A stretch of 64,000 nucleotides of DNA from Rheinheimera sp. UJ63 (GTDB taxonomy: Bacteria; Pseudomonadota; Gammaproteobacteria; Enterobacterales; Alteromonadaceae), in the NCBI RefSeq assembly GCF_021568285.1, contig NZ_JAKGTQ010000001.1, positions 1,116,001 to 1,180,000 on the forward strand, written 5' to 3'. The notes beneath the pieces are model-generated. The model made no database searches. It was not told the DNA's origin and saw only the letters and a program-made list of their open reading frames with translations. This document shows positions 1-64,000 of the stretch, one piece after another (position 1 is the first letter of the stretch; each line of letters starts with the position of its first letter). Made by a program: the position numbers and the translations under genes.

Positions 1-1
1 C

Positions 2-49
2 GCGCATTTAGCGTTATTACCTGCAACCCCTTGGTTAGATGAGGAGTAA
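2..49 (+). CDS. 3' end of an upstream gene (partial, unidentified)
   Basis: One frame is open from the window edge and ends in TAA at 47-49, three bases before the ATG of the next gene. The last residues read ...ATPWLDEE. The GAGGAG that precedes the next start lies inside its final codons, which is typical of translationally coupled neighbours. Only about 15 residues are visible, so no family can be named and the frame itself is an inference from spacing. Confidence 0.4.
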   Translation, partial: AHLALLPATPWLDEE

Positions 50-52
50 GCT

Positions 53-298
53 ATGTCAGAACCGCTTATTAAGCATCTCGCATCAGAGCAACGCTTTACG
101 CTCACCTTGGCGGATGCCAGTGCGCAGCTAGATTATCACGTGAATGGCAAGGTGATTAATTTTCACCATACCTTCGTGCCGCCGGAGTTTCGCGGTAAGG
201 GTTTAGCAGAAAAATTGGTGCGGCATGCGCTGCAGTGGGCGCAAACAGAAGGTTATGACATTCAAGCAAGCTGCTCTTACGTGCAGCGTTTTCTCTAA
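53..298 (+). CDS. Small GNAT-family N-acetyltransferase
   Basis: An 81-residue protein of the short GNAT class (YidJ/NATD1-like), which folds as a minimal acetyl-CoA-binding core. The acetyl-CoA pyrophosphate-binding loop is visible as PPEFRGKGLAEKLV at about residues 43-56, matching the R/Q-x-x-G-x-G/A signature. The N-terminal part (LDYHVNGKVINFHHTFV) fits the beta strands before that loop. A strong GAGGAG lies about 6 bases before the ATG. The gene follows closely on an upstream reading frame and ends just before a bidirectional terminator, so it is probably the last gene of its operon. The substrate is unknown. Confidence 0.85.
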   Translation: MSEPLIKHLASEQRFTLTLADASAQLDYHVNGKVINFHHTFVPPEFRGKGLAEKLVRHALQWAQTEGYDIQASCSYVQRFL

Positions 299-301
299 TA
301 A

Positions 302-329
302 AAAAGCCAGGTGACATCACCTGGCTTTT
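302..329. terminator. Bidirectional intrinsic terminator
   Basis: A 13-base inverted repeat (arms AAAAGCCAGGTGA and its complement) with T-runs on both strands. It separates the GNAT gene (plus) from the convergent M16 peptidase gene (minus) and can serve both. Confidence 0.85.
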
Positions 330-347
330 GCTATTTACTGATGCGGC

Positions 348-3188
348 TTATAGCTTCATTTCGATAATCGGCAATTGCAGTTTTTCTAACTCAGGCTTGA
401 GTTTATCTGCTTCACCGACCACCACAATCACCATCTCTGCTGGTGATAAATAACGCCTGGCTAACGCATTTAGTTGCGCTTGGGTGCTTTGCTGTAAAAT
501 TTGATTACGCTGCTGAGTAAACTCCGCACCAACGTTAAATTCTAACATCTGCGCCATAAAGCCTAACTTGGCATTCGGTGTTTCATAACGTAACGCTTCA
601 GATTGGTTTACCGCACTGCGCATAAAGGCTAATTCTTCAGCGGTCATGCCGTTTTGTTGGTAATTGTTTAGCTCTTTTAAAAACTCTTCAATCGATTCAC
701 GCGTGACATCGGCGCGCACTGCGGCGCTGGCCGAAAACATACCCACGCGCTGATCCCCACCAAAACCACTTCGAGCACCGTAGGTATAACCTTTATCTTC
801 ACGCAGGTTCAGGTTGATACGGCTGTTAAAGTTGCCACCTAAAGTAAAGTTCATTAAACCCGCTTGATAGAACTCACCGGTCAGATCACGCGGCATAGCA
901 CGGCGTACAATACGGATTTCTGATTGTGGTGATTGGTCTTTATGCACTAAGTAAATCGCGCCAGCCTGTACCTTAGGTGCAGGCAATGCCAAGTTTAACT
1001 CAGGGGCTTTACCTTGCCACTGCGGTGCCATATTGGCTAATAACGGCAACAGTTTCGCTTGAGGTAAATCCGAAACCGCCACTAACTGCGCACCAGCTGG
1101 TTTAACAAAGGTTTGATAGAAACTACGGATCTGCTCTAAGGTCATCGTCGCTAACGTTTGCTCAGTGCCCATGCTTGGCTGACCCGCAATGGTGTCACCG
1201 AACATTAACTGACTGACGGCACGTTCGGCCAAGTAGCTGGCATTTTTCTGTGCTTGGGCCAGTGATTGTAAGCGTTGCTGTTTTAAGCGATTAAAGTCTT
1301 CCGCTGAAAAAGCCGGGTTTAACAGTTTTTCTTGCACAAGCTGCAACGTTTGCGGCAAGTTACTGGTTAAACTGCTGACAAACACATTTAAATCGTTGTC
1401 ATCGGCACTGATTGACACCGAACTACCCAATAACTCCAGCGCCATGCTCATTTGCTCAGTGCTGTAATTGGTGGTGCTTTCATTTAATAACGACGCCATC
1501 ATCGAGGCGACACCCGCTTGCTCAACGCTGTTTGCATAACTGCCCGCAGGAATACGCAGTAATATCGACGTTGTCGGTGTTTCGTCACTCACAGACGCCA
1601 GCACCTTGATACCGTTAGCTAATTCGCTGGTCCAAGTGGCAGGTAAGGTGATTGCAGGGTTAGCACCGGCTTTAGGTACGGCAGTGCGATCAAAAGTATG
1701 GCTCGCTACTCGTGTAGGTAAACTTTCTGAAGGAGTGGCTTCAGCAGGGTCGAACGTGCGCGGCGTGAAGTTATCTGGCGCAGCAATCATCTCAATTTTA
1801 CCGCGTGGTACGACACTGCTAATCACTGCAGGTTTTTGCTGCACATATTGCTGATATACCCGCATTACGTCTTCTGCGGTGACCGCAGCATAGGCCGCTA
1901 ATAAGGTAGCGATACGATCAGGATCACCATAAAAGGTCTCATTGTAAGCCAACTGGCTGACTTTACCGGCCACGCTTTGTAAACCAAAAATGCTGCGCGC
2001 TTCAACGCGCGCTTTTGCCCGAGCTAAATCTTCAGGTTTAACGCCGCGCTCAGCCACTTGTTGCAAGTTTTGCCGTAACAGTTGCTCTAACTCAGCCAAG
2101 TTTTTACCTGATGCGGGGTGTGGTAATGCCGTCAGGTTGAAGGTACATGCCAATTCTTGGCAGCGATGGCTTGCACCGGCTTGCACGGCAATTTGTGGCC
2201 GTACTAAGCTTTGATATAACAAAGAGTTGTTACCGCTACCTAGAATATCACCTAAGATATTCAGCGCGGGTTCGTCTGGATGACCGGCATACACGGTAGG
2301 GAATGTCATGCTAAGTAACGGCAAGTGCACGTTATCTTCCATCGAGATATAACGATCGGCGGTTAATACCGCTGGGGCTTTGGCCATCTGTTCAACAGCA
2401 GGGCCTGCAGGAATAGTGGCAAAATACTTTTGCACTAAAGGCAGTACATCTTCCGCTTTAACCGCACCACCGATTGTCAGAGTGGCGTTATTCGGGCCAT
2501 ACCAACGTAAGAAGAAATCTTTTAACGCTGGCATATTAGCGCGATTTAAGTCATCCATATGACCAATCACCGGCCAAGAGTATGGGTGACCATAAGGATA
2601 CAGTGCTTGCGATAACTGCTCCCAATAACGGCCATAAGGCTGGTTATCTACCCGTTGTCCGCGCTCGTTTTTTACTGTCGATAATTGAATATCAAACTTT
2701 TCTTGCGTCACCGCATCCAGAAAATACCCCATGCGATCCGATTCTAACCACAGTATTTTTTCTAACTGGTTAACCGGTACCGTTTGGAAATAATTGGTGC
2801 GATCGCTGTTCGTGGTGCCGTTTAAGGTACCGCCAGCTTCAGTAACATATTTAAAATGCATTTCCGGGCCAACGTTTTCTGAGCCCTGAAACATCATATG
2901 TTCAAAAAAGTGCGCAAAACCTGACTTACCTAACTCTTCACGCGCCGAACCAACATGGTAAGTCACATCAACATGCACTAATGGATCAGACTGATCTTCA
3001 TGCACAATAACCGTTAAGCCATTGGCTAATTGATATTTTTTATAGGGTAAATTTAATTCACCCGCTTGCTGTTGGCCTTCGGCCACTAGGGTAACACCCT
3101 CAGGTAAAGCTTTAACCGATGTGGTGTTAGTACAGCCAGCCACACCGAGGGCAACCAGTAAGGCGAGACTTAAAGTAGATAATTTCAA
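348..3188 (-). CDS. M16 (pitrilysin) family metallopeptidase, lipoprotein
   Basis: A 946-residue zinc peptidase with two tandem M16 halves. The N-terminus (MKLSTLSLALLVALGVAGC) is a lipoprotein signal with lipobox VAGC, so Cys19 should be lipidated and the enzyme membrane-anchored in the periplasm. The inverted zinc motif HFFEH is at 93-97 and the distal Glu ligand is in VKNERG (E175), so the first half is catalytically intact. The second half (from about residue 510) contains the usual arginine/tyrosine region LREDKGYTYGARS and has no HxxEH, as expected. Length fits the two-domain periplasmic family. It is followed by the terminator near 302-329 and appears monocistronic. The substrate is probably small peptides; this is inferred from the family. 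Confidence 0.93.
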   Translation of the reverse strand: MKLSTLSLALLVALGVAGCTNTTSVKALPEGVTLVAEGQQQAGELNLPYKKYQLANGLTVIVHEDQSDPLVHVDVTYHVGSAREELGKSGFAHFFEHMMFQGSENVGPEMHFKYVTEAGGTLNGTTNSDRTNYFQTVPVNQLEKILWLESDRMGYFLDAVTQEKFDIQLSTVKNERGQRVDNQPYGRYWEQLSQALYPYGHPYSWPVIGHMDDLNRANMPALKDFFLRWYGPNNATLTIGGAVKAEDVLPLVQKYFATIPAGPAVEQMAKAPAVLTADRYISMEDNVHLPLLSMTFPTVYAGHPDEPALNILGDILGSGNNSLLYQSLVRPQIAVQAGASHRCQELACTFNLTALPHPASGKNLAELEQLLRQNLQQVAERGVKPEDLARAKARVEARSIFGLQSVAGKVSQLAYNETFYGDPDRIATLLAAYAAVTAEDVMRVYQQYVQQKPAVISSVVPRGKIEMIAAPDNFTPRTFDPAEATPSESLPTRVASHTFDRTAVPKAGANPAITLPATWTSELANGIKVLASVSDETPTTSILLRIPAGSYANSVEQAGVASMMASLLNESTTNYSTEQMSMALELLGSSVSISADDNDLNVFVSSLTSNLPQTLQLVQEKLLNPAFSAEDFNRLKQQRLQSLAQAQKNASYLAERAVSQLMFGDTIAGQPSMGTEQTLATMTLEQIRSFYQTFVKPAGAQLVAVSDLPQAKLLPLLANMAPQWQGKAPELNLALPAPKVQAGAIYLVHKDQSPQSEIRIVRRAMPRDLTGEFYQAGLMNFTLGGNFNSRINLNLREDKGYTYGARSGFGGDQRVGMFSASAAVRADVTRESIEEFLKELNNYQQNGMTAEELAFMRSAVNQSEALRYETPNAKLGFMAQMLEFNVGAEFTQQRNQILQQSTQAQLNALARRYLSPAEMVIVVVGEADKLKPELEKLQLPIIEMKL

Positions 3189-3500
3189 AGCAGGCTCCGC
3201 TAATAAAAAAGGATTTACGCCTAGATTAAAACAGCTCGAGCCATTAATGAAAACCTTACAGATGTAACAAAATATAACACGCCAGCACCGCAGCTTTAAC
3301 AGATGCCACTGTAACCAGTTGGTTTAAATCAATAAATTATTTAACCATGCGTTGGAATGCATTTTACCCCCTGATAGCGCTCGACCAAGCCCCTGAAAAT
3401 TACGTTAGTTAACGTTAAGCACGGCGGGCAAACACGATGAGGGCGCAGCGTCATCACGCTCTAGCGGGCGACTCACTCAACCAAACCGACTTTATTCAGC
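3189..3500. other. Intergenic region between the M16 gene and ohrR
   Basis: 312 bases with no convincing gene. It must hold the promoter of the M16 peptidase (minus). A perfect 6-2-6 palindrome ACGTTA-GT-TAACGT lies at 3402-3415. The 9-mer TTAACGTTA inside it recurs at 4047-4055 on the other side of ohrR. A short plus-strand frame starting at 3437 overlaps ohrR and looks like noise. Confidence 0.5.
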
Positions 3501-3950
3501 CTACTTTCGGCACTGCTCAAGCTGTTGAATTTGCAGTTGCAAAGCACGCGCCTGTTCACGCAGTAACACCAATTCATCATCGGATAAGGCAACCTGACAA
3601 CGTAAAGCCGGCATCACATTGACCACTTGCTGCTCTAATGCTTGACCAAAAGGCGTGAGCACCACTTTTTTTACGCGCTCATCAGCGGGATCGCTTTGCC
3701 GCTGCAAAATGGCTTTTTGCTCTAACTTTTTAACCAGTGGCGTTAAAGTGCCCGAATCAAATAACGTCTGCTGCCCTAGTTGCCCCAAACTAATATTGTC
3801 TTGCTGCCATAAGGCGAGTAACACCACATACTGCGGATAGGTCAAATCAAACGGCTGCAATAAGGGCCGATACAAACGCATCATGGCGTTATTGGCGCTG
3901 TATAACGCAAAACACACTTGCTGCGCTAAAGGTAAGGTTTTCTCTGTCAT
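3501..3950 (-). CDS. ohrR: MarR-family organic-peroxide sensor OhrR
   Basis: A 149-residue winged-helix repressor of the OhrR branch. The N-terminal peroxide-sensing cysteine lies in LPLAQQVCFALYSANN (C13), and a second cysteine at about C118 (PALRCQV) suggests the two-cysteine type. The DNA-recognition segment LGQQTLFDSGTLTPLVKKLE and wing region RQSDPADERVKKVVLT are clear. I start it at the Met of MTEKTLPL because family members begin there; a longer frame from 4025 adds 25 residues without homology. It is divergent from ohr, the classic pairing in which OhrR represses both genes until an organic hydroperoxide oxidises it. Confidence 0.92.
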   Translation of the reverse strand: MTEKTLPLAQQVCFALYSANNAMMRLYRPLLQPFDLTYPQYVVLLALWQQDNISLGQLGQQTLFDSGTLTPLVKKLEQKAILQRQSDPADERVKKVVLTPFGQALEQQVVNVMPALRCQVALSDDELVLLREQARALQLQIQQLEQCRK

Positions 3951-4021
3951 ACCGCTGGTCTCATCTCGCCTTGCATGCTGCCTAGTATACGCTGATTCTC
4001 CGCTGCAGAGAAATATTTCAC

Positions 4022-4040
4022 GCAATTATATTGCACGCAA
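4022..4040. promoter_or_regulatory. Candidate OhrR operator
   Basis: The ohrR-ohr gap holds GCAAT-TAT-ATTGC (4022-4034), a perfect 5-3-5 inverted repeat, overlapping TTGC-AC-GCAA (4031-4040). The core CAATTATATTG resembles the AT-rich palindromes bound by OhrR in other bacteria (TACAATT/AATTGTA type). Assignment rests on position and similarity only. Confidence 0.5.
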
Positions 4041-4111
4041 GATAAATTAACGTTAGTATCTGTTCGTCCGGTGCTTAATCCGGTTTACTTACTCAACAAT
4101 TGGAGCGACAC

Positions 4112-4528
4112 ATGGAAATATTATACAAAGCCGTTGTTACCGCAACCGGTGGCCGTGATGGTCAAGTTAACTCAGATGATAATTTATTGAGCAGCAAATT
4201 AGCTGCGCCAAAAGCCTTGGGTGGTAAAGGTGATGCCACTAACCCTGAGCAATTATTTGCCGCCGGTTATGCCGCCTGTTTTATCGGCGCTTTAAAATTT
4301 GTTGCTGGCCAGCAAAAACTTGCCTTACCTGCAGACAGCACCATTCGTGGCGAAGTAGGCATTGGTAAAATCGAAGGGGGTTTTGGTTTAGATGTCGATT
4401 TATTTATTAACTTACCGGGTTTAGCCGCAGACCAAGCCGAGCAGTTAGTCGCTGCCGCGCACCAAGTTTGCCCATACTCAAACGCCACTCGCGGTAATAT
4501 TGAAGTACGCTTACACACTAGCGTTTAA
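4112..4528 (+). CDS. ohr: Organic hydroperoxide resistance protein Ohr
   Basis: A 138-residue OsmC/Ohr-fold thiol peroxidase that reduces organic and lipid hydroperoxides using lipoylated or dihydrolipoyl partners. Both catalytic cysteines are present: AAGYAACFIGAL (about C56) and HQVCPYSNATRGN (about C120). The catalytic Arg lies in GGRDG. I choose the second ATG (MEILYKAVVT) because family members begin there and TTGGAGCGACAC gives a good ribosome site; the first ATG at 4100 would overlap that site. Divergent from ohrR, so induction by organic peroxides is expected. Confidence 0.95.
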   Translation: MEILYKAVVTATGGRDGQVNSDDNLLSSKLAAPKALGGKGDATNPEQLFAAGYAACFIGALKFVAGQQKLALPADSTIRGEVGIGKIEGGFGLDVDLFINLPGLAADQAEQLVAAAHQVCPYSNATRGNIEVRLHTSV

Positions 4529-4535
4529 TGAGAAG

Positions 4536-4555
4536 CGTGCCGCTGCCACGGCACG
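4536..4555. terminator. Hairpin between convergent ohr and yjjX
   Basis: Seven-base perfect stem CGTGCCG/CGGCACG with a six-base loop, followed by TGTTT on the plus strand. The U-tract is weak, so it is a modest terminator for ohr. Confidence 0.5.
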
Positions 4556-4578
4556 TGTTTCCAAGTGGATCCTGTTTT

Positions 4579-5091
4579 TTAAAACCACTCGGTATTAAGA
4601 AACGGGATCAGCGCTAGTGTTAAGGCTTGTTGATAGACTTGGCTGCGACTTAACCGGTTTTGAGTTAATAAGCCAATTGCGCCACCCGCTTGTTTGATAT
4701 TCTGCGTACCAAACAAGGTATCCATTGCATCACCCAGCTCTTGCCCTTGCTCTATGGCGGCAAGCGCCGCCTTGGGTAACATTAAACTCGCAGAACGTGC
4801 CTTACCGACCTTGCCATTATGCTCAATTAACATCCACGCAAAGGTTAAATCGCCATCTAAACCGGCTTCAATCGACACATAGTAATCAGCAGCGATGGCT
4901 TGTTTTAAAGCCGTTAAACGATTTTTTGCGCCGGCATAGGTTTCTTCACTGCTCATCGGCTGATCGGGCACACCCGATGGCACATTAAGCCCTGTTACTG
5001 TCAGTGCTTGCTCTGGAAAGTTAGCATTAAAACATTGCTGTACCGCATTAATTTTCGCCGGATTCGCCGACGCGACTGCTATGCTCCACAT
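4579..5091 (-). CDS. yjjX: Inosine/xanthosine triphosphatase (YjjX family)
   Basis: A 170-residue house-cleaning NTPase that hydrolyses ITP and XTP to keep deaminated purines out of nucleic acids. The N-terminal SANPAKINAVQQCF matches the family's nucleotide-binding start (S/T-x-N-P-x-K), followed by SSEETYAGAKNR, SIEAGLDGD and the C-terminal GGAIGLLTQNRLSRSQVYQQAL that is diagnostic for YjjX. I prefer the Met of MWSIAVASANP (AAGAG upstream) over MMKPRVEYM at 5115, which adds eight residues. Convergent with ohr and downstream of arfA on the same strand with a 0.2-kb gap. Confidence 0.9.
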   Translation of the reverse strand: MWSIAVASANPAKINAVQQCFNANFPEQALTVTGLNVPSGVPDQPMSSEETYAGAKNRLTALKQAIAADYYVSIEAGLDGDLTFAWMLIEHNGKVGKARSASLMLPKAALAAIEQGQELGDAMDTLFGTQNIKQAGGAIGLLTQNRLSRSQVYQQALTLALIPFLNTEWF

Positions 5092-5308
5092 GTATTCTAC
5101 TCTTGGTTTCATCAAAGGCTTAGCCTAACGCGAGCCACGCCGACTTGTAAACACAACGCCACCCTACCGACTCACGACGGGCTTAATACTTTACGTAAAA
5201 GCGGTAATAAATGAGCGTGCTAGGCCAGATACAACAGGGTTAAGGCACAGAAAAATTAAATAAAGCAGAAGTGCTCACAGAAAATCAGTAAGCGGGGATG
5301 CAAAGAAA

Positions 5309-5494
5309 TCAGTGTGGGGCGTTAAAAACAACAAGGGCGTAATCTTGTGAATTACGCCCTTTGCGGTTGTAGGAACCTTTGCCCTTTTTCGCCTTAACCA
5401 CCCTAGTTTGAAACAACTTACTGGTCACTAAGGCCTTCAACGCATTATCGCGGATCTCTCCGCGACCATGTTCGCTGGTCGCTGACTTACTCAT
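5309..5494 (-). CDS. arfA: Alternative ribosome-rescue factor ArfA
   Basis: A 61-residue basic protein that matches ArfA (YhdL): RGEIRDNALKALVTSKLFQTRV aligns with the E. coli segment [21 protein letters not shown], and KAKKGKGSYNRKGR is the conserved mRNA-channel-binding tail. ArfA recruits RF2 to ribosomes stalled on mRNAs without a stop codon and backs up tmRNA. GGGGAG precedes the ATG. A perfect hairpin plus T-tract lies within codons 45-57, so most transcripts would end before the stop codon (see the terminator entry). This is the known self-regulatory design of arfA: product is degraded via tmRNA when trans-translation works and accumulates when it fails. Confidence 0.93.
   Translation of the reverse strand: MSKSATSEHGRGEIRDNALKALVTSKLFQTRVVKAKKGKGSYNRKGRNSQDYALVVFNAPH
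5324..5361 (-). terminator. Intrinsic terminator inside the arfA coding sequence
   Basis: An 11-bp perfect stem (AAGGGCGTAAT/ATTACGCCCTT, loop of 7) covering codons 45-54 of arfA, followed on the minus strand by GTTGTTTTT covering codons 55-57. Transcripts ending here carry no stop codon. RNase III cleavage of the same stem would have the same outcome. Confidence 0.85.
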
Positions 5495-5578
5495 AGTGGT
5501 ACTCCCCTTTTAAAACCAACCAGAAAAACGTCCAAAGTGTCACTGCAGGCTTAGGCAGCAACCCAGGCTGTAAGTTCC

Positions 5579-5613
5579 CAACTATTCGGCTCACACACTG
5601 AGCCGAATAGTTG
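5579..5613. other. Perfect 15-bp hairpin downstream of ilvA
   Basis: Arms CAACTATTCGGCTCA and its exact complement separated by CACAC. It lies 23 bases after the ilvA stop and 85 bases upstream of arfA, both on the minus strand. Neither side has a T-tract, so it is not a standard intrinsic terminator. It could be an mRNA 3'-end stabiliser, a processing site or a protein-binding site. Confidence 0.7.
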
Positions 5614-5636
5614 CCCGGTTCAAGCAATAACCGCCA

Positions 5637-7208
5637 CTAATCGCCTGCGGTTAAGAAAGTTTGATAACTCTGATTATTGCTAACCAATTGATACTGATAA
5701 CCCAGCTTATCTAAGTAACTGGCAATATCGCTATGCTCGGCCACTTCAAAACCGGCCAACACATCCCCTGTGGCGGCGCCATGGTTACGATAATGGAATA
5801 AGCTGATATTCCAATCTTCGCCTAATGTGTTAAGAAAATTCATCAATGCGCCAGGATATTCAGGGAAATTAAACTGATAGACCTGTTCAGTAATTGCCCG
5901 CGGCGGCATACCGCCGACCATATGCCGTACATGCAGCTTGGCCAGCTCATCATCAGAAAGATCTAAATATTGATAACCGGCATCACTGAGTAATGTTTTT
6001 ACGGTGGCCAGCTCTTGCTCACCGTGCCGCAGTTTGATGCCAACAAAGATATGCGCTTTACGATCGCTGGCATAACGGTAATTAAATTCGGTGATGGCTC
6101 GACCGCCGAGAGTTTGGCAAAAACGCCGAAAGCTGCCTTTTTCTTCTGGTATCGTCACGGCAAATACCGCTTCTTTTTTCTCGCCAAGTTCACAGCGCTC
6201 AGATACATAACGCAAAGTATCAAAATTTAAGTTAGCACCACTGAGCACCGCTGCATAATGCTGCGGTTTGGCAAGCGTGCTATTACTTAAACGTTGGCTG
6301 TATTTTTTCAACCCGGCCAAAGCTAAAGCGCCAGCCGGCTCCGCCACTGCGCGTAAATCATCAAAAATATCTTTAATGGCCGCACACATTTCGTCACTGG
6401 TCACGGTGATCACTTCATCACAAAAGCGCTTAGCAACATTAAAGTTTTCCGTACCAATTCGCTTTACAGCCACACCATCGGCAAATAAACCAACACGCGC
6501 CAACGTCACCGGTTCACCCGCGGCCATGGCCGCCTTTAAACAGGCCGCATCTTCCGGCTCAACACCAATCACTTTAATGTGTGGCTGGATGGCTTTGATA
6601 TACACCGCCATGCCGGCCATCAAACCACCACCACCCACGGGAATAAATACGGCATCCAATTGATTATTTTGGCTTAATAACTCTTTTGCTACCGTACCCT
6701 GCCCAGCTATAACATCGGCATCATCAAACGGCGGAATATAAATAGCGCCTTCGTCTTTGGCTTTAGCAATCGCAAAGCTGTTAGCTTCATCAAAGGCCGT
6801 GCCGTGCAGCACCACATTACCGCCCAAGGCTTTAACCGCCGCCACTTTGATTTCAGGCGTGGTGATCGGCATAACGATAGTCGCTTTTAAGCCCAGCTTA
6901 CTGGCTGATAAGGCCACGCCCTGTGCATGATTTCCGGCCGAGGCGCAGATCACGACAGCAGCAGTATGCTGTTGTTTTACTTTATGTAACTTATGAAAAG
7001 CACCGCGCACTTTAAAAGAGTAAACCGGCTGTTTATCTTCGCGCTTTAATAATACCTGATGCCCCAAGCGTTTACTGAGCTTGGCCATGTCATCCAACGG
7101 AGTTTCAACCGCAGCTTGATAAACCGGCGATAGCAAAATCTCCCGCAGATACTGTTGCATCACTTCGGCATCCGTTTGCTCGGGTTGGACTGTTGCCAGA
7201 TTATTCAT
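5637..7208 (-). CDS. ilvA: Threonine ammonia-lyase, biosynthetic
   Basis: A 523-residue PLP enzyme that converts threonine to 2-oxobutanoate, the first committed step of isoleucine synthesis. The PLP lysine is in YSFKVRGAF (K66), the substrate loop is ASAGNHAQG (about 89-97) and the phosphate-binding loop is PVGGGGLMAG. The C-terminal part from about residue 325 has two ACT-like regulatory domains (EKGSFRRFCQTL, FPEYPGALMNFLNTL), which identify the isoleucine-inhibited biosynthetic form. I start at the Met with GGAG before it, not at the upstream in-frame Met at 7247. It is the last gene of ilvLGMDA but is separated from ilvD by 0.87 kb of repeats. Confidence 0.95.
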   Translation of the reverse strand: MNNLATVQPEQTDAEVMQQYLREILLSPVYQAAVETPLDDMAKLSKRLGHQVLLKREDKQPVYSFKVRGAFHKLHKVKQQHTAAVVICASAGNHAQGVALSASKLGLKATIVMPITTPEIKVAAVKALGGNVVLHGTAFDEANSFAIAKAKDEGAIYIPPFDDADVIAGQGTVAKELLSQNNQLDAVFIPVGGGGLMAGMAVYIKAIQPHIKVIGVEPEDAACLKAAMAAGEPVTLARVGLFADGVAVKRIGTENFNVAKRFCDEVITVTSDEMCAAIKDIFDDLRAVAEPAGALALAGLKKYSQRLSNSTLAKPQHYAAVLSGANLNFDTLRYVSERCELGEKKEAVFAVTIPEEKGSFRRFCQTLGGRAITEFNYRYASDRKAHIFVGIKLRHGEQELATVKTLLSDAGYQYLDLSDDELAKLHVRHMVGGMPPRAITEQVYQFNFPEYPGALMNFLNTLGEDWNISLFHYRNHGAATGDVLAGFEVAEHSDIASYLDKLGYQYQLVSNNQSYQTFLTAGD

Positions 7209-7340
7209 TGTGACTCCATTGCTCTTACTATTTATATTATTAAACAAACCATCTGCGCAGCTAACTCAACTGCACGTCACTAAACCCACCTTGCAGCCAG
7301 CTAATCAGCTAACCCTAAACACCCACGCGCCCCACTAAAC

Positions 7341-8037
7341 GTGCAGCTCACTAATCACCAAGCAAGGCGTCTCCAGCATGGAGGCTGGAGAGGAGCCTAC
7401 ATGGACGATTTACAGCGTCCCTGCATGAAGTTAACTTGCGAAACTGCAAAACCAACTAGGTAGCTAGTTAATCACTAAGCAAGGCGTCTCCAGCATGGAT
7501 GCTGGAGAGGAGCCTACAAGGACGTATTTACGGCGTCCTTGCGTGTGATTAACTAGCATAACTACAAATCCAGCCATGTAGCTAGCTTAAACACTAAGCA
7601 AGCCGTCTCCAGCATAGATGCTTGAGAGGAGCCTACAAGGACGTATTCAAGGCGTCCTTGCATGAAGTTAACTTGCGAAACTGCAAAACCAACTAGATAG
7701 CTAGTTAATCACTAAGCAAGGCGTCTCCAGCATGGATGCTGGAGAGAAGCCTACAAGGACGTATTCACGGCGTCCTTGCGTGTGATTAACTAGCAAAACT
7801 ACAAATCCAGCCATGTAGCTAGCTTAAACACTAAGCAAGCCGTCTCCAGCATAGATGCTTGAGATGAGCCTACAAGGACGTATTCATGGCGTCCCTGCAT
7901 GAAGTTAACTTGCGAAACTGCAAAACCAACTAGGTAGCTAGTTAATCACTAAGCAAGGCGTCTCCAGCATGGATGCTGGAGAGGAGCCTACAAGGACGTA
8001 TTCACGGCGTCCTTGCGTGTGATTAACTAGCGAAACT
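7341..8037. repeat. Alternating array of six structured ~118-bp repeats inside the ilv operon
   Basis: Six units begin GTCTCCAGCAT at 7369, 7486, 7605, 7723, 7842 and 7960, with spacings of 117, 119, 118, 119 and 118. Each unit carries two hairpins: TCTCCAGCAT-type arms, then CAAGGACG/CGTCCTTG arms around a 9-base loop. A short TAGCTAG-type inverted repeat lies in the linker. Linkers come in two alternating versions: A (first, third, fifth; ...GAAGTTAACTTGCGAAACTGC...) and B (second, fourth, sixth; ...GTGATTAACTAGC...ACTACAAATCCAGCC...). The true repeat is therefore an A-B dimer of about 237 bp, present three times, the last copy lacking its final linker. B-unit hairpins are perfect in all three copies while A units carry mismatches. 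The 130 bases between ilvA and the array show only degenerate similarity to the linkers. No spacers and no ORF, so it is not CRISPR; it looks like an expanded REP/BIME-type element. Confidence 0.93.
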
Positions 8038-8077
8038 GCACCTTATTACACCACTTAATTACAATAGCCTTTCTTAG

Positions 8078-9928
8078 TTAGTCTTCCAGCTTAGAAACAT
8101 CGCGCACAGCGCCCTTATCGGCACTGCTTGCTAATAGCGCATAGGCTTTTAAGGCACTGCTTACCACACGCTGCCGATTTTCCGGCTTCCACGCCAGCTT
8201 ACCCTTTGCCTGCATAGCCGCACGCCGTGTTGCTAGCTCCTCATCACTCACTGCAATACCAATTTTGCGATTCGGAATATCAATCTCAACCCGATCACCC
8301 TCTACCACCAGGGCAATCACCCCACCACTGGCCGCTTCTGGCGAAACATGACCAATAGATAAACCCGAGGTACCGCCAGAGAAACGGCCATCCGTAATCA
8401 AAGCACAGGCTTTACCTAAGCCCATCGATTTTAAATAACTGGTCGGGTACAACATTTCTTGCATACCCGGGCCACCTTTGGGCCCCTCGTAACGAATAAT
8501 CACCGCATCACCGGCCACCACTTTGCCACCCAGAATAGCGGCAACAGCATCATCTTGGCTTTCAAAGATCCGAGCACGGCCAGTAAACACTAAGTTTTCT
8601 TTCTCTACGCCGGCGGTTTTAACGATACAACCATTAGGCGCTAAGTTACCAAACAATACCGCTAAGCCGCCGTCTTGCGAGTAAGCATGTTCTTTACTGC
8701 GAATACAGCCATCAACCCGATCATCATCTAAACTGGGGTAACGGCAACTTTGCGAAAAGGCTTTCGTCGTACGAATACCGGCAGGGCCGGCTAAATACAT
8801 TTGTTTCGCTTCCGCGTGCGCGGTAGACGCAATATCCCACTGCGCTAATACATCGGCTAAATCTTTACCCGCCACATGCGGTACATTCGGATTAAGTAAA
8901 CCAGCACGATTTAACTCTGCCAAAATAGCAATAACCCCACCGGCACGATGCACATCTTCCATATGGTATTTTTGAGTTGAAGGGGCGACTTTACATAAGT
9001 GCGGCACGATGCGAGACAAACGATCAATGTCGTCCATGCCAAAATCCACTTCGGCTTCAATGGCCGCAGCTAATAAATGCAAAACAGTATTGGTAGAACC
9101 GCCCATCGCGATATCAAGCATCATGGCATTTTCAAAAGCCGCTTTATTGGCGATATTACGCGGTAGCGCACTGGCATCATCTTGTTTATACCAGCGATTG
9201 CACAATTCCATAATACGGAAACCGGCTTGCACAAAAAGCGCTTTACGATCAGCATGGGTAGCCAATAACGAACCATTACCCGGCTGACCTAAACCTAATG
9301 CCTCGACCAAACAGTTCATTGAGTTAGCCGTAAACATCCCAGAGCAACTACCACAAGTTGGGCAGGCACTGCGTTCAATTTCAGCGCTGTCACTGTCGCT
9401 GACATTGGGATCGGCGGCAGAGACCATCGCATCCACTAAATCCAATTTGATAATTTGATCAGATAACTTGGTTTTACCCGCTTCCATCGGGCCGCCAGAC
9501 ACAAAGATCACCGGGATATTTAAGCGCATCGCCGCCATCAACATGCCGGGCGTAATTTTGTCACAGTTTGAAATGCACACCATAGCATCGGCACAGTGCG
9601 CGTTAATCATGTATTCAACAGAATCGGCTATTAGCTCACGCGATGGCAAGCTGTACAACATGCCACCATGGCCCATGGCGATACCGTCATCCACTGCTAT
9701 AGTATTGAATTCTTTGGCAATACCACCCGCTTCTTCAATACTGCTGGCAACCAATTTACCTAAATCGCGTAAATGCACATGGCCTGGTACAAATTCGACA
9801 AAAGAGTTCACTACCGCAACGATGGGCTTACCAAAATCGGTGTCTTTCACCCCTGTAGCGCGCCATAACGCTCTGGCGCCAGCCATATTACGTCCCTCGG
9901 TAACGGTTGCAGATCTTAACTTTGGCAT
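8078..9928 (-). CDS. ilvD: Dihydroxy-acid dehydratase
   Basis: A 616-residue enzyme (same length as in E. coli) that dehydrates 2,3-dihydroxy-isovalerate and 2,3-dihydroxy-3-methylvalerate in valine and isoleucine synthesis. Iron-sulfur ligands are visible: C122 in [11 protein letters not shown] and C195 in [11 protein letters not shown] (C189, C192, C195). KGGPGMQEM and [14 protein letters not shown] are the other conserved blocks. It lies 24 bases after ilvM on the same strand. The array of structured repeats starts about 40 bases past its stop and separates it from ilvA. Confidence 0.97.
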
Positions 9929-9952
9929 TGTTCTCTTTCCTAAAAATAAACG

Positions 9953-10207
9953 TTAGGCGCGAAGCGCGGCGACAGCAGCAGACGCTAATTCCAACTGCTG
10001 CACATCATAAAGTTTAACTAATTGACTGGTGAGTAAAGCGATAGGTTTATCACTTTGCACTTGTAAGGTAATGCGCATACCTGCGCGATCGGTCAGCGGT
10101 TTTAATTCTAAACCTGCCAATTTGTAACCACGATAACGGGTCACCTGCAATAAGCGCTCAACAACCGTTGCCTCATTGCTGGTGGTGATAGTTAGGGTAT
10201 GTTGCAT
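9953..10207 (-). CDS. ilvM: Acetolactate synthase II small (regulatory) subunit
   Basis: An 84-residue single ACT-domain subunit that partners IlvG. The pattern [35 protein letters not shown] is the ACT beta-alpha-beta core of IlvM. Its ATG overlaps the end of ilvG, so translation is coupled, which suits a complex of fixed stoichiometry. In this family the subunit is needed for full activity of the catalytic chain. Confidence 0.92.
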   Translation of the reverse strand: MQHTLTITTSNEATVVERLLQVTRYRGYKLAGLELKPLTDRAGMRITLQVQSDKPIALLTSQLVKLYDVQQLELASAAVAALRA

Positions 10208-11853
10208 TAGTTAGTCTCCGTCATCATATCTTGGTTAGCGGCACCTGGCGGAACTAATGGCCAGACATTCTCTGTTTCATCAATGCGTACGTGCAGTAAA
10301 TAAGGGCCTGGCCAGGTGAACATCGCCTCTAGCGCACCGGCGACTTCGTCTTTGCGGGTGATAGTATGGCCAGGGATAGCAAATGCAGCGGCTAAAGCCA
10401 CAAAGTCAGGGTTATCGGATAAGTCAGTTTCGCTATAACGCTCATTAAAAAACAATTGCTGCCATTGCTTAACCATGCCCAAGCGCTGATTATCGATTAA
10501 GACAATTTTCACCGGTAAACGAAAACGCTTAATGGTGCCCAGCTCTTGCACATTCATCATAAAAGAGCCGTCACCACTGACCGCTAAAACCGTATCTTGT
10601 GGTCGTGCTAACTTGGCACCAATGGCGGCCGGCAAACCAAAACCCATAGTCCCTAAACCACCGCTGGAAAGATGATTGCGCGGGCTGTTAAAGCGCATAT
10701 GTTGCGCCACCCACATTTGGTGCTGGCCAACATCACAACACACCACGCTGTTATCGGGCATGCGCTCGCTTAACTGTTTTAACAGCAAGGGAGCATAGAT
10801 TTTTTCGCCGGGATGATCATAACGCCAGCCATGCTGTTGTTTTAACTGCTGGCAGTGTGCCAACCAAGCATCGCACTGTGTCGGCGTAGTGATTGCCGGT
10901 AAGATTTGCTTCATATCACCCAGCAAGGCGCAATCGGCAAAACGTACTTTGTTAATTTCTGCCGGATCGATATCTAAATGGATCACTTTGGCATCGGGCG
11001 CAAATTTTTGTAAATTGCCGGTTACCCGGTCATCAAAACGTGCGCCTAAACACACTAATAAATCACATTGTTGCACTGCTAAATTGGCCGCTTGCGTACC
11101 GTGCATACCCAGCATGCCTAAATAATGCACATTGTCGCGCGCCACCGAGCCCATGCCTTTTAGCGTGGTCACGGATGGCATCACGCTTTCTGCTAAAAAG
11201 GCCTGTAAATGCGTTAAAGCATCAGCCATATGTACACCCCCGCCGATATAAGCCATCGGCTTACTTGCGGCACTGATCAATTGACGGGCGGCTGCGGTAT
11301 TCGCTAAAGAGGTACTTACTCGTTGGCTCGGCGGGGTAATCCACTCTGGTTCAGCAACCGGTGCTAATTGCACATCTTTTGGGATATCGACTAGCACAGG
11401 GCCTGGCCGACCACTGCGAGCTAAGGTAAAGGCTTGTTGTAAGATCGAAGCCAGTTCGTTGACATTACGCACCATAAAGCTGTGCTTGGTGACACTTAAG
11501 CTTAAACCTAACACATCAATTTCTTGAAAGGCATCCGAGCCCATCACCGCTTGTGATACCTGACCGGTGATCGCTACCAAGGGTACAGAATCTAATAACG
11601 CATCGGCCAACGACGTGATCAGGTTGGTGGCACCCGGGCCAGAGGTGGCTAAACACACTCCGACTTTGCCAGAGGAACGCGCATAGCCAATCGCCGAAAA
11701 AGCGCCGCCTTGCTCATGCCGACACAGATAATGCTTTACCGTGCTGTGATAGATCGCATCATAAATGGGCATAATAGCGCCGCCAGGGTAACCAAAAATG
11801 GTATCAACCCCTTGCTGCTGTAACACCTTTAATACCAACTCTGCGCCATTCAT
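10207..11853 (-). CDS. ilvG: Acetolactate synthase II large (catalytic) subunit
   Basis: A 548-residue ThDP enzyme that condenses two pyruvates, or pyruvate with 2-oxobutanoate, in branched-chain amino acid synthesis. The ThDP-activating Glu is in CRHEQGGAF (E47). The FAD-binding central domain follows, and the C-terminal ThDP-Mg motif is visible as [13 protein letters not shown]...[10 protein letters not shown]. The ATG (MNGAELVLK) has GAGG 7 bases upstream; an earlier TTG at 11865 is less likely. The frame is uninterrupted, unlike the frameshifted ilvG of E. coli K-12. Expression is controlled by the ilvL attenuator immediately upstream. Confidence 0.96.
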
Positions 11854-11905
11854 GTGTAACCTCAACCTTTTACTGATGTGGCCGGTGAAATTTCACCCAG
11901 CCCTG

Positions 11906-11945
11906 AAACGACAAAACCCCCGGTCTTTGCAGAGCGGGGGTTTTG
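11906..11945 (-). terminator. ilv operon attenuator (terminator and competing antiterminator)
   Basis: On the minus strand an 11-bp stem CAAAACCCCCG/CGGGGGTTTTG is followed by TCGTTT, between ilvL and ilvG. The end of the leader-peptide coding region (plus 11975-11992) reads as RNA ...GCGGGGGCGGUGUUUU and can pair with the first arm of the terminator (CCCCCGC), forming an antiterminator. A ribosome stalled on the Ile/Val/Leu codons of ilvL would favour that pairing and let RNA polymerase continue into ilvG. This is the classical transcription-attenuation layout. Confidence 0.88.
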
Positions 11946-11964
11946 CTGGAAATCGATTTGCATC

Positions 11965-12051
11965 TTATCTTCCGAAAACACCGCCCCCGCGGAGATTAAT
12001 AATCACCACGCTTACGAGGACAAGAATGTTTAGAATAGAAGCTAAACGCAT
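11965..12051 (-). CDS. ilvL: ilv operon leader peptide
   Basis: A 28-residue frame between the ilv promoter and the attenuator. Half of its residues are branched-chain: the middle reads ILNILVLVSVVIINL. It ends LRGGGVFGR. E. coli IlvL has the same character (VISLVVISVVVIII). GTGAG lies about 8 bases before the ATG. Its function is to sense charged tRNA-Ile, tRNA-Val and tRNA-Leu by ribosome stalling; the peptide itself is expected to be non-functional. Confidence 0.92.
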   Translation of the reverse strand: MRLASILNILVLVSVVIINLRGGGVFGR

Positions 12052-12118
12052 ATTATTTACTCACTAACTCTAATCGGTTAATTGTTGAGGATCAGTTCAC
12101 CTAATCACAATGTGTCTA

Positions 12119-12147
12119 TTAATAGACGTCTATCTGTCTGGAGTCAA
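12119..12147 (-). promoter_or_regulatory. Sigma70 promoter of the ilvLGMDA operon
   Basis: On the minus strand TTGACT (12142-12147), a 17-base spacer, then TATTAA(T) (12119-12124), a near-consensus promoter. Predicted start is about 12112, giving a leader of about 60 bases before ilvL. Confidence 0.85.
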
Positions 12148-12174
12148 CCGATTTCTCTAAAAAAGGCACTTTTT

Positions 12175-12198
12175 GTACAAATAAATTAAAATTTGTAC
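12175..12198. promoter_or_regulatory. Palindromic candidate operator
   Basis: Perfect inverted repeat GTACAAAT (12175-12182) and ATTTGTAC (12191-12198) with an 8-base AT spacer. It lies between the ilv promoter (minus) and a small plus-strand gene. Its right arm overlaps a possible -35 (TTGTAC at 12193) spaced 17 bases from TACAGT, so a bound protein could repress the plus-strand gene. The regulator is unknown. Confidence 0.55.
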
Positions 12199-12289
12199 CT
12201 TGGCCAGTCAGCTATTACAGTAGAGGTAATACCACTCATCGTTTCGCTGATGTTTTAAACGGTGCGGCTTTACTGACTTGGAGTTAATA

Positions 12290-12427
12290 ATGAATGCCAA
12301 TCTCTGGTTTTTCTTAAGTGTTTGTGTGATTTTTGGTGTAGGTTTTTGTATGTTTATTGTTTATTTGCAGCACTTAAAAACCATGAAGCAATTAGAGCTA
12401 AACGCAACGCAACACAAAAAAGACTAA
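12290..12427 (+). CDS. Small single-pass membrane protein, unknown function
   Basis: A 45-residue frame starting ATG with GGAG about 6 bases upstream (CTTGGAGTTAATA). Residues 5-26 (LWFFLSVCVIFGVGFCMFIVYL) form one strong transmembrane helix, followed by a short polar tail LQHLKTMKQLELNATQHKKD rich in charge. It ends in TAA at 12425-12427. I do not recognise a family. Evidence for reality is the good ribosome site, the clean membrane-protein pattern and the flanking palindrome that could regulate it. It lies 60 bases before a DUF1289 gene on the same strand. Confidence 0.65.
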   Translation: MNANLWFFLSVCVIFGVGFCMFIVYLQHLKTMKQLELNATQHKKD

Positions 12428-12487
12428 CGCTATCTAGCTTCATCACGCGCTAGCGACTTAGTTCAAAGCTAACAGGCAAACAAACGT

Positions 12488-12730
12488 ATGGATCAACTTG
12501 AGCTGTTTGACATACCCAACCCCTGTATTGGGGTTTGCCAAAGTAATAATAGAGGTTATTGCTTAGGGTGTTTGCGCTCGCGAGACGAACGTTTTAATTG
12601 GCCACAAAAACCGGCCAGTGAACGATCGCAAATTTTACGGCTGTTAGCGCAGCGGCGTGCCCGGCTAAAAGCGAAAGCGCTAAGTGCCGAGCCAGAGGTT
12701 ACACCCGCCGGCTCGTTAGATTTATTTTAA
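12488..12730 (+). CDS. DUF1289 family Cys-rich protein
   Basis: An 80-residue protein with the DUF1289 core NPCIGVCQ-x-NNRGYCLGCLRSRDERFNW, four closely spaced cysteines (C-x3-C...C-x2-C) that probably bind a metal, followed by an arginine-rich helix (RSQILRLLAQRRARLKAK). The family (YdhL-like) is widespread in proteobacteria and functionally uncharacterised. It ends shortly before a small hairpin shared with the convergent GlsB gene. Confidence 0.85.
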   Translation: MDQLELFDIPNPCIGVCQSNNRGYCLGCLRSRDERFNWPQKPASERSQILRLLAQRRARLKAKALSAEPEVTPAGSLDLF

Positions 12731-12743
12731 GGGTAAATATCAT

Positions 12744-12761
12744 TAGGGCTGAAAAGCCCTA
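12744..12761. terminator. Short hairpin between convergent genes
   Basis: TAGGGCT-GAAA-AGCCCTA, a 7-bp stem with a GAAA tetraloop, overlapping the stop codon of the GlsB gene. There is little T-tract on either side, so termination strength is uncertain. Confidence 0.45.
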
Positions 12762-13001
12762 GCTACGTTTGACTAAACTGATTAAATACAATAACACTAC
12801 CGCCCCTACCGTTGCCGTGATTAACGAACCCACGAAACCAAAGGCTTTTAAGCCCAGCGCACTAAACAAAAAACCGCCCAGCATAGAACCGACAATCCCC
12901 ACCACAATATTACCTAACAAACCAAAGCCGCGGCCTTTCATAATATTGCCCGCTATCCAACCCGCTAAGGCGCCTAAAATTAAAAAAGCGATAAAGTTCA
13001 T
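12759..13001 (-). CDS. GlsB/YeaQ/YmgE family stress-response membrane protein
   Basis: An 80-residue glycine-rich inner-membrane protein with three hydrophobic segments (MNFIAFLILGALAGWIAGNI, LLGNIVVGIVGSMLGGFLF, FVGSLITATVGAVVLLYLISLV). The IAGNIMKGRGFGLLGNIVVGIVGSMLGG block is the signature of the 'transglycosylase-associated' family, whose name is historical and does not imply that activity. Family members are often induced by acid or general stress. Convergent with the DUF1289 gene. Confidence 0.92.
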   Translation of the reverse strand: MNFIAFLILGALAGWIAGNIMKGRGFGLLGNIVVGIVGSMLGGFLFSALGLKAFGFVGSLITATVGAVVLLYLISLVKRS

Positions 13002-13101
13002 AACATTCCTTATTTATAACATTGTCGAATCACTAAGGTTAGCTGCTGTTTAGCCTAAGCTCAAATAAGCCACGCACAATCGACGCAAAAAGCGCTAAAA
13101 C

Positions 13102-14952
13102 TTACCAATAGTAACTGAAAGCTAGCTTAAACTCTGTTGCTCGCTGCTTTTCCAATATCAGCCTTATATCCCAATGCTGACTTTGACCAAACCGCTGTTG
13201 CAATTTATACCAATAAAAATTGCTGGCTTCACCAGTCAAATAAGCTCGATAGCCAAACTCTGCTTGAATGCGCCAGCGAGCATCTAAGTTAAAAACGGTT
13301 CCTAAACGTGTGTCCGTTGATAACAGCCCAACATCGTGACGATTTTCATGCAGTCGGCCATCTTGCATCGCATACACAACCCCTTGCTGTAATTGCATCG
13401 CCTTACCCAAGCCGCCAATTAACTGTAGTGTTTGACAGCGTTGACAGGCCAAATCTTGTGGCGCATAACCCGCATTGAGCTTCCAAGCGAAACCGCCATC
13501 TTGCGGCAAACCCGTTTGCGATAAATTCATATTCTCGATATTGAGCAAATCAAAGCGATAAAGTTGCAAGCGATCGGCCTCTTGTCGAACATGAACATCC
13601 ACCATCGACAATGCTGAATAATTTGCATTATCTCGATTAGCCGTCAGCAAATCGTAGTAGGTTGCGCGAAAACGCAACTCGAGCCCATTTGATTGCTCTT
13701 TATGGATGGCTGATATTTGCAACAATGACGGCAAGGTTGCCAGATGAGGTGGCGACTCGGCTAACACTACGGGTGATGCTTTACCGGCAGGCAGCTTTAA
13801 ACGTACCTGCAATAAGCGGTTTTTATAGGTAGTTAAAGGCTGCGGGTCATCGGCTGCCACTTTCCGAAACTCGATATAATCAAATAAAATCTCTAACGTC
13901 TGGGTCTGCTCAGCCGCATTAAGTTGCGCGTAAAGGCTATTCTCAATCTGATATTCGTTCTCAATTAATTCAGCCACCGCAGCTTGCACTGGCTCAGCTA
14001 CCTGTTCAAAACGTTTAACCAGACGCTTTTGCCGTGACGGATGTTGTATCACCTTTGCCACTAGCGGTTGCCCATGATGCTCTAACTCTGCCACCCGATG
14101 AAACACACTGATAGGCATGGCATAAGGCTGCGTTTTGTTGATCAAAGGCTGCTGTATAACCAATTCCAGTAGTTCTGCCATCCGAAAGGCACAATTTTCT
14201 TTTAGAAAATAATAGACATAGTCGCGCCCAATCAGCTCCCAAGCGTGATACAGCAACTGCGAAACTTCAGATGGGTTTAAGGCTAACTGATATTCCCAAA
14301 GATCCCGTAACTCTGTTTCACCATAAGCTTGGGTATTTCGGTAAAAATCACCATAAGAAAACACCGCATTATAACCGCCAAATAAGCCATTCAAGATATA
14401 CACAAGCGGGTTTTCAGCTGCGGGGACGGCTGCACCAAAATTAATATTCTGTTGCTGTAACAAGGCGCGTCGCTCACTCGCACTGCCAAACTTCAGTAAA
14501 ATATGGCCATAAAATGAGGCGGGGTTTCCTAGGTAACCACTGGCAAAAATCATGCTCACGTGATCAACTTGCTGTTGATCACTCCATGTCTCAAATAATG
14601 TGCATGTTAATTCAGGCAACGCTTGCTTTAATTCCGGCAATTGTTGCTGCAGCCAGTGCGAACGCGCAATAAAGCGGCACTGAGCATGTTCGTTCACATC
14701 ATCAGTAACGGGTGCGAGTAGAGCCTTTAAGGTGGCATTGAGCTCTGCACTGGCGTCTTGCGTGTTGGATAAAAAAAAGTGGGGATCGATAATCTCGCTA
14801 TCTGTTTCTGCATCACGTTTATGCAAAAGCGCTAACCAATAGCGATCAGCAGCTAAATTCTTTGCTGCTGCCTGTTCTATAAAGCGCGGAGCGCTGGCTG
14901 ACCATGTGGAAAAAGCCAGCAAACTGCCCAGCATGGCAATAATCAACTTCAT
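13102..14952 (-). CDS. DUF4105 (Lnb N-terminal type) periplasmic protein with C-terminal barrel-like region
   Basis: A 616-residue exported protein; the signal peptide is MKLIIAMLGSLLAFSTWSASA. Residues about 120-290 carry the DUF4105 pattern: SMIFASGYLGNPASFYGHILLKFG (His), NFGAAVP, DLWEYQLALN and YYFLKENCAFRMAELLEL (Cys). The His and Cys are the likely catalytic pair of a papain/NlpC-like hydrolase. The C-terminal third contains repeated amphipathic beta segments ending in FKLAFSYYW, an aromatic end typical of outer-membrane beta barrels. The substrate is unknown, perhaps an amide or lipid-linked bond. It is preceded by the terminator of the DUF3015 gene, so it has its own promoter or relies on readthrough. 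Confidence 0.85.
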   Translation of the reverse strand: MKLIIAMLGSLLAFSTWSASAPRFIEQAAAKNLAADRYWLALLHKRDAETDSEIIDPHFFLSNTQDASAELNATLKALLAPVTDDVNEHAQCRFIARSHWLQQQLPELKQALPELTCTLFETWSDQQQVDHVSMIFASGYLGNPASFYGHILLKFGSASERRALLQQQNINFGAAVPAAENPLVYILNGLFGGYNAVFSYGDFYRNTQAYGETELRDLWEYQLALNPSEVSQLLYHAWELIGRDYVYYFLKENCAFRMAELLELVIQQPLINKTQPYAMPISVFHRVAELEHHGQPLVAKVIQHPSRQKRLVKRFEQVAEPVQAAVAELIENEYQIENSLYAQLNAAEQTQTLEILFDYIEFRKVAADDPQPLTTYKNRLLQVRLKLPAGKASPVVLAESPPHLATLPSLLQISAIHKEQSNGLELRFRATYYDLLTANRDNANYSALSMVDVHVRQEADRLQLYRFDLLNIENMNLSQTGLPQDGGFAWKLNAGYAPQDLACQRCQTLQLIGGLGKAMQLQQGVVYAMQDGRLHENRHDVGLLSTDTRLGTVFNLDARWRIQAEFGYRAYLTGEASNFYWYKLQQRFGQSQHWDIRLILEKQRATEFKLAFSYYW

Positions 14953-14970
14953 CAGGGACTCAAAAATAAA

Positions 14971-14992
14971 AAACCCGCATTACAGCGGGTTT
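14971..14992 (-). terminator. Intrinsic terminator downstream of the DUF3015 gene
   Basis: AAACCCGC/GCGGGTTT stem with a six-base loop. On the minus strand it is followed by a T-rich tract (TTTTTATTTTTG). It lies between the DUF3015 gene and the DUF4105 gene. Confidence 0.8.
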
Positions 14993-15008
14993 AATCAAGA
15001 TCTCACCG

Positions 15009-15488
15009 TTAGATAACTTGGCACTGTGCTGCGAATTTACTATTCACCGCGTTATCTAATTGTAGGTAGTATGCTTCTGCTTTAGCAGCTGAAGTGGCAT
15101 GACTCAGATCTAAATCTGCACGAACATCTTCAATAACCGCCTGATGAACACTTGCTTCACAGCCCATCAGATTTAACATTGCCGTTAAATGTTCGCCTTC
15201 ACCAATAACAGTTTCTTCTTCAATGTTAGTGATGGTGCTGTTGATAAACTCCGCGGCAGCAACTTTAATACCTTCACATGAGCCTTGCGAGCTAATGTTA
15301 GATGACACAGCCGTGGTACCTAAGTCCCAAATAATATTTGATAAGGCAGCAGCAGTACCATTATCATCAAAAATCATCGCGCCAATACCGCATTGCTTCC
15401 ATGGGTTTACTTTTGCTTGCGCATTTACTGTAGGGGCAGTCACCAGTGATAAGGTTAAAACTGAGGCTGCTAAAAGTGCTAATTTCAT
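15009..15488 (-). CDS. DUF3015 family exported protein
   Basis: A 159-residue protein with signal peptide MKLALLAASVLTLSLVTAPTVNAQA. The mature part begins KVNPWKQCGIGAMIFDD, the conserved DUF3015 opening, with further conserved features SSQGSCEGI, NIEEETVIGEGEHLTAMLNLMGC and a final cysteine (AAQCQVI). The four cysteines could form disulfides in the periplasm. GGAG precedes the chosen ATG; the frame extends upstream to 15551 but that part has no signal character. Function is unknown. Confidence 0.88.
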   Translation of the reverse strand: MKLALLAASVLTLSLVTAPTVNAQAKVNPWKQCGIGAMIFDDNGTAAALSNIIWDLGTTAVSSNISSQGSCEGIKVAAAEFINSTITNIEEETVIGEGEHLTAMLNLMGCEASVHQAVIEDVRADLDLSHATSAAKAEAYYLQLDNAVNSKFAAQCQVI

Positions 15489-15608
15489 GATCCATCTCCA
15501 TTTTGTTGTATTGCGATATTCCCGCGTGAAGAAATTAAATGAAGCGAACACATTTAGTCAACAACAATTTACAAGCCTGTGCGTTTTTTCGTTGTTAGTT
15601 AATAATAG

Positions 15609-16304
15609 TTAGGACAACAATAACTGCAGTTCCATCTCCGTTAACAAACGATACTCTCCCTCTGCCAAATCATCCGGTAAAGCTAAACCACCAATTTGCT
15701 CGCGATGTAACTGCTCAACTTTATTGCCAAGCGCAGCGAACATGCGTTTTACTTGATGATAACGCCCCTCATGAATGGTCAGCAGGGCTTCGCATTCAGC
15801 AACAATCACCAGCTCTGCGGGTTTAGTGGCGTCTTTTTCGTTGCGCAGCATGATACCTGCGGCAAATTGCGCGATGGCCTCTGTAGGGATTGGATCGGCA
15901 GTCCAGACACGGTATGTTTTCGGTACATGATGCTTTGGCGCCGTTAATCGATGTGACCACTGCCCGTCATCGGTTAACAGTAAGAGCCCGGTAGTATCCA
16001 GATCCAGCCGCCCCACACTGTGCAGGCGCTCAACAAGTGGCTCGTCGAGTAAGGTAAACACGGTCGGATGTTCTGGATCGTCATTAGCACAAATGTAACC
16101 CGCCGGCTTATGTAGCAGGAAGTAACGCAAACCAATCAGTTGCAGCGGTTGATCATCCAAGGTTACGCTGTCAGCCGCTAACACTTGGCGCGCGGCTTGT
16201 TTCACCACTTCGCCATTGACCGTCACAAGGCCTTGACGAATATTTTTACCGGCTTGCGAGCGCGTCAAACCAGTACAATCACATATAAATTTATCTAAAC
16301 GCAT
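15609..16304 (-). CDS. rsuA: 16S rRNA pseudouridine(516) synthase RsuA
   Basis: A 231-residue pseudouridine synthase. The N-terminal S4 RNA-binding domain (MRLDKFICDCTGLTRSQAGKNIRQGLVTVNG) precedes the catalytic domain with GRLDLDTTGLLLLTDDG, whose first Asp (about D101) is the nucleophile. PKTYRVW and EGRYHQVKRMFAALGN are the other RsuA/RluB-family blocks. Length equals E. coli RsuA, favouring RsuA over the longer RluB/RluF. It follows cysQ by 45 bases on the same strand. Confidence 0.9.
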   Translation of the reverse strand: MRLDKFICDCTGLTRSQAGKNIRQGLVTVNGEVVKQAARQVLAADSVTLDDQPLQLIGLRYFLLHKPAGYICANDDPEHPTVFTLLDEPLVERLHSVGRLDLDTTGLLLLTDDGQWSHRLTAPKHHVPKTYRVWTADPIPTEAIAQFAAGIMLRNEKDATKPAELVIVAECEALLTIHEGRYHQVKRMFAALGNKVEQLHREQIGGLALPDDLAEGEYRLLTEMELQLLLS

Positions 16305-16349
16305 AAGTCACCTTTATTAGCTGCGCTTAGTGTAACCAAATTTTTGCGG

Positions 16350-17111
16350 TTAGTCGTTAAGTGCTGACACCATAAAGTGCGGATTCAGAAGGTTTTCACG
16401 ATGATAAACCTGCGCATCAATGCCGCTAAAACTCACTTTTGCCCCGGCCTCTAGTGCAATAATATGGCCTGCGCCGGTATCCCATTGCATGGTTGGGCCA
16501 AAACGAGGATAGACATCGGCACTGCCCTCAGCCACTAAGCAGAACTTGAGTGAGCTGCCCACCGCGACCATTTCATGCTGCGGAAACTGTGCGAGATAAC
16601 CGGCTAAATCGGGGCTCGGATGACTGCGACTGCCGACCACACGAATAACTTCACCCGGTTTACTCACCTGAATAGGCAGGCTACCACTGGCGTTTTTTAC
16701 AAAACTGCCGATGCCTTTTGCCGCAGAGTACGTTCTTTCCAGCACAGGCGCATGGATCACGCCAAGCACCGGCTCACCCTGTTCAATCAGCGCAATGTTT
16801 ACGGTAAATTCTCCATTACGTTTGATGAACTCTTTAGTGCCATCCAAGGGGTCGACCAGCCAATAACGCGGCCACTGCTGGCGAATCTCCCAGCTAATAT
16901 CGGCGGCTTCTTCAGACAAAATGGGAATATCAGGGGTGAGTGCGGTTAACGCTTGGACAATCAACTGATGCGCTGCCAAATCGGCAGCGGTTAGAGGTGA
17001 AGTATCGGCTTTATCGGTGATATTAAAATCACTGCTGTCTTTTTGATATACCGTTAAAATAGCCGCACCGGCTTGTTCGGCGATCTGAATAATGTTTTGT
17101 AAAAGTTGCAT
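16350..17111 (-). CDS. cysQ: 3'(2'),5'-bisphosphate nucleotidase CysQ
   Basis: A 253-residue inositol-monophosphatase-fold phosphatase that removes the 3' phosphate from PAP, the inhibitory by-product of PAPS reduction. Metal-binding motifs are ILSEEAAD, DPLDGTKEFIKRNGEFTVNIAL and WDTGAGHIIALEAG. It is downstream of cysC on the same strand with a 75-base gap, so PAPS production and PAP removal are probably co-expressed. Confidence 0.95.
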   Translation of the reverse strand: MQLLQNIIQIAEQAGAAILTVYQKDSSDFNITDKADTSPLTAADLAAHQLIVQALTALTPDIPILSEEAADISWEIRQQWPRYWLVDPLDGTKEFIKRNGEFTVNIALIEQGEPVLGVIHAPVLERTYSAAKGIGSFVKNASGSLPIQVSKPGEVIRVVGSRSHPSPDLAGYLAQFPQHEMVAVGSSLKFCLVAEGSADVYPRFGPTMQWDTGAGHIIALEAGAKVSFSGIDAQVYHRENLLNPHFMVSALND

Positions 17112-17186
17112 GGTGAATTCCAGATTAAATTAGGCTGTCATGCCATGAATAAGCTCATTTAGCCGATGAGGCCACGCCAACTCACG

Positions 17187-17786
17187 TTAAATAATATGCC
17201 GGCGTTGTAAAAGCGCCAGCAATTGCTCAACACTTTGCTCAATAGTAAGCTCAGCGGTATTAAGCACTAAATCAGCGGCGATAGGCGGCTCATACGGATC
17301 AGAGATGCCCGTAAAGTGGCTAATTTCTCCGGCACGGGCTTTTTTATATAAGCCTTTGACATCGCGCTGCTCACAAACAGCCAAAGGCGTGGCGATATGC
17401 ACTTCAATAAATTTACCTGCGGGCACTAAGCTTTTCACTAATTCACGTTGACTGCGATAAGGCGAGATAAAAGCACTTAATACCAATAAACCAGCATCGA
17501 CCATTAAGCCCGCCACCGCACCGACGCGGCGTAAATTCTCGGTACGATCGGCGGCGCTAAAGCCTAAGTCAGCACACAAACCATGCCGTACATTATCACC
17601 ATCAAGCAAATAAGTATGGGTACCTCGCGCCAGCAACGCTTGCTCTAAGGCATTGGCCACCGTCGATTTACCTGAACCACTGAACCCCGTAAACCAGACT
17701 ACCGCACTTTGATGACCATTAAGTTCAGCTCGGGTTGTGGCATCCACTTGATAGTCTTGCCATTTAATATGCGCATTATTCGCCAT
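17187..17786 (-). CDS. cysC: Adenylyl-sulfate kinase CysC
   Basis: A 199-residue kinase that phosphorylates APS to PAPS. The P-loop GFSGSGKST is at 34-42, followed by [17 protein letters not shown] (APS binding), [26 protein letters not shown] and the lid region [12 protein letters not shown]. It lies between cysG and cysQ on the same strand, 50 bases after cysG. cysD, cysN and cysE are not in this window. Confidence 0.96.
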
Positions 17787-17836
17787 TATTCACTCTCTGT
17801 TAGTACGCTTAGGCAGAGTATACCCTGCGCTGGCGG

Positions 17837-19261
17837 TTACTGCAGTTGGGTTAGCGGCTGTGCAAACACTGCGGCACTGGGCCGCTGCCCAAACCAATGT
17901 AACTGCGATTGTAACGCAACCACTTCACCTATAATTACTAACGCCGGCGATACCACCTGATGTTGTTGCACCAAGCTGCCCAGTTCAGCCAGAGTACCGG
18001 TGATCACACGCTGCTCGCGCCGAGTACCGTTTTCAACAATGGCTAAGGGGGTGTTGGCATGGCGCCCTGCCGCGATTAACTGGGCTTGAATATCTGCCGC
18101 TTTTAAAATACCCATATAAATCACTAAGGTTTGCTGCGAGCGACTCATGCTATGCCAGTCGGGCTGATCACCATCTTTACGGCAATGGCCAGTAACAAAC
18201 TGTACGCTTTGTGCATGCTCACGATGGGTTAATGGGATCCCCGCATAAGCGGCACAGCCTGCGGCAGCCGTCACGCCCGGTACCACTTGAAACGGAATAA
18301 GGTGTGGCAATAACGCCTCAATTTCTTCGCCGCCACGACCAAAAATAAAGGGGTCGCCGCCTTTTAACCGACACACTTTTTTACCCGCTAAGGCTAGTTC
18401 GATCAGTAAGGCATTGGTTTCTTGCTGCGCGACCGAATGCGCCCCCGCTTTTTTACCCACACACAGCCGTTCGGCGTCACGCCGTACCAGTTCTAAAATT
18501 TCTGGCGAAACCAGATAGTCATACACAACAACATCGGCTTGTTGCATTAATTGTAGCGCTTTTAAAGTTAATAACTCTGGATCGCCTGGGCCGGCGCCGA
18601 CAATCCACACTTCACCTTGCCGCGCAGGCACCTGAGCTTGCAGCATCGCATCTAAACGCTGCTCCGCTTGCGCGGGTAAGTTTTGCTCAAGATCGCGCAC
18701 CACATCAGAATCAAACACTTTTTCCCAAAACTGCCGACGCGCAGCAAAACCTTGAAATTTAGCTTTAACTTTATCGCGAAACCGCCCCACTAACTGTGCT
18801 AGAGGCCCTAAATGCTGAGGTAATAAGGTTTCGAGTTTTTCACGTAAACGGCGCGCTAACACCGGCGCAGTACCAAAACTGGAGATCGCAATAATGATTG
18901 GGCTACGATCTATAATAGAAGGGAAAATAAAACTGCATTTAGGCTGATCATCTACCGTGTTGGCCAGCATATTGCGGGCGGTGGCGGCGGCAAAGACAGC
19001 AGCATTGACGCTTTCGTTATCCGTGGCGGCGATGACTAATAATTTACCGTCCAGTAGCTCTGGAGAAAAATAGCCGGTAATCAGCTCTGCCTTACCTTGC
19101 TGCTGCCACTCGATAAATTCTGCGGCAAACTCGGGAGAAATCACCGTCAGCTTGGCACCCGCAGTAAGCAGCGTGCCAGCTTTGCGTAAGGCAACCGAGC
19201 CGCCACCGACAATCAGTACCGGTTTATCGGTAAGTTTTACAAACAAAGGCAGATACTGCAC
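17837..19261 (-). CDS. cysG: Siroheme synthase CysG
   Basis: A 474-residue trifunctional enzyme making siroheme for sulfite reductase: NAD-dependent precorrin-2 dehydrogenase/ferrochelatase at the N-terminus (PVLIVGGGSVALRKAGTLL), then uroporphyrinogen-III C-methyltransferase (VWIVGAGPGDPELLTLKAL, KGGDPFIFGRGGEE, VPGVTAAAGCAAYAGIPLTHR). I place the start at a GTG giving MQYLPLFVKL, which matches family N-termini and has AGGAG at the right distance. The in-frame ATG at 19309 would add 16 residues without homology and has a poor ribosome site. Siroheme supply fits the neighbouring cysI. Confidence 0.93.
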   Translation of the reverse strand: MQYLPLFVKLTDKPVLIVGGGSVALRKAGTLLTAGAKLTVISPEFAAEFIEWQQQGKAELITGYFSPELLDGKLLVIAATDNESVNAAVFAAATARNMLANTVDDQPKCSFIFPSIIDRSPIIIAISSFGTAPVLARRLREKLETLLPQHLGPLAQLVGRFRDKVKAKFQGFAARRQFWEKVFDSDVVRDLEQNLPAQAEQRLDAMLQAQVPARQGEVWIVGAGPGDPELLTLKALQLMQQADVVVYDYLVSPEILELVRRDAERLCVGKKAGAHSVAQQETNALLIELALAGKKVCRLKGGDPFIFGRGGEEIEALLPHLIPFQVVPGVTAAAGCAAYAGIPLTHREHAQSVQFVTGHCRKDGDQPDWHSMSRSQQTLVIYMGILKAADIQAQLIAAGRHANTPLAIVENGTRREQRVITGTLAELGSLVQQHQVVSPALVIIGEVVALQSQLHWFGQRPSAAVFAQPLTQLQ

Positions 19262-19478
19262 AAAGGCTCCTACAGTTAGCGGATACAGGCCATCTTGATT
19301 ATGAATCATAGCGCTCAGCCTAACTGAACGGAAATAGATATTCGCGCTCTGTTATAACCAAAAGGCATTAAAACGATAGCGGCTTATTAAAATTGCCATA
19401 CAAAACGGCTGAGCTAAAATCAGCTTACGGCGAAGGTGCAACGCGTGGGGGTGTTGTCGTTTTTAACAACATGAACGC

Positions 19479-19506
19479 AAAAAAAAGCGGCAACCGAAGT
19501 TGCCGC
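19479..19506 (-). terminator. Strong terminator after ahpF
   Basis: GCGGCAAC-CGAA-GTTGCCGC, 8-bp stem with a tetraloop, followed on the minus strand by eight T residues. It closes the ahpC-ahpF unit and insulates cysG. Confidence 0.92.
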
Positions 19507-19552
19507 AAGCAGGGATGAGAATAGCAATAACAAAACTCAGTGGAACCAGAAC

Positions 19553-21097
19553 CTACTGGCGAATTAAATAATCAAAGGCGCCTAAAGCAGCTGTTGCGCC
19601 AGCCCCTAAAGCAATAATGATTTGCTTAAACGGCGCTGTGGTGGCATCACCGGCGGCAAACACACCTGGGATAGAAGTTTGACCGCGCTCATCGATAATA
19701 ATTTCACCGCGTGGTGATAATTCCACTGCACCACGTAACCATTCCGTGTTCGGCACTAAACCGATTTGCACGAAAATACCGGCTAACTCAATATGTTTCG
19801 CTTCGCCACTTGGACGATCGATGTAACTTAAGCCATTGACTCGGTTACCATCACCGGTCACTTCGGTAGTCTGCGCTTCGGTGATAATGGTGATATTGCC
19901 CATTGAGTTGGCTTTTTTCACTAACACCGCATCAGCGCGAAGCTCCGCAGCAAATTCCAGTACAGTCACATGTTCAACAATACCGGCTAAGTCGATGGCC
20001 GCTTCAATACCCGAGTTACCACCACCAATCACGGCAACCTTTTTACCCTTAAATAGCGGGCCGTCGCAGTGTGGGCAGTACGCTACGCCTTTACCACGAT
20101 ATTCTTGCTCGCCAGGCACATTCATTTCTCTCCAGCGGGCACCGGGGCTGAGGATAATCGTCTTACTTTTCAGTACCGCGCCGTTCGCCAGTTCTAGCTC
20201 AACTTTATCGGTTTTGCGTAACTTCACCGCGCGTTGGTTATTCATAATATCAACGTCATACTCACGTACGTGTGCTTCTAAACCGGCCACCAGTTTTGGG
20301 CCCTCGGTATATTTCACCGAGATAAAGTTTTCGATACCCACGGTATCCGCCACCTGACCACCAAAACGCTCTGCGACAATACCGGTATTTAAACCCTTAC
20401 GGGCAGTATAAATAGACGCTGCGGCACCGGCTGGGCCACCACCGACCACGAGCACGTCAAAGTCTGGTTTATTCTTCAACGCTTCAGCTTGACGCTTTTC
20501 AGCATTTACATCGATTTTCTGTAAGATTTTCTCTAGGGTAATCGCCCCTTGTGAAAATAATTCGCCATTTAAAAATACCGACGGTACAGCCATGACATTC
20601 TTAGCCGATACTTCGTCTTGGAACATGGCACCATCAATCATCACGTTAGTGATATTCGGGTTAATGGCCGACATAATATTTAAGGCCTGCACCACTTCTG
20701 GACAGGTTTGGCAGCTTAAGGAGATAAAAGTCTCAAACTTAAACTCGCCTGGAATATTTTTGATTTGTTCAATCAGATCGGCTTCCACTTTGATAGGGTG
20801 GCCGCCCGAGTGTAATAAGGCCAGTACTAATGAGGTAAACTCATGTCCTAGCGGCACACCAGCAAAAGTGATTTGCGTATTTTTCGCAGCAGAGCGAACC
20901 AGCATCGACGGTTTGCGGTCAGCTGCGCTGTCATCACGCGACACACTGACTAAATCTGATAATTCAGCAATTTCCGTTGCCAGTTCATTTACCTCAGCTG
21001 CCTTGGCGCTATCATCCAAAGATACCACCAGCTCTACCTGAGTTTTCAGGTTCTGCAGATAAGTTTGTAATTGTTGCTTCAGGTTAGTATCTAACAT
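19553..21097 (-). CDS. ahpF: Alkyl hydroperoxide reductase subunit F
   Basis: A 514-residue flavoprotein that passes electrons from NADH to AhpC. The N-terminal double thioredoxin fold carries CxxC in SLSCQTCPE (C129, C132). The FAD-binding motif is [12 protein letters not shown] (about 218-229). The thioredoxin-reductase-type redox centre is CPHCDG (C341, C344), and [23 protein letters not shown] closes the FAD site. I start at [10 protein letters not shown], the family start with AAGGA upstream; the frame extends upstream to 21184 without homology. It follows ahpC with a gap that contains two hairpins. Confidence 0.96.
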
Positions 21098-21180
21098 AAC
21101 TAATAAATCCTTAAAAAATATGGAGATTGCGGCGCAGCAGGGCAAGGGAGGACGAGGCCAGCGAAGCCGCTGGCCTGACA

Positions 21181-21223
21181 CCAAACTTGAGTTTGGCAGT
21201 GTGAGGCTAGATTACAGCCTCAC
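21181..21223. other. Tandem hairpins in the ahpC-ahpF gap
   Basis: Two perfect stems: CCAAACT/AGTTTGG (21181-21196, 2-base loop) and GTGAGGCT/AGCCTCAC (21201-21223, 7-base loop). No T-tract follows on the minus strand. They probably lower ahpF relative to ahpC by partial termination or protect the ahpC mRNA 3' end; this is inference. Confidence 0.65.
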
Positions 21224-21278
21224 GGGGAGTACTGTATCTAGCGTGTCACACTGCAGTTGCCTGCAGTTTGCATCAAAT

Positions 21279-21845
21279 TTAGATCTTACCAACTAGGTCT
21301 AAAGAAGGCGCTAAGGTCTTTTCACCTGGCGTCCACTTAGCTGGGCACACTTCACCGTCATGATCTGCTACGTATTGTGCAGCTTGCACTTTACGGAACA
21401 ATTCAGCAGCGCTACGTCCGATACCTAAGTCGTGGATTTCACATACTTTGATCACGCCTTCTGGGTTGATCACGAAAGTACCACGTAAGGCTAAACCGTC
21501 TTCTTCGATCATCACACCGAAGTTGCGTGTGATAGCACCTGTTGGGTCACCGATCATTGGGTATTGAATTTTCTTGATGGTTTCTGACGCGTCATGCCAT
21601 GCTTTGTGCGTGAAGTGCGTGTCAGTAGATACTGAGTAAACTTCTACGCCCATTTCTTGGAACTTAGCGTAGAAATCAGCCAAGTCGCCTAATTCAGTTG
21701 GGCAAACAAATGTGAAGTCAGCTGGGTAGAAGCAAACAACAGACCATTTGCCCAGTAAGTCTTGGTCAGTTACTGGTACGAATTTACCTTGATGAAAGGC
21801 AGTCGCTTTGAAAGGTTTGATTTTAGTGTTAATTAATGAAGACAT
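21279..21845 (-). CDS. ahpC: Alkyl hydroperoxide reductase subunit C (typical 2-Cys peroxiredoxin)
   Basis: A 188-residue peroxiredoxin that reduces hydrogen peroxide and alkyl hydroperoxides. The peroxidatic cysteine is in FTFVCPTE (C48) and the resolving cysteine in GEVCPAKW (C167). An extra C38 lies in [20 protein letters not shown] precedes the ATG. AhpF lies downstream on the same strand and recycles it. Codon choice looks biased (many GCT/GGT/GAA-type codons), consistent with high expression. Confidence 0.97.
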
Positions 21846-22149
21846 TGTCTTGCTCCTTTGGGTTAATAAAAACAGTTTCTTGTTTCAACGCCAACTAGTC
21901 TATCTAACTCGACCAGACTTTTAAAACGAATAAAACAAATCATCCTAATCACTTTAATCGATGAAGATGGTTTGCTTCATCCGTTATATATGTTGCACTG
22001 CGGCTATCAGGTCAAAAATAATGGCAACCTCAATAGTGCTAAGGTAATTAGGGCGGCTGAACGGAATTTCAATAGCCTATTTTTATCGATACTTGGCGCA
22101 CCGTCACAAAGCGGCAGGGTTTGCACTGCTGAGTGATATTGGTACTTAA
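21846..22149. promoter_or_regulatory. ahpC upstream region with an inverted repeat
   Basis: 304 bases without a gene; the ahpC promoter (minus) must lie here. A perfect 7-8-7 inverted repeat GATGAAG/CTTCATC lies at 21960-21981, about 115 bases upstream of ahpC. I looked for the four-part ATAG-N7-CTAT OxyR pattern and found no convincing match. No strong -35/-10 pair stands out. Confidence 0.45.
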
Positions 22150-22902
22150 TTAACGAGAGCTTGGCGAAGGTATCACCAAGAACTGTTTTTCGAGGGCGCC
22201 ATATTCACCATTCGCCTTAAGCTGATCAAGCGCTGCTTGCAAACGCTCAACCGTGGCGATGGGCATTTGTGGGTGTAAGGCGAGATAATTATTACCAATA
22301 GTAGATAAATCGATTATCGCAGTTACCGCTGATAGGGTTTGTTGATGTTGCTCTAACCAGACCGGTAAAATCAAATCAGAAGCGATCAGTAAGTCGACTT
22401 TGCCATGTAAAAATGGCAATACCGCATCAGCTTTACTGTTAAATTGAATTAAATTGACGCCAACTTCAAAACCTTGGTTTTGCAAATATATTTCGTAAAC
22501 ATCGCCACGGGCAACCGCAACAACATATTTTTTGGCTTCCTCAAGATCCTGCGGTGGTGCATCCCGGCGTGAAGCAAGCCAATACATATTGGCGGAGGCA
22601 TGCACTATAGGCCCAACCCACTGAAATTGTTTTTCACGCAAGGCGTTACGAGCGGTGGAAAATAAGCCGCTATTCGGCGTGCGCTGTGCTGTTTCCAGTG
22701 CCCGCAGCCACGGCATCAATTGAAAGTCACACTTTAGTAACGCCACTTCACAAGTGCGCCGCACAATTTCCGCATTTAAGCCAGTAACATGCTGATCTTG
22801 TTCATAGCTATAAGGTGGGAAATGCTCGGTATACATCACCAGCGGCTCCGCCTGACTTTGCTGAAACAGCAAGCCTAAACACAAGATGACAAACCATTTC
22901 AT
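22150..22902 (-). CDS. Periplasmic solute-binding protein (SBP_bac_3 type)
   Basis: A 250-residue protein with signal peptide MKWFVILCLGLLFQQSQA. The mature N-terminus EPLVMYTEHFPPYSYEQDQHVTGLNAEIVRRT is the standard opening of family 3 amino-acid-type binding proteins. GLFSTARNALREKQFQWVGPI and FLHGKVDLLIASDL continue the fold. No permease or ATPase gene is adjacent, so it may be an orphan or sensory-type domain protein. It lies 81 bases downstream of cysH on the same strand; whether it belongs to the cys transcript is unclear. Confidence 0.85.
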   Translation of the reverse strand: MKWFVILCLGLLFQQSQAEPLVMYTEHFPPYSYEQDQHVTGLNAEIVRRTCEVALLKCDFQLMPWLRALETAQRTPNSGLFSTARNALREKQFQWVGPIVHASANMYWLASRRDAPPQDLEEAKKYVVAVARGDVYEIYLQNQGFEVGVNLIQFNSKADAVLPFLHGKVDLLIASDLILPVWLEQHQQTLSAVTAIIDLSTIGNNYLALHPQMPIATVERLQAALDQLKANGEYGALEKQFLVIPSPSSR

Positions 22903-22983
22903 GGCAATACGATTATGTTGGTAAAAAGTATATCGTTACTATGGCTGAAATTTCAGCGAAGTGAAAGTGCAACGCTAAAAAAC

Positions 22984-23733
22984 CTAAATACCATCACCAT
23001 CCATATGCAAACCGCACTCACGACCGAGGCCGTTAAAGCGCGTGTCTTCTTCACGCATACCGGGTTCAAACTTAACGGTGGAATGCGTATCGCCGACAGA
23101 CAGATAACCTTTTTCCCACAACGGGTGATATGGCAAGTTGTGCGCTTTTAAATAATAAAACACGTCTTTATTTGACCAGTCGATAATCGGTTGTACCTTT
23201 ACCACGCCACGGCTAATTTCAACAATGGCTTTATCGGCACGCGTACTGCTTTGACTGCGGCGTAAGCCGGTAAACCAACAGCCTACTTCGAGTTGTTGCA
23301 GCGCACGCTGCATCGGTTCCACCTTATTTAACTGATTGTAGTGTTTTAACCCCTCCGCTGTTTGCCATAACTGACCGAAGCGGGCTTCTTGCCAAGCGGG
23401 GCTTAATGTGGCGCGATACACTTTTAAGTTAAGTTGTAGCCTCTCTGTCAGCTCATCAATAAACTGGTAGGTTTCAGGAAATAAATAACCGGTATCGGTT
23501 AACACTACCGGAATATCAGGCTGCTGGCTGCTGACTAAATGCAGCATCACCGCCGCCTGGATCCCAAAACTGGAACTAAGCATCGGATTGAGCGGTAGAT
23601 TAGCTAACGCCCACTGCACCCGCTGTGCGGCACTCATGGGAGCGAGCAGCGCGTTAATCTGTTGCAACCACGCTTGCTGAGTCGCGGCTGATTGCCGCAA
23701 AATGGCGTGATAGTCTTGGGCGATAGCATTCAT
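22984..23733 (-). CDS. cysH: Phosphoadenylyl-sulfate (PAPS) reductase
   Basis: A 249-residue thioredoxin-dependent reductase converting PAPS to sulfite. The PP-loop-like region [15 protein letters not shown] and [13 protein letters not shown] is clear, and the C-terminal catalytic cysteine is in [12 protein letters not shown] (C240). The C-terminus lacks the paired cysteine motifs of the iron-sulfur APS reductases, so PAPS is the substrate, consistent with the nearby cysC. It begins 12 bases after cysI. Confidence 0.96.
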
Positions 23734-23745
23734 TATTGTTACCTT

Positions 23746-25464
23746 TTACGCGTGAAAATCCGTTTTTGATACTTTGACTGCTGCGACCACACCAACGCGG
23801 ATCACAAAATCACCAAAGCACTCACCGCTTTGCCGCTCTTGACTCCAGCGGCCAATCAGTTGATCCAGCGTATCGAGGATCTCGGCTTCGGCGACGTTAT
23901 CCAATAACAGTTTTGGAATACGCGTACCAATGCGGTTTCCCCCCAGATACAAGTTGTATTTACCTGGCGCGCGGCCTACCAGCCCCACTTCGGCCAGCAT
24001 GGCCCGACCACAGCCATTCGGGCAGCCGGTTACCCGCAAGACAATATGATCGTCGCTGATTTGATGCTTAGTGAGTAAGCCCTCGACCTTGGTCACTAAT
24101 TCAGGTAAGTAGCGCTCGGCCTCTGCCATGGCTAACGGGCAGGTTGGAAAAGACACACACGCCATGGAGTTTTTGCGTTGCTCACTGTGGCTATCGTCAA
24201 TTAAACCGTGCTCACGGGCTAACTGCTCAATTTGCGCTTTTTGACTGGCCGGCACCCCTGCAACAATTAAATTTTGATTGGCGGTCATCCGAAAATCGCC
24301 CTGATGGATCTGGGCAATTTTGGCTAAACCGGTTTTTAACGGTTTGTTCGGAAAATCTAAGATACGGCCGTTTTCAATAAACAGCGTTAAGTGATGTTGA
24401 CCATCTATGCCTTCTACCCAGCCGAAACGATCACCGCGTGTGGTAAACTGATAAGGCTTCAGCGGCGCAAAACGGACACCTACGCGCTGTTCTACTTCAG
24501 CGCGGAAGTTATCTAAGCCGATGCGGTCAATGGTGTACTTGGTTTTGGCCGTTTTGCGGTTCACCCGATCACCATAATCACGCTGCACCGTAACCACATG
24601 CTCGGCCACTTTTAATACGTGCTCAAGGCCTATAAAACCCAGCTCTTCGGCTTGGCGTGGATAGGTTGCCGTGTCACCAAAGGTCATGGCTAAACCACCG
24701 CCAACCAGCACGTTAAAACCAATTAATTTGCCCTGCTCGGCAATCGCCACAAAGTTAAGATCATTGGCGTGTAAATCCACGTCGTTATGCGGTGGGATCA
24801 CCACGGTGGTTTTAAATTTACGCGGTAAATAGTGTTCACCTAACACCGGCTCGGTTTCAGTGGTTTCCACTTTTTCTTCGTCTAACCAAATTTCGGCATA
24901 GGCGCGAGTTTTCGGCAGTAAATGCTCACTGATCTGCACCGCCCATTGATAGGCCTGTTGATGTAGCTCACTTTCTACCGGATTAGAGGTACACAGCACG
25001 TTACGGTTAACATCGCCCGCAGTGGCAATGGAATCGATACCGATACTGCTTAAAAACTGGTGCATCGGTTTCACGTGTGGCTTTAATACACCATGAAATT
25101 GAAAGGTTTGGCGTGTGGTTAAACGAATACTGCCGTACAGCGTTTTATCCGTTGCAAATTTGTCGATGGCAAGCCACTGCGTTGGCGTAATAATGCCACC
25201 TGGCATGCGCGCACGCAGCATCACATTGTGCAGCGGTTCTAATTTTTGTGCCGCGCGTTCAGCGCGGATATCGCGGTCATCTTGCTGATACATGCCATGA
25301 AAACGGATCAGCATGAAGTTATCGCCGGTAAAACCGCCGGTGATTTCATCTTTTAAGTCCGTGGTAATGGTGCCGCGTAAATGCTCACTTTCGGCTTTTA
25401 AGCGTTCGTTGTCAGACAGCTTACCTTGGGCGACAAATTCTGGCTTGATTGGATATTGGCTCAT
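23746..25464 (-). CDS. cysI: Sulfite reductase (NADPH) hemoprotein beta subunit
   Basis: A 572-residue siroheme/[4Fe-4S] protein that reduces sulfite to sulfide. Cluster cysteines are [20 protein letters not shown] and [17 protein letters not shown]. The N-terminal ferredoxin-like half contains [18 protein letters not shown] and [13 protein letters not shown]. It overlaps cysJ by one base (TAATG), so the two subunits are translationally coupled. Siroheme comes from CysG encoded 4.5 kb downstream. Confidence 0.97.
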
Positions 25465-27269
25465 TAATACACATCCTTCTGATAACGCTTAGCAACCCGT
25501 AATTGGTCTAAATAGTGTTGGGCCGCTTTTTCATCTTTGCCGCCCTGTTGCTGAATGATGCTCAGCAAAGCTTGGTGTACGTCTTTCGCCATGCGATTAC
25601 CATCACCACAAATATACAGATGCGCCCCTTGCTCTAACCATTGCCACACTGTCGCAGCTTGCTGCATTAACTTATGTTGTACATAAATTTTTTCAGCCGT
25701 ATCGCGGCTAAAGGCCACGTCTAACTTGTTCAGCAAACCTTGTTTCAAATAGTTTTGTAGCTCAACCTGATAGAGAAAATCTTGGGTAAAATGCGGATTA
25801 CCGAAGAACAACCAGTTTTTACCACTGGCGCCACGAGCATCACGTTCTTGTAAAAAGGCACGGAACGGCGCAATACCGGTACCGGGGCCAATCATGATGA
25901 TCGGGGTGTCGTCATTTTCGGGTAAACGGAAATTGTTATTATGCTCAACGAACACCTTAATCTGCTCACCTTCCGCTAGACGCTCAGCCAAAAAGCCTGA
26001 TGCGCCACCGAGATGCGGCAGATTAAAGGCGTTATAACGCACCACTCCCACCGTAAGATGTACTTCGTCTTCCACTTCAGCTTGAGACGAGGCAATTGAA
26101 TACAAACGTGGCTGCTGCTTACGTAACGCATCCACCAATTGCTGGGCATTTAATAAACCTGGGTAATCACGCACGATGTCGATAATTTGCCGATCGGCTA
26201 AATACTGTCGCAACGCCACTTTGTCAGCCGCCAAGGTTTGTAATTCGGCATGGCCGATAGCCGTGGCATAACGGCTAACAAACCCCGGATACGATTGCGT
26301 TAGCTCTAGGTGTTCAATCAAGGCCTCGGCTATCGGTAGCTGCAGCTCGGCTAACTGCACCGGCGTATTACTGGCAATGCCGGTGAGCAATAACAACTCG
26401 CGCACTAACAACGGATCGTTACGGAAATAGACCCCTAAGGCATCACCGGGTTGATAAGTTAAACCTGAACCGGCTAAAGAAATTTCGATATGCCGCACAT
26501 CTTTAGTCGAGTCTCGACCCGTGATTTTTTGGTTGGTATACAACTCCGCACTAAAGGGTTGCTGCTTGTTATAGCTACTGACTGCCGCTGGCGCAGCTAC
26601 ACTCGTCAAATCCACCGCTAGCGCACTGCTTACCTGAGCCAATTCGGGCTCCAGTGCTTTTATCAGCTGCTGTTGCCATTGCGCGGCTTGCTCAGCGTAG
26701 TCGACATCTAAATCAGCACGGGCAATCAGCGCTTTTGCGCCTAATGCCGCGAAACGCTCATCAAAGTCTTGCGCCGTTTTACAGAAGAATTCATAGCTGG
26801 TATCACCTAAGCCTAATACGGCATAGCGCAATTCAGGCAGCGCAGGCGCTTTTTTGCTAAAGAGAAAATTATAAAAGCTGATGGCATTTTCGGGCGGTTC
26901 GCCCTCACCATAAGTTGAGGTGACCACCACCAACAAGCGTTCATTTTTCAAGCTGGTATTTTTATACTCGGCCAAGTCTTGTACTTTTACCGCGAACCCC
27001 TTGGCCGTTGCTGCGGCTGCAATATCCTCCGCAACATGTTTGGCATTACCCGTTTGTGAGCCAAACAATACCGTTAAGCTTGGCGCGGCAGCACTGGTGG
27101 CGGCGCTGGGTGCGGCTAACGTCTGCCCCGCTAACTGGGCACTGGCCGCTAAATAACCACTCACCCACGCTTGTTGGATCGGATTCAATTTCACCAGCAA
27201 AGCTTGCAACTCAATAATTTGCTGCTCAGACAACGGGCTAGCTTGGGCAACAAGAGACGATAAAAGCAT
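25464..27269 (-). CDS. cysJ: Sulfite reductase (NADPH) flavoprotein alpha subunit
   Basis: A 601-residue diflavin reductase passing electrons from NADPH to CysI. The N-terminal flavodoxin domain starts [18 protein letters not shown] (about 67-84). The FAD domain contains RLYSIASS and the NADPH domain [20 protein letters not shown] and [14 protein letters not shown]. It ends in the aromatic YQKDVY typical of the family. First gene of cysJIH. The 287-base gap to the divergent yggN holds the shared promoter region, presumably with CysB sites I could not pinpoint. Confidence 0.97.
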
Positions 27270-27556
27270 AAAATATCCTGCAAAAAATCTAGATGATTAT
27301 TTTAGCCAGCTAAAGTCACTCAGGTAAAAGAATGGATCTCTCTTCTTTATGCCAATTAGTAATTAAAAACCACTCATGCTGACCAAAACCCCTTAAAAAC
27401 AATGTGGTCTAATTCGCCAAAAAATAGTATTTCATGCCAACACTAAGCAGTCACAACTGCCACATTAAAAATTAAAGCTATTAAATTCAATAATGTGCAG
27501 TTGGCATTGGCTTTGCAAACTACTCAGCGTGATTGAAATACAACCAAGGACTGATC

Positions 27557-28339
27557 ATGAAAACCTTATTACTTATTTGCTGTGTCTTTTTTGTTGGGCA
27601 ACTCAGTGCAGCAGAAAATTGTCATTTAACGTTAAAGCATGATTTACGCATTACAGCGCAAGATGTCAGCCTGCAAGCTGAAGAGCAGCCGCTGTGGCGT
27701 ATTTCAAACTCAGGCCAATTGTGGCTTGCCGAGCAATTACACCCTACCGATGCCAGTACTGCGGCGCTATTACAGCAATATCAGCAAAGTGTTCGCCAGC
27801 AAGCTTTCAGTACGCTGAATTTAGTTAACAACGCTTTGCAGTTAGCCACCAGCGCCTTAGAGCAAACGTTTGCAGGGTTGACTGGCCAATCAGACATGGA
27901 ACAAAGCGCACTGCAACCGGCTTTTGCGCATCTTCGCCAAAGCTTAGACTTAGTGGTAAGACAACAAGGCGATACCTTGCTATTGAATGGCAGCAAGCTA
28001 GAGCAACTGGACCAAGCCTTTGGGCCAGAGTTTGATGCGGCCATGGAAGATATGGTGCAGCAACTGATGGGCAATATGTTAATGCATGTTGGCAAGAGCA
28101 TGTTAAGTGGTAGTGGCTCATTTGAAGATCGCATGAATGCTTTTGGCGAGCGTATGGAAACCATGGGTGAGCAACTCGAGCAAAACATGCAAGGCAAAGC
28201 CCTAGCGCTAGAAGAGCAAGCCGCAACCTTGTGTGCAGAGCTTGAACAGTTACAGCAATTAGAGCGCCAATTACAGCAACAGTTACCGGCAATGCAGCCC
28301 TTTACGCTGGTGACATTGCATAACGAAAAAGCAGAATAA
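27557..28339 (+). CDS. yggN: YggN family protein (DUF2884)
   Basis: A 260-residue exported protein with signal peptide MKTLLLICCVFFVGQLSAA. The DUF2884 character is seen in ENCHLTLKHDLRITAQDVSL and the long Gln-rich helical middle and C-terminal part (MEDMVQQLMGNMLMHVGKSML, FEDRMNAFGERMETMGEQLEQNM). I use the Met with AAGGA upstream; an ATG at 27533 adds eight residues. Function is unknown; the E. coli homologue is a periplasmic protein. It ends at a clear terminator. Confidence 0.85.
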   Translation: MKTLLLICCVFFVGQLSAAENCHLTLKHDLRITAQDVSLQAEEQPLWRISNSGQLWLAEQLHPTDASTAALLQQYQQSVRQQAFSTLNLVNNALQLATSALEQTFAGLTGQSDMEQSALQPAFAHLRQSLDLVVRQQGDTLLLNGSKLEQLDQAFGPEFDAAMEDMVQQLMGNMLMHVGKSMLSGSGSFEDRMNAFGERMETMGEQLEQNMQGKALALEEQAATLCAELEQLQQLERQLQQQLPAMQPFTLVTLHNEKAE

Positions 28340-28361
28340 CCCCCATCCTAACCGCGAGCTT

Positions 28362-28395
28362 GGCGTACGCAACTCTGTTGCCGTACGCCCTTTTT
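28362..28395 (+). terminator. Intrinsic terminator after yggN
   Basis: Stem GGCGTACG-CAAC/GTTG-(C)-CGTACGCC with a 3-base loop and one bulge, followed by CTTTTTG. Confidence 0.88.
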
Positions 28396-28472
28396 GCCAT
28401 CCCGCACAATAGCCTGCATAATTCAGCTTTAATAAGCAGCAATGCCTGCTGCACTATTTGTTTGGAGTGATT

Positions 28473-28820
28473 ATGAGCATACAACGTATTGATCCTGCTA
28501 GTCGTTATTCTGAAGCAGTCATTGTGAATGGTTTAGTGTTTTGTGCTGGCATGGTGCCAGACACCGACAGTAATGATATTACGCTGCAAACCCAAAACGT
28601 GTTAAGCCAAGTTGATGCCTTGTTAGCGCGCTGTCAAAGCAGCAAGGATAAACTGGTTGATACCACTATCTATTTAACTGACTTTGCGGATTATGCGGCA
28701 ATGAATGCGGTATGGGAGCAATGGCTCAGCCCAGGCTGTGCTCCAGCACGGGCAACGGTAGCGGCAAAATTAGCGGATCCGCATTGGAAAATAGAAATTA
28801 AAATCACCGCTGCACAATAA
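28473..28820 (+). CDS. RidA (YjgF/YER057c/UK114) family protein
   Basis: A 115-residue trimeric-barrel protein. The family block NGLVFCAGMVPDTDSNDITLQTQNVLSQVDALL and the C-terminal [23 protein letters not shown] are present, including the active-site Arg of the ARATV segment. RidA itself deaminates reactive enamines/imines; this protein is closer to the YjgH/YoaB-like subgroup (C-terminal LADPHWKIEI), so the exact substrate is uncertain. GGAG lies 6 bases before the chosen ATG. A RidA link to IlvA-generated enamines is possible in general, but the gene is 21 kb away. Confidence 0.88.
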   Translation: MSIQRIDPASRYSEAVIVNGLVFCAGMVPDTDSNDITLQTQNVLSQVDALLARCQSSKDKLVDTTIYLTDFADYAAMNAVWEQWLSPGCAPARATVAAKLADPHWKIEIKITAAQ

Positions 28821-28901
28821 TCTGAAGTTAACCGCTGAGCAGCAGGCTTGTTGCACTCAGCAAGACTGCGCTGCTGTAATGTATTAAGGAAAGATTGACA
28901 C

Positions 28902-29978
28902 ATGGCTGTAAAGACGTTGCTACACAAAAAACGACTGTGGTTGCCCGCTATTTTCATCTTGTTCGGCTGGGCATTGTATCAATGGGCTTGGCCCTTTTGG
29001 CTTAATCAACTCACAGAACGCGAAGCCGAACGGATCCGTGTTATCACACCAACCTTTGTCGCTGAACCCACTTTAAACCGTTTAAATCCCGATCGTTTAC
29101 TGGCCGATGTAAGCTGGTTAGCCGCTGCTGAGCGTCAGGGTCGAGCACCGGGCACACCGGGTGGTATTGCTGCCCGTTTATGGATTGCCGAGCAATTTGC
29201 CGAAATCGGTTTAACCGCCGCCGGAACCGACGGTTATTTGCACCCTTACAGCGTGGCAGAACATTTTTCTTGGCGTCGTTGGCTGCGTGGTGCGTCTTCC
29301 ACTATCCCCGGCGTAGATAATGCGGCAAATGTTATCGGTTTATTACCCGGCACCGCAGCTAACCTTAAGCCACTGGTGATCACCGCACATTATGATCACT
29401 TAGGGATGCACGGCGACGACATTTACTTTGGCGCCGATGACAATGCCTCGGGTGTGGCCGCCATGCTTGAGCTGGCACGCTATTTAACGGCTCATCCTTT
29501 GCGTCATCCGGTATTGTTTATTGCTTTAGACAGTGAAGAAAAAGGTTTACAAGGTGCGGTAGCGCTATTTCGTACCGGCTTGTTACAACCTGCCGATCTG
29601 GCCTTTAACATTAATATTGATATGTTAAGCCGTGATACCCACCAATTATTGTATGCCGTTGGCACTTATCATCACCCTTGGCTATTACCGCTAGTTGAAC
29701 AGTTACAAACTCGCAGCGCAGTGAAATTACTGCCCGCCCATGATCGCCCTTGGTATCTGGCAGGTAACACGGCAGATTGGACCCTTAGCTCTGATCACGG
29801 CGTGTTTCATCAGCAACAGGTACCCTTTATGTACTTTGGGGTAGCCGACCATCCCGATTACCACAGCCCGCGCGACACCGCCGACAAAGTAGATTTGGCG
29901 TTTTATCATCAAGTCGTTGAAACCGTATTGCATTTTATATTAATACTTGATCAACAATTAGCAGTGCAAATCGAGTAA
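28902..29978 (+). CDS. M28 family zinc aminopeptidase, membrane-anchored
   Basis: A 358-residue protein with an N-terminal transmembrane anchor (LWLPAIFILFGWALYQWAWPFWL, about 12-34). The periplasmic peptidase domain shows the five M28 zinc ligands: AHYDHLG (His), GADDNASGVAA (bridging Asp), DSEEKGLQG (Glu-Glu), NIDMLSRD (Asp) and HSPRDTADKV (His). All ligands are intact, so an active two-zinc aminopeptidase is likely. It appears monocistronic. Confidence 0.92.
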   Translation: MAVKTLLHKKRLWLPAIFILFGWALYQWAWPFWLNQLTEREAERIRVITPTFVAEPTLNRLNPDRLLADVSWLAAAERQGRAPGTPGGIAARLWIAEQFAEIGLTAAGTDGYLHPYSVAEHFSWRRWLRGASSTIPGVDNAANVIGLLPGTAANLKPLVITAHYDHLGMHGDDIYFGADDNASGVAAMLELARYLTAHPLRHPVLFIALDSEEKGLQGAVALFRTGLLQPADLAFNINIDMLSRDTHQLLYAVGTYHHPWLLPLVEQLQTRSAVKLLPAHDRPWYLAGNTADWTLSSDHGVFHQQQVPFMYFGVADHPDYHSPRDTADKVDLAFYHQVVETVLHFILILDQQLAVQIE

Positions 29979-30071
29979 ATACTTGCTAATAATAAAATGT
30001 AAATATACAGTTACTATCACGTTTTCGGGCAGCCGCATCAGTACGAAATGGCCGTCAAATAGGAGAAAAAA

Positions 30072-30524
30072 ATGAGTACAGCAATGATTTGGATCATTAT
30101 TGGTGTGGTACTGATTTTAACAGAGTTATTGGCAACCAGCATTGTCGCGGTATTCCTCGGTTTAGCCGCTATCGTCGTCGGTATTTTATTGCACTTTGGG
30201 CTCATTGAATCAGCCAGCATGCAATACAGCGTGTTTGGTCTGGTCAGCCTGCTGTTGCTCTTCACCGCACGAGGCCGCTTTAAAAGCTGGTTTGTCGGCT
30301 TTACCGCTGATAGCGAGACGCAACCCAGCTCGCTGAGCCAAGATATCGGCGATCGCGTTACGGTTTTATTGGATTTTCAACAAGGCCAAGGTCGTGTGGT
30401 GTTAAATGGCGTGCAATGGGATGCGCATTCTAACGACACATTAAAAGCCGGGGATGTGGCTTGGGTAATTGCCAATAAAGGCATCCACCTCGAAGTCGCG
30501 GCCAATAAGCCACAGTCGTCTTAA
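30072..30524 (+). CDS. nfeD: NfeD family membrane protein
   Basis: A 150-residue short NfeD protein: two or three N-terminal transmembrane helices (MIWIIIGVVLILTELLATSIVAVFLGLAAIVVGILLHFGL, YSVFGLVSLLLLF) followed by a small OB-fold domain (IGDRVTVLLDFQQGQGRVVLNGVQWDAHSND). NfeD proteins work with SPFH/stomatin partners; qmcA begins 33 bases downstream. AGGAGAAAAAA precedes the ATG. The protein is the YbbJ type, without the serine-protease domain of long NfeDs. Confidence 0.9.
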   Translation: MSTAMIWIIIGVVLILTELLATSIVAVFLGLAAIVVGILLHFGLIESASMQYSVFGLVSLLLLFTARGRFKSWFVGFTADSETQPSSLSQDIGDRVTVLLDFQQGQGRVVLNGVQWDAHSNDTLKAGDVAWVIANKGIHLEVAANKPQSS

Positions 30525-30557
30525 CTTTACAGCACGTATTAATCGTAGGAGAGTGTT

Positions 30558-31487
30558 ATGGAACAACTAGATATTCAAACGGTATTAACCCTAGGCTTTG
30601 CGATTGCGGTAGTGATCACCATACTGAAGTCTGCCAGAGTCGTGCCGCAACGAAGCAATGTGGTGATTGAGCGCTTAGGGAAATATTCACGCACCTTAGA
30701 CTCGGGCTTTCATATTTTGATCCCCTTTATCGATAAAGTTGCCTACACCCACACGTTAAAAGAAGAAGTGATCGATGTGCCTCGTCAAACCTGCGTGACC
30801 AAAGATAACATTCAGGTCGGCATCGACGGTATTTTATATATACAGGTTATCGACCCGCATAAAGCCAGTTATGGTATTAACGATTATCGCTATGCTGCGT
30901 CACAATTAGCGCAAACCACCATGCGTTCTGTGATCGGCCAAACCGATTTAGACAAAACCTTTGAAGAGCGAGCCAAAATTAACGAAGAAGTGGTACGCGC
31001 CCTGGATGATGCCGCAGCGCCTTGGGGTGTTAAAGTGTTGCGTTATGAAATAGCCGATATTGAATTGCCAGTCAGTATCAAAGACGCGCTAGAGCAACAA
31101 ATGCGCGCCGAGCGTGAACGCCGTGCTGCGATTGCCAAGTCTGAAGGTGAACGCCAAGCGATGATTAACGTGTCTGAAGGTCAAAAGCAGGAAGTGATCA
31201 ACCTGTCGGAAGCCGATAAAACTCGACAAATCAACGAGGCCGAAGGTCGAGCAAAAGAAATTGAATTAATCGCTATTGCCACCGCTGAGGGTATTCGACA
31301 AATTGCTGAGGCCATCAATCAACCGGGTGGTCAAAACGCGGTAAATTTACGCGTGGCCGAGCAGTATGTGAAAGAGTTCGGCAACCTGGCTAAAACCAAC
31401 AACAGCATGATCGTGCCGGTTGAACTGGCGAACATTGGTGGTGCAGTGGCGGGTTTAACTGAAATTTTAAAAACCGTCCAAAAATAA
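30558..31487 (+). CDS. qmcA: SPFH/Band 7 family protein (QmcA/paraslipin type)
   Basis: A 309-residue membrane-anchored stomatin homologue. The N-terminal hydrophobic segment TVLTLGFAIAVVITIL is followed by the SPFH domain (VVPQRSNVVIERLGKYSRTLDSGFHILIPFIDKVAY) and a charged coiled coil (QMRAERERRAAIAKSEGERQAMINVSEGQKQEVINLSEADKTRQINEAEGRA). The partner NfeD is immediately upstream, as in E. coli ybbJ-qmcA. The pair is thought to organise membrane microdomains or regulate membrane proteases. Confidence 0.93.
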   Translation: MEQLDIQTVLTLGFAIAVVITILKSARVVPQRSNVVIERLGKYSRTLDSGFHILIPFIDKVAYTHTLKEEVIDVPRQTCVTKDNIQVGIDGILYIQVIDPHKASYGINDYRYAASQLAQTTMRSVIGQTDLDKTFEERAKINEEVVRALDDAAAPWGVKVLRYEIADIELPVSIKDALEQQMRAERERRAAIAKSEGERQAMINVSEGQKQEVINLSEADKTRQINEAEGRAKEIELIAIATAEGIRQIAEAINQPGGQNAVNLRVAEQYVKEFGNLAKTNNSMIVPVELANIGGAVAGLTEILKTVQK

Positions 31488-31492
31488 CCATG

Positions 31493-31512
31493 GCGGGCAG
31501 TAAACTGCCCGC
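31493..31512. terminator. Hairpin between convergent qmcA and ubiK
   Basis: GCGGGCAG-TAAA-CTGCCCGC, an 8-bp stem with a tetraloop, followed on the plus strand by a T-rich tract TCATCATTTATTC. Confidence 0.7.
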
Positions 31513-31519
31513 TCATCAT

Positions 31520-31807
31520 TTATTCTTGATCAGAGCTGGGTAAGGCGTTTTTACTGAAATCTTGGGTTTTCTCAGCTAATAACGCGGCCAGTTGCTGTTC
31601 CATCGCTTCCACTTTTTCGCGAGTTCGCAACAGCACTTGGCGCTGCACATCAAATTCTTCGCGGCTAACAAAGTCTAACTCTGACAGCTTTGCCTGCAGC
31701 ACTTGCTTTACTTTGCCTTCTAATTCATCGGCAAACTGTTTTAATTGTGGCGGGATAATACTGCCAATTTGCCGTGCAATATCTTCCACTTTTTTCGGAT
31801 CTAACAT
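31520..31807 (-). CDS. ubiK: Ubiquinone biosynthesis accessory factor UbiK
   Basis: A 95-residue BMFP/YqiC protein: an amphipathic N-terminal helix (MLDPKKVEDIARQIGSIIPPQLKQFADELEGKVKQVLQAKLSELDFV) followed by a coiled coil (REEFDVQRQVLLRTREKVEAMEQQLAALL). UbiK works with UbiJ in aerobic ubiquinone synthesis. GGAG lies 7 bases before the chosen ATG; the frame open to 31945 is not supported by homology. Divergent from rep with about 140 bases between starts. Confidence 0.92.
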   Translation of the reverse strand: MLDPKKVEDIARQIGSIIPPQLKQFADELEGKVKQVLQAKLSELDFVSREEFDVQRQVLLRTREKVEAMEQQLAALLAEKTQDFSKNALPSSDQE

Positions 31808-31950
31808 CAGGTTCTCCGTTACGCTAGGCAGCCAGGGTTCAGGCTGCACTGTGATAGTATCTAACCATTCTACGGTCTTCTGACCAGAACGCGAATGAAA
31901 TTTACCGCAAAAATTGGTTACAATGCAGCTCCTCAGATCAGGCAAACACT

Positions 31951-33966
31951 ATGAAGTTAAATCCACAGCAAGACGCAGCAGTAAAATTTATCTCCGGGCC
32001 CTGCCTAGTATTAGCCGGTGCGGGTAGCGGTAAAACACGCGTTATTATTAATAAAATAGCCTATCTGATCCAGCAGTGCGAATTACCCGCTCGTCATATT
32101 GCCGCCGTGACCTTCACCAATAAAGCGGCACGAGAAATGCGCGAGCGAATTAACACCCAATTGCCAAAAAGCGCGACCCGTGGCCTTACTATTTCCACCT
32201 TTCACACCCTTGGCTTAGATATTATTAAAAAAGAATATCGCCAGCTGGGTTACAAAGCTAATTTTAGCCTGTTTGATGATCAAGACAGCTTTGCGCTACT
32301 CAAAGAGCTAACCGCCAACGAATACAATGGCGATAAAGAGCAGATTAAAGCGCTGCAAAGCAAAATTTCTAACTGGAAAAACGACTTAACCTTACCTGCG
32401 TTGGCTGTGCAACAAGCGCAAGATGCCGCTAGCATCAGTTTAGCCAATTATTATCAGCAATACAGCACCATGCTTAAGGCCTGTAATGCCTGTGATTTCG
32501 ATGATTTAATTATGCTGCCAACCTTGCTGTTTCAACACGATGTAGCAACACGTGAGCGCTGGCAACAGAAAATTCGCTATCTGTTAGTGGATGAATATCA
32601 AGATACCAACACCAGCCAATATGAGTTAGTCCGCTGGTTAGTAGGCGAACGTCGCCGCTTTACCGTGGTCGGTGATGATGACCAGTCTATTTATTCTTGG
32701 CGCGGTGCGCGGCCGCAAAACTTGGTGTTATTGAAAAAAGACTTTCCTGAATTAAACGTGATCAAACTTGAGCAAAACTACCGCTCAGCAGAACGCATTT
32801 TAAAAGCGGCCAATATCTTAATTGCCAATAACCCGCACGAGTTTGAGAAAAAACTGTTTAGCGTGAATGGCTATGGTGTGCCGCTGAAAGTCTTACCTTG
32901 TAAGCATGAAGAAGACGAAGCCGAAAAAGTGATTGCCGAAATTATCTCGCATCGCTTTACCAACCGGAGTCGTTATCGCGATTATGCATTGTTATATCGT
33001 GGCAATCATCAAGCACGGGTATTTGAAAAAGCGCTAATGACCAACCGCATTCCCTATCGCATTTCTGGCGGCACGTCTTTTTTCTCACGCAGTGAAATTA
33101 AAGATGTGATGGCCTACCTGCGCTTGCTGGTGAATCAAGATGATGACAATGCCTTGCTGCGGATCATCAATGTGCCGCGTCGCGAAATAGGCCATGCCAC
33201 CTTGGAGAAAATTGGTAACCTGGCCAATCAAGAACACATCAGTTTATTTGCAGCGTGCTGCCATCCGGGGCTAAGCCATACTTTACCGGCACGCAGTTTT
33301 CAGGCCGTAAAACAATTTGCCGATTGGATTAATCAATTAGCCGATAATGCCGTGCGAGCAGAGCCTGCCGAAGCCATTCGTGATTTGATCCGGCAAAGTC
33401 ACTATGAAGCTTGGTTGTTTGAAAGCAGTAACAGCCCTAAAGCAGCTGAAATGGCCCTGAAAAACGTCAATGAACTGTACCGCTGGATTGTCGAAATGCT
33501 CAACGGCAAAGATGATGAACCGCCGATGCCCTTGAGCGAAGTCGTTAGCAAATTATGTTTACGCGATATGCTAGAACGGCAAGAACAAGAAGATAACGCC
33601 GATCAGGTGCAATTGCTGACGTTGCACGCTTCGAAAGGCTTAGAGTTCCCTTATGTGTTTATGGTGGGCATGGAAGAAGGCATTTTGCCGCATCAAAGCT
33701 GTATTGATGAAGATAATGTCGAAGAAGAACGCCGTTTAGCCTATGTGGGTATCACTCGGGCACAGCGTGAGCTCATTTTCACTTATGCGCGAGAGCGTCG
33801 GCAATATGGAGAAGTGATTCGGCCTGAGCCCAGCCGCTTTTTAACCGAGTTACCACAAGACGATTTGGAATGGCAACAGCCTAATCAACCCAAAACTGCA
33901 GAGCAGCGCCAGCAAACTGCGGCATCGAATATTGCACGTTTGCGGCAAATGCTGAATAAAGATTAG
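31951..33966 (+). CDS. rep: ATP-dependent DNA helicase Rep
   Basis: A 671-residue superfamily 1A 3'-5' helicase. Walker A is GAGSGKTR at about 23-30, motif Ia [12 protein letters not shown], Walker [11 protein letters not shown], motif [16 protein letters not shown], motif IV EQNYRS, motif [16 protein letters not shown] and motif [13 protein letters not shown]. Length and the short C-terminal tail match Rep, not the longer UvrD. Rep clears proteins ahead of the replication fork. Confidence 0.96.
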
Positions 33967-33993
33967 CCCTATAAACACACGGCTCAATTAGCG

Positions 33994-35865
33994 CTAATTG
34001 GCACCTAGCGCTTTTAACATTTGATCGCGCATACCCGATTCAAACGTCACATAGCGACCACGCCCTAATGCTTTGGCGTGATACATGGCGGCATCCGCGT
34101 CGCGTAACATCGCATCGGCATGGTGATAGTCTGAACTGAATGGCGCAATACCAATACTGATGCCCGAATTGACACTGTTATTCTCTAACACAAAGGGCTG
34201 ACGGAATTTGTCGATAATGCGCTGAGCAATTTCTTCGGCATCTTGCTCAGATTGCAAGTTTAATAACATAATCACGAACTCATCACCGCCGAAGCGTGCG
34301 GCTACATCATGCTCGCGGATCGCACTGAGTAAACGTTTGCTACTTTCAATTAAAAACGCGTCGCCAATATGATGGCCTAAGGTATCGTTGATCAATTTGA
34401 AACGGTCGAGATCTAAAAACAGCAATGCCATCCCGGTTTGCGGTTGGCGTTTATTTAATAAAAATTGTTGTTTTAGTTGCTGCAGAAACATCTGCCGATT
34501 GGCAAGCCCGGTTAATACATCATGATTCGCATCATAGAACAATTTTTGCTCGGCTTTTTTCCGCTCTTCAACTTGCAGGCGTAAAAATAAGTTGGTTTGA
34601 CGCAACTCGCGGGTACTTTCAAAGACTTTACGTTCCAGTTCTTCTTGATGTTGTTTTTGTTTCTCCGCAGCAAGCTTACGCTGGATCGCTACCGCGATAT
34701 GCTGTGAAACGAAACGTAAAATAGTAAGCTCTTGCTCGCTATAATGATAACCATCAACATAAGACTGAACCGCAACCACCCCAATGACTTTTTGGTCCAT
34801 CTTCAGCGGTGCACCGAGCCAACTTCTCGAATGACGAGCCGCTTTCTCTAGCTCAGTGGTACCACTCATACCTCGGCGGATTTCACCTTGCTCAACCAGT
34901 ATTGCCGCTTGCTCAGGGTTTATGAGTCGCGCTTCAGCACAGCGGATAACATATTCGGTGAAACCTCGGCTTAGTGGCCGGTCAAAGGCCGCAGGGCTAA
35001 ATTGATCAACATAATACGGAAAGGTTAATTTCGTCGCATCGGCGTTGAGTAAGGCAATGTAACAGTTTTCTGCAGCCATAAAATTACAAAGCACTTTATG
35101 GATGGCTTTATAGAACGTTTGCATATCTTGGCTACTGGCCGTTAGCTCAGATATTTTATATAACGCCGCCTGCAACTTTTCACCGTGGATACGTTCTCTA
35201 ATTTCTTTTTGTAAAAAGTCGTTGGTTTGTTGTAATTGCAAGGTACGTTCTTTCACGGTACTTTCTAGCAATTCGCGACTCTTTACTCGATCTAAAGCGA
35301 TAACAGTGTGTGAGCCAATACTGCTAAACAGCTTTAAATCTTGCTCATTATAACGATACTGACTGTCATAAGACTGGATCGCCATCACGCCGATAATTTT
35401 ATCACCACGGCATAAGGGGATGCCCATCCAGTGCGCTGAAGGTGAACCTTGTGATTCAATTTCGCCGCTTCTCACTAATTCGTCAAATTCTTCTTCATCA
35501 CATAACAGTGGCCGCTGGTAGCGAGCCACATAACCGGTTAAGCCACGAGAGAAAGCATTGTCTGGAATAGAAGTAATGAGTTGTTGATCTTTTTCATCAG
35601 AGAAGTACTGCAGTTGGTAACGCTCAGTGTCGGCATCATAAAGCACTACATAAAAGTTTTCGGCGTGTAACTGCTCAGAGACCATTTTGTGGATCGCCGG
35701 ATAAAAATCGGCCATATCACTAATATGGCTGGCCAATTCTGACAGCTGCAACAAGGCCCCCTGAATGGTATAGGCTTCTTTTTGCCGAGCAATCAACAGC
35801 AACAGCCGTCTGATTTTATTGCCCGCTTGTTTTAATTGGTATGGGAGCGTTCGTTGTTTAGTCAA
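33994..35865 (-). CDS. Diguanylate cyclase with two GAF domains
   Basis: A 623-residue soluble signalling protein. Two GAF domains (about 40-200 and 230-395; note the repeated RGLTGYVARYQRPLL / RGFTEYVIRCAEARL and GVMAIQSYDSQYRYNEQDL / GVVAVQSYVDGYHYSEQEL) suggest an internal duplication. Coiled-coil linkers follow each. The C-terminal GGDEF domain has an intact GGDEF in ARFGGDEFVIML and an RxxD inhibitory site (REHD) exactly five residues before it, so feedback by c-di-GMP is likely. No transmembrane helix is seen. No EAL domain. The stop codon lies inside a perfect 16-base palindrome at 33985-34000. Confidence 0.93.
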   Translation of the reverse strand: MTKQRTLPYQLKQAGNKIRRLLLLIARQKEAYTIQGALLQLSELASHISDMADFYPAIHKMVSEQLHAENFYVVLYDADTERYQLQYFSDEKDQQLITSIPDNAFSRGLTGYVARYQRPLLCDEEEFDELVRSGEIESQGSPSAHWMGIPLCRGDKIIGVMAIQSYDSQYRYNEQDLKLFSSIGSHTVIALDRVKSRELLESTVKERTLQLQQTNDFLQKEIRERIHGEKLQAALYKISELTASSQDMQTFYKAIHKVLCNFMAAENCYIALLNADATKLTFPYYVDQFSPAAFDRPLSRGFTEYVIRCAEARLINPEQAAILVEQGEIRRGMSGTTELEKAARHSRSWLGAPLKMDQKVIGVVAVQSYVDGYHYSEQELTILRFVSQHIAVAIQRKLAAEKQKQHQEELERKVFESTRELRQTNLFLRLQVEERKKAEQKLFYDANHDVLTGLANRQMFLQQLKQQFLLNKRQPQTGMALLFLDLDRFKLINDTLGHHIGDAFLIESSKRLLSAIREHDVAARFGGDEFVIMLLNLQSEQDAEEIAQRIIDKFRQPFVLENNSVNSGISIGIAPFSSDYHHADAMLRDADAAMYHAKALGRGRYVTFESGMRDQMLKALGAN

Positions 35866-36016
35866 TCTTCCGATCCTGAAGCGAATACAAACTGGTCAGA
35901 TGTATAATAACAATGGGCTATTATGCACAAAGTTTAAACACATGGAAGAGCTACAGAGCAAATTCGTTTAATTAAATACAAAGGATACTGTTAAAGAAGT
36001 TTAGTCCAACCGGCAC

Positions 36017-36047
36017 AAAAAAACCGCGACTGGCGCGGTTTTTTTTT
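36017..36047. terminator. Terminator after the cytochrome c5 gene
   Basis: ACCGCG/CGCGGT stem flanked by A7 and T9 runs, so functional in both directions. It lies 23 bases after the cytochrome stop on the minus strand. Confidence 0.9.
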
Positions 36048-36069
36048 AAAACGAAAACGCAGGTACTGT

Positions 36070-36465
36070 TTATACACCATCCGTCATAAAACGAATGGCG
36101 GCAGCAATTTCATCATCAGAACAAGTGGTACAGGTGCCTTTAGCGGGCATGTTACGAATGCCTTCAATAGAGTGCTTTAATAACACATCAAAACCTTGCT
36201 CTAAACGCGGCTTCCAATCAGCAGATTGATGTTTTGGTGCATCAAGTGCACCCGTGCCATGACAGGCAAAACAGGCAGATTGATAAACTTGCTCGCCACT
36301 GCGTGGACCTGTTGCCGCGGCAGCCGCAGCTGGGGTAGCACCAGCAACATAAACCTGACCTACTGGCGCAATGCGTTTTGCAATAGCGTCGGCATCAGAG
36401 GTTGCGCTCGCGTGGACGCCGATGGTAATCAGCAGCAAACTTACTGCAACTGTCAATTTATTCAT
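36070..36465 (-). CDS. Cytochrome c5 family protein
   Basis: A 131-residue periplasmic monoheme cytochrome. Signal peptide MNKLTVAVSLLLITIGVHASA; heme motif CFACHG at about residues 68-73; the axial Met is in NMPAKG and the extra CxxC (GTCTTCSDDE) is the hallmark of cytochrome c5. An Ala-rich linker (GATPAAAAAATGPRSG) precedes the heme domain. The start is the Met of MNKL; the frame open to 36519 adds 18 residues. It serves as a small electron carrier. Confidence 0.92.
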   Translation of the reverse strand: MNKLTVAVSLLLITIGVHASATSDADAIAKRIAPVGQVYVAGATPAAAAAATGPRSGEQVYQSACFACHGTGALDAPKHQSADWKPRLEQGFDVLLKHSIEGIRNMPAKGTCTTCSDDEIAAAIRFMTDGV

Positions 36466-37029
36466 AGTGTTGATCCCATACTGAAAGCCATAAGTAATTG
36501 CTGGCATTATAGCCTGCATCTAAACCGAAACGGAAGAGCTTAGGCAGATTGTTAGTGCAGCGCATTGCATTGCCATGTGTAAACTTTTAGCCGCGACACC
36601 GCCGCAAAGGCTTATGCTTATTGCTTTATGCCAAAAGGCGCAGCAAAACGGTTTTTTTAAAGCGAAATTTTTTAAAAAAGAGGCTAGGCAAACCCGGTTA
36701 TTGTGATAGTCTGTTCGACCTGCTTGATGAGGATATTTGGCACCCAGGAAGAATTCGGGCCAGGCAGTAAAGCGTTTTCCACATTACGCAATGCAAAAAA
36801 ATAAGAATAACGGCACTTGCAGTTTCCCCGTTTAGTTAAATAAAAACAAACACTTAAAATACTACCATTAACATTCTGCCTCAAGCAGGATGACATTCTC
36901 CTATGGGTTTTGCACAAAGTTATCCACAGCTTACTCTCTTTTTAGCGCAGCAAAGTCAATCAGTTCAGCTGGTGGTAGGGGGATGGCTGTGGCATGCTAT
37001 TACGCATCAGCTTTGCAGGAATTATTATC
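36466..37029. promoter_or_regulatory. polA upstream region with a consensus DnaA box
   Basis: 564 bases without a convincing gene. The polA promoter is expected here but no strong -35/-10 pair stands out. A perfect DnaA box TTATCCACA lies at 36920-36928, about 100 bases before polA. A 54-codon frame from 36903 runs into polA and a 77-codon minus frame (36684-36917) lacks homology and ribosome sites; both are probably noise. Confidence 0.5.
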
Positions 37030-39828
37030 ATGGTATACATCCCCAAAAACCCGTTAATTTTGGTTGACGGATCCTCCTATTTATTTCGGGCTTATCATTC
37101 ACCACCGCACTTAACCAATTCAAAAGGCGAAGCCACTGGCGCTATTTATGGTGTGGTGAACATGCTTAAAAGCTTGTTAAAACAATATCAGCCCAGCGAA
37201 ATGGCCGTGGTGTTTGATGCGAAAGGCCCAACGTTTCGTAATGAAATGTATCAAGAGTACAAAGCACATCGCCCGCCGATGCCTGATGACCTACGCAGCC
37301 AAATTGCCCCGTTACATCTGATCATCGAAGCCATGGGTCTGCCTTTACTTTGTATTAGCGGCGTAGAAGCTGATGATGTTATCGGTACTATTGCCCGTCA
37401 AGCTAGCGCTGCGGGGCGTCATACGTTGATTTCAACCGGTGACAAAGATATGGCGCAGCTGGTAGACGAACATGTCACCCTAATTAACACGATGAACAAT
37501 ACGTTGCTCGACCCTATCTCGGTTAAAGAGAAATTTGGCGTCGGTCCGGAGTTGATTATCGATTATCTCGCGCTGATGGGCGACAAAGTTGATAACATTC
37601 CTGGCCTGCCTGGCGTAGGTGAAAAAACAGCCGCAGCCTTATTGCAAGGGCTGGGCTCAATTGAACACATTTATCAACAGCTTGATCAAGTTGCCACACT
37701 GACCTTTCGTGGTGCCAAAAATATGGCTGCCAAGTTGGCTGAACATAAAGCACAACTGGCGTTGTCTTACCAACTGGCCACGATTAAATGTGATGTCGAA
37801 TTACCCTATCAACTCACCGATTTACAGATCCGTCCCACAGACAAGCAACAGCTAAGCGAGCTGTACCGACAATGCGAATTTAAACGCTGGTTAGCCGAGA
37901 TCCTCAGTGACAGTGACACGAACACCGCGGGCACGTCGCAGCAACTCGAAAATGCCACAACTACTCACACAGCGACAGAACACACAACCGATGAACCCGT
38001 CAGGCAAGTGATTGATCGCAGTCAGTATCAAACGGTGCTGACCGAACAACAATTTACTGCATTGCTTCAAGAAATAAACCAAGCAGAATTAACCGCTTTT
38101 GATACGGAAACCACCAGCTTAGATTATATGCAGGCGGAATTGGTTGGTTTATCTTTTGCCACGGCAGCAGGAAAAGCATGGTATCTGCCTTTAGCGCATG
38201 ATTATTTAGGCGCGCCAGCGCAACTCGATCGCCAGTGGGTTTTAGCACAACTGCAGCCTTGGCTGGAAGATGACAACAAAGCCAAGGTTGGCCAAAACTT
38301 AAAATACGATCAAAGCGTGTTAGCGCGTTATCAATTAACCTTACGGGGTATCCGCTTTGATACCATGTTGGAATCTTATGTGCTTAACTCGGTAGCGGGC
38401 CGTCACGATATGGATTCGCTTGCGCTGAAGTATTTAGGTCATAACACTATTAGCTTTACTGATTTAGCCGGTAAAGGGGCTAAGCAGCTGACGTTTAATC
38501 AAATTGAACTTGCCCAAGCCGCAGAATATGCCGCTGAAGATGCCGATGTGACACTGCAACTGCATCAAACGCTATGGCCACAATTGCAACAAAGTCGTGA
38601 ACTGGTCAAAGTGTTTACTGAGATCGAGCTGCCTTTAGTGAACATTTTGTCGACAATAGAGCGCCACGGCGTGCTGATTGATAGCAACTTGTTGGCCAAG
38701 CAAAGTGAACAGTTAACTGCCCGTATTAAAGAGCTAGAACACTTGGCTTACGATGCAGCAGGCAAAGAATTTAATCTGGCCTCGCCAAAACAACTGCAAG
38801 AGATCCTGTTCGAGCAGATGAAGTTACCGGTATTGAAAAAGACACCGAGTGGCACCCCGTCGACTGCCGAAGAAGTGCTCGCTGAGCTTGCTTTAGAATA
38901 TGACTTTCCAAAACTGATCACTGAGCATCGTGGTTTAAGTAAGTTACGCTCTACTTATACCGATAAACTGCCGAAGATGGTGAATCCCGCTACGGGGCGC
39001 GTGCACACCTCCTATCATCAGGCGGTAGCCGCCACCGGTCGCTTGAGCTCTACAGAACCGAATTTACAAAATATTCCGATCCGTACCGAAGAAGGCCGAC
39101 GCATCCGCCAAGCCTTTATTGCCCCTGCTGGTAAATGCATCCTGGCCATCGATTACTCGCAAATCGAATTACGTATTATGGCGCACCTATCGCAAGATAA
39201 GGCCTTACTGGATGCCTTTGCTAATGGTCTTGATGTGCATAAAGCTACCGCTGCTGAAGTGTTTGCCATTAGCTTAGATGAAGTGACTAGCGAGCAGCGC
39301 CGCCGCGCCAAGGCCGTCAACTTTGGGCTCATTTATGGCATGTCTGCTTTTGGTTTAGCCAAACAACTGGGTATTGCTCGCCATGAAGCACAGCATTATG
39401 TTGACCGCTATTTTGAGCGTTTCCCTGGTGTACTGGATTATATGGAGCGCACACGAAAGCAAGCGCATGATCAAGGCTATGTTGAAACACTGTTTGGTCG
39501 CCGCTTATATTTGCCTGACATTAATGCCCGCAATATGGGTCGCCAAAAAGGCGCCGAACGTGCGGCCATTAATGCCCCTATGCAAGGCACCGCAGCCGAC
39601 ATTATCAAATTAGCCATGATCAAGGTGGCGGCGTGGTTGGAACAACACGATAACAACGCTGTGCAAATGATTATGCAGGTGCACGATGAATTGGTGTTTG
39701 AAGTGGCAGAGCAGGAGGTTGAGCGCGTTGCTGCCGAGTTAAAAACCTTGCTAGCCAGTGCCGCATCATTAGATGTGCCACTTTTAGCAGAAGCCGGTTA
39801 TGGTAAAAACTGGGATGAAGCACATTAA
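37030..39828 (+). CDS. polA: DNA polymerase I
   Basis: A 932-residue repair and Okazaki-fragment polymerase. The N-terminal 5' nuclease domain begins [28 protein letters not shown] (E. coli: [23 protein letters not shown]) and carries [10 protein letters not shown] and [10 protein letters not shown]. The 3'-5' exonuclease is intact ([25 protein letters not shown]). Polymerase motif A is [14 protein letters not shown], motif [19 protein letters not shown] and motif [11 protein letters not shown] start at the Met with AGGA upstream, which fits the family; a frame from 36994 adds 12 residues. Spot 42 RNA follows, as in enterics. Confidence 0.97.
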
Positions 39829-39917
39829 ATTTCGTTGTTAATAAAGGTAATTTAATTACATAAACCCGAAAGCAAGCGCTTACATTTATAGTTTTGTAGT
39901 TTAATTACAGTTTTTGC

Positions 39918-39945
39918 TTGCAATAGTGCAAAAATTAGCTAAAAT
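39918..39945 (+). promoter_or_regulatory. Spot 42 RNA promoter
   Basis: TTGCAA (39918-39923), 16-base spacer, TAAAAT (39940-39945), seven bases before the expected 5' G. No clear CRP palindrome was found. Confidence 0.7.
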
Positions 39946-39952
39946 TTGCGCT

Positions 39953-40065
39953 GTAGGGTACAGAGGTAAGATATTCTATCTTTCGCTTCAGTATGTTTTT
40001 ACTATTGAAGATCAGAAAGTAGGCTTTATTAGCCGCCCCGCTGCTTGCAGCGGGGCGTTTTTTTT
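39953..40065 (+). ncRNA. spf: Spot 42 small RNA
   Basis: The 5' end GTAGGGTACAGAGGTAAGAT and following TTCTATCTTTC match E. coli Spot 42 almost base for base. The 3' end AGCCGCCCC...GGGGCG plus eight T residues is the same terminator design. It sits between polA and engB, the conserved location. Spot 42 is an Hfq-dependent RNA that represses secondary carbon-source genes and, in enterics, is itself repressed by CRP-cAMP. The middle part (about 39992-40030) is divergent. Confidence 0.96.
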
Positions 40066-40172
40066 GCTGCAAAAGTCAGAATGATGATTACGAAAGGCTT
40101 ATTCACTTGGCGTGTAGCGGTAAGATAACGCGTATCTTTGCTATCAGGCGAGTCAGGCGTTAAAATTTTAGA

Positions 40173-40302
40173 GTGAATACTTCAAACTGCATCAGTTGGG
40201 TGTTATGATCAACACGTCTTAACAGTAAGACATCCTGTTGATTGAATTTATATAGCTTCTCCCCTGCTTGCTATAACCGACCCCCTTGGGTCGGTTTTTT
40301 TA
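40173..40302 (+). ncRNA. Candidate small RNA between Spot 42 and engB
   Basis: A plus-strand transcript is suggested by a strong terminator (ACCGACCC-CCTT-GGGTCGGT at 40276-40295 plus eight T residues) that faces away from engB and is separate from the Spot 42 terminator. Two possible promoters: TTGCTA-N17-TAAAAT (40138-40166) and TTCAAA-N17-TATGAT (40181-40209). The RNA would hold a hairpin ATCAACA-GTCTTA/TAAGAC-TGTTGAT (40208-40242), a second stem TATAGC/GCTATA (40251-40275) displaying a CU-rich 13-base loop TTCTCCCCTGCTT, and the terminator. The loop resembles an anti-Shine-Dalgarno seed. No family recognised; 5' end uncertain. Confidence 0.55.
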
Positions 40303-40917
40303 TGCCGCGTTATCGTCGTTAAACCACTGATCTAGCGTTTGTTCTAATTCGGGTAAACCAAACTTATTTAACGAGCTAAAAGCCTGTACCTTAACATCAC
40401 CCATAAAGGCCATGGCCGCATCACGTACTTCCAGCACAATTTTATTCCGAGCACCAGGCCCCAGTTTATCGGCCTTAGTCAGTAAAATCAGCACCGGCAA
40501 TTGGCTTTGCACCGCCCAATGAATGAGTTGCTGATCCAAATCTTTTAACGGATGACGAATATCCATTAATACCACTAAGCCTTTAAGACTTTGCCGTTTT
40601 TCTAGATACTCAGACAGTGACTTCTGCCATTTTTCTTTTACAGCTAAAGGCACTTTGGCAAAACCATAACCGGGTAAGTCGATTAATCTTTTATGCTCGG
40701 CCAACGTAAAGGTATTAATCAGCTGAGTACGACCTGGCGTTTTACTGGTTCTGGCCAAAGCATTTTGGCGTGTTAAAGTATTTAATGCGCTGGATTTACC
40801 GGCATTCGAACGTCCGGCAAAGGCAACTTCGATGCCGTTGTCTGCGGGTAATGCCTTAATATCCGGGGCGCTGGTAAGAAAACGTGTTTGTTGATAATTT
40901 AATTTAATAGACGACAC
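40300..40917 (-). CDS. engB: Ribosome-biogenesis GTPase EngB (YihA/YsxC)
   Basis: A 205-residue TRAFAC GTPase required for 50S assembly. G1 is [10 protein letters not shown]2 KTPGRTQ, G3 [11 protein letters not shown]4 LLTKADK, and G5 lies in [10 protein letters not shown]. Position downstream of and convergent with polA-spf is as in E. coli. Its stop codon directly abuts the plus-strand terminator of the candidate sRNA. Confidence 0.96.
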
Positions 40918-41110
40918 AGCCTGCTCCGGCGGTTAATTTGTGGCTATTGTAGCGGATCAAGGGAGCAGTAAGAAGCATTTGCCGTGCTTTTGACCATAGT
41001 ATGGGATTTTACTTTGGGCAGTTTCGTGTAAAATAGCTAAAAATTCACCTTAATGTTATTCATTGCTGCCAGCAAGCTGGCTTTTGAATGCGGACTGAGA
41101 CGGATCAAAC

Positions 41111-41737
41111 ATGAAAAAAATCATACTTCCTCTGGCGCTGTTATTCGGTTTAGTCGGTACAGCTCATGCTTTTGACGGTAACGCCGAAGCAGGCAAAGCA
41201 AAATCTGCCACTTGTGCGGCTTGCCATGGTCCTGACGGTAACAGCGTTGTGACCATTTATCCTAAATTAGCAGGTCAACACGCTGAATATTTATATAAAC
41301 AGTTAACCGATTATAAGTTAGGTATGACCACTGGCGGGAAAGAAGGTCGTGCTAATGCCATCATGTACGGAATGGTTGCTGCATTATCTGATCAAGATAT
41401 GCAAGATTTAGCCGCTTACTTCTCTTCTCAGCGCATTACATCTGGCACCACCCCAGAAGAAGTGATCGAAGTAGGTCAAAAGCTGTATCGTGGCGGTGAT
41501 GCCGATCGCGGTATTCCAGCTTGTATCGCCTGTCATGGTCCACGTGGCGCAGGTACTAGCTTAGCGGGTTTCCCAAGAATCGGCTTCCAGAACGCAGACT
41601 ATGTTAAAGCCACTTTAGAAGAATTTCGTGCTGGCACTCGTGCTAACGACATGAACGGCATGATGCGTGATGTGGCCAAAAAGCTGACTGACGATGATAT
41701 TAAAATTCTGTCGCAATACTTAGGCGGCTTACACTAA
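41111..41737 (+). CDS. Cytochrome c4 (diheme)
   Basis: A 208-residue periplasmic diheme cytochrome. Signal peptide MKKIILPLALLFGLVGTAHA; two heme motifs CAACHG (first domain) and CIACHG (second domain) with Met ligands in the MYGMVAAL and NGMMRDVA segments. The two halves are homologous (PKLAGQHAEYLYKQL... / PRIGFQNADYVKATL). Cytochrome c4 is an electron donor to terminal oxidases such as cbb3. It ends at a strong terminator and lies between engB and the Csr-like RNA. Confidence 0.95.
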   Translation: MKKIILPLALLFGLVGTAHAFDGNAEAGKAKSATCAACHGPDGNSVVTIYPKLAGQHAEYLYKQLTDYKLGMTTGGKEGRANAIMYGMVAALSDQDMQDLAAYFSSQRITSGTTPEEVIEVGQKLYRGGDADRGIPACIACHGPRGAGTSLAGFPRIGFQNADYVKATLEEFRAGTRANDMNGMMRDVAKKLTDDDIKILSQYLGGLH

Positions 41738-41751
41738 TACTTAGTAATTAG

Positions 41752-41780
41752 AAAAAACCGGCGAAAAAGCCGGTTTTTTT
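41752..41780. terminator. Terminator after cytochrome c4
   Basis: AAAACCGGC/GCCGGTTTT stem with a six-base A-rich loop and a T7 tract on the plus strand. Confidence 0.92.
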
Positions 41781-41790
41781 TATGCCGTTT

Positions 41791-41808
41791 TGTGAGAAAT
41801 ATCTTACA
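41791..41808 (+). promoter_or_regulatory. GacA/UvrY/VarA-type activator box of the Csr RNA
   Basis: TGTGAG-N6-CTTACA at 41791-41808 differs by one base from the GacA-box consensus TGTAAG-N6-CTTACA and has the arm sequences of the enteric UvrY inverted repeat. A further half site TGTAAG is at 41814-41819. It is about 140 bases upstream of the proposed start of the Csr-like RNA, in line with the distant upstream position of UvrY sites at csrB. Confidence 0.8.
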
Positions 41809-41941
41809 AAGCATGTAAGACATCACCTATAGTTGAATTTTAATTGAACTATTCCAACTTTCTACACTTAACTTAAACCACTGAAAAATAATACGATATA
41901 GACTAAAGTCTAATTTTTTTCAGGTTTTTTATACTCAAGCG

Positions 41942-42276
41942 CTTGTTATCTGATTAGATCGGAGTAAATTAACTCTATCGCCGTTAGCGGTAAAACAACA
42001 GGGAATTTAGGTTAAGGAAGCCGCATGCACATTATGTGCGCTGTGTTTAAAGATGCTCAGATGGTGTTACGCGTGAACCACGCGCAAGGAAGATTACGAA
42101 AGCATTAGGAAGATCATAAATAAGAAAACTTTTGCACGGACAGCAAACAATAATATAGGGATAATTCGCAACACGGTGTTGACTGCGCATCAGGATGAAT
42201 TGCATCATTCCAAAGGTGTGTCCACCTCTAGGCACGAATAAACAGGGCGATAAGTTAATCTTATCGCCCTTTGTTT
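41942..42276 (+). ncRNA. CsrB/CsrC-like CsrA-sequestering RNA
   Basis: No ORF fits this gap, but it has an activator box upstream, a -10 TATACT (41930-41935), and a strong terminator (11-bp stem AGGGCGATAAG, 42244-42270, then TTGTTTT). The RNA of about 335 bases holds eight GGA motifs (41961, 42002, 42016, 42088, 42108, 42138, 42159, 42193). Several sit in hairpin loops, for example TTTGC-ACGGACA-GCAAA (42131-42147) and TCA-GGA-TGA (42190-42198). E. coli csrC lies between engB (yihA) and yihI, the same neighbours as here. The role would be to bind and titrate CsrA under BarA/UvrY control. The 5' end is approximate. Confidence 0.85.
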
Positions 42277-42286
42277 TGGATGTAAT

Positions 42287-42934
42287 ATGCAACAATCAAT
42301 CTGCCCATTATGCGGCCATGCTGATACTCATCGCTATAACGCCCAACTGCACCCCCCATACTGGCAATGTCAGCGTTGTGCCTTGGTGTTTTTAGATCGG
42401 CAGCACCTACTCACTGCCGAACAAGAAAAACAACACTATTTGCTACACAACAATGATCTGAACGATGCGGGTTATCGGCTATTTCTGAATAAATTGGCAG
42501 CGCCCTTACTGCAAACCTTGGGCAATACCACGAAAAGTGGCTTAGACTTTGGATGCGGTCCCGGCCCGTTGCTAGCCAATATGTTACAGGAAGCCGGTCA
42601 TCAGATGCAGGTTTGGGATCCCTTCTTTGCCAATGACCCCGCCCCGTTAGAGCAGCAATACGATTTTATCAGCTGCACCGAAGCGATTGAGCACTTTGTC
42701 GATCCGCTTAACGAGTGGCAATTATGGCTACAACTGTTAAAGCCGGCAGGGGTGCTCGCGATTATGACCAAATGTTATCCAACCGCAGAGGCGTTCAGCA
42801 ATTGGTATTATCGACGAGATCCGACACATATTAGTTTCTTTAGTCAGGCAACATTTCGTTGGTTAGCAGCACAATATCAGCTTAAGGTGGCATTTCCAGC
42901 GAATGATGTGGTGATCTTCAGCAAAGCTGGGTAA
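42287..42934 (+). CDS. Class I SAM-dependent methyltransferase with N-terminal zinc ribbon
   Basis: A 215-residue protein. The N-terminus has a four-cysteine knuckle (CPLCGHADTHRYN...YWQCQRCALVF). The methyltransferase fold follows: motif I LDFGCGPGPLLANML (about 85-99), acidic loop VWDPFF, and motif IV YDFISCTEAIEHFVDPLNE. The substrate is unknown; the Cys knuckle is common in methyltransferases of small molecules and of lipid/sugar pathways. The ATG lies only 10 bases past the Csr RNA terminator, with GGATG about 6 bases upstream, so expression may need terminator readthrough or a promoter inside the Csr RNA gene. Confidence 0.88.
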   Translation: MQQSICPLCGHADTHRYNAQLHPPYWQCQRCALVFLDRQHLLTAEQEKQHYLLHNNDLNDAGYRLFLNKLAAPLLQTLGNTTKSGLDFGCGPGPLLANMLQEAGHQMQVWDPFFANDPAPLEQQYDFISCTEAIEHFVDPLNEWQLWLQLLKPAGVLAIMTKCYPTAEAFSNWYYRRDPTHISFFSQATFRWLAAQYQLKVAFPANDVVIFSKAG

Positions 42935-42967
42935 AATGATCGGTCTTTTTACAGGTAGCAAAATACT

Positions 42968-43552
42968 ATGACGCGTCAAAAAAAATCCCGCAATGCTGGC
43001 AACAATGGCCAACGCCATTTACCTGCCAGTGAGATCCGCAAAACCCGAGAAACCAAAGAAGAGACCAAGAAGAAAGGCTCTGGCCTGAAATCGGGTACTC
43101 GTAACAGTATGCAACAAAGTAAAGATGCACAAGCTGAAGCGAACAAAGCCAAAAAAGATCCGCGAATTGGTAGCAAAAAACCTATCGCGTTAATCGCTGA
43201 GCCTACTTTGGTTGAGCAGATGCCCAACGTGGTCAGTGCCATACCCAAAGCACAGTTAAAAGCGGTTAAAGCTGAAACACTGACACCAGAGCAAGAGTTG
43301 GCCAGTATCGAAGCCGATGAGCGTCTACAAGCCCTATTAGAGCGCGTTGAGCAAGACGAAGTATTAACCGGCAAAGATGCAAAATACTTTAATAGCAAAA
43401 CGGCACGCTTAAGTGAGCTGTTACAGTTATTAGGCTTAGATGACGCCGATGACGAAGCAACGCGCAACGATAGCGCAGACGAAGAAGAAGATCCATTAGC
43501 GCGTTTTGAGCGTACCGACTGGCGTAAAACTTTGCTAGGCGATGAGGATTAA
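42968..43552 (+). CDS. yihI: Der GTPase-activating protein YihI
   Basis: A 194-residue hydrophilic protein. The N-terminus MTRQKKSRNAGNNGQRHLPASEIRKTRETKEETKKKGSGLKSGTR is the highly basic YihI signature, and the acidic C-terminus (LEELLQLLGL-like segment LSELLQLLGLDDADDEA, then WRKTLLGDED) binds Der. YihI stimulates GTP hydrolysis by the ribosome-assembly GTPase Der. Its position next to engB and a Csr RNA matches E. coli. It is followed directly by the DUF2489 gene. Confidence 0.93.
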   Translation: MTRQKKSRNAGNNGQRHLPASEIRKTRETKEETKKKGSGLKSGTRNSMQQSKDAQAEANKAKKDPRIGSKKPIALIAEPTLVEQMPNVVSAIPKAQLKAVKAETLTPEQELASIEADERLQALLERVEQDEVLTGKDAKYFNSKTARLSELLQLLGLDDADDEATRNDSADEEEDPLARFERTDWRKTLLGDED

Positions 43553-43554
43553 GC

Positions 43555-44031
43555 GTGACGTTATTATGGGCAAGTATGTTGGTGTTAGGCGTGGTCATTA
43601 TTGCCGTACTGGCTTTTTATGCCGGTAAGTTATTGTGGCAGGTCAAGTTACAAACCCAGCGCCAACAACTCGAGCAACAGCAACTCGAGCTGAAGCAGCA
43701 AGAGAAAAAACGCTACCTGCATGAAAGTATCGTGTTGATTAGCCGAGCAATGCTGGAGCAACAATGCGAGTTTTCCGAGGGCGCATTACGCCTTTGGGTG
43801 CTACTCGATCATTGGCCCGAAGAAGATAAGCCGGATCCCGTTGTGCACTATCCGGCTTTGCATAAGATGTATTTGGTGGTTCGTGATATGCCGACACATC
43901 AAGCCCGAAAAGAGCAAGATAAAAAGCTTACGAAACAACAAGATAAAATTCGCCAACAAGCAGAAATCGACCTTAAAAGCGAGATTGAAGCTGACGTTAG
44001 CAAATTATTAGCAAGATTTCAGCAGGCCTAA
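43555..44031 (+). CDS. DUF2489 family membrane-anchored protein
   Basis: A 158-residue protein starting at GTG two bases after the yihI stop, with AGGAT in the end of yihI as ribosome site. One N-terminal transmembrane helix (LLWASMLVLGVVIIAVLAFYAGKLLW) is followed by a Gln-rich coiled coil and the DUF2489 core YLHESIVLISRAMLEQQCEFSEGALRLWVLLDHW. The family accompanies yihI in many gammaproteobacteria; function unknown. Translational coupling with yihI is likely. Confidence 0.88.
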   Translation: MTLLWASMLVLGVVIIAVLAFYAGKLLWQVKLQTQRQQLEQQQLELKQQEKKRYLHESIVLISRAMLEQQCEFSEGALRLWVLLDHWPEEDKPDPVVHYPALHKMYLVVRDMPTHQARKEQDKKLTKQQDKIRQQAEIDLKSEIEADVSKLLARFQQA

Positions 44032-44050
44032 GCCTGCTGCAATTTACTGA

Positions 44051-45337
44051 TTACTGCTTATATACTTGCCCTGCTTTCATCACAAAACTGACGTTTTGCA
44101 TCAGCTTGATATCCTGCAGCGGATCGCCTGCAACAGCAATGATATCGGCAATCTTACCAGCTTTAATCGAGCCAAGCTCTTGCTCAACGCCAAGTAATTT
44201 CGCGCCTTCAATCGTTGCACTATGTATCGCCGTTAACGCCGGCATACCGGCTTCGGTCATATAAACAAACTCCAGCCAATTATCGCCATGCGCGCCGACA
44301 CCCGCATCAGTACCAAAGGCAATATTCACCCCAGCTTTATAGGCCCGAGCAAAAGTTTGCTGAATGAGTGGCCCGATGGTGGCGGCTTTAGGCCGAACAA
44401 TTTCAGGGAAGAAACCGTCGATTTGCGCTTTATTTTGCACCCATTTACCGGCACTGATCGTCGGCACATAATAGGTACCGTGTTTTTTCATCAGGGCAAT
44501 GGTGTCTTTATCCATGTAAGTACCATGCTCAATCGAATCCACCCCAGCAATAATCGCTCGCTCCATCCCTTCTTTACCATGAGCATGCACAGCGACTTTC
44601 ATGCCGTAATCTTTCGCGGTTTGCACCACAGCAGCTAACTCTTCAACGGTAAATTGAGGGTTCATGCCACTTTTTGCCACACTTAATACCCCGCCGGTTG
44701 CGGTGATTTTAATCAGATCTGAGCCTTCTTTATAACGCTGACGAACCGCTTGCTGGGCTTGAACCGGGCCATTTAGCACCCCATCAGTAGGGCCTGGGTT
44801 GCCCAATAACGCATTGGCTAAACCGTTGGTAGGATCAGCGTGTCCACCGGTGGTGGCTAATGATTTACCTGCAGCAAAAATACGCGGCCCTTTAACGTAA
44901 CCTTGAGCAATTGCTTTGCGTAGCGCGATACTCACCTGATGGCTATCGCCCAACTCACGTACTGTTGTAAACCCGGCCATTAAGGTTTTTTCAGCAAACG
45001 CCGCGCCGCGAAGGGCAAAATCGGCTTCATTTAAACGGCTCCAGTCACTGTACGAGGTGGCGCTCATCTGCGTGGAAAAATGCGTATGCATATCCATCAA
45101 ACCCGGCATAACCGTGTGATTGCGTAAATCCACCACAGCCGCCTCCGCACCAGGCTGTTGGTAACCGGCAACGATGGCACTAATTTTATCGTCAACGACA
45201 ATGATGGTTTGTGTTGTTAAAGGCTGTTTATCTTCGGCAGTAATCAATTTACCGGCGTGAATATAGGTTGTTGCAGCCTGTAAGGCCGATGGCATAGCAC
45301 AAAGTGTCGCCAGTGCCAGTAGAGAGAGTCTTATCAT
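44051..45337 (-). CDS. Exported amidohydrolase (prolidase/imidazolonepropionase-like)
   Basis: A 428-residue metal hydrolase with signal peptide [21 protein letters not shown]. Active-site residues of the binuclear amidohydrolase superfamily are all visible: HTH in [10 protein letters not shown], the Lys of [28 protein letters not shown] and the Asp of [14 protein letters not shown]. Such periplasmic enzymes often cleave Xaa-Pro dipeptides or related compounds, but the substrate cannot be told from sequence. AGGA precedes the chosen start; an in-frame start at 45412 would hide the signal peptide. Convergent with the DUF2489 gene. Confidence 0.92.
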
Positions 45338-45443
45338 GGTTATTATCCTCTTAACATTATTAGCTTGTTGCCCTGTCATTGAAACTATGGGCTGCTGGGC
45401 CAAACCAAGCAATGCGCTTGCGGTATCTAGCCAGAATATGCGA

Positions 45444-46019
45444 TTAACCGCTCGACTCGTCGCTATTCGCCAGTTCAGCTAACACAAAATCAACACCGCC
45501 ACTGTTAATCAGCCAACGGGTGTGCTTACCCTCAGTGACCATCTTGGCTTCTTGCAATAATTGATAATATAAGTTGCGATGTAATCTGGCGGATAACCCC
45601 CGCCACAACTGCAAGTAAGGTAATTGCTGCCCGGCATAATGTTGGATCTGTAAAGGATAAGCCGCACTGAGTGGCACAGCATCTTCAATATTAGTGGTTA
45701 GCCATAACTCCGGGCCTGAGACAGCTTGCTGCCAATGACTTTGCGTTACTAAAAAAGGCACGTCTGCCACTTGAATGCGGACTTTTTCAGCCGGTGTTTG
45801 TAAAAAATAGTCGTTATCCTGCTTGAGTAAAACCGACGCGAATAAACGTACTAAGGCCGGTCTTTGAATAGGGCTATCTTGATATAACCACTGGCCATCG
45901 GCAGTAATTAACAACGGCAAATCACCACAAAATGGCGGATCCCAGCTTTCAACTGGCGCTAAGTTAGGTTGGCTGAGTTGCTGTTGTAACTGAGATAAAT
46001 CCATACCAAAAGGATCCAT
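45444..46019 (-). CDS. DUF1285 family protein
   Basis: A 191-residue cytosolic protein of the DUF1285 family: [70 protein letters not shown] is the characteristic N-terminal domain. Function is unknown. The frame is open upstream into tRNA-His, so I start at MDPFGMDL (46019); MDLSQLQ (46004) is possible too. It lies 75 bases downstream of tRNA-His on the same strand with no visible terminator between, so co-transcription with the tRNA is plausible. Confidence 0.88.
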
Positions 46020-46094
46020 TGGCGTGCTAATTAAACTGCAGTATAGCTGGGCAACACTGAGAAAGTAAGGCAATGACAAAGGCAGGAAAAGAAG

Positions 46095-46170
46095 TGGGGT
46101 GACTGATGGGGCTCGAACCCACGACAACCGGAATCACAATCCGGGGCTCTACCAACTGAGCTACAATCAC
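46095..46170 (-). tRNA. tRNA-His (GTG)
   Basis: The minus strand folds as a full cloverleaf: acceptor GTGATTG/CAGTCAC, D arm GCTCAGTTGGTAGAGC, anticodon stem CCGGA/TCCGG with loop TTGTGAT (anticodon GTG), T arm with GTTCGAG, and encoded CCA. C73 and the G just before position 1 (the histidine-specific G-1) are both present in the DNA. Confidence 0.98.
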
Positions 46171-46183
46171 CGCCGAGGTGGCT

Positions 46184-46213
46184 ATTTTAACCAAAAACCT
46201 CGCATGGCTCCAA
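46184..46213 (-). promoter_or_regulatory. Candidate tRNA-His promoter
   Basis: Minus strand TTGGAG (46208-46213), 18-base spacer, TAAAAT (46184-46189), then a GC-rich discriminator (AGCCACCTCGGCG), as found at stringently controlled stable-RNA promoters. The -35 is weak. Confidence 0.55.
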
Positions 46214-46361
46214 GCTCTTTTTTGTAATTTGTCATCTAAGGGTATAAGGCTTTATGGTATGATCGTCAGCGTTTGCTGAGGTTTCCGGATTTACCGTCAG
46301 CAACACGCATAGTTTAGAAACCTCATCACACACCCTGCTAAAAAATTCAAAGGAGTGTTAC

Positions 46362-47186
46362 ATGGAACAAATCAACGAGTTATTCCAACAAAACCATGAG
46401 GTTTTACTCGGTTATTTATTACAGCTTGTCGCTGCTATCGTCATCTTTTATGTAGGCCGCATCATTGCTCGCGGTATCAAACGATTAATTGAAAAAGGCT
46501 TGTTATCACGCAGTATTGATAAGGCCGTTGTTTCTTTCTTAAGCAGCATTGTGTATGCCATTTTAATTATTGCCACAACCTTGATGGCACTGTCGCAAGT
46601 TGGCGTGCAAACGACTTCGTTTATCGCTATTTTAGGTGCTGCCGGTTTAGCGATTGGTTTAGCATTACAAGGTTCTCTGGCTAACTTTGCCTCTGGTGTG
46701 TTGATTATTCTTTTCCGCCCATTCAAATCAGGTGACTTTATTGATGCCGGTGGTATTTCCGGTACTGTAGATAAAATTGAAATCTTCCAAACCACCATGA
46801 AAACGCCCGATAACAAACGCGTTATTGTGCCCAATGCTAAAATCACCGGTAGTCATATCACTAACTTTTCTGCTGAGGCCACGCGCCGTGTCGACTTAGT
46901 GATCGGTATCAGCTATGACGCTGATTTATTAAAAGCGAAAAACCTACTGCAAGACATCATCAAAAATGATGAGCGAGTTTTGGCTGAGCCTGCGCCCAAT
47001 ATCCGTGTCTCTGAATTAGCCGACTCTTCAGTCAACATTATTGTGCGCCCTTGGGTGAATAGTGCTGATTACTGGGGGGTGTATTGGGATACGCTTGAAA
47101 AAGTAAAATTGACCTTTGATGAACACGGTATTGGTATTCCCTTCCCGCAAATGGACGTTCATCTTAAACAAGAAACAAAGGAGTAA
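46362..47186 (+). CDS. mscS: Small-conductance mechanosensitive channel MscS
   Basis: A 274-residue inner-membrane channel, close to the E. coli length. Three N-terminal transmembrane helices end in the pore helix AILGAAGLAIGLALQGSLANFASGVLIILFRPFKSGDFI, the MscS signature with alternating Gly and Ala. The cytosolic vestibule follows (VDKIEIFQTTMKTPDNKRVIVPNAKI). AAAGGAGTGTTAC precedes the ATG. The next gene starts three bases after the stop, so the two are probably one operon. Confidence 0.95.
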   Translation: MEQINELFQQNHEVLLGYLLQLVAAIVIFYVGRIIARGIKRLIEKGLLSRSIDKAVVSFLSSIVYAILIIATTLMALSQVGVQTTSFIAILGAAGLAIGLALQGSLANFASGVLIILFRPFKSGDFIDAGGISGTVDKIEIFQTTMKTPDNKRVIVPNAKITGSHITNFSAEATRRVDLVIGISYDADLLKAKNLLQDIIKNDERVLAEPAPNIRVSELADSSVNIIVRPWVNSADYWGVYWDTLEKVKLTFDEHGIGIPFPQMDVHLKQETKE

Positions 47187-47188
47187 GC

Positions 47189-47938
47189 ATGAAATTATTC
47201 ACTGTAGCCGCAACGTTAAGTGTCTTATTTGCGGGTGCCGCGCAAGCTCAAGCGCCAGAGAAAGAGCAAAAGATGTGGAAAACCTCAGCAGAGCTTGGCG
47301 CCATTACCACTACAGGTAATACAGCAGGTACGTCTATTACCGGTAAAATTGATGCCAGACAAGAGCTAGAAGAATGGAGCAATCAGTATATTTTCAGTGC
47401 TTTCTTTAAAGAAGATGAAAAAATCGATGCTGATGGTAACAGAGAGAAAGAGCGGTCAGCGCAGCGCTATCTGGTATCCGCGAAAGGGGCTTACAAAATC
47501 GGTGATGAACACGATAATTTGTTTGTGTTAGGTTCGTATACCGATGATAAATTTGGTGCTTACACTAAATATACCACCATCGCCGCCGGTTACGGTACCC
47601 GTTTAATGGATCTGGAAAACCAGACGCTGGATGTGGAAATCGGTCCGGGTTATTACAACGCTCGTCGCTCTACTGACGAAACAGAAAATGGCTTGCTGGC
47701 CCGTGGTGCTGCCGAATTTAAATGGACCATCAGTGAATCTGCCGCTTTCTCGCAAACACTCAGCCTCGAAATCAGTAACGACAATACGCGGACTATTGCC
47801 GAAACCGCACTCAGTGCCAGAGTGAATGGTGCTATGCAGATGAAAGCCGCCTTTTTGGTACAAAATGACTCTGATGTCACTGCCGATAAAAAGAGTACCG
47901 ACACGCAAACCTCATTAACCTTGGTTTACGCGTTCTAA
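47189..47938 (+). CDS. DUF481 family outer-membrane protein (YdiY-like)
   Basis: A 249-residue exported protein: signal peptide MKLFTVAATLSVLFAGAAQA, then repeated amphipathic beta strands (WKTSAELGAITTTGNTAGTSITGKIDARQELEEWSNQYIFSAFF) and C-terminal LTLVYAF with the terminal Phe typical of Omp85-assembled barrels. DUF481 proteins are small beta barrels, often induced by salt or acid stress. GGAG precedes the ATG inside the end of mscS, so translation is coupled with the osmotic channel. Confidence 0.9.
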   Translation: MKLFTVAATLSVLFAGAAQAQAPEKEQKMWKTSAELGAITTTGNTAGTSITGKIDARQELEEWSNQYIFSAFFKEDEKIDADGNREKERSAQRYLVSAKGAYKIGDEHDNLFVLGSYTDDKFGAYTKYTTIAAGYGTRLMDLENQTLDVEIGPGYYNARRSTDETENGLLARGAAEFKWTISESAAFSQTLSLEISNDNTRTIAETALSARVNGAMQMKAAFLVQNDSDVTADKKSTDTQTSLTLVYAF

Positions 47939-47949
47939 GTACACCTATT

Positions 47950-47974
47950 ACACAGCGGCCTCGTGCCGCTGTGT
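47950..47974 (+). terminator. Terminator of the mscS-DUF481 unit
   Basis: ACACAGCGGC/GCCGCTGTGT, a 10-bp stem with 5-base loop, followed by GCTTTATTT. The T-tract is short. Confidence 0.75.
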
Positions 47975-48113
47975 GCTTTATTTACCTTAATTCGCAACAA
48001 AAAGCGTCTATTTGCCTCTCTCCCCGTTTCGAATACCAGCAAGTTAAACTATGCTTAGTACTTATCTTCGTCATAACACAGACGCTGTTTATCGCTGAAA
48101 ATATGGAATTAAC

Positions 48114-50423
48114 ATGAATCCAACGGCATCCAAACTGAGCAAAATGCCTTACTACCCTATCTTGGGTGCCGCGATCTATCTGCTATTGGGCTTGCTTTGG
48201 ATCGAGTTTAGCGATGTGTTTTTAGCGTCCATCGTTAGCGATCCGGTTTTACTCACCCGTTATCAAACTTATAAAGGGTTTGTCTATGTGCTGCTTACCG
48301 CCATCCTCGCCTGGGTATTGTTAAAGCAGCGACTGCAGTTTGAAATGGCGCTGACCGAATCACAACGCCTGAGTCATATGGCGTTTGACTATGCTGCAAC
48401 CGGTATTGCCTATGTCGACGTTAATGGGCAATTCATTAAGGTTAATAAAGAGCTGTGCCGTATGCTGGAATACAGCGCTGACGAATTAAGAAGCATGACG
48501 TTTCAACACATCACGCACCCTGATGACTTATTACTTGACCAAGGTTTGCGAGAAAAGATTTTAGCCAATGACATCAAGCAATTTTCCATTGAAAAACGCT
48601 ACATCACTAAAAATAACCACACTTTATGGGTACGTTTATCTGTCGCTTTATTACCGCCACAACAGCATCTATCGGCTTATTTTATCTCGGTCGTGCAGGA
48701 TATTTCTGCGATAAAACACGCACAACATCAACTGCAAGAAAGCGAACAACGCTTTCGCACCTTACTCGACAGCATGCCCAATATCTCGGTACAGGGATAT
48801 GACGAACATGGCGTAACGCTTTACTGGAATAAAGGCAGCGAGTTAGTGTATGGCTATAGCAAGCAAGAAGCGCTTGGCCGTAACTTACTGGATTTAATTA
48901 TTCCCCAGCCAATGCATAACGATGTAAAAGCCGCTATTCAAGCAATGACACATTCTGGCCACCCCCTGCCAGCAGAGGAGTTACAGCTACAACGCAAAGA
49001 TGGCAGTCTGGTCAGCGTATACTCGTCACACGCGGTGATCTTCGACCCGGATAATAAACCGCGCATTTACTGCATTGATATCGATTTAACTGAACGCAAA
49101 CAACAAGAAGCGCAATTAGCCTTTTTAGCAGCATACGATCCCCTTACGCACTTACCCAATCGCCAATTTTTTACGGGGCGTTTAGAACAAGCGATTAAGG
49201 TTGCCCGGCGCGAAAAGCTGCAATTAGCCGTATTGATAATCGACTTAGACAATTTTAAAACCATCAACGATTCGTATGGCCACAATGTCGGCAATTTACT
49301 GTTAAAAAACGTCAGTGAAAAGCTTAAAATTTTCTGTCGAGACACCGATAGCTTGGCGCGTCTGGGTGGCGACGAGTTTGCGATTCTGATCGAGCACTTA
49401 CCCCACACAGAAGATGCCGCCCGCTTTGCTTTAGAACTACTGCAAGCCTTACAACAACCGGCAACTTTAACTGAACGAATTGACGTGACTATTACCGCGT
49501 CTATTGGCATTAGTTTGTACCCTGAGCATCACAACAACGCTGAATCATTATTGCAAGGTGCTGACGCGGCACTGTACAAAGCCAAAGCGGAAGGTCGCAG
49601 CACATACAGCTTTTTCAGTAGCCAACTGACTTCGACAGCACGGCAACGCTTGCAGCTGGAAACTAAGTTGCGCCTAGCGATTAGTCAGCAACAATTACAA
49701 TGTTACTTTCAGCCGCAAATAGCTATTCAAAGCGGTCAAATCATCGGCGCAGAATTACTGATCCGCTGGCAAGATGCCGAGCAAGGCTTTATTTCACCAG
49801 AGCTTTTTATTCCCGTGGCGGAAAACTGCGGGTTAATTCATACCATTGGCCATTTTGTGTTAGAGCAAGCCTGCCTCTTAGGCAAACAATGGTTAGAGGA
49901 AGGCTTACCTCAAGTGAGGTTAGCGGTGAATGTCTCGGCGCATCAATTTAGTAAAGGTGACTTCGAGCAACAAGTGATCTCCACCCTGCTCGCTACCGGC
50001 TTCCCTGCCCATTTACTTGAGTTAGAAGTCACAGAAACCGCGTTAATGCACAACAAAGATGCCGCTATTCGCACGATGCAACAATTACGTGCTGCTGGTA
50101 TTCGCCTTGCCATTGACGACTTTGGCACAGGCTATTCGTCCTTAGCCTATTTACAACGCTTGCCGCTGGATATTCTTAAAGTCGATCGCAGCTTTATTGA
50201 TAACATCACCGACAATGACGATGACCGACAAATCAGTAAAGCGATCATTGAGTTAGCGCATACGCTACATTTTGATGTATTGGCTGAAGGCGTTGAAACA
50301 GCCGAGCAGTTGGCCTTGCTAAAAGAGATGGCCTGTGATTACTATCAAGGCTATTATTTTAGTCAAGCCGTACCCGCTGAGCAATTTCGCCAGCTGCTAC
50401 TGAATCAGTCGCCGCACGCTTAA
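48114..50423 (+). CDS. PAS-PAS-GGDEF-EAL c-di-GMP signalling protein
   Basis: A 769-residue membrane protein. Two N-terminal helices (YYPILGAAIYLLLGLLWIEF, VYVLLTAILAWVLL) are followed by two PAS domains (about 85-200 and 210-330), a GGDEF domain with intact GGDEF in ARLGGDEFAILIE and an RxxD site (RDTD) five residues before it, and an EAL domain. The EAL signature reads AELLIRW, keeping the catalytic Glu; IDDFGTGYSSLAYLQRLPLDILKVDRSFI and EGVETAEQ are also present. It could make or degrade c-di-GMP; which dominates cannot be told. It appears monocistronic. Confidence 0.94.
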   Translation: MNPTASKLSKMPYYPILGAAIYLLLGLLWIEFSDVFLASIVSDPVLLTRYQTYKGFVYVLLTAILAWVLLKQRLQFEMALTESQRLSHMAFDYAATGIAYVDVNGQFIKVNKELCRMLEYSADELRSMTFQHITHPDDLLLDQGLREKILANDIKQFSIEKRYITKNNHTLWVRLSVALLPPQQHLSAYFISVVQDISAIKHAQHQLQESEQRFRTLLDSMPNISVQGYDEHGVTLYWNKGSELVYGYSKQEALGRNLLDLIIPQPMHNDVKAAIQAMTHSGHPLPAEELQLQRKDGSLVSVYSSHAVIFDPDNKPRIYCIDIDLTERKQQEAQLAFLAAYDPLTHLPNRQFFTGRLEQAIKVARREKLQLAVLIIDLDNFKTINDSYGHNVGNLLLKNVSEKLKIFCRDTDSLARLGGDEFAILIEHLPHTEDAARFALELLQALQQPATLTERIDVTITASIGISLYPEHHNNAESLLQGADAALYKAKAEGRSTYSFFSSQLTSTARQRLQLETKLRLAISQQQLQCYFQPQIAIQSGQIIGAELLIRWQDAEQGFISPELFIPVAENCGLIHTIGHFVLEQACLLGKQWLEEGLPQVRLAVNVSAHQFSKGDFEQQVISTLLATGFPAHLLELEVTETALMHNKDAAIRTMQQLRAAGIRLAIDDFGTGYSSLAYLQRLPLDILKVDRSFIDNITDNDDDRQISKAIIELAHTLHFDVLAEGVETAEQLALLKEMACDYYQGYYFSQAVPAEQFRQLLLNQSPHA

Positions 50424-50472
50424 ACACATGCTAGCAACTCGGCGACACGTTTAACTTGCAAAGGACGCCTGG

Positions 50473-51696
50473 TTGAAAATCCTGCACACCTCCGATTGGC
50501 ATTTAGGCCAAAACTTTTTTACTAAAACCCGTAAAGATGAGCACCACGCTTTTATTCAATGGCTACTGGCCCTAATCAGTCGCGAACAGATTGACGCGGT
50601 GATTATCGCCGGTGATGTATTTGATACCGCCACTCCGGCCAGCTATGCGCGAGAACTTTACAACGAGTTTGTTGTACAACTGCAACAACGTCAATGTACG
50701 CTGGTGGTGTTAGGCGGGAATCATGACTCCGTTGCGGTACTTAATGAATCGCGACAATTACTCGCCTGTTTAAATACCTATGTGGTGGCCAGTACCGAAT
50801 TGCCTGTTGAACAACAAGTGATTCTACTTAACGATAAACAAGGTCAACCGGGCGCTTTGCTGTGTGCGGTGCCATTTATTCGAGCTAAAGATGTGCTGCA
50901 AAGCCAAGCCGGCGACACCGGCCAGCAAAAGCGCCAAGCACTAGCCAATGCCATTGCCGAGCATTACCAACACCTATTTCAACTCGCCGAACAACAACGG
51001 CAAGAGCAGCAACTAAACATTCCCATTGTTGCCACGGGCCATTTAACGGCGCTTGGCGTCAGTAAAAGCGAGAGCGTACGCGAGATTTATATCGGCACCT
51101 TAGAGGGTTTTGCCGCAGAGGGTTTCCCACCGGCCGATTACATTGCGCTGGGGCATATTCACAGGCCGCAGCGCGTGGCGAAAACCGAACATATTCGCTA
51201 TAGCGGCTCGCCATTACCCTTGAGCTTTGACGAGCTGGGTACAACCAAACAAGTGGTGCTAGTGGAGTTTAACGGCCGCGAGCGCCAACACATTCGCTGT
51301 ATTGATGTACCGCTGTTTCAACCCATGCAGGTGATCAAGGGGGATCTTGACACTCTGGCCGTGCAACTGGCCGCCATTGCACAACAACAGCACAGTAAGC
51401 CCGTTTGGCTCTGTTTGGAAATTGCCACCCAAGATTATTTGTCTGATTTACAGCAGCGCGTACAACAACTGTGCGAAGGCTTGCCTGTCGAGGTATTGTT
51501 GGTACGCCGACAACGCGCTGCGCCTAGCCAAGCGTTAATACAGCAGCAAAAAGAAACCTTGGCCGAGCTGACACCTGAGCAAGTATTCGCTAAGCGATTA
51601 GCAATTGAATCTATTGAAGATACTGAGCGACAAGAGCAACTGCAGCAACGCTTTTTAGCGGTACTGTCCGCAGTGCAGCAGGAGCAGAGCCGATGA
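50473..51696 (+). CDS. sbcD: Nuclease SbcCD subunit D
   Basis: A 407-residue Mre11-type Mn2+ nuclease. Metal-binding motifs are HTSDWHLGQ (D8, H10), IIAGDVFDTA, VLGGNHDS, VATGHLTALG and ALGHIHRPQ. The start codon is TTG: AAAGGA lies 8 bases before it and MKILHTSDWHLGQNF is the invariant family N-terminus. The stop overlaps sbcC by four bases (ATGA). With SbcC it cuts DNA hairpins and protein-blocked ends. Confidence 0.96.
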   Translation: MKILHTSDWHLGQNFFTKTRKDEHHAFIQWLLALISREQIDAVIIAGDVFDTATPASYARELYNEFVVQLQQRQCTLVVLGGNHDSVAVLNESRQLLACLNTYVVASTELPVEQQVILLNDKQGQPGALLCAVPFIRAKDVLQSQAGDTGQQKRQALANAIAEHYQHLFQLAEQQRQEQQLNIPIVATGHLTALGVSKSESVREIYIGTLEGFAAEGFPPADYIALGHIHRPQRVAKTEHIRYSGSPLPLSFDELGTTKQVVLVEFNGRERQHIRCIDVPLFQPMQVIKGDLDTLAVQLAAIAQQQHSKPVWLCLEIATQDYLSDLQQRVQQLCEGLPVEVLLVRRQRAAPSQALIQQQKETLAELTPEQVFAKRLAIESIEDTERQEQLQQRFLAVLSAVQQEQSR

Positions 51697-54600
51697 AAAT
51701 TCTGACTTTACGGCTGAAAAACCTCAACTCATTAAAAGGTGAATGGAAGCTCGATTTTACCCAATCGCCTTTTGCCGAAAATGGGCTATTTGCGATCACC
51801 GGGCCAACCGGCGCCGGAAAAACAACCTTATTAGATGCGATTTGTTTAGCCCTTTACCATCAAACACCCCGTTTAGGCCCGATTAGCCAAACTTCCAATG
51901 AAATTATGACGCGCGGCAGTGCCGAGTCGATTGCTGAAGTGGAATTTGAAGTAAAAGGCATTGCTTATCGCGCCTTTTGGAGTATGCGCCGTGCTCGTGG
52001 CCAAGCCGACGGCAATTTACAGCCAGCCGATGTCGAGCTGGCTGAAGTGCAAAGCGGCAAAGTGTTAGCCAATCAGGTGCGACCTAAAAACGAAGAAATT
52101 GAACGCATCACAGGTTTAGATTTTGCGCGTTTCACCAAATCTATGCTGTTATCACAAGGCGATTTTGCCGCTTTTCTGAATGCCAATGAAAGTGAGCGCG
52201 CCGAGTTGTTAGAAGAGCTTACCGGCACAGAAATCTACGGTTTAATCTCGAAGCGTGTGCATGAAGACTACACCCAAGCCAAACAAGATTTACGAGAATT
52301 ACAGGCCAAATTAGCGGGATTTCAGCTGTTAAGCGCTGATGAGCTAACGGCCATTGAGCAAGAGCAGCAACAGGTCAGCACCCAGCAAGCCTTACTGAGC
52401 GAGCAACTGAGCGCTTGGCAGCAACATCAACAATGGTGGGAGCAGCAGCAGCAGGCGACACAGCAGCAGCAGCTCGAAGCCAACCGCGCCCAACAGGCGC
52501 AGCAAGCGCTGCACGATGCAGCAGCGGATCTGGCTAAGCTTAGCCAAAGTGAACCGGCTGAGCGCTTACGCACCCCCTTTAGCTTATTACAAAAAAGTCG
52601 TGATGATTTACAGGCATTAAGCAGTGAACTGGTTAAAACAGAGCAGCAGCAACAGCTTACCATCGCAGATTTAGCTCAGCAACGCAGTCAGCTTGAACAC
52701 GCCGAGCAGGCTTTAGAGCACACTAAACAGCAAAATCAGCAGCAAGAAACCTTGCTCAATGAGCAGGTGGTGCCGTTAGATCATCAAATCGACGGCCTAG
52801 CGCAACAACAAAGCGCCCAGCAACAGCGTTTAGATAGCCTGCAGCAAAAATTACAACAAGCGCAAGCGGATGACAGTCAGCTTCAGCAACAGCTGCAACA
52901 GCTGCAAAAACAACTCACCACTACCGCACGTTACCTGACAGAGCATCAGACCGATGCCGAGATCAATCGCTATCTCGGCAGTTGGCAACAGGCGCTTGGC
53001 CAGCTTGAAAAAAGCCAAGTGCAGCTGAATCAATTAGCCACTGAGCAGCAGCAAATCGAGCAAGAAAGCACGGCACTGCAAAGCAGCTTACAAGCACAAC
53101 AACACACCTTGCAGCAACATGATAAGGCCCTACAAGCCCAGCAACAGCAACACTTGCAACGGCAAAACGAATGGCAACACCTGTTACAACAAGCTGATGA
53201 AGCCACCTTGCAGCAACAACTGCAACAGCTTACGTTGCGCTGGCCGCAGTTGCATCAAGCAGAAAATTGCCAGCAACAGTATTGGCAGGCCACTCAAGAG
53301 CAGCAGCAGTTACAAGCCACGCAGCAACAATTACACACTCAACAGCAGCAGCTGACTACCGCGCGTGCCAAGCTCTTGGATGAATATCAACGGCATAAAG
53401 TGCAAGTCGACGATTTGCAGCAACTGATTAGTCAAGAAGAACAGTTAGCGTACTATCGCCAACAGCTTGTTGCCGGCGAAGCTTGCCCACTGTGCGGTGC
53501 CAGCGAACACCCTGCCGCGGCGATCCCATTAGATCTGCCCGATACACAAGCGCGGTTGCAACAGGCGCAGCAACAAGCAGAGCACACTTTAGCGGCGGGC
53601 CAACAAAGCCGCGAAGCCTTAGATAAATGCACGGCAGAGCTGGCCGCGCAAACGCCTCGCCTCAGTAAATTAGCCGAACTCATTAGCACAGCGCAGCAGC
53701 AATGGCAGCAGCACTGCGCGGCACTGGACGTCACATTAGAAATAAACGATTCGCAAGCACTGCCTCAGTTAAGCCAAAGCTTACAGCAACAAATAGCGCG
53801 TACCAATGCGCAATTAACGGCTTTACGCCAGGCTGAAAAAGCGGTCACTCAGGCACAGCAAAGCCTGATCGAACAGCAACAAGCGCAAGCCCAAAAAGCA
53901 CACCAGCTCAATTTACTGCAACAACAACACCTTAATCTGCAACAGCGTCAAAGCCAATTAGCACAACAACAAACGGCGCAACAACACGACCAACAGCAGC
54001 AGCAACAACAGCTACAAACTCAGCTTAGCGCTCAAGGCTATCAGGGCACGCTGCAGCAGCTACCTGCTTGGCTAGAGCAAAAACAGCAAGATGCAAAGCG
54101 GTATCAACAGACACTACAACAACAGCAGCAAGGACAACAAGACTTAGCCAGCAGCACGGCGGCACAACAGGCTCTACAGCAACAAATCAGTACACTGAGC
54201 ACTGAGCTACAACAAACTGAACACGTCGCCAAGCGCCAAACCACGCAGTTACAAGCACTAAAAGCGCAACGCCACAGCTTATTTGGCGAGCAAATCGTCA
54301 GCCAAGCACGGCACACGCTGCAGCAACAACTGCAGCAAGCTCAGCAGTTATGGCAACAACAGCAACAGCAATATCGCCAAGTGGAACAGCGCCATACCGA
54401 ACTCAGCAGTGTGCTAAACAACTTACAGCAGCGCCAGCAACAGCTGCAACAACAGCTTAACGAGCAAAGTACCGCTTGGCAAAATAGCCTGCAGCTTAGC
54501 CCTTTTGCTGATGAAGCCGCTTTTCTTGCCGCCTTATTACCCGAAGCAGAGCGCAGCCGCTTACAAAGTAAAAAGCAGCAACTTGAAGAAACGTGGCAAA

Positions 54601-55364
54601 GCGCTAATACCTTATTGCAAAAAGCTAACGAGCAATTACAAGCACTGCTCGAACATGAGCAAGCCTCGGCGTGGCAAAAGGTCAGCGCGACCGAGGTGGC
54701 TGCAACGCGACAACAACTTAGCCAACAGCAAACCGAACTGTTGTCGCGATCAGGCCAGCTAAAAGAGCAGTTGAATCAGCAGCAACAATTACGAGAACGG
54801 CAGCAAAGTTTATTAGTTGACATTAACACGCAGCAACAACGCTATGATGAAATCACCCAGCTGCATACGCTGATTGGTTCTGCCAGTGGTGATAAATTCC
54901 GCCGTTTTGCACAAGGCCTGACGCTGGATAATCTGGTGTATTTGGCGAATAATCAGCTGCGACAACTGCATGGTCGTTATTTACTGAAACGAAAAGAACA
55001 AGCCGGCTTGTCGTTAACCGTGCAAGATACCTGGCAAGGCGATAGCGAACGCGATACGAAAACGCTGTCGGGCGGTGAAAGCTTTTTAGTTAGCCTAGCG
55101 TTGGCCTTAGCGCTGTCGGATCTGGTCAGCCATAAAACCAGCATCGACTCGTTATTTTTAGACGAAGGCTTTGGTACCTTAGATGCACAAACGCTGGATA
55201 TCGCCTTAGATGCGCTGGATAACCTTAATGCTACCGGTAAAATGATTGGCGTGATAAGCCATATAGAAGCGATGAAAGAGCGTATTCCAACCCAACTGCG
55301 GGTGAAGAAAAACACCGGCTTTGGTTTTAGCCAATTGGACGAGTGCTATCGAGTAACAAACTAA
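51693..55364 (+). CDS. sbcC: Nuclease SbcCD subunit C (SMC/Rad50-like ATPase)
   Basis: A 1223-residue ATPase. Walker A is ITGPTGAGKTTLLDAICLALYH near residue 40; two long coiled coils flank a zinc hook CPLC (C598, C601) near the middle; the ABC signature LSGGESFLVSLALALALSDL starts at about 1125 and Walker B is SLFLDEGFGTLD. Length slightly exceeds E. coli (1048) because of the coiled coils. These are extremely glutamine-rich and encoded by dense CAG/CAA runs from about 52.3 to 54.8 kb. It overlaps sbcD, so the pair is co-translated. Confidence 0.96.
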   Translation: MKILTLRLKNLNSLKGEWKLDFTQSPFAENGLFAITGPTGAGKTTLLDAICLALYHQTPRLGPISQTSNEIMTRGSAESIAEVEFEVKGIAYRAFWSMRRARGQADGNLQPADVELAEVQSGKVLANQVRPKNEEIERITGLDFARFTKSMLLSQGDFAAFLNANESERAELLEELTGTEIYGLISKRVHEDYTQAKQDLRELQAKLAGFQLLSADELTAIEQEQQQVSTQQALLSEQLSAWQQHQQWWEQQQQATQQQQLEANRAQQAQQALHDAAADLAKLSQSEPAERLRTPFSLLQKSRDDLQALSSELVKTEQQQQLTIADLAQQRSQLEHAEQALEHTKQQNQQQETLLNEQVVPLDHQIDGLAQQQSAQQQRLDSLQQKLQQAQADDSQLQQQLQQLQKQLTTTARYLTEHQTDAEINRYLGSWQQALGQLEKSQVQLNQLATEQQQIEQESTALQSSLQAQQHTLQQHDKALQAQQQQHLQRQNEWQHLLQQADEATLQQQLQQLTLRWPQLHQAENCQQQYWQATQEQQQLQATQQQLHTQQQQLTTARAKLLDEYQRHKVQVDDLQQLISQEEQLAYYRQQLVAGEACPLCGASEHPAAAIPLDLPDTQARLQQAQQQAEHTLAAGQQSREALDKCTAELAAQTPRLSKLAELISTAQQQWQQHCAALDVTLEINDSQALPQLSQSLQQQIARTNAQLTALRQAEKAVTQAQQSLIEQQQAQAQKAHQLNLLQQQHLNLQQRQSQLAQQQTAQQHDQQQQQQQLQTQLSAQGYQGTLQQLPAWLEQKQQDAKRYQQTLQQQQQGQQDLASSTAAQQALQQQISTLSTELQQTEHVAKRQTTQLQALKAQRHSLFGEQIVSQARHTLQQQLQQAQQLWQQQQQQYRQVEQRHTELSSVLNNLQQRQQQLQQQLNEQSTAWQNSLQLSPFADEAAFLAALLPEAERSRLQSKKQQLEETWQSANTLLQKANEQLQALLEHEQASAWQKVSATEVAATRQQLSQQQTELLSRSGQLKEQLNQQQQLRERQQSLLVDINTQQQRYDEITQLHTLIGSASGDKFRRFAQGLTLDNLVYLANNQLRQLHGRYLLKRKEQAGLSLTVQDTWQGDSERDTKTLSGGESFLVSLALALALSDLVSHKTSIDSLFLDEGFGTLDAQTLDIALDALDNLNATGKMIGVISHIEAMKERIPTQLRVKKNTGFGFSQLDECYRVTN

Positions 55365-55379
55365 CACCCGTTATGTCAT

Positions 55380-55406
55380 GGCCGCGCCGTATGCTACAGC
55401 GCGGCC
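55380..55406. terminator. GC-rich hairpin between convergent sbcC and mdtC
   Basis: GGCCGCGC/GCGCGGCC, 8-bp stem with an 11-base loop, no long T-tract on either side. It probably limits convergent transcription. Confidence 0.55.
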
Positions 55407-55443
55407 TGGTGCTGTTGTCGTTTTAACGTTGAAACTTGCTAAG

Positions 55444-58400
55444 TTATTTCAGCGACACCTCTGCAGATGGCGTAGCGCTTTCAGCACGCGGTGCACGGCG
55501 AAACTTACTTAACAACAAATACACCGCTGGGGTGGTGTACAAGGTCAATAATTGACTGACTAATAAGCCGCCCACGATGGTGATACCCAATGGCTGCCGC
55601 AACTCAGACCCCTCACCTACCCCTAATAATAACGGCACCGCGCCTAATAAAGCGGCGAAATTGGTCATTAAGATTGGCCGTAACCGCTGCTGCGCCGCTA
55701 ACGCAATCGCCTCGATCGGTGCCAAACCTTGATTGCGCTCGGCGGCCAATGCAAAGTCGACCAGCAAAATGGCGTTTTTCATCACAATACCGATCAGCAA
55801 AAACAGCCCTAACAGGGCAATTAAACTAAAATCGCTATTAGTTAAATACAACGCTAGCAGGGCACCTAAGCCAGCACAAGGCAAGGTAGACAAAATCGTG
55901 ATCGGTTGTAGCAAACTCTCATACAGAATGCCTAACAACAGATACACCGCCACAACCACCGCAATCACCAACCAGGTTTGATCGCTACTTTTAAAAATAG
56001 CATTGCGTTGGTTTTCACCACTGACCACCACGATAGCCCCGGGCAACATCACTTCTGCCATAGCTTGCTCAATCGCTATAGAAGCTTGCTCCATAGTGGT
56101 GCCTTCTTCTAGACCATAACCAATATTTACCGAGGCGAATTGTCCTTCATGCTGCACCCGGTCATTAACTAAACCATACTGATAGCTGGCGATAGCCGCT
56201 AAAGGTACACGGCGACCATCGTTGGTAATTACCTGTAACTGCTGCAACACTTCGGGCTGAGCGGTATAACCGGGTAACAGCTCCATCACGATGCGGTACT
56301 GGTTTTGCTTATCATACAAGGTCGCAACTTGTCGTTGCGAAAAGGAGTTATTCAGCACCGTGGCCACCGTGCGCATATCCACGCCGAGCCGCTGCGCCGC
56401 TTCGCGATCAATGGTTAACTCAATTTGCTGTGCATCTTCACCGCCGGGGGTATCAACATCAACTAACCCAGGGACTTCTTGCAGTTTTTCGCCGACAACC
56501 TTGCCCCATTTTCGCAGCAAATCTAAATCATCTGATAACAACTGCACTTCATAGTCACTGCGACTGAAGGGTGAGGATAAACGAATATCTTGATCGACAT
56601 TCATAAACAGAATGCCGCCAGGCACTTTTGGCGCATTGGCTCGAAGCCGATCCACCACAGCGCGAGCCGACACTTGGCGCTCGGCTAACGGCTTTAACCG
56701 CACGCGCATTTGCGAATTACTGACACCGCGATCCCCCCCGGCCGAACCGATTAAGTCGGCCACGGCAGGATCTTGCAACACATACTGGCGAAAGGCTTCG
56801 ATTTTTGGCTGCATCATTTGATACGACGCACCATCATCGCCGCGAACAAACCCATTCAACTGGCCAGTATCTTGCTCTGGTAATAAACCCGATGGCACCT
56901 TGTCATATAACCAAGCGCTGGCGGCAAATAACAACACTAATAACAGCAATAACCAGCGATAATGCCGTAAGCAAACATCAATACTGTGCCGATATCCTTG
57001 CTGCAAACGCCAAAAGAAACCTGATGTGGCCTGTTGCTTAGTGGGTTTACGCAACAATAATGCTGACATACTGGGCGTTAAGGTCAGCGAAATAAGCAAT
57101 GAAATCACCATCGCCGCCACTAACGTAATAGAGAACTCACGGAATAACCGCTCAACTAAGCCCCCCATAAACAAAATAGACAGGAAAATCACAATCAGTG
57201 CCAAATTCATCGCTAACAAGGTAAAGCCCACTTCAGCTACGCCTTGCCTTGCGGCTTGTAACGGCGCTAAACCGCGTTCAAGATGGCGACGAATATTCTC
57301 GACGACCACAATGGCATCATCGACCACTAAACCGGCAGCGACGATCAGCGCCATCACCGATAAGTTATTCAATGAAAACCCAAACAAATACATCGCGGTA
57401 AAAGCGCCAATTAATGACACCGGGATCGCCACACTGGGGATTAACGCGCTGCGAAAATTGCCTAAAAAAGCCCAAACAACCAACACCACTAAAATGACGG
57501 CCAGTGTTAAACTCCATTGCGCTTCGGCAAGCGTGGCACGGATCACCGGGCTGCGATCCATCACCACCGCTAAATCGGCACCGGCTGGCGTTAAGGCTTG
57601 CAGTAAAGGCAGTTCGTTGTAAATAGCATCAACGGTTTCGACTATATTGGCACCGTTGCGCCGACTGACCATTAAAATCACCGCATCTTTGTCGTTATGA
57701 AAGCCCGAACTGTAGCGGTTTTCCGTCGAGTCACTAACAATGGCTACGTCAGATAAACGGATCGGCGCGCCATCGGTATATTTAACAATTAAATCTTGAT
57801 AATCCGCCGCACGGCGCAAGGTTTCACTGGTGGCCAATTGCCAGCGATGGCTATCTGTTTCTAATACGCCTAAGGGTACTGAGGCATTAACCGTATTAAT
57901 GGCGCTGCGCACTTCATCTAACGCCACCCCATAATGCGCCAGCATACCGGGGTTCAGTTGCACCCGCACCGCCGGTAGCGACGAGCCCGTGACCTCGACT
58001 TCACCCACCCCAGTAATTTGCGCCAACTTTTGCGCCAACACCGTTGAAGCATTGTCATACAGCGTGCTGCCCGCCAAATGACTAGAGCTTAAAGCTAACG
58101 CCATAATCGGCGCTTGCGATGGGTTAAACTTGCGATAAACCGGATTGCCAGGCATCCCAGCGGGTAACTGGCCACGCGAAGCGTTAATGGCCGCCTGTAC
58201 TTCACGAGCCGCGGCATCCACATTACGATCTAACTCAAATTCTAAACGAATTTGCGTAGCGCCCTGACTACTTGACGAACTGATGCGGCGAATACCTGAA
58301 ATGCTGCCTAATGCGCGCTCTAACGGCGTCGCAACCGTAGCCGCCATGCTGTCGGGGCTGGCACCAGGTAAGTTGGCCGTGACCACGATCATCGGAAAGT

Positions 58401-58521
58401 CGATAGCCGGTAGCGGAGACACTGGCAACAAACGCCAGCTCAACAAGCCCATTAACAAGATCGCCGTCGCGATTAAAGCACTGGCCACCGGCCGCTGAAT
58501 AAAAGGCTGCGCCAGATTCAT
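55444..58521 (-). CDS. mdtC: RND multidrug efflux permease, MdtC-like
   Basis: A 1025-residue inner-membrane RND transporter with 12 transmembrane helices. [47 protein letters not shown] is the MdtC-type start. The proton-relay Asp pair is in [14 protein letters not shown] (TM4). It overlaps the upstream permease gene by four bases (ATGA), so expression is coupled. In E. coli MdtB and MdtC form a mixed trimer with MdtA and TolC, exporting bile salts, novobiocin and similar compounds. No tolC or baeSR genes are in the window. Confidence 0.94.
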
Positions 58522-61500
58522 AGCGGTGCCACCTCAGCACTTGGTTTAATTTGGCGTTGACCAAACATACGGTCAAACCATAAATACACTACCGGCGTGG
58601 TAAAGAGGGTTAATACCTGACTAACCAATAATCCCCCCACCATCACTAAACCTAACGGCTGGCGTAGCTCTGCGCCTGAACCACTGGCAAGCATCAGCGG
58701 GATGGCGCCAAACAAGGCTGCCAAGGTGGTCATTAAGATCGGCCTAAAACGCAGTAAAGCAGCCTGATAAATGGCTTCGGCAGGGGTCATGCCGCGATTA
58801 CGCTGCGCATCTAACGCAAAATCGACCATCATAATGCCGTTCTTTTTCACCAAGCCTATCAACAACACGATACCGATAACGGCAATCAAATCGAGCGGCT
58901 GCCCTGTTAACAGTAACGCCAATAAGGCACCCACGGTGGCAGAAGGTAAGGTTGATAAGATGGTCACGGGATGGATTAAGCTTTCATACAAGATCCCCAG
59001 CACGATATACATGGTAATAATGGCGGCAAGAATTAACCACAGCGTGTTATCCAAAGAAGAACGGAAGGCCTCTGCTGCACCTTGGAAACTCAGCTCAACT
59101 TCAGCGGGCAGTTGCAGTTGTTGCTGCACTTGCTCGATCGCTGCTACCGCCTGCCCGAGTGAATACCCCTGAGCTAAGTTAAAGGATAAGGTCACGGCCG
59201 GGAACTGCCCTTGCTGGTTAATCAGCAAACGGGTAGGTCGCTGACTCACCTTCGCCACTGCCGCTAGGGGTACTGAGTCACCTCGGCTATTGGTTAAATA
59301 CAATTTATCGAGCGCGTCCACCCCTTGCACCTGTGCAGGGTCAACTTCTAACACCACCCGATATTGATTACTTTGCGTAAACAAGGTGGCGATTTGCCGC
59401 TGACTGTAAGCACTTTGCAACACTGAGCTAATTTGTGACACCGTTAACCCCAATTGCGCAGCGGCATTGCGGTCAATATCAATATAGGCTTGTAAGCCTT
59501 GCTGCTGCAGATCGTGCGCCACCTCAGAGAGCTCAGGTTGTTGCTGTAAAGCCTCAACCAGCTCGGGAAGCCACTGGCTAAGAGTCTCGTAATCAGGTGT
59601 ACTGAGCGTAAACTGATATTGCGTGCGGCTAACCCGATCTTCAATATTCAGTTCCTGCACCGGCTGAAACCAGCCTTTAATCCCGGGTACATCTAACACT
59701 TGCTGCTCCAGCTCACGGATAATTTCCACGGCAGATTGCGAGCGCTCATTATGCGACGTTAAATTCAGCAAAATACGGCCACTATTAATACTGCTATTAC
59801 TACCATCGACACCAATAAACGACGATAAGCTGGCGACATCTGGGTGTTGCAGCATATTTTCGGCTAAAGCTTGCTGGCGCAGTGCCATCGCTTGAAAGGA
59901 AATATCCTGTGGCGCTTCGGTGATCACCTGAATGACACCGCTATCTTGCACCGGGAAGAACCCTTTGGGCACCGCCATATACAAGCCCACGGTTAACGCC
60001 ACGGTGGCGGCTAAACTTGCCAGCGCCAGCCGTTGATGGCGCAACACCCATTGCAAACCCCGACCATAACGCTGGATCACCCGCTGCATTAAATCATTCG
60101 GGTTATCATGCGCTGGCATTTTGGTTAGCAAACGCGCACAGAGCATCGGCGTTAAAGTAAGCGACACCACTAGCGAAATCATAATAGCCACCGCTAAGGT
60201 CACGGCAAATTCAAAGAATAAGCGCCCCACTACATCGGCCATAAACAATAAAGGGATCAGCACCGCTATCAGAGAGAAGGTCAATGAAATCAGGGTAAAA
60301 CCAATTTCTTTTGCGCCTTTTAGAGCCGCTTCCAGCGGCGAAGCGCCTTCTTCACGGTGGCGCGCAATATTCTCTAGCATCACGATGGCATCATCGACCA
60401 CAAAGCCGGTGGCAATGGTCAGTGCCATTAACGTCAGGTTGTTCACTGAAAAATCTAACCACAACATCACCGCGAAAGTACCAATTAACGACAGCGGCAC
60501 AGCTAAGCTAGGAATGATGGTTGCCGGTATGGTGCGCAGAAACACAAAGGTCACTAAAATCACCAAAAACACGGCAAAAACCAGTTCTTTTTGCACATCG
60601 CGTACCGACGCCCGAATACTTTGCGTTCGATCGGTTAACACCATCACATCAACTGCGGCAGGTAAGGTCGCGGTTAATTGCGGCAATAGCTGTCGCACAC
60701 GATCGGCAACTTCAATGACGTTGGCACCCGGTTGACGCTGAATATTCAGTAACACCGCCGGTTGCTCATTGGCCCATGCGGCTAAAAAGCGATCTTCAGC
60801 GCCTTGCTCAATACTGGCTACATCACGCAAACGCACCGGCGAATTATCGCGCCAGGCAATGATCAGATTCTCGTATTCAGCCGTGTCTTTAATTTGATCA
60901 TTCGCATCTAATAAGGTTGAGCGAAACGGGCCGTCAAAGCTGCCTTTTGGTTGATTGGTATTGGCAGCAGCAATGGCTTGGCGCAAATTTTCTAGGCTCA
61001 AGTTCATATTGGCTAATGCCGCCGGATTGGCTTTAACCCGGATGGCAGGGCGCTGTCCGCCGGCGAGGCTAACCATACCGACCCCCGGTAATTGCGCTAA
61101 CTTTTGTGCCATACGCGTATCAACTAAATCATAAACTTGCGGTAAACGTAAGGTTGCCGAGGTAATGGCTAAGGTTAAGATCGGTGCATCAGCTGGATTC
61201 ACTTTGCGGTAAATCGGCGGTGTCGGCATATCCGATGGCAATAACGAGGAAGCAGTATTAATCGCCGCCTGTACTTCTTGCTCGGCAACGCCCATATCCA
61301 CCACTAAAGCAAACTGCAGGGTAATCACCGACGCGCCAGCCGAGCTGCTAGACGACATTTGTTTTAAACCAGGAATTTGCCCCAAGCGCCGCTCAAGCGG
61401 CGCGGTAATGGTCCGCGTCATAATGTCTGGGCTAGCGCCCGGGTTAAAACTAAATACTTGGATGATCGGATAATCAACCTGAGGTAATGCCGCTACCGGC

Positions 61501-61595
61501 AGCTGCCGCCAACTGAGCACGCCAGCAATTAAAATTGCTAACATTAACAGCGAGGTAGCAACCGGTCTAAGAATAAACGGGCTGGAAAGGTTCAT
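58518..61595 (-). CDS. mdtB: RND multidrug efflux permease, MdtB-like
   Basis: A 1025-residue RND permease homologous to the following MdtC. It begins [47 protein letters not shown], the MdtB-type N-terminus, and carries the Asp pair in [17 protein letters not shown]. Start overlaps the stop of mdtA by one base (TAATG). The order A-B-C matches mdtABC. The two permeases are diverged duplicates, as is standard for this system. Confidence 0.94.
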
Positions 61596-62803
61596 TATTG
61601 CGCCCTCTGCGGACGTCTTCTTGGTTGCTCAGTTACGGGTTTTGCTTCTTTAACCGAGCCATCATTTTCTATCACTTCAACCGCACGACCTGGCCGTAAA
61701 CGATCCAAGCCTTCCAGCACCACCGGCGTACCCGGCTGTAAACCTGCGGTGATCGCCACTTTGCCATTATCGACAGCCCCGAGGGTAACTTGACGAATTT
61801 GTGCGCGATTTTGTTCAATGGTGTAAATATAGGTTCCGGCCGAGCCGTATTGCACCGCATCTTGCGGAATAGTGATAGCCCCTTGTTGCACCGAAACATT
61901 TAAACGCACATTAACAAACTGATTTGGAAACAGCTCCTCTTGTTCATTTTTAAACTCGGCTTTTAAGCGTAGCGTGCCCGTTGTCGCATCAATTTGGTTA
62001 TCTAAAGTGGTTAACACGCCTTGACTGAGCAGCTGCTGCTCTGCGCGATCCCAAGCTTCTACGGTTAACACCTGCCCACTGCGAAAGGCATTACGGACTT
62101 GTTGCAGCTGGCTTTCAGGAATGGCGAATACCACCGTAATTGGCGAGCTTTGGGTAATGGTAACCAGCCCTTCGGCACTATTCGCTTGCACCAGGTTACC
62201 GACATCAACCCGGCGTAAGCCTAAACGCCCGGTAATGGGAGCATGAATTTTGGTATAGGATAACTGTAACTTCGCCGCATCTAACTGCGCTTGAATACTC
62301 TTGCGGCTGCCTTCTAACTGCGCGACCAATGCCTGTTGCGTATTATATTGCTGCGCAGAAATAGAGCTTTGTTCGCGTAATTTGCTATACAGCTCTAAAT
62401 CCATCTTCGCATTTTTTAATTGCGCGGTGTTTTGCTCTAACTGCCCTTGAGCTTGGGCAAATTGAATTTGATAATCGGCCGTATCAATTTCCGCTAATAG
62501 CTGACCCGCGGTCACTTTATCGCCTTCATTAAAATGCAGTTGAGTTAATGGCCCACTTACGCGGCTTTGAACAATAACCGTATTGAGCGGCGTCACCGTA
62601 CCAATGGCTTTTACTTGCACACGTAAGTCAGCCAGCGCAGCTTCAACAACGCGCACCGGCACTGGCATTGCCCAAGGGCTAGTGGGTCGTTGCCCGGCCT
62701 CTGCAGCCGGCGCCTCTGCAGTTTTTGGCCAAAACCAATAAGCGCTTGCTGCTGCCACCAACACCGAGGCAACGATTAACATTGTTTTTTTCTGCCAAGC
62801 CAT
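61595..62803 (-). CDS. mdtA: Periplasmic membrane-fusion protein MdtA
   Basis: A 402-residue adaptor linking the MdtBC pump to an outer-membrane channel. The N-terminus has a membrane anchor or signal ([20 protein letters not shown]). Lipoyl-like and hairpin segments are visible ([39 protein letters not shown] and a coiled coil around [21 protein letters not shown]), then a beta-barrel domain ([14 protein letters not shown]). The C-terminus is basic. First gene of the operon; the promoter lies in the 291-base gap shared with the divergent nitroreductase gene. Confidence 0.94.
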
Positions 62804-63094
62804 TTTGTATTTCCTTCACCCTGGATCTTAAATTGCTGACACTATAATGTGCCGACCGCCCGCACTCAACGCGACAACCGTCAAGATTTGGTAAAGACGC
62901 GCCTGCATTCGCCCAACTGCATTTTTCTGACGGCAGATAGCAGTAAATGCCCTCACACACCGCAGCGCACACCCCCATAAAACCGCTACAACAAGCTAAC
63001 GTTCGTAAAAAAACAGTTTGGGCTAAACCTTGAAAGTCAGGCTTGCCGTACCTAACTCCTAAACCACTGCTGCTTATACATAGAAATAGGAATT

Positions 63095-63736
63095 ATGATC
63101 ATGTCCAACACGCTTGAATTACTTAACTGGCGATATGCCACCAAAAAAATGCGACCCGATGCGATAGTGCCCGCTGAAAAGCTCGATATTATTCTGGAGT
63201 CAATTCGTTTATCCGCCAGCTCAAGTGGCCTGCAGCCCTATCAGGTATTAGTGGTAACGGATGACGCCTTAAAGGCACAAATTCGTAAAGTGGCGTGGGA
63301 TCAGTCACAAGTTACTGATTGCTCGCATTTATTGGTGTTTGCCGCTTGGGATAACTACACCCCTGAGCGCATTAATATGATGTTTGATCTGGTTAACGAG
63401 CAACGCGGCTTTAAAAACGAAGGTTGGGAAGCCTATCGGCAAAAACTCTTGGCTTATTATCCACAACGTCCGGCCGAGCAAAACTTTGAGCATGCCGCAC
63501 GTCAAGCTTACATTGGTTTAGGCTCCGCCCTGATCGCGGCAGCGGAACAAGAGGTGGATTCTACGCCAATGGAAGGTTTCGAACCTGAGCACGTTGATCG
63601 CATTCTGGGATTAGCTGAACTGGGTTTAAAATCGGTGATATTACTGCCATTAGGCTACCGTGAAGCCGGTGCTGACTGGTTAGTCGACTTGAAAAAAGTA
63701 CGCCGCGACAGTGCTGATTTCCTGATTAATCGCTAA
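63095..63736 (+). CDS. Nitroreductase family NAD(P)H-dependent oxidoreductase
   Basis: A 213-residue FMN enzyme of the NfsB/YdgI group. Flavin-binding features are LNWRYATKKM near the N-terminus, SASSSGLQPYQVLVV, and the C-terminal block GLAELGLKSVILLPLGYREAGADWLVDLKKVRR. Family members reduce nitroaromatics and quinones. AGGAATT precedes the first ATG; a second in-frame ATG two codons later is also possible. Divergent from mdtABC. Confidence 0.92.
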   Translation: MIMSNTLELLNWRYATKKMRPDAIVPAEKLDIILESIRLSASSSGLQPYQVLVVTDDALKAQIRKVAWDQSQVTDCSHLLVFAAWDNYTPERINMMFDLVNEQRGFKNEGWEAYRQKLLAYYPQRPAEQNFEHAARQAYIGLGSALIAAAEQEVDSTPMEGFEPEHVDRILGLAELGLKSVILLPLGYREAGADWLVDLKKVRRDSADFLINR

Positions 63737-63743
63737 ATAGCCG

Positions 63744-63772
63744 CCGCTTCCACATCGTGGCAGCGGTGTTTT
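63744..63772 (+). terminator. Terminator after the nitroreductase gene
   Basis: CCGCT-T-CCAC/GTGG-C-AGCGG stem with one internal mismatch and a 3-base loop, followed by TGTTTTA. Confidence 0.7.
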
Positions 63773-63884
63773 ACCTCCCCCGCTGCCTTTACTTCAGCCT
63801 TGCTGATGCGCCATTAACCTTATTGTGTTTTTTTCAAACAAATCTTTCGCTGAAATAATTATTTAGTGTTATGTTAATTAGCAT

Positions 63885-64000
63885 GTGAATGAACTGCAAT
63901 TAAGGGCTAGATGCCAACAATCGCTTATGGATAAAGCAGCACAGATACTTCTATTCCAGCATCACAACTTCACCCCGCATACTATGCGGTATGAGCTTTT
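63885..64000 (+). CDS. Possible 5' end of a gene cut by the window edge
   Basis: A plus frame is open from a stop at 63879 to the end of the window. It could begin at GTG 63885 or ATG 63927 (MDKAAQILLFQHHNFTPHTMRYEL...). Neither start has a clear ribosome site. The upstream 100 bases are AT-rich and could hold a promoter. No family is recognisable from this length. Confidence 0.3.
   Translation, partial: MNELQLRARCQQSLMDKAAQILLFQHHNFTPHTMRYEL

Follow-up and report, generated by a model that had tools for sequence, protein, structure and literature searches.

Among the known Csr-type RNAs closest to the locus reported here are those of Escherichia coli. In E. coli K-12, csrC lies in the order polA-spf-yihA-csrC-yihI, and by our reading its promoter has the layout TTGTTT-N16-TAAAGT, with the annotated start 8 nt past the -10 element. 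Zere et al. (PMC4682653) describe, in the part of their paper available, a csrB repeat TGTGAGAGATCTCTTACA followed 5 bp downstream by TGTAGGAGA, and a TGTAAG site 16 bp upstream of the csrC repeat. In Pseudoalteromonas fuliginea BSW20308, Duan et al. (PMC11882849) reported Pf3, a Csr small RNA with 9 GGA motifs. They demonstrated its binding to CsrA by EMSA and its enrichment by CsrA RIP-seq, and found that it increased the glycogen of E. coli. The accessible sections of that report describe zebrafish sequences aligning to Pf3 as TAA/AAT-rich, and name no bacterial match outside the genus other than Thalassotalea sp. LPB0316. For Shewanella oneidensis, the excerpted study (PMC3171408) presents CsrB1 and CsrB2 as Csr RNAs that depend on UvrY; their box is of the kind seen at our locus but, unlike it, they are placed between SO_1615 and SO_1617; the csrC predicted there (mutM/SO_4727) also differs, being independent of BarA/UvrY.

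The locus described here lies in a 64-kb window (the whole stretch of DNA that was analysed) from a 3.84-Mb genome, and sequence comparison indicates that it very probably encodes a Csr-type small RNA of the CsrB/CsrC class. The genome is termed Alishewanella-like because, among the named genomes listed, the closest relative of the cytochrome c4-like protein is that of Alishewanella tabrizica (92%). The order in the window is polA, a gap holding a sub-threshold Spot 42 match, yihA on the minus strand, the cytochrome gene, the candidate RNA, a methyltransferase-like gene and yihI, which matches the E. coli order. The initial annotation had placed the RNA in the E. coli csrC neighbourhood, with yihA and yihI as flanks and cytochrome c4 and methyltransferase genes added, and these neighbours were found as claimed, YihI and YihA exceeding their NCBIfam cut-offs. 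No NCBIfam model passed its cut-off over the cytochrome c4-like protein. The Spot 42 match (39943-40064, 53.7 bits, cut-off 80, E 1.3e-8) sits in the gap between polA and yihA, the position of spf in E. coli. Across 29 loci of the genus, the RNA is surrounded by yihA, the cytochrome gene and yihI; the methyltransferase is absent from one of them, L024 (genome G022), where the RNA is retained without a recognisable UvrY box.

Table 1 Features of the candidate RNA locus and its neighbours, in window coordinates.
Feature	Position	Strand	Remarks
polA	36994-39828		named from its sequence
yihA/engB	40300..40917	-	TIGR03598, 237.5 bits (cut-off 124.45)
Cytochrome c4-like diheme protein, upstream neighbour	41111..41737	+	which we take to be cytochrome c4-like; name from the initial annotation and from its sequence
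UvrY/GacA inverted repeat TGTGAGAAATATCTTACA	41791..41808	+	predicted; similar repeat in 27/29 genus loci
Second UvrY half-site TGTAAGACA	41814..41822	+	predicted; 5 bp past the repeat
Inferred -35 element TTGTTA	41943..41948	+	TTG..AT invariant in 29/29 loci
Inferred -10 element TAAATT	41965..41970	+	16-nt spacer; GTA.ATT invariant in 29/29 loci
Csr-type sRNA (csrC-like)	41977..42274	+	predicted; start inferred +/- 3 nt; ~298 nt
GGA site 1 (ACAGGGA)	42002..42004	+	29/29 loci
GGA site 2	42016..42018	+	loop of predicted GGUU/AGCC hairpin; 23 + 6 of 29 loci, two adjacent columns
GGA site 3	42059..42061	+	AGA in the window; GGA in 28/29 loci; loop of covarying 6-bp hairpin
GGA site 4 (CAAGGAAGA)	42088..42090	+	29/29 loci
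GGA site 5	42108..42110	+	conserved; loop of 3-bp hairpin, 100% of cells paired
GGA site 6 (CACGGACA)	42138..42140	+	22 + 7 of 29 loci, two adjacent columns
GGA site 7 (ATAGGGATA)	42159..42161	+	29/29 loci
GGA site 8 (ATCAGGATGA)	42193..42195	+	29/29 loci; hairpin loop, 82.8% of cells paired
Intrinsic terminator	42244..42276	+	11-bp stem (42244-42270) and T-rich tail
Methyltransferase-like gene, optional downstream neighbour	42287..42934	+	weak UbiG match only
yihI, Der GTPase-activating protein	42968..43552	+	NF003560, 130.6 bits (cut-off 90)

The limits of the transcript were deduced from conserved elements at both ends. A sigma-70 scan did not flag the putative -35 and -10 elements, which match 8 of the 12 consensus positions by our count. 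Because their layout resembles that of E. coli csrC, with its start 8 nt past the -10 element, transcription would begin at about 41977; the start near 41942 proposed earlier falls on the conserved -35 element and was abandoned. At the 3' end, the 11-bp terminator was recovered as an 11-pair stem with a T-rich tail. Nine of its stem pairs were counted in the alignment and are paired in 100% of cells over the 29 loci, and since this stem hardly varies, it says little on covariation.

The GacA/UvrY box claimed upstream is present, and the predicted repeat lies ~186 bp before the inferred start. In the 27 of 29 genus loci that carry such a repeat, it stands at a near-constant 149-152 bp before the -35 element, and an NGTR-like half-site, judged by eye, occurs at 22-23 bp in all 27; no recognisable box was seen in L024 and L025. 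The pattern TGTNAGN6CTNACA has a sole match in the window, TGTGAGAAATATCTTACA, against a shuffle average of 0.05. A looser pattern, TGTNNGANNNNTCNNACA, finds 3 sites in the 3.84-Mb genome (a reversed control pattern finds 2): the TGTGAGAAATATCTTACA box, a site that precedes another Csr-like RNA, and a third that is apparently due to chance. Between the box and the promoter, a block around TTGAACT (~41842-41852) is conserved in most genus loci, and is possibly the site of another regulator.

The GGA motifs of the RNA were examined both by number and by conservation. Eight GGA do occur within 41942-42276, as first counted over about 335 bases, but the one at 41961 lies between the inferred -35 and -10 elements, hence in the promoter and not in the RNA, and is found in 6 of the 29 loci. 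Over 339 nt (41942-42280) there are 9 GGA against a dinucleotide-shuffle mean of 5.2, a number attained in 3.6% of 500 such shuffles, or in 11.8% when mononucleotides are shuffled instead; being barely above chance, this count was set aside as main evidence. Rfam and single-sequence folding, which the initial annotation had proposed as checks, gave no family at threshold and a fold slightly better than shuffles (z -1.68, or -1.50 for the corrected transcript), which is unremarkable. The GGA number and the single fold are both near chance; the strong evidence is comparative, coming from the conserved GGA sites. Pairwise identity among the 29 loci ranges from 59 to 99% (median 69%). Eight positions hold a GGA in 28-29 of these loci, against a mean of 8.1 GGA occurrences per RNA, and any trinucleotide other than GGA reaches this level of conservation (28 loci or more) at two positions at most. 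The window itself keeps 7 of the eight.

The structure shared by these loci was assessed with a model of seven helices and 37 pairs, in which 95.0% of cells pair over the 29 loci; it was drawn from the single member L020, a choice that favours it. When the partners were slid by 1-3 columns as a control, 23-58% paired. Doubly changed cells number 57 against 19.9 in shuffles, and none of 500 shuffles reached as high. Three of the seven helices, all covarying hairpins, hold a GGA in the loop. The earlier statement that several GGA sit in hairpin loops stands for three conserved sites; the remaining sites may lie in loops or in single strands.

Curated models leave the candidate without a family assignment. 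In the 64-kb window, no Rfam family other than a tRNA reached threshold, and the gathering thresholds of RF00084 (CsrC) and RF00018 (CsrB) were not reached at the loci tested, while E. coli csrC as control scored 278.7 bits. The candidate is not filed as a member of RF00084 or RF00018. For 5 of the 31 genus genomes, the Rfam CsrB model gives a match at the candidate locus that stays below its cut-off. In E-value mode, 41740-42320 returned 28 matches, many of them over an upstream terminator; that to Yersinia CsrC (RF02767, 21.9 bits, E 0.0014, cut-off 279) was not counted as membership.

We used a covariance model, R1, built on the 29 genus loci, which spans only the 3' 205 positions and is blind to gene order; its reverse-strand matches overlap the symmetric terminator and were disregarded. 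On 96 kb of E. coli, R1 ranks csrC first, with a match over the full length of the model (19.1 bits, E 0.0024), and csrB is not matched. However, similar R1 scores, up to 18.8 bits, are reached by CsrB-like paralogues in the genus (20 of 31 other loci or genomes). The candidate is likely an orthologue of E. coli csrC, a claim that rests on position and promoter layout. Both RNAs occupy the yihA-yihI slot on the same strand, with Spot 42 between polA and yihA, and this slot is common to E. coli, alteromonad and Vibrio loci. Both have paired TGTRAG sites 22-23 bp apart, at ~-190/-168 in E. coli and -186/-163 here, a TTGTTW-N16-TAAAWT promoter, GGA sites and a GGCGA...CGCC terminator (promoter, sites and terminator by our reading). 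In contrast, the candidate scores below the RF00084 cut-off, is flanked by cytochrome c4 and methyltransferase genes, and measures ~298 nt against the 246 annotated for csrC; its near-perfect repeat resembles that of csrB, while the csrC repeat is weaker in symmetry according to the available text of PMC4682653.

The main competing explanation is that the RNA arose separately in this slot, or has diverged too far for descent to show, in which case it would be an analogue and not an orthologue of E. coli csrC. The narrow R1 difference between csrC and the paralogues speaks for it, as does direct alignment to E. coli csrC, which is modest (RNA global z 3.4; upstream region global z 3.9 and local z 0.4, with global z from -0.1 to 4.3 over the 29 loci) and was not used as proof. 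The shared slot and strand, the full-length R1 match that passes over csrB, and the common site spacing and promoter all speak against it, and we regard a separate origin as unlikely, though it keeps an appreciable share of our belief. On the reading of orthology, csrC would be an old fixed locus (polA-spf-yihA-csrC-yihI) of enterobacteria, vibrios and alteromonads, with Pf3 its orthologue, a wider proposal that we find somewhat favoured by the data.

The RNA is present in every genome of the genus that was examined. Searching by DNA recovered the RNA portion of the region from 28 of the 30 genomes other than that of the window; G021 and G025, which were outside model building, gave covariance-model matches at E 2.6e-46 and 1.8e-30, and the RNA thus occurs in 31/31 genus genomes (29 model loci and the two held-out genomes). 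A wider set of 62 loci, composed of L001 and 61 of 80 others (leaving aside 8 close loci from the genus and 11 from beta-proteobacteria), gave a plus-strand R1 match at E <= 0.001 in 37. As L036, L037, L041, L042 and L092 come from the same contigs as model loci and hence are not independent, the count independent of the model is 32 of 57. Matching loci include Rheinheimera, Alkalimonas, Pseudoalteromonas, Alteromonas, Ferrimonas and Vibrio. The other 25 of the 62 loci lack a match at E 0.001; no convincing R1 match was seen in Rheinheimera L055 and L067, four Aliivibrio loci, two Thalassotalea loci (L095, L096), or the Agarivorans and Idiomarina loci, and none of seven beta-proteobacterial cytochrome c4 loci matched.

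Neighbouring genes provide the best control on weak R1 matches, because R1 knows no genes. Among 35 further loci with plus-strand matches outside the model (L071, L072, L075 and L081 being weaker than E 0.001, and L048, equal in score to L047, omitted), 34 have yihI, 22 the methyltransferase and 19 the box, leaving 16 without a recognisable box; the Alteromonas-like L069, L073 and L079 have just 4-6 GGA and no box. An order-wide R1 search, with stricter filters that lose weak matches, matched 45 of 295 genomes and left 250 without a match. Of 29 loci from this search (the 30 listed minus the window's own; one is from the genus), 28 adjoin cytochrome c4, methyltransferase or yihI.

The same gene orders bear on the alternative that the region is no free small RNA but acts in cis on the methyltransferase or yihI mRNA, as its leader or attenuator. 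The T-rich tail stops ~10 nt short of the methyltransferase start, and 22 of the 35 further loci have that gene next in line, as a leader would have it. The RNA is nevertheless kept where the methyltransferase was not found, in L024 and in 13 of the 35, and this indifference to the gene speaks against its being the gene's leader. A strong terminator stem is also present in 29/29 loci, and eight conserved GGA sites with a UvrY repeat are not generally expected in a leader; we consider this reading very improbable. Least probable of all is a small protein gene, or a nonfunctional spacer with a conserved terminator: overlapping ORFs exist (82 aa on the minus and 66 aa on the plus strand) and the longest frame exceeds shuffles in some loci (L019, 100 codons, shuffle mean 60), but the longest frames run from 48 to 100 codons against shuffle means of 57-67 with changing strands and frames, 357 of 477 alignment gap runs are not multiples of three, and it is the GGA triplets and hairpins on which conservation centres.

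For the free Csr-type RNA, the partners expected of such a system are encoded in the same genome. CsrA gives one match (88.3 bits), UvrY scores 351.3 bits (cut-off 280), and a BarA-like kinase reaches 869.8 bits, slightly under its cut-off of 890, over positions 1-907 of 920. With these proteins, the conserved GGA sites and hairpins and the box in 27 of 29 loci, the assignment to a Csr-type regulatory RNA made in the initial annotation is supported. Phosphorylated UvrY would bind the inverted repeat and half-site ~186 bp upstream and activate the promoter at 41943-41970, giving a stand-alone RNA of ~298 nt that ends at the hairpin 42244-42270. Hairpin loops and A-rich single strands of this RNA would expose the conserved GGA sites, of which the window has seven and most relatives eight, and these sites may bind CsrA dimers and thereby free CsrA-regulated mRNAs. 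It would act alongside a larger CsrB-like RNA of the same genome.

That second RNA lies at L001 1317-1940 on contig C17, has a terminator-like 3' end, and sits between peroxidase-like and amtB-like genes, both named by sequence only. It holds 23 GGA in 453 nt, against a mononucleotide-shuffle mean of 11.7 and a maximum of 21 in 2000 shuffles, carries the box TGTGCGAGATCTCTCACA, and scores 35 bits with the CsrB model, below the cut-off of 71. A sub-threshold CsrB-model match occurs in 31/31 genus genomes; all 20 loci examined, from 31 other CsrB-model loci or genomes, show a box with 18-26 GGA after it, next to a gene related to the peroxidase-like one. Compared with the CsrB/RsmB family (RF00018), the candidate RNA is alike in the proposed mechanism, the UvrY repeat and the half-site 5 bp downstream, as in E. 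coli csrB, but differs in its fewer GGA (7-8), the CsrB-like RNA with 23 GGA being encoded in the same genome.

Judged by the published description of Pf3, the candidate RNA is possibly its counterpart. The slot RNA in Pseudoalteromonas L089 and L107 has 9 GGA, AAT repeats and a box, in keeping with what the available sections of PMC11882849 say of Pf3; unlike the Thalassotalea match mentioned there, R1 has no match in Thalassotalea L095 and L096. The kind of RNA is already known, and what the present find adds is the shared slot and the probable Pf3 link. If the slot is indeed ancestral, Csr RNAs thought to be new in each genus would be one diverging lineage, traceable by slot, UvrY box and GGA sites, which bears on whether Csr RNAs arise repeatedly or descend from one locus. 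The same three marks can locate such RNAs where sequence models fail. The Alishewanella/Arsukibacterium/Rheinheimera group gains a probable Csr RNA pair, one CsrB-like and one CsrC-like. In literature searches outside of which most subscription papers fall, no work joined Rheinheimera with CsrB, papers on Alishewanella with small RNA were unrelated by title, and term counts among the matches listed joined none on Arsukibacterium with CsrC or UvrY. In Vibrio L076, where no Rfam family passes its cut-off over the slot RNA, and likewise in L074 and L078, the same slot (~3840-4175) holds an RNA richer in GGA, with 14 counted.
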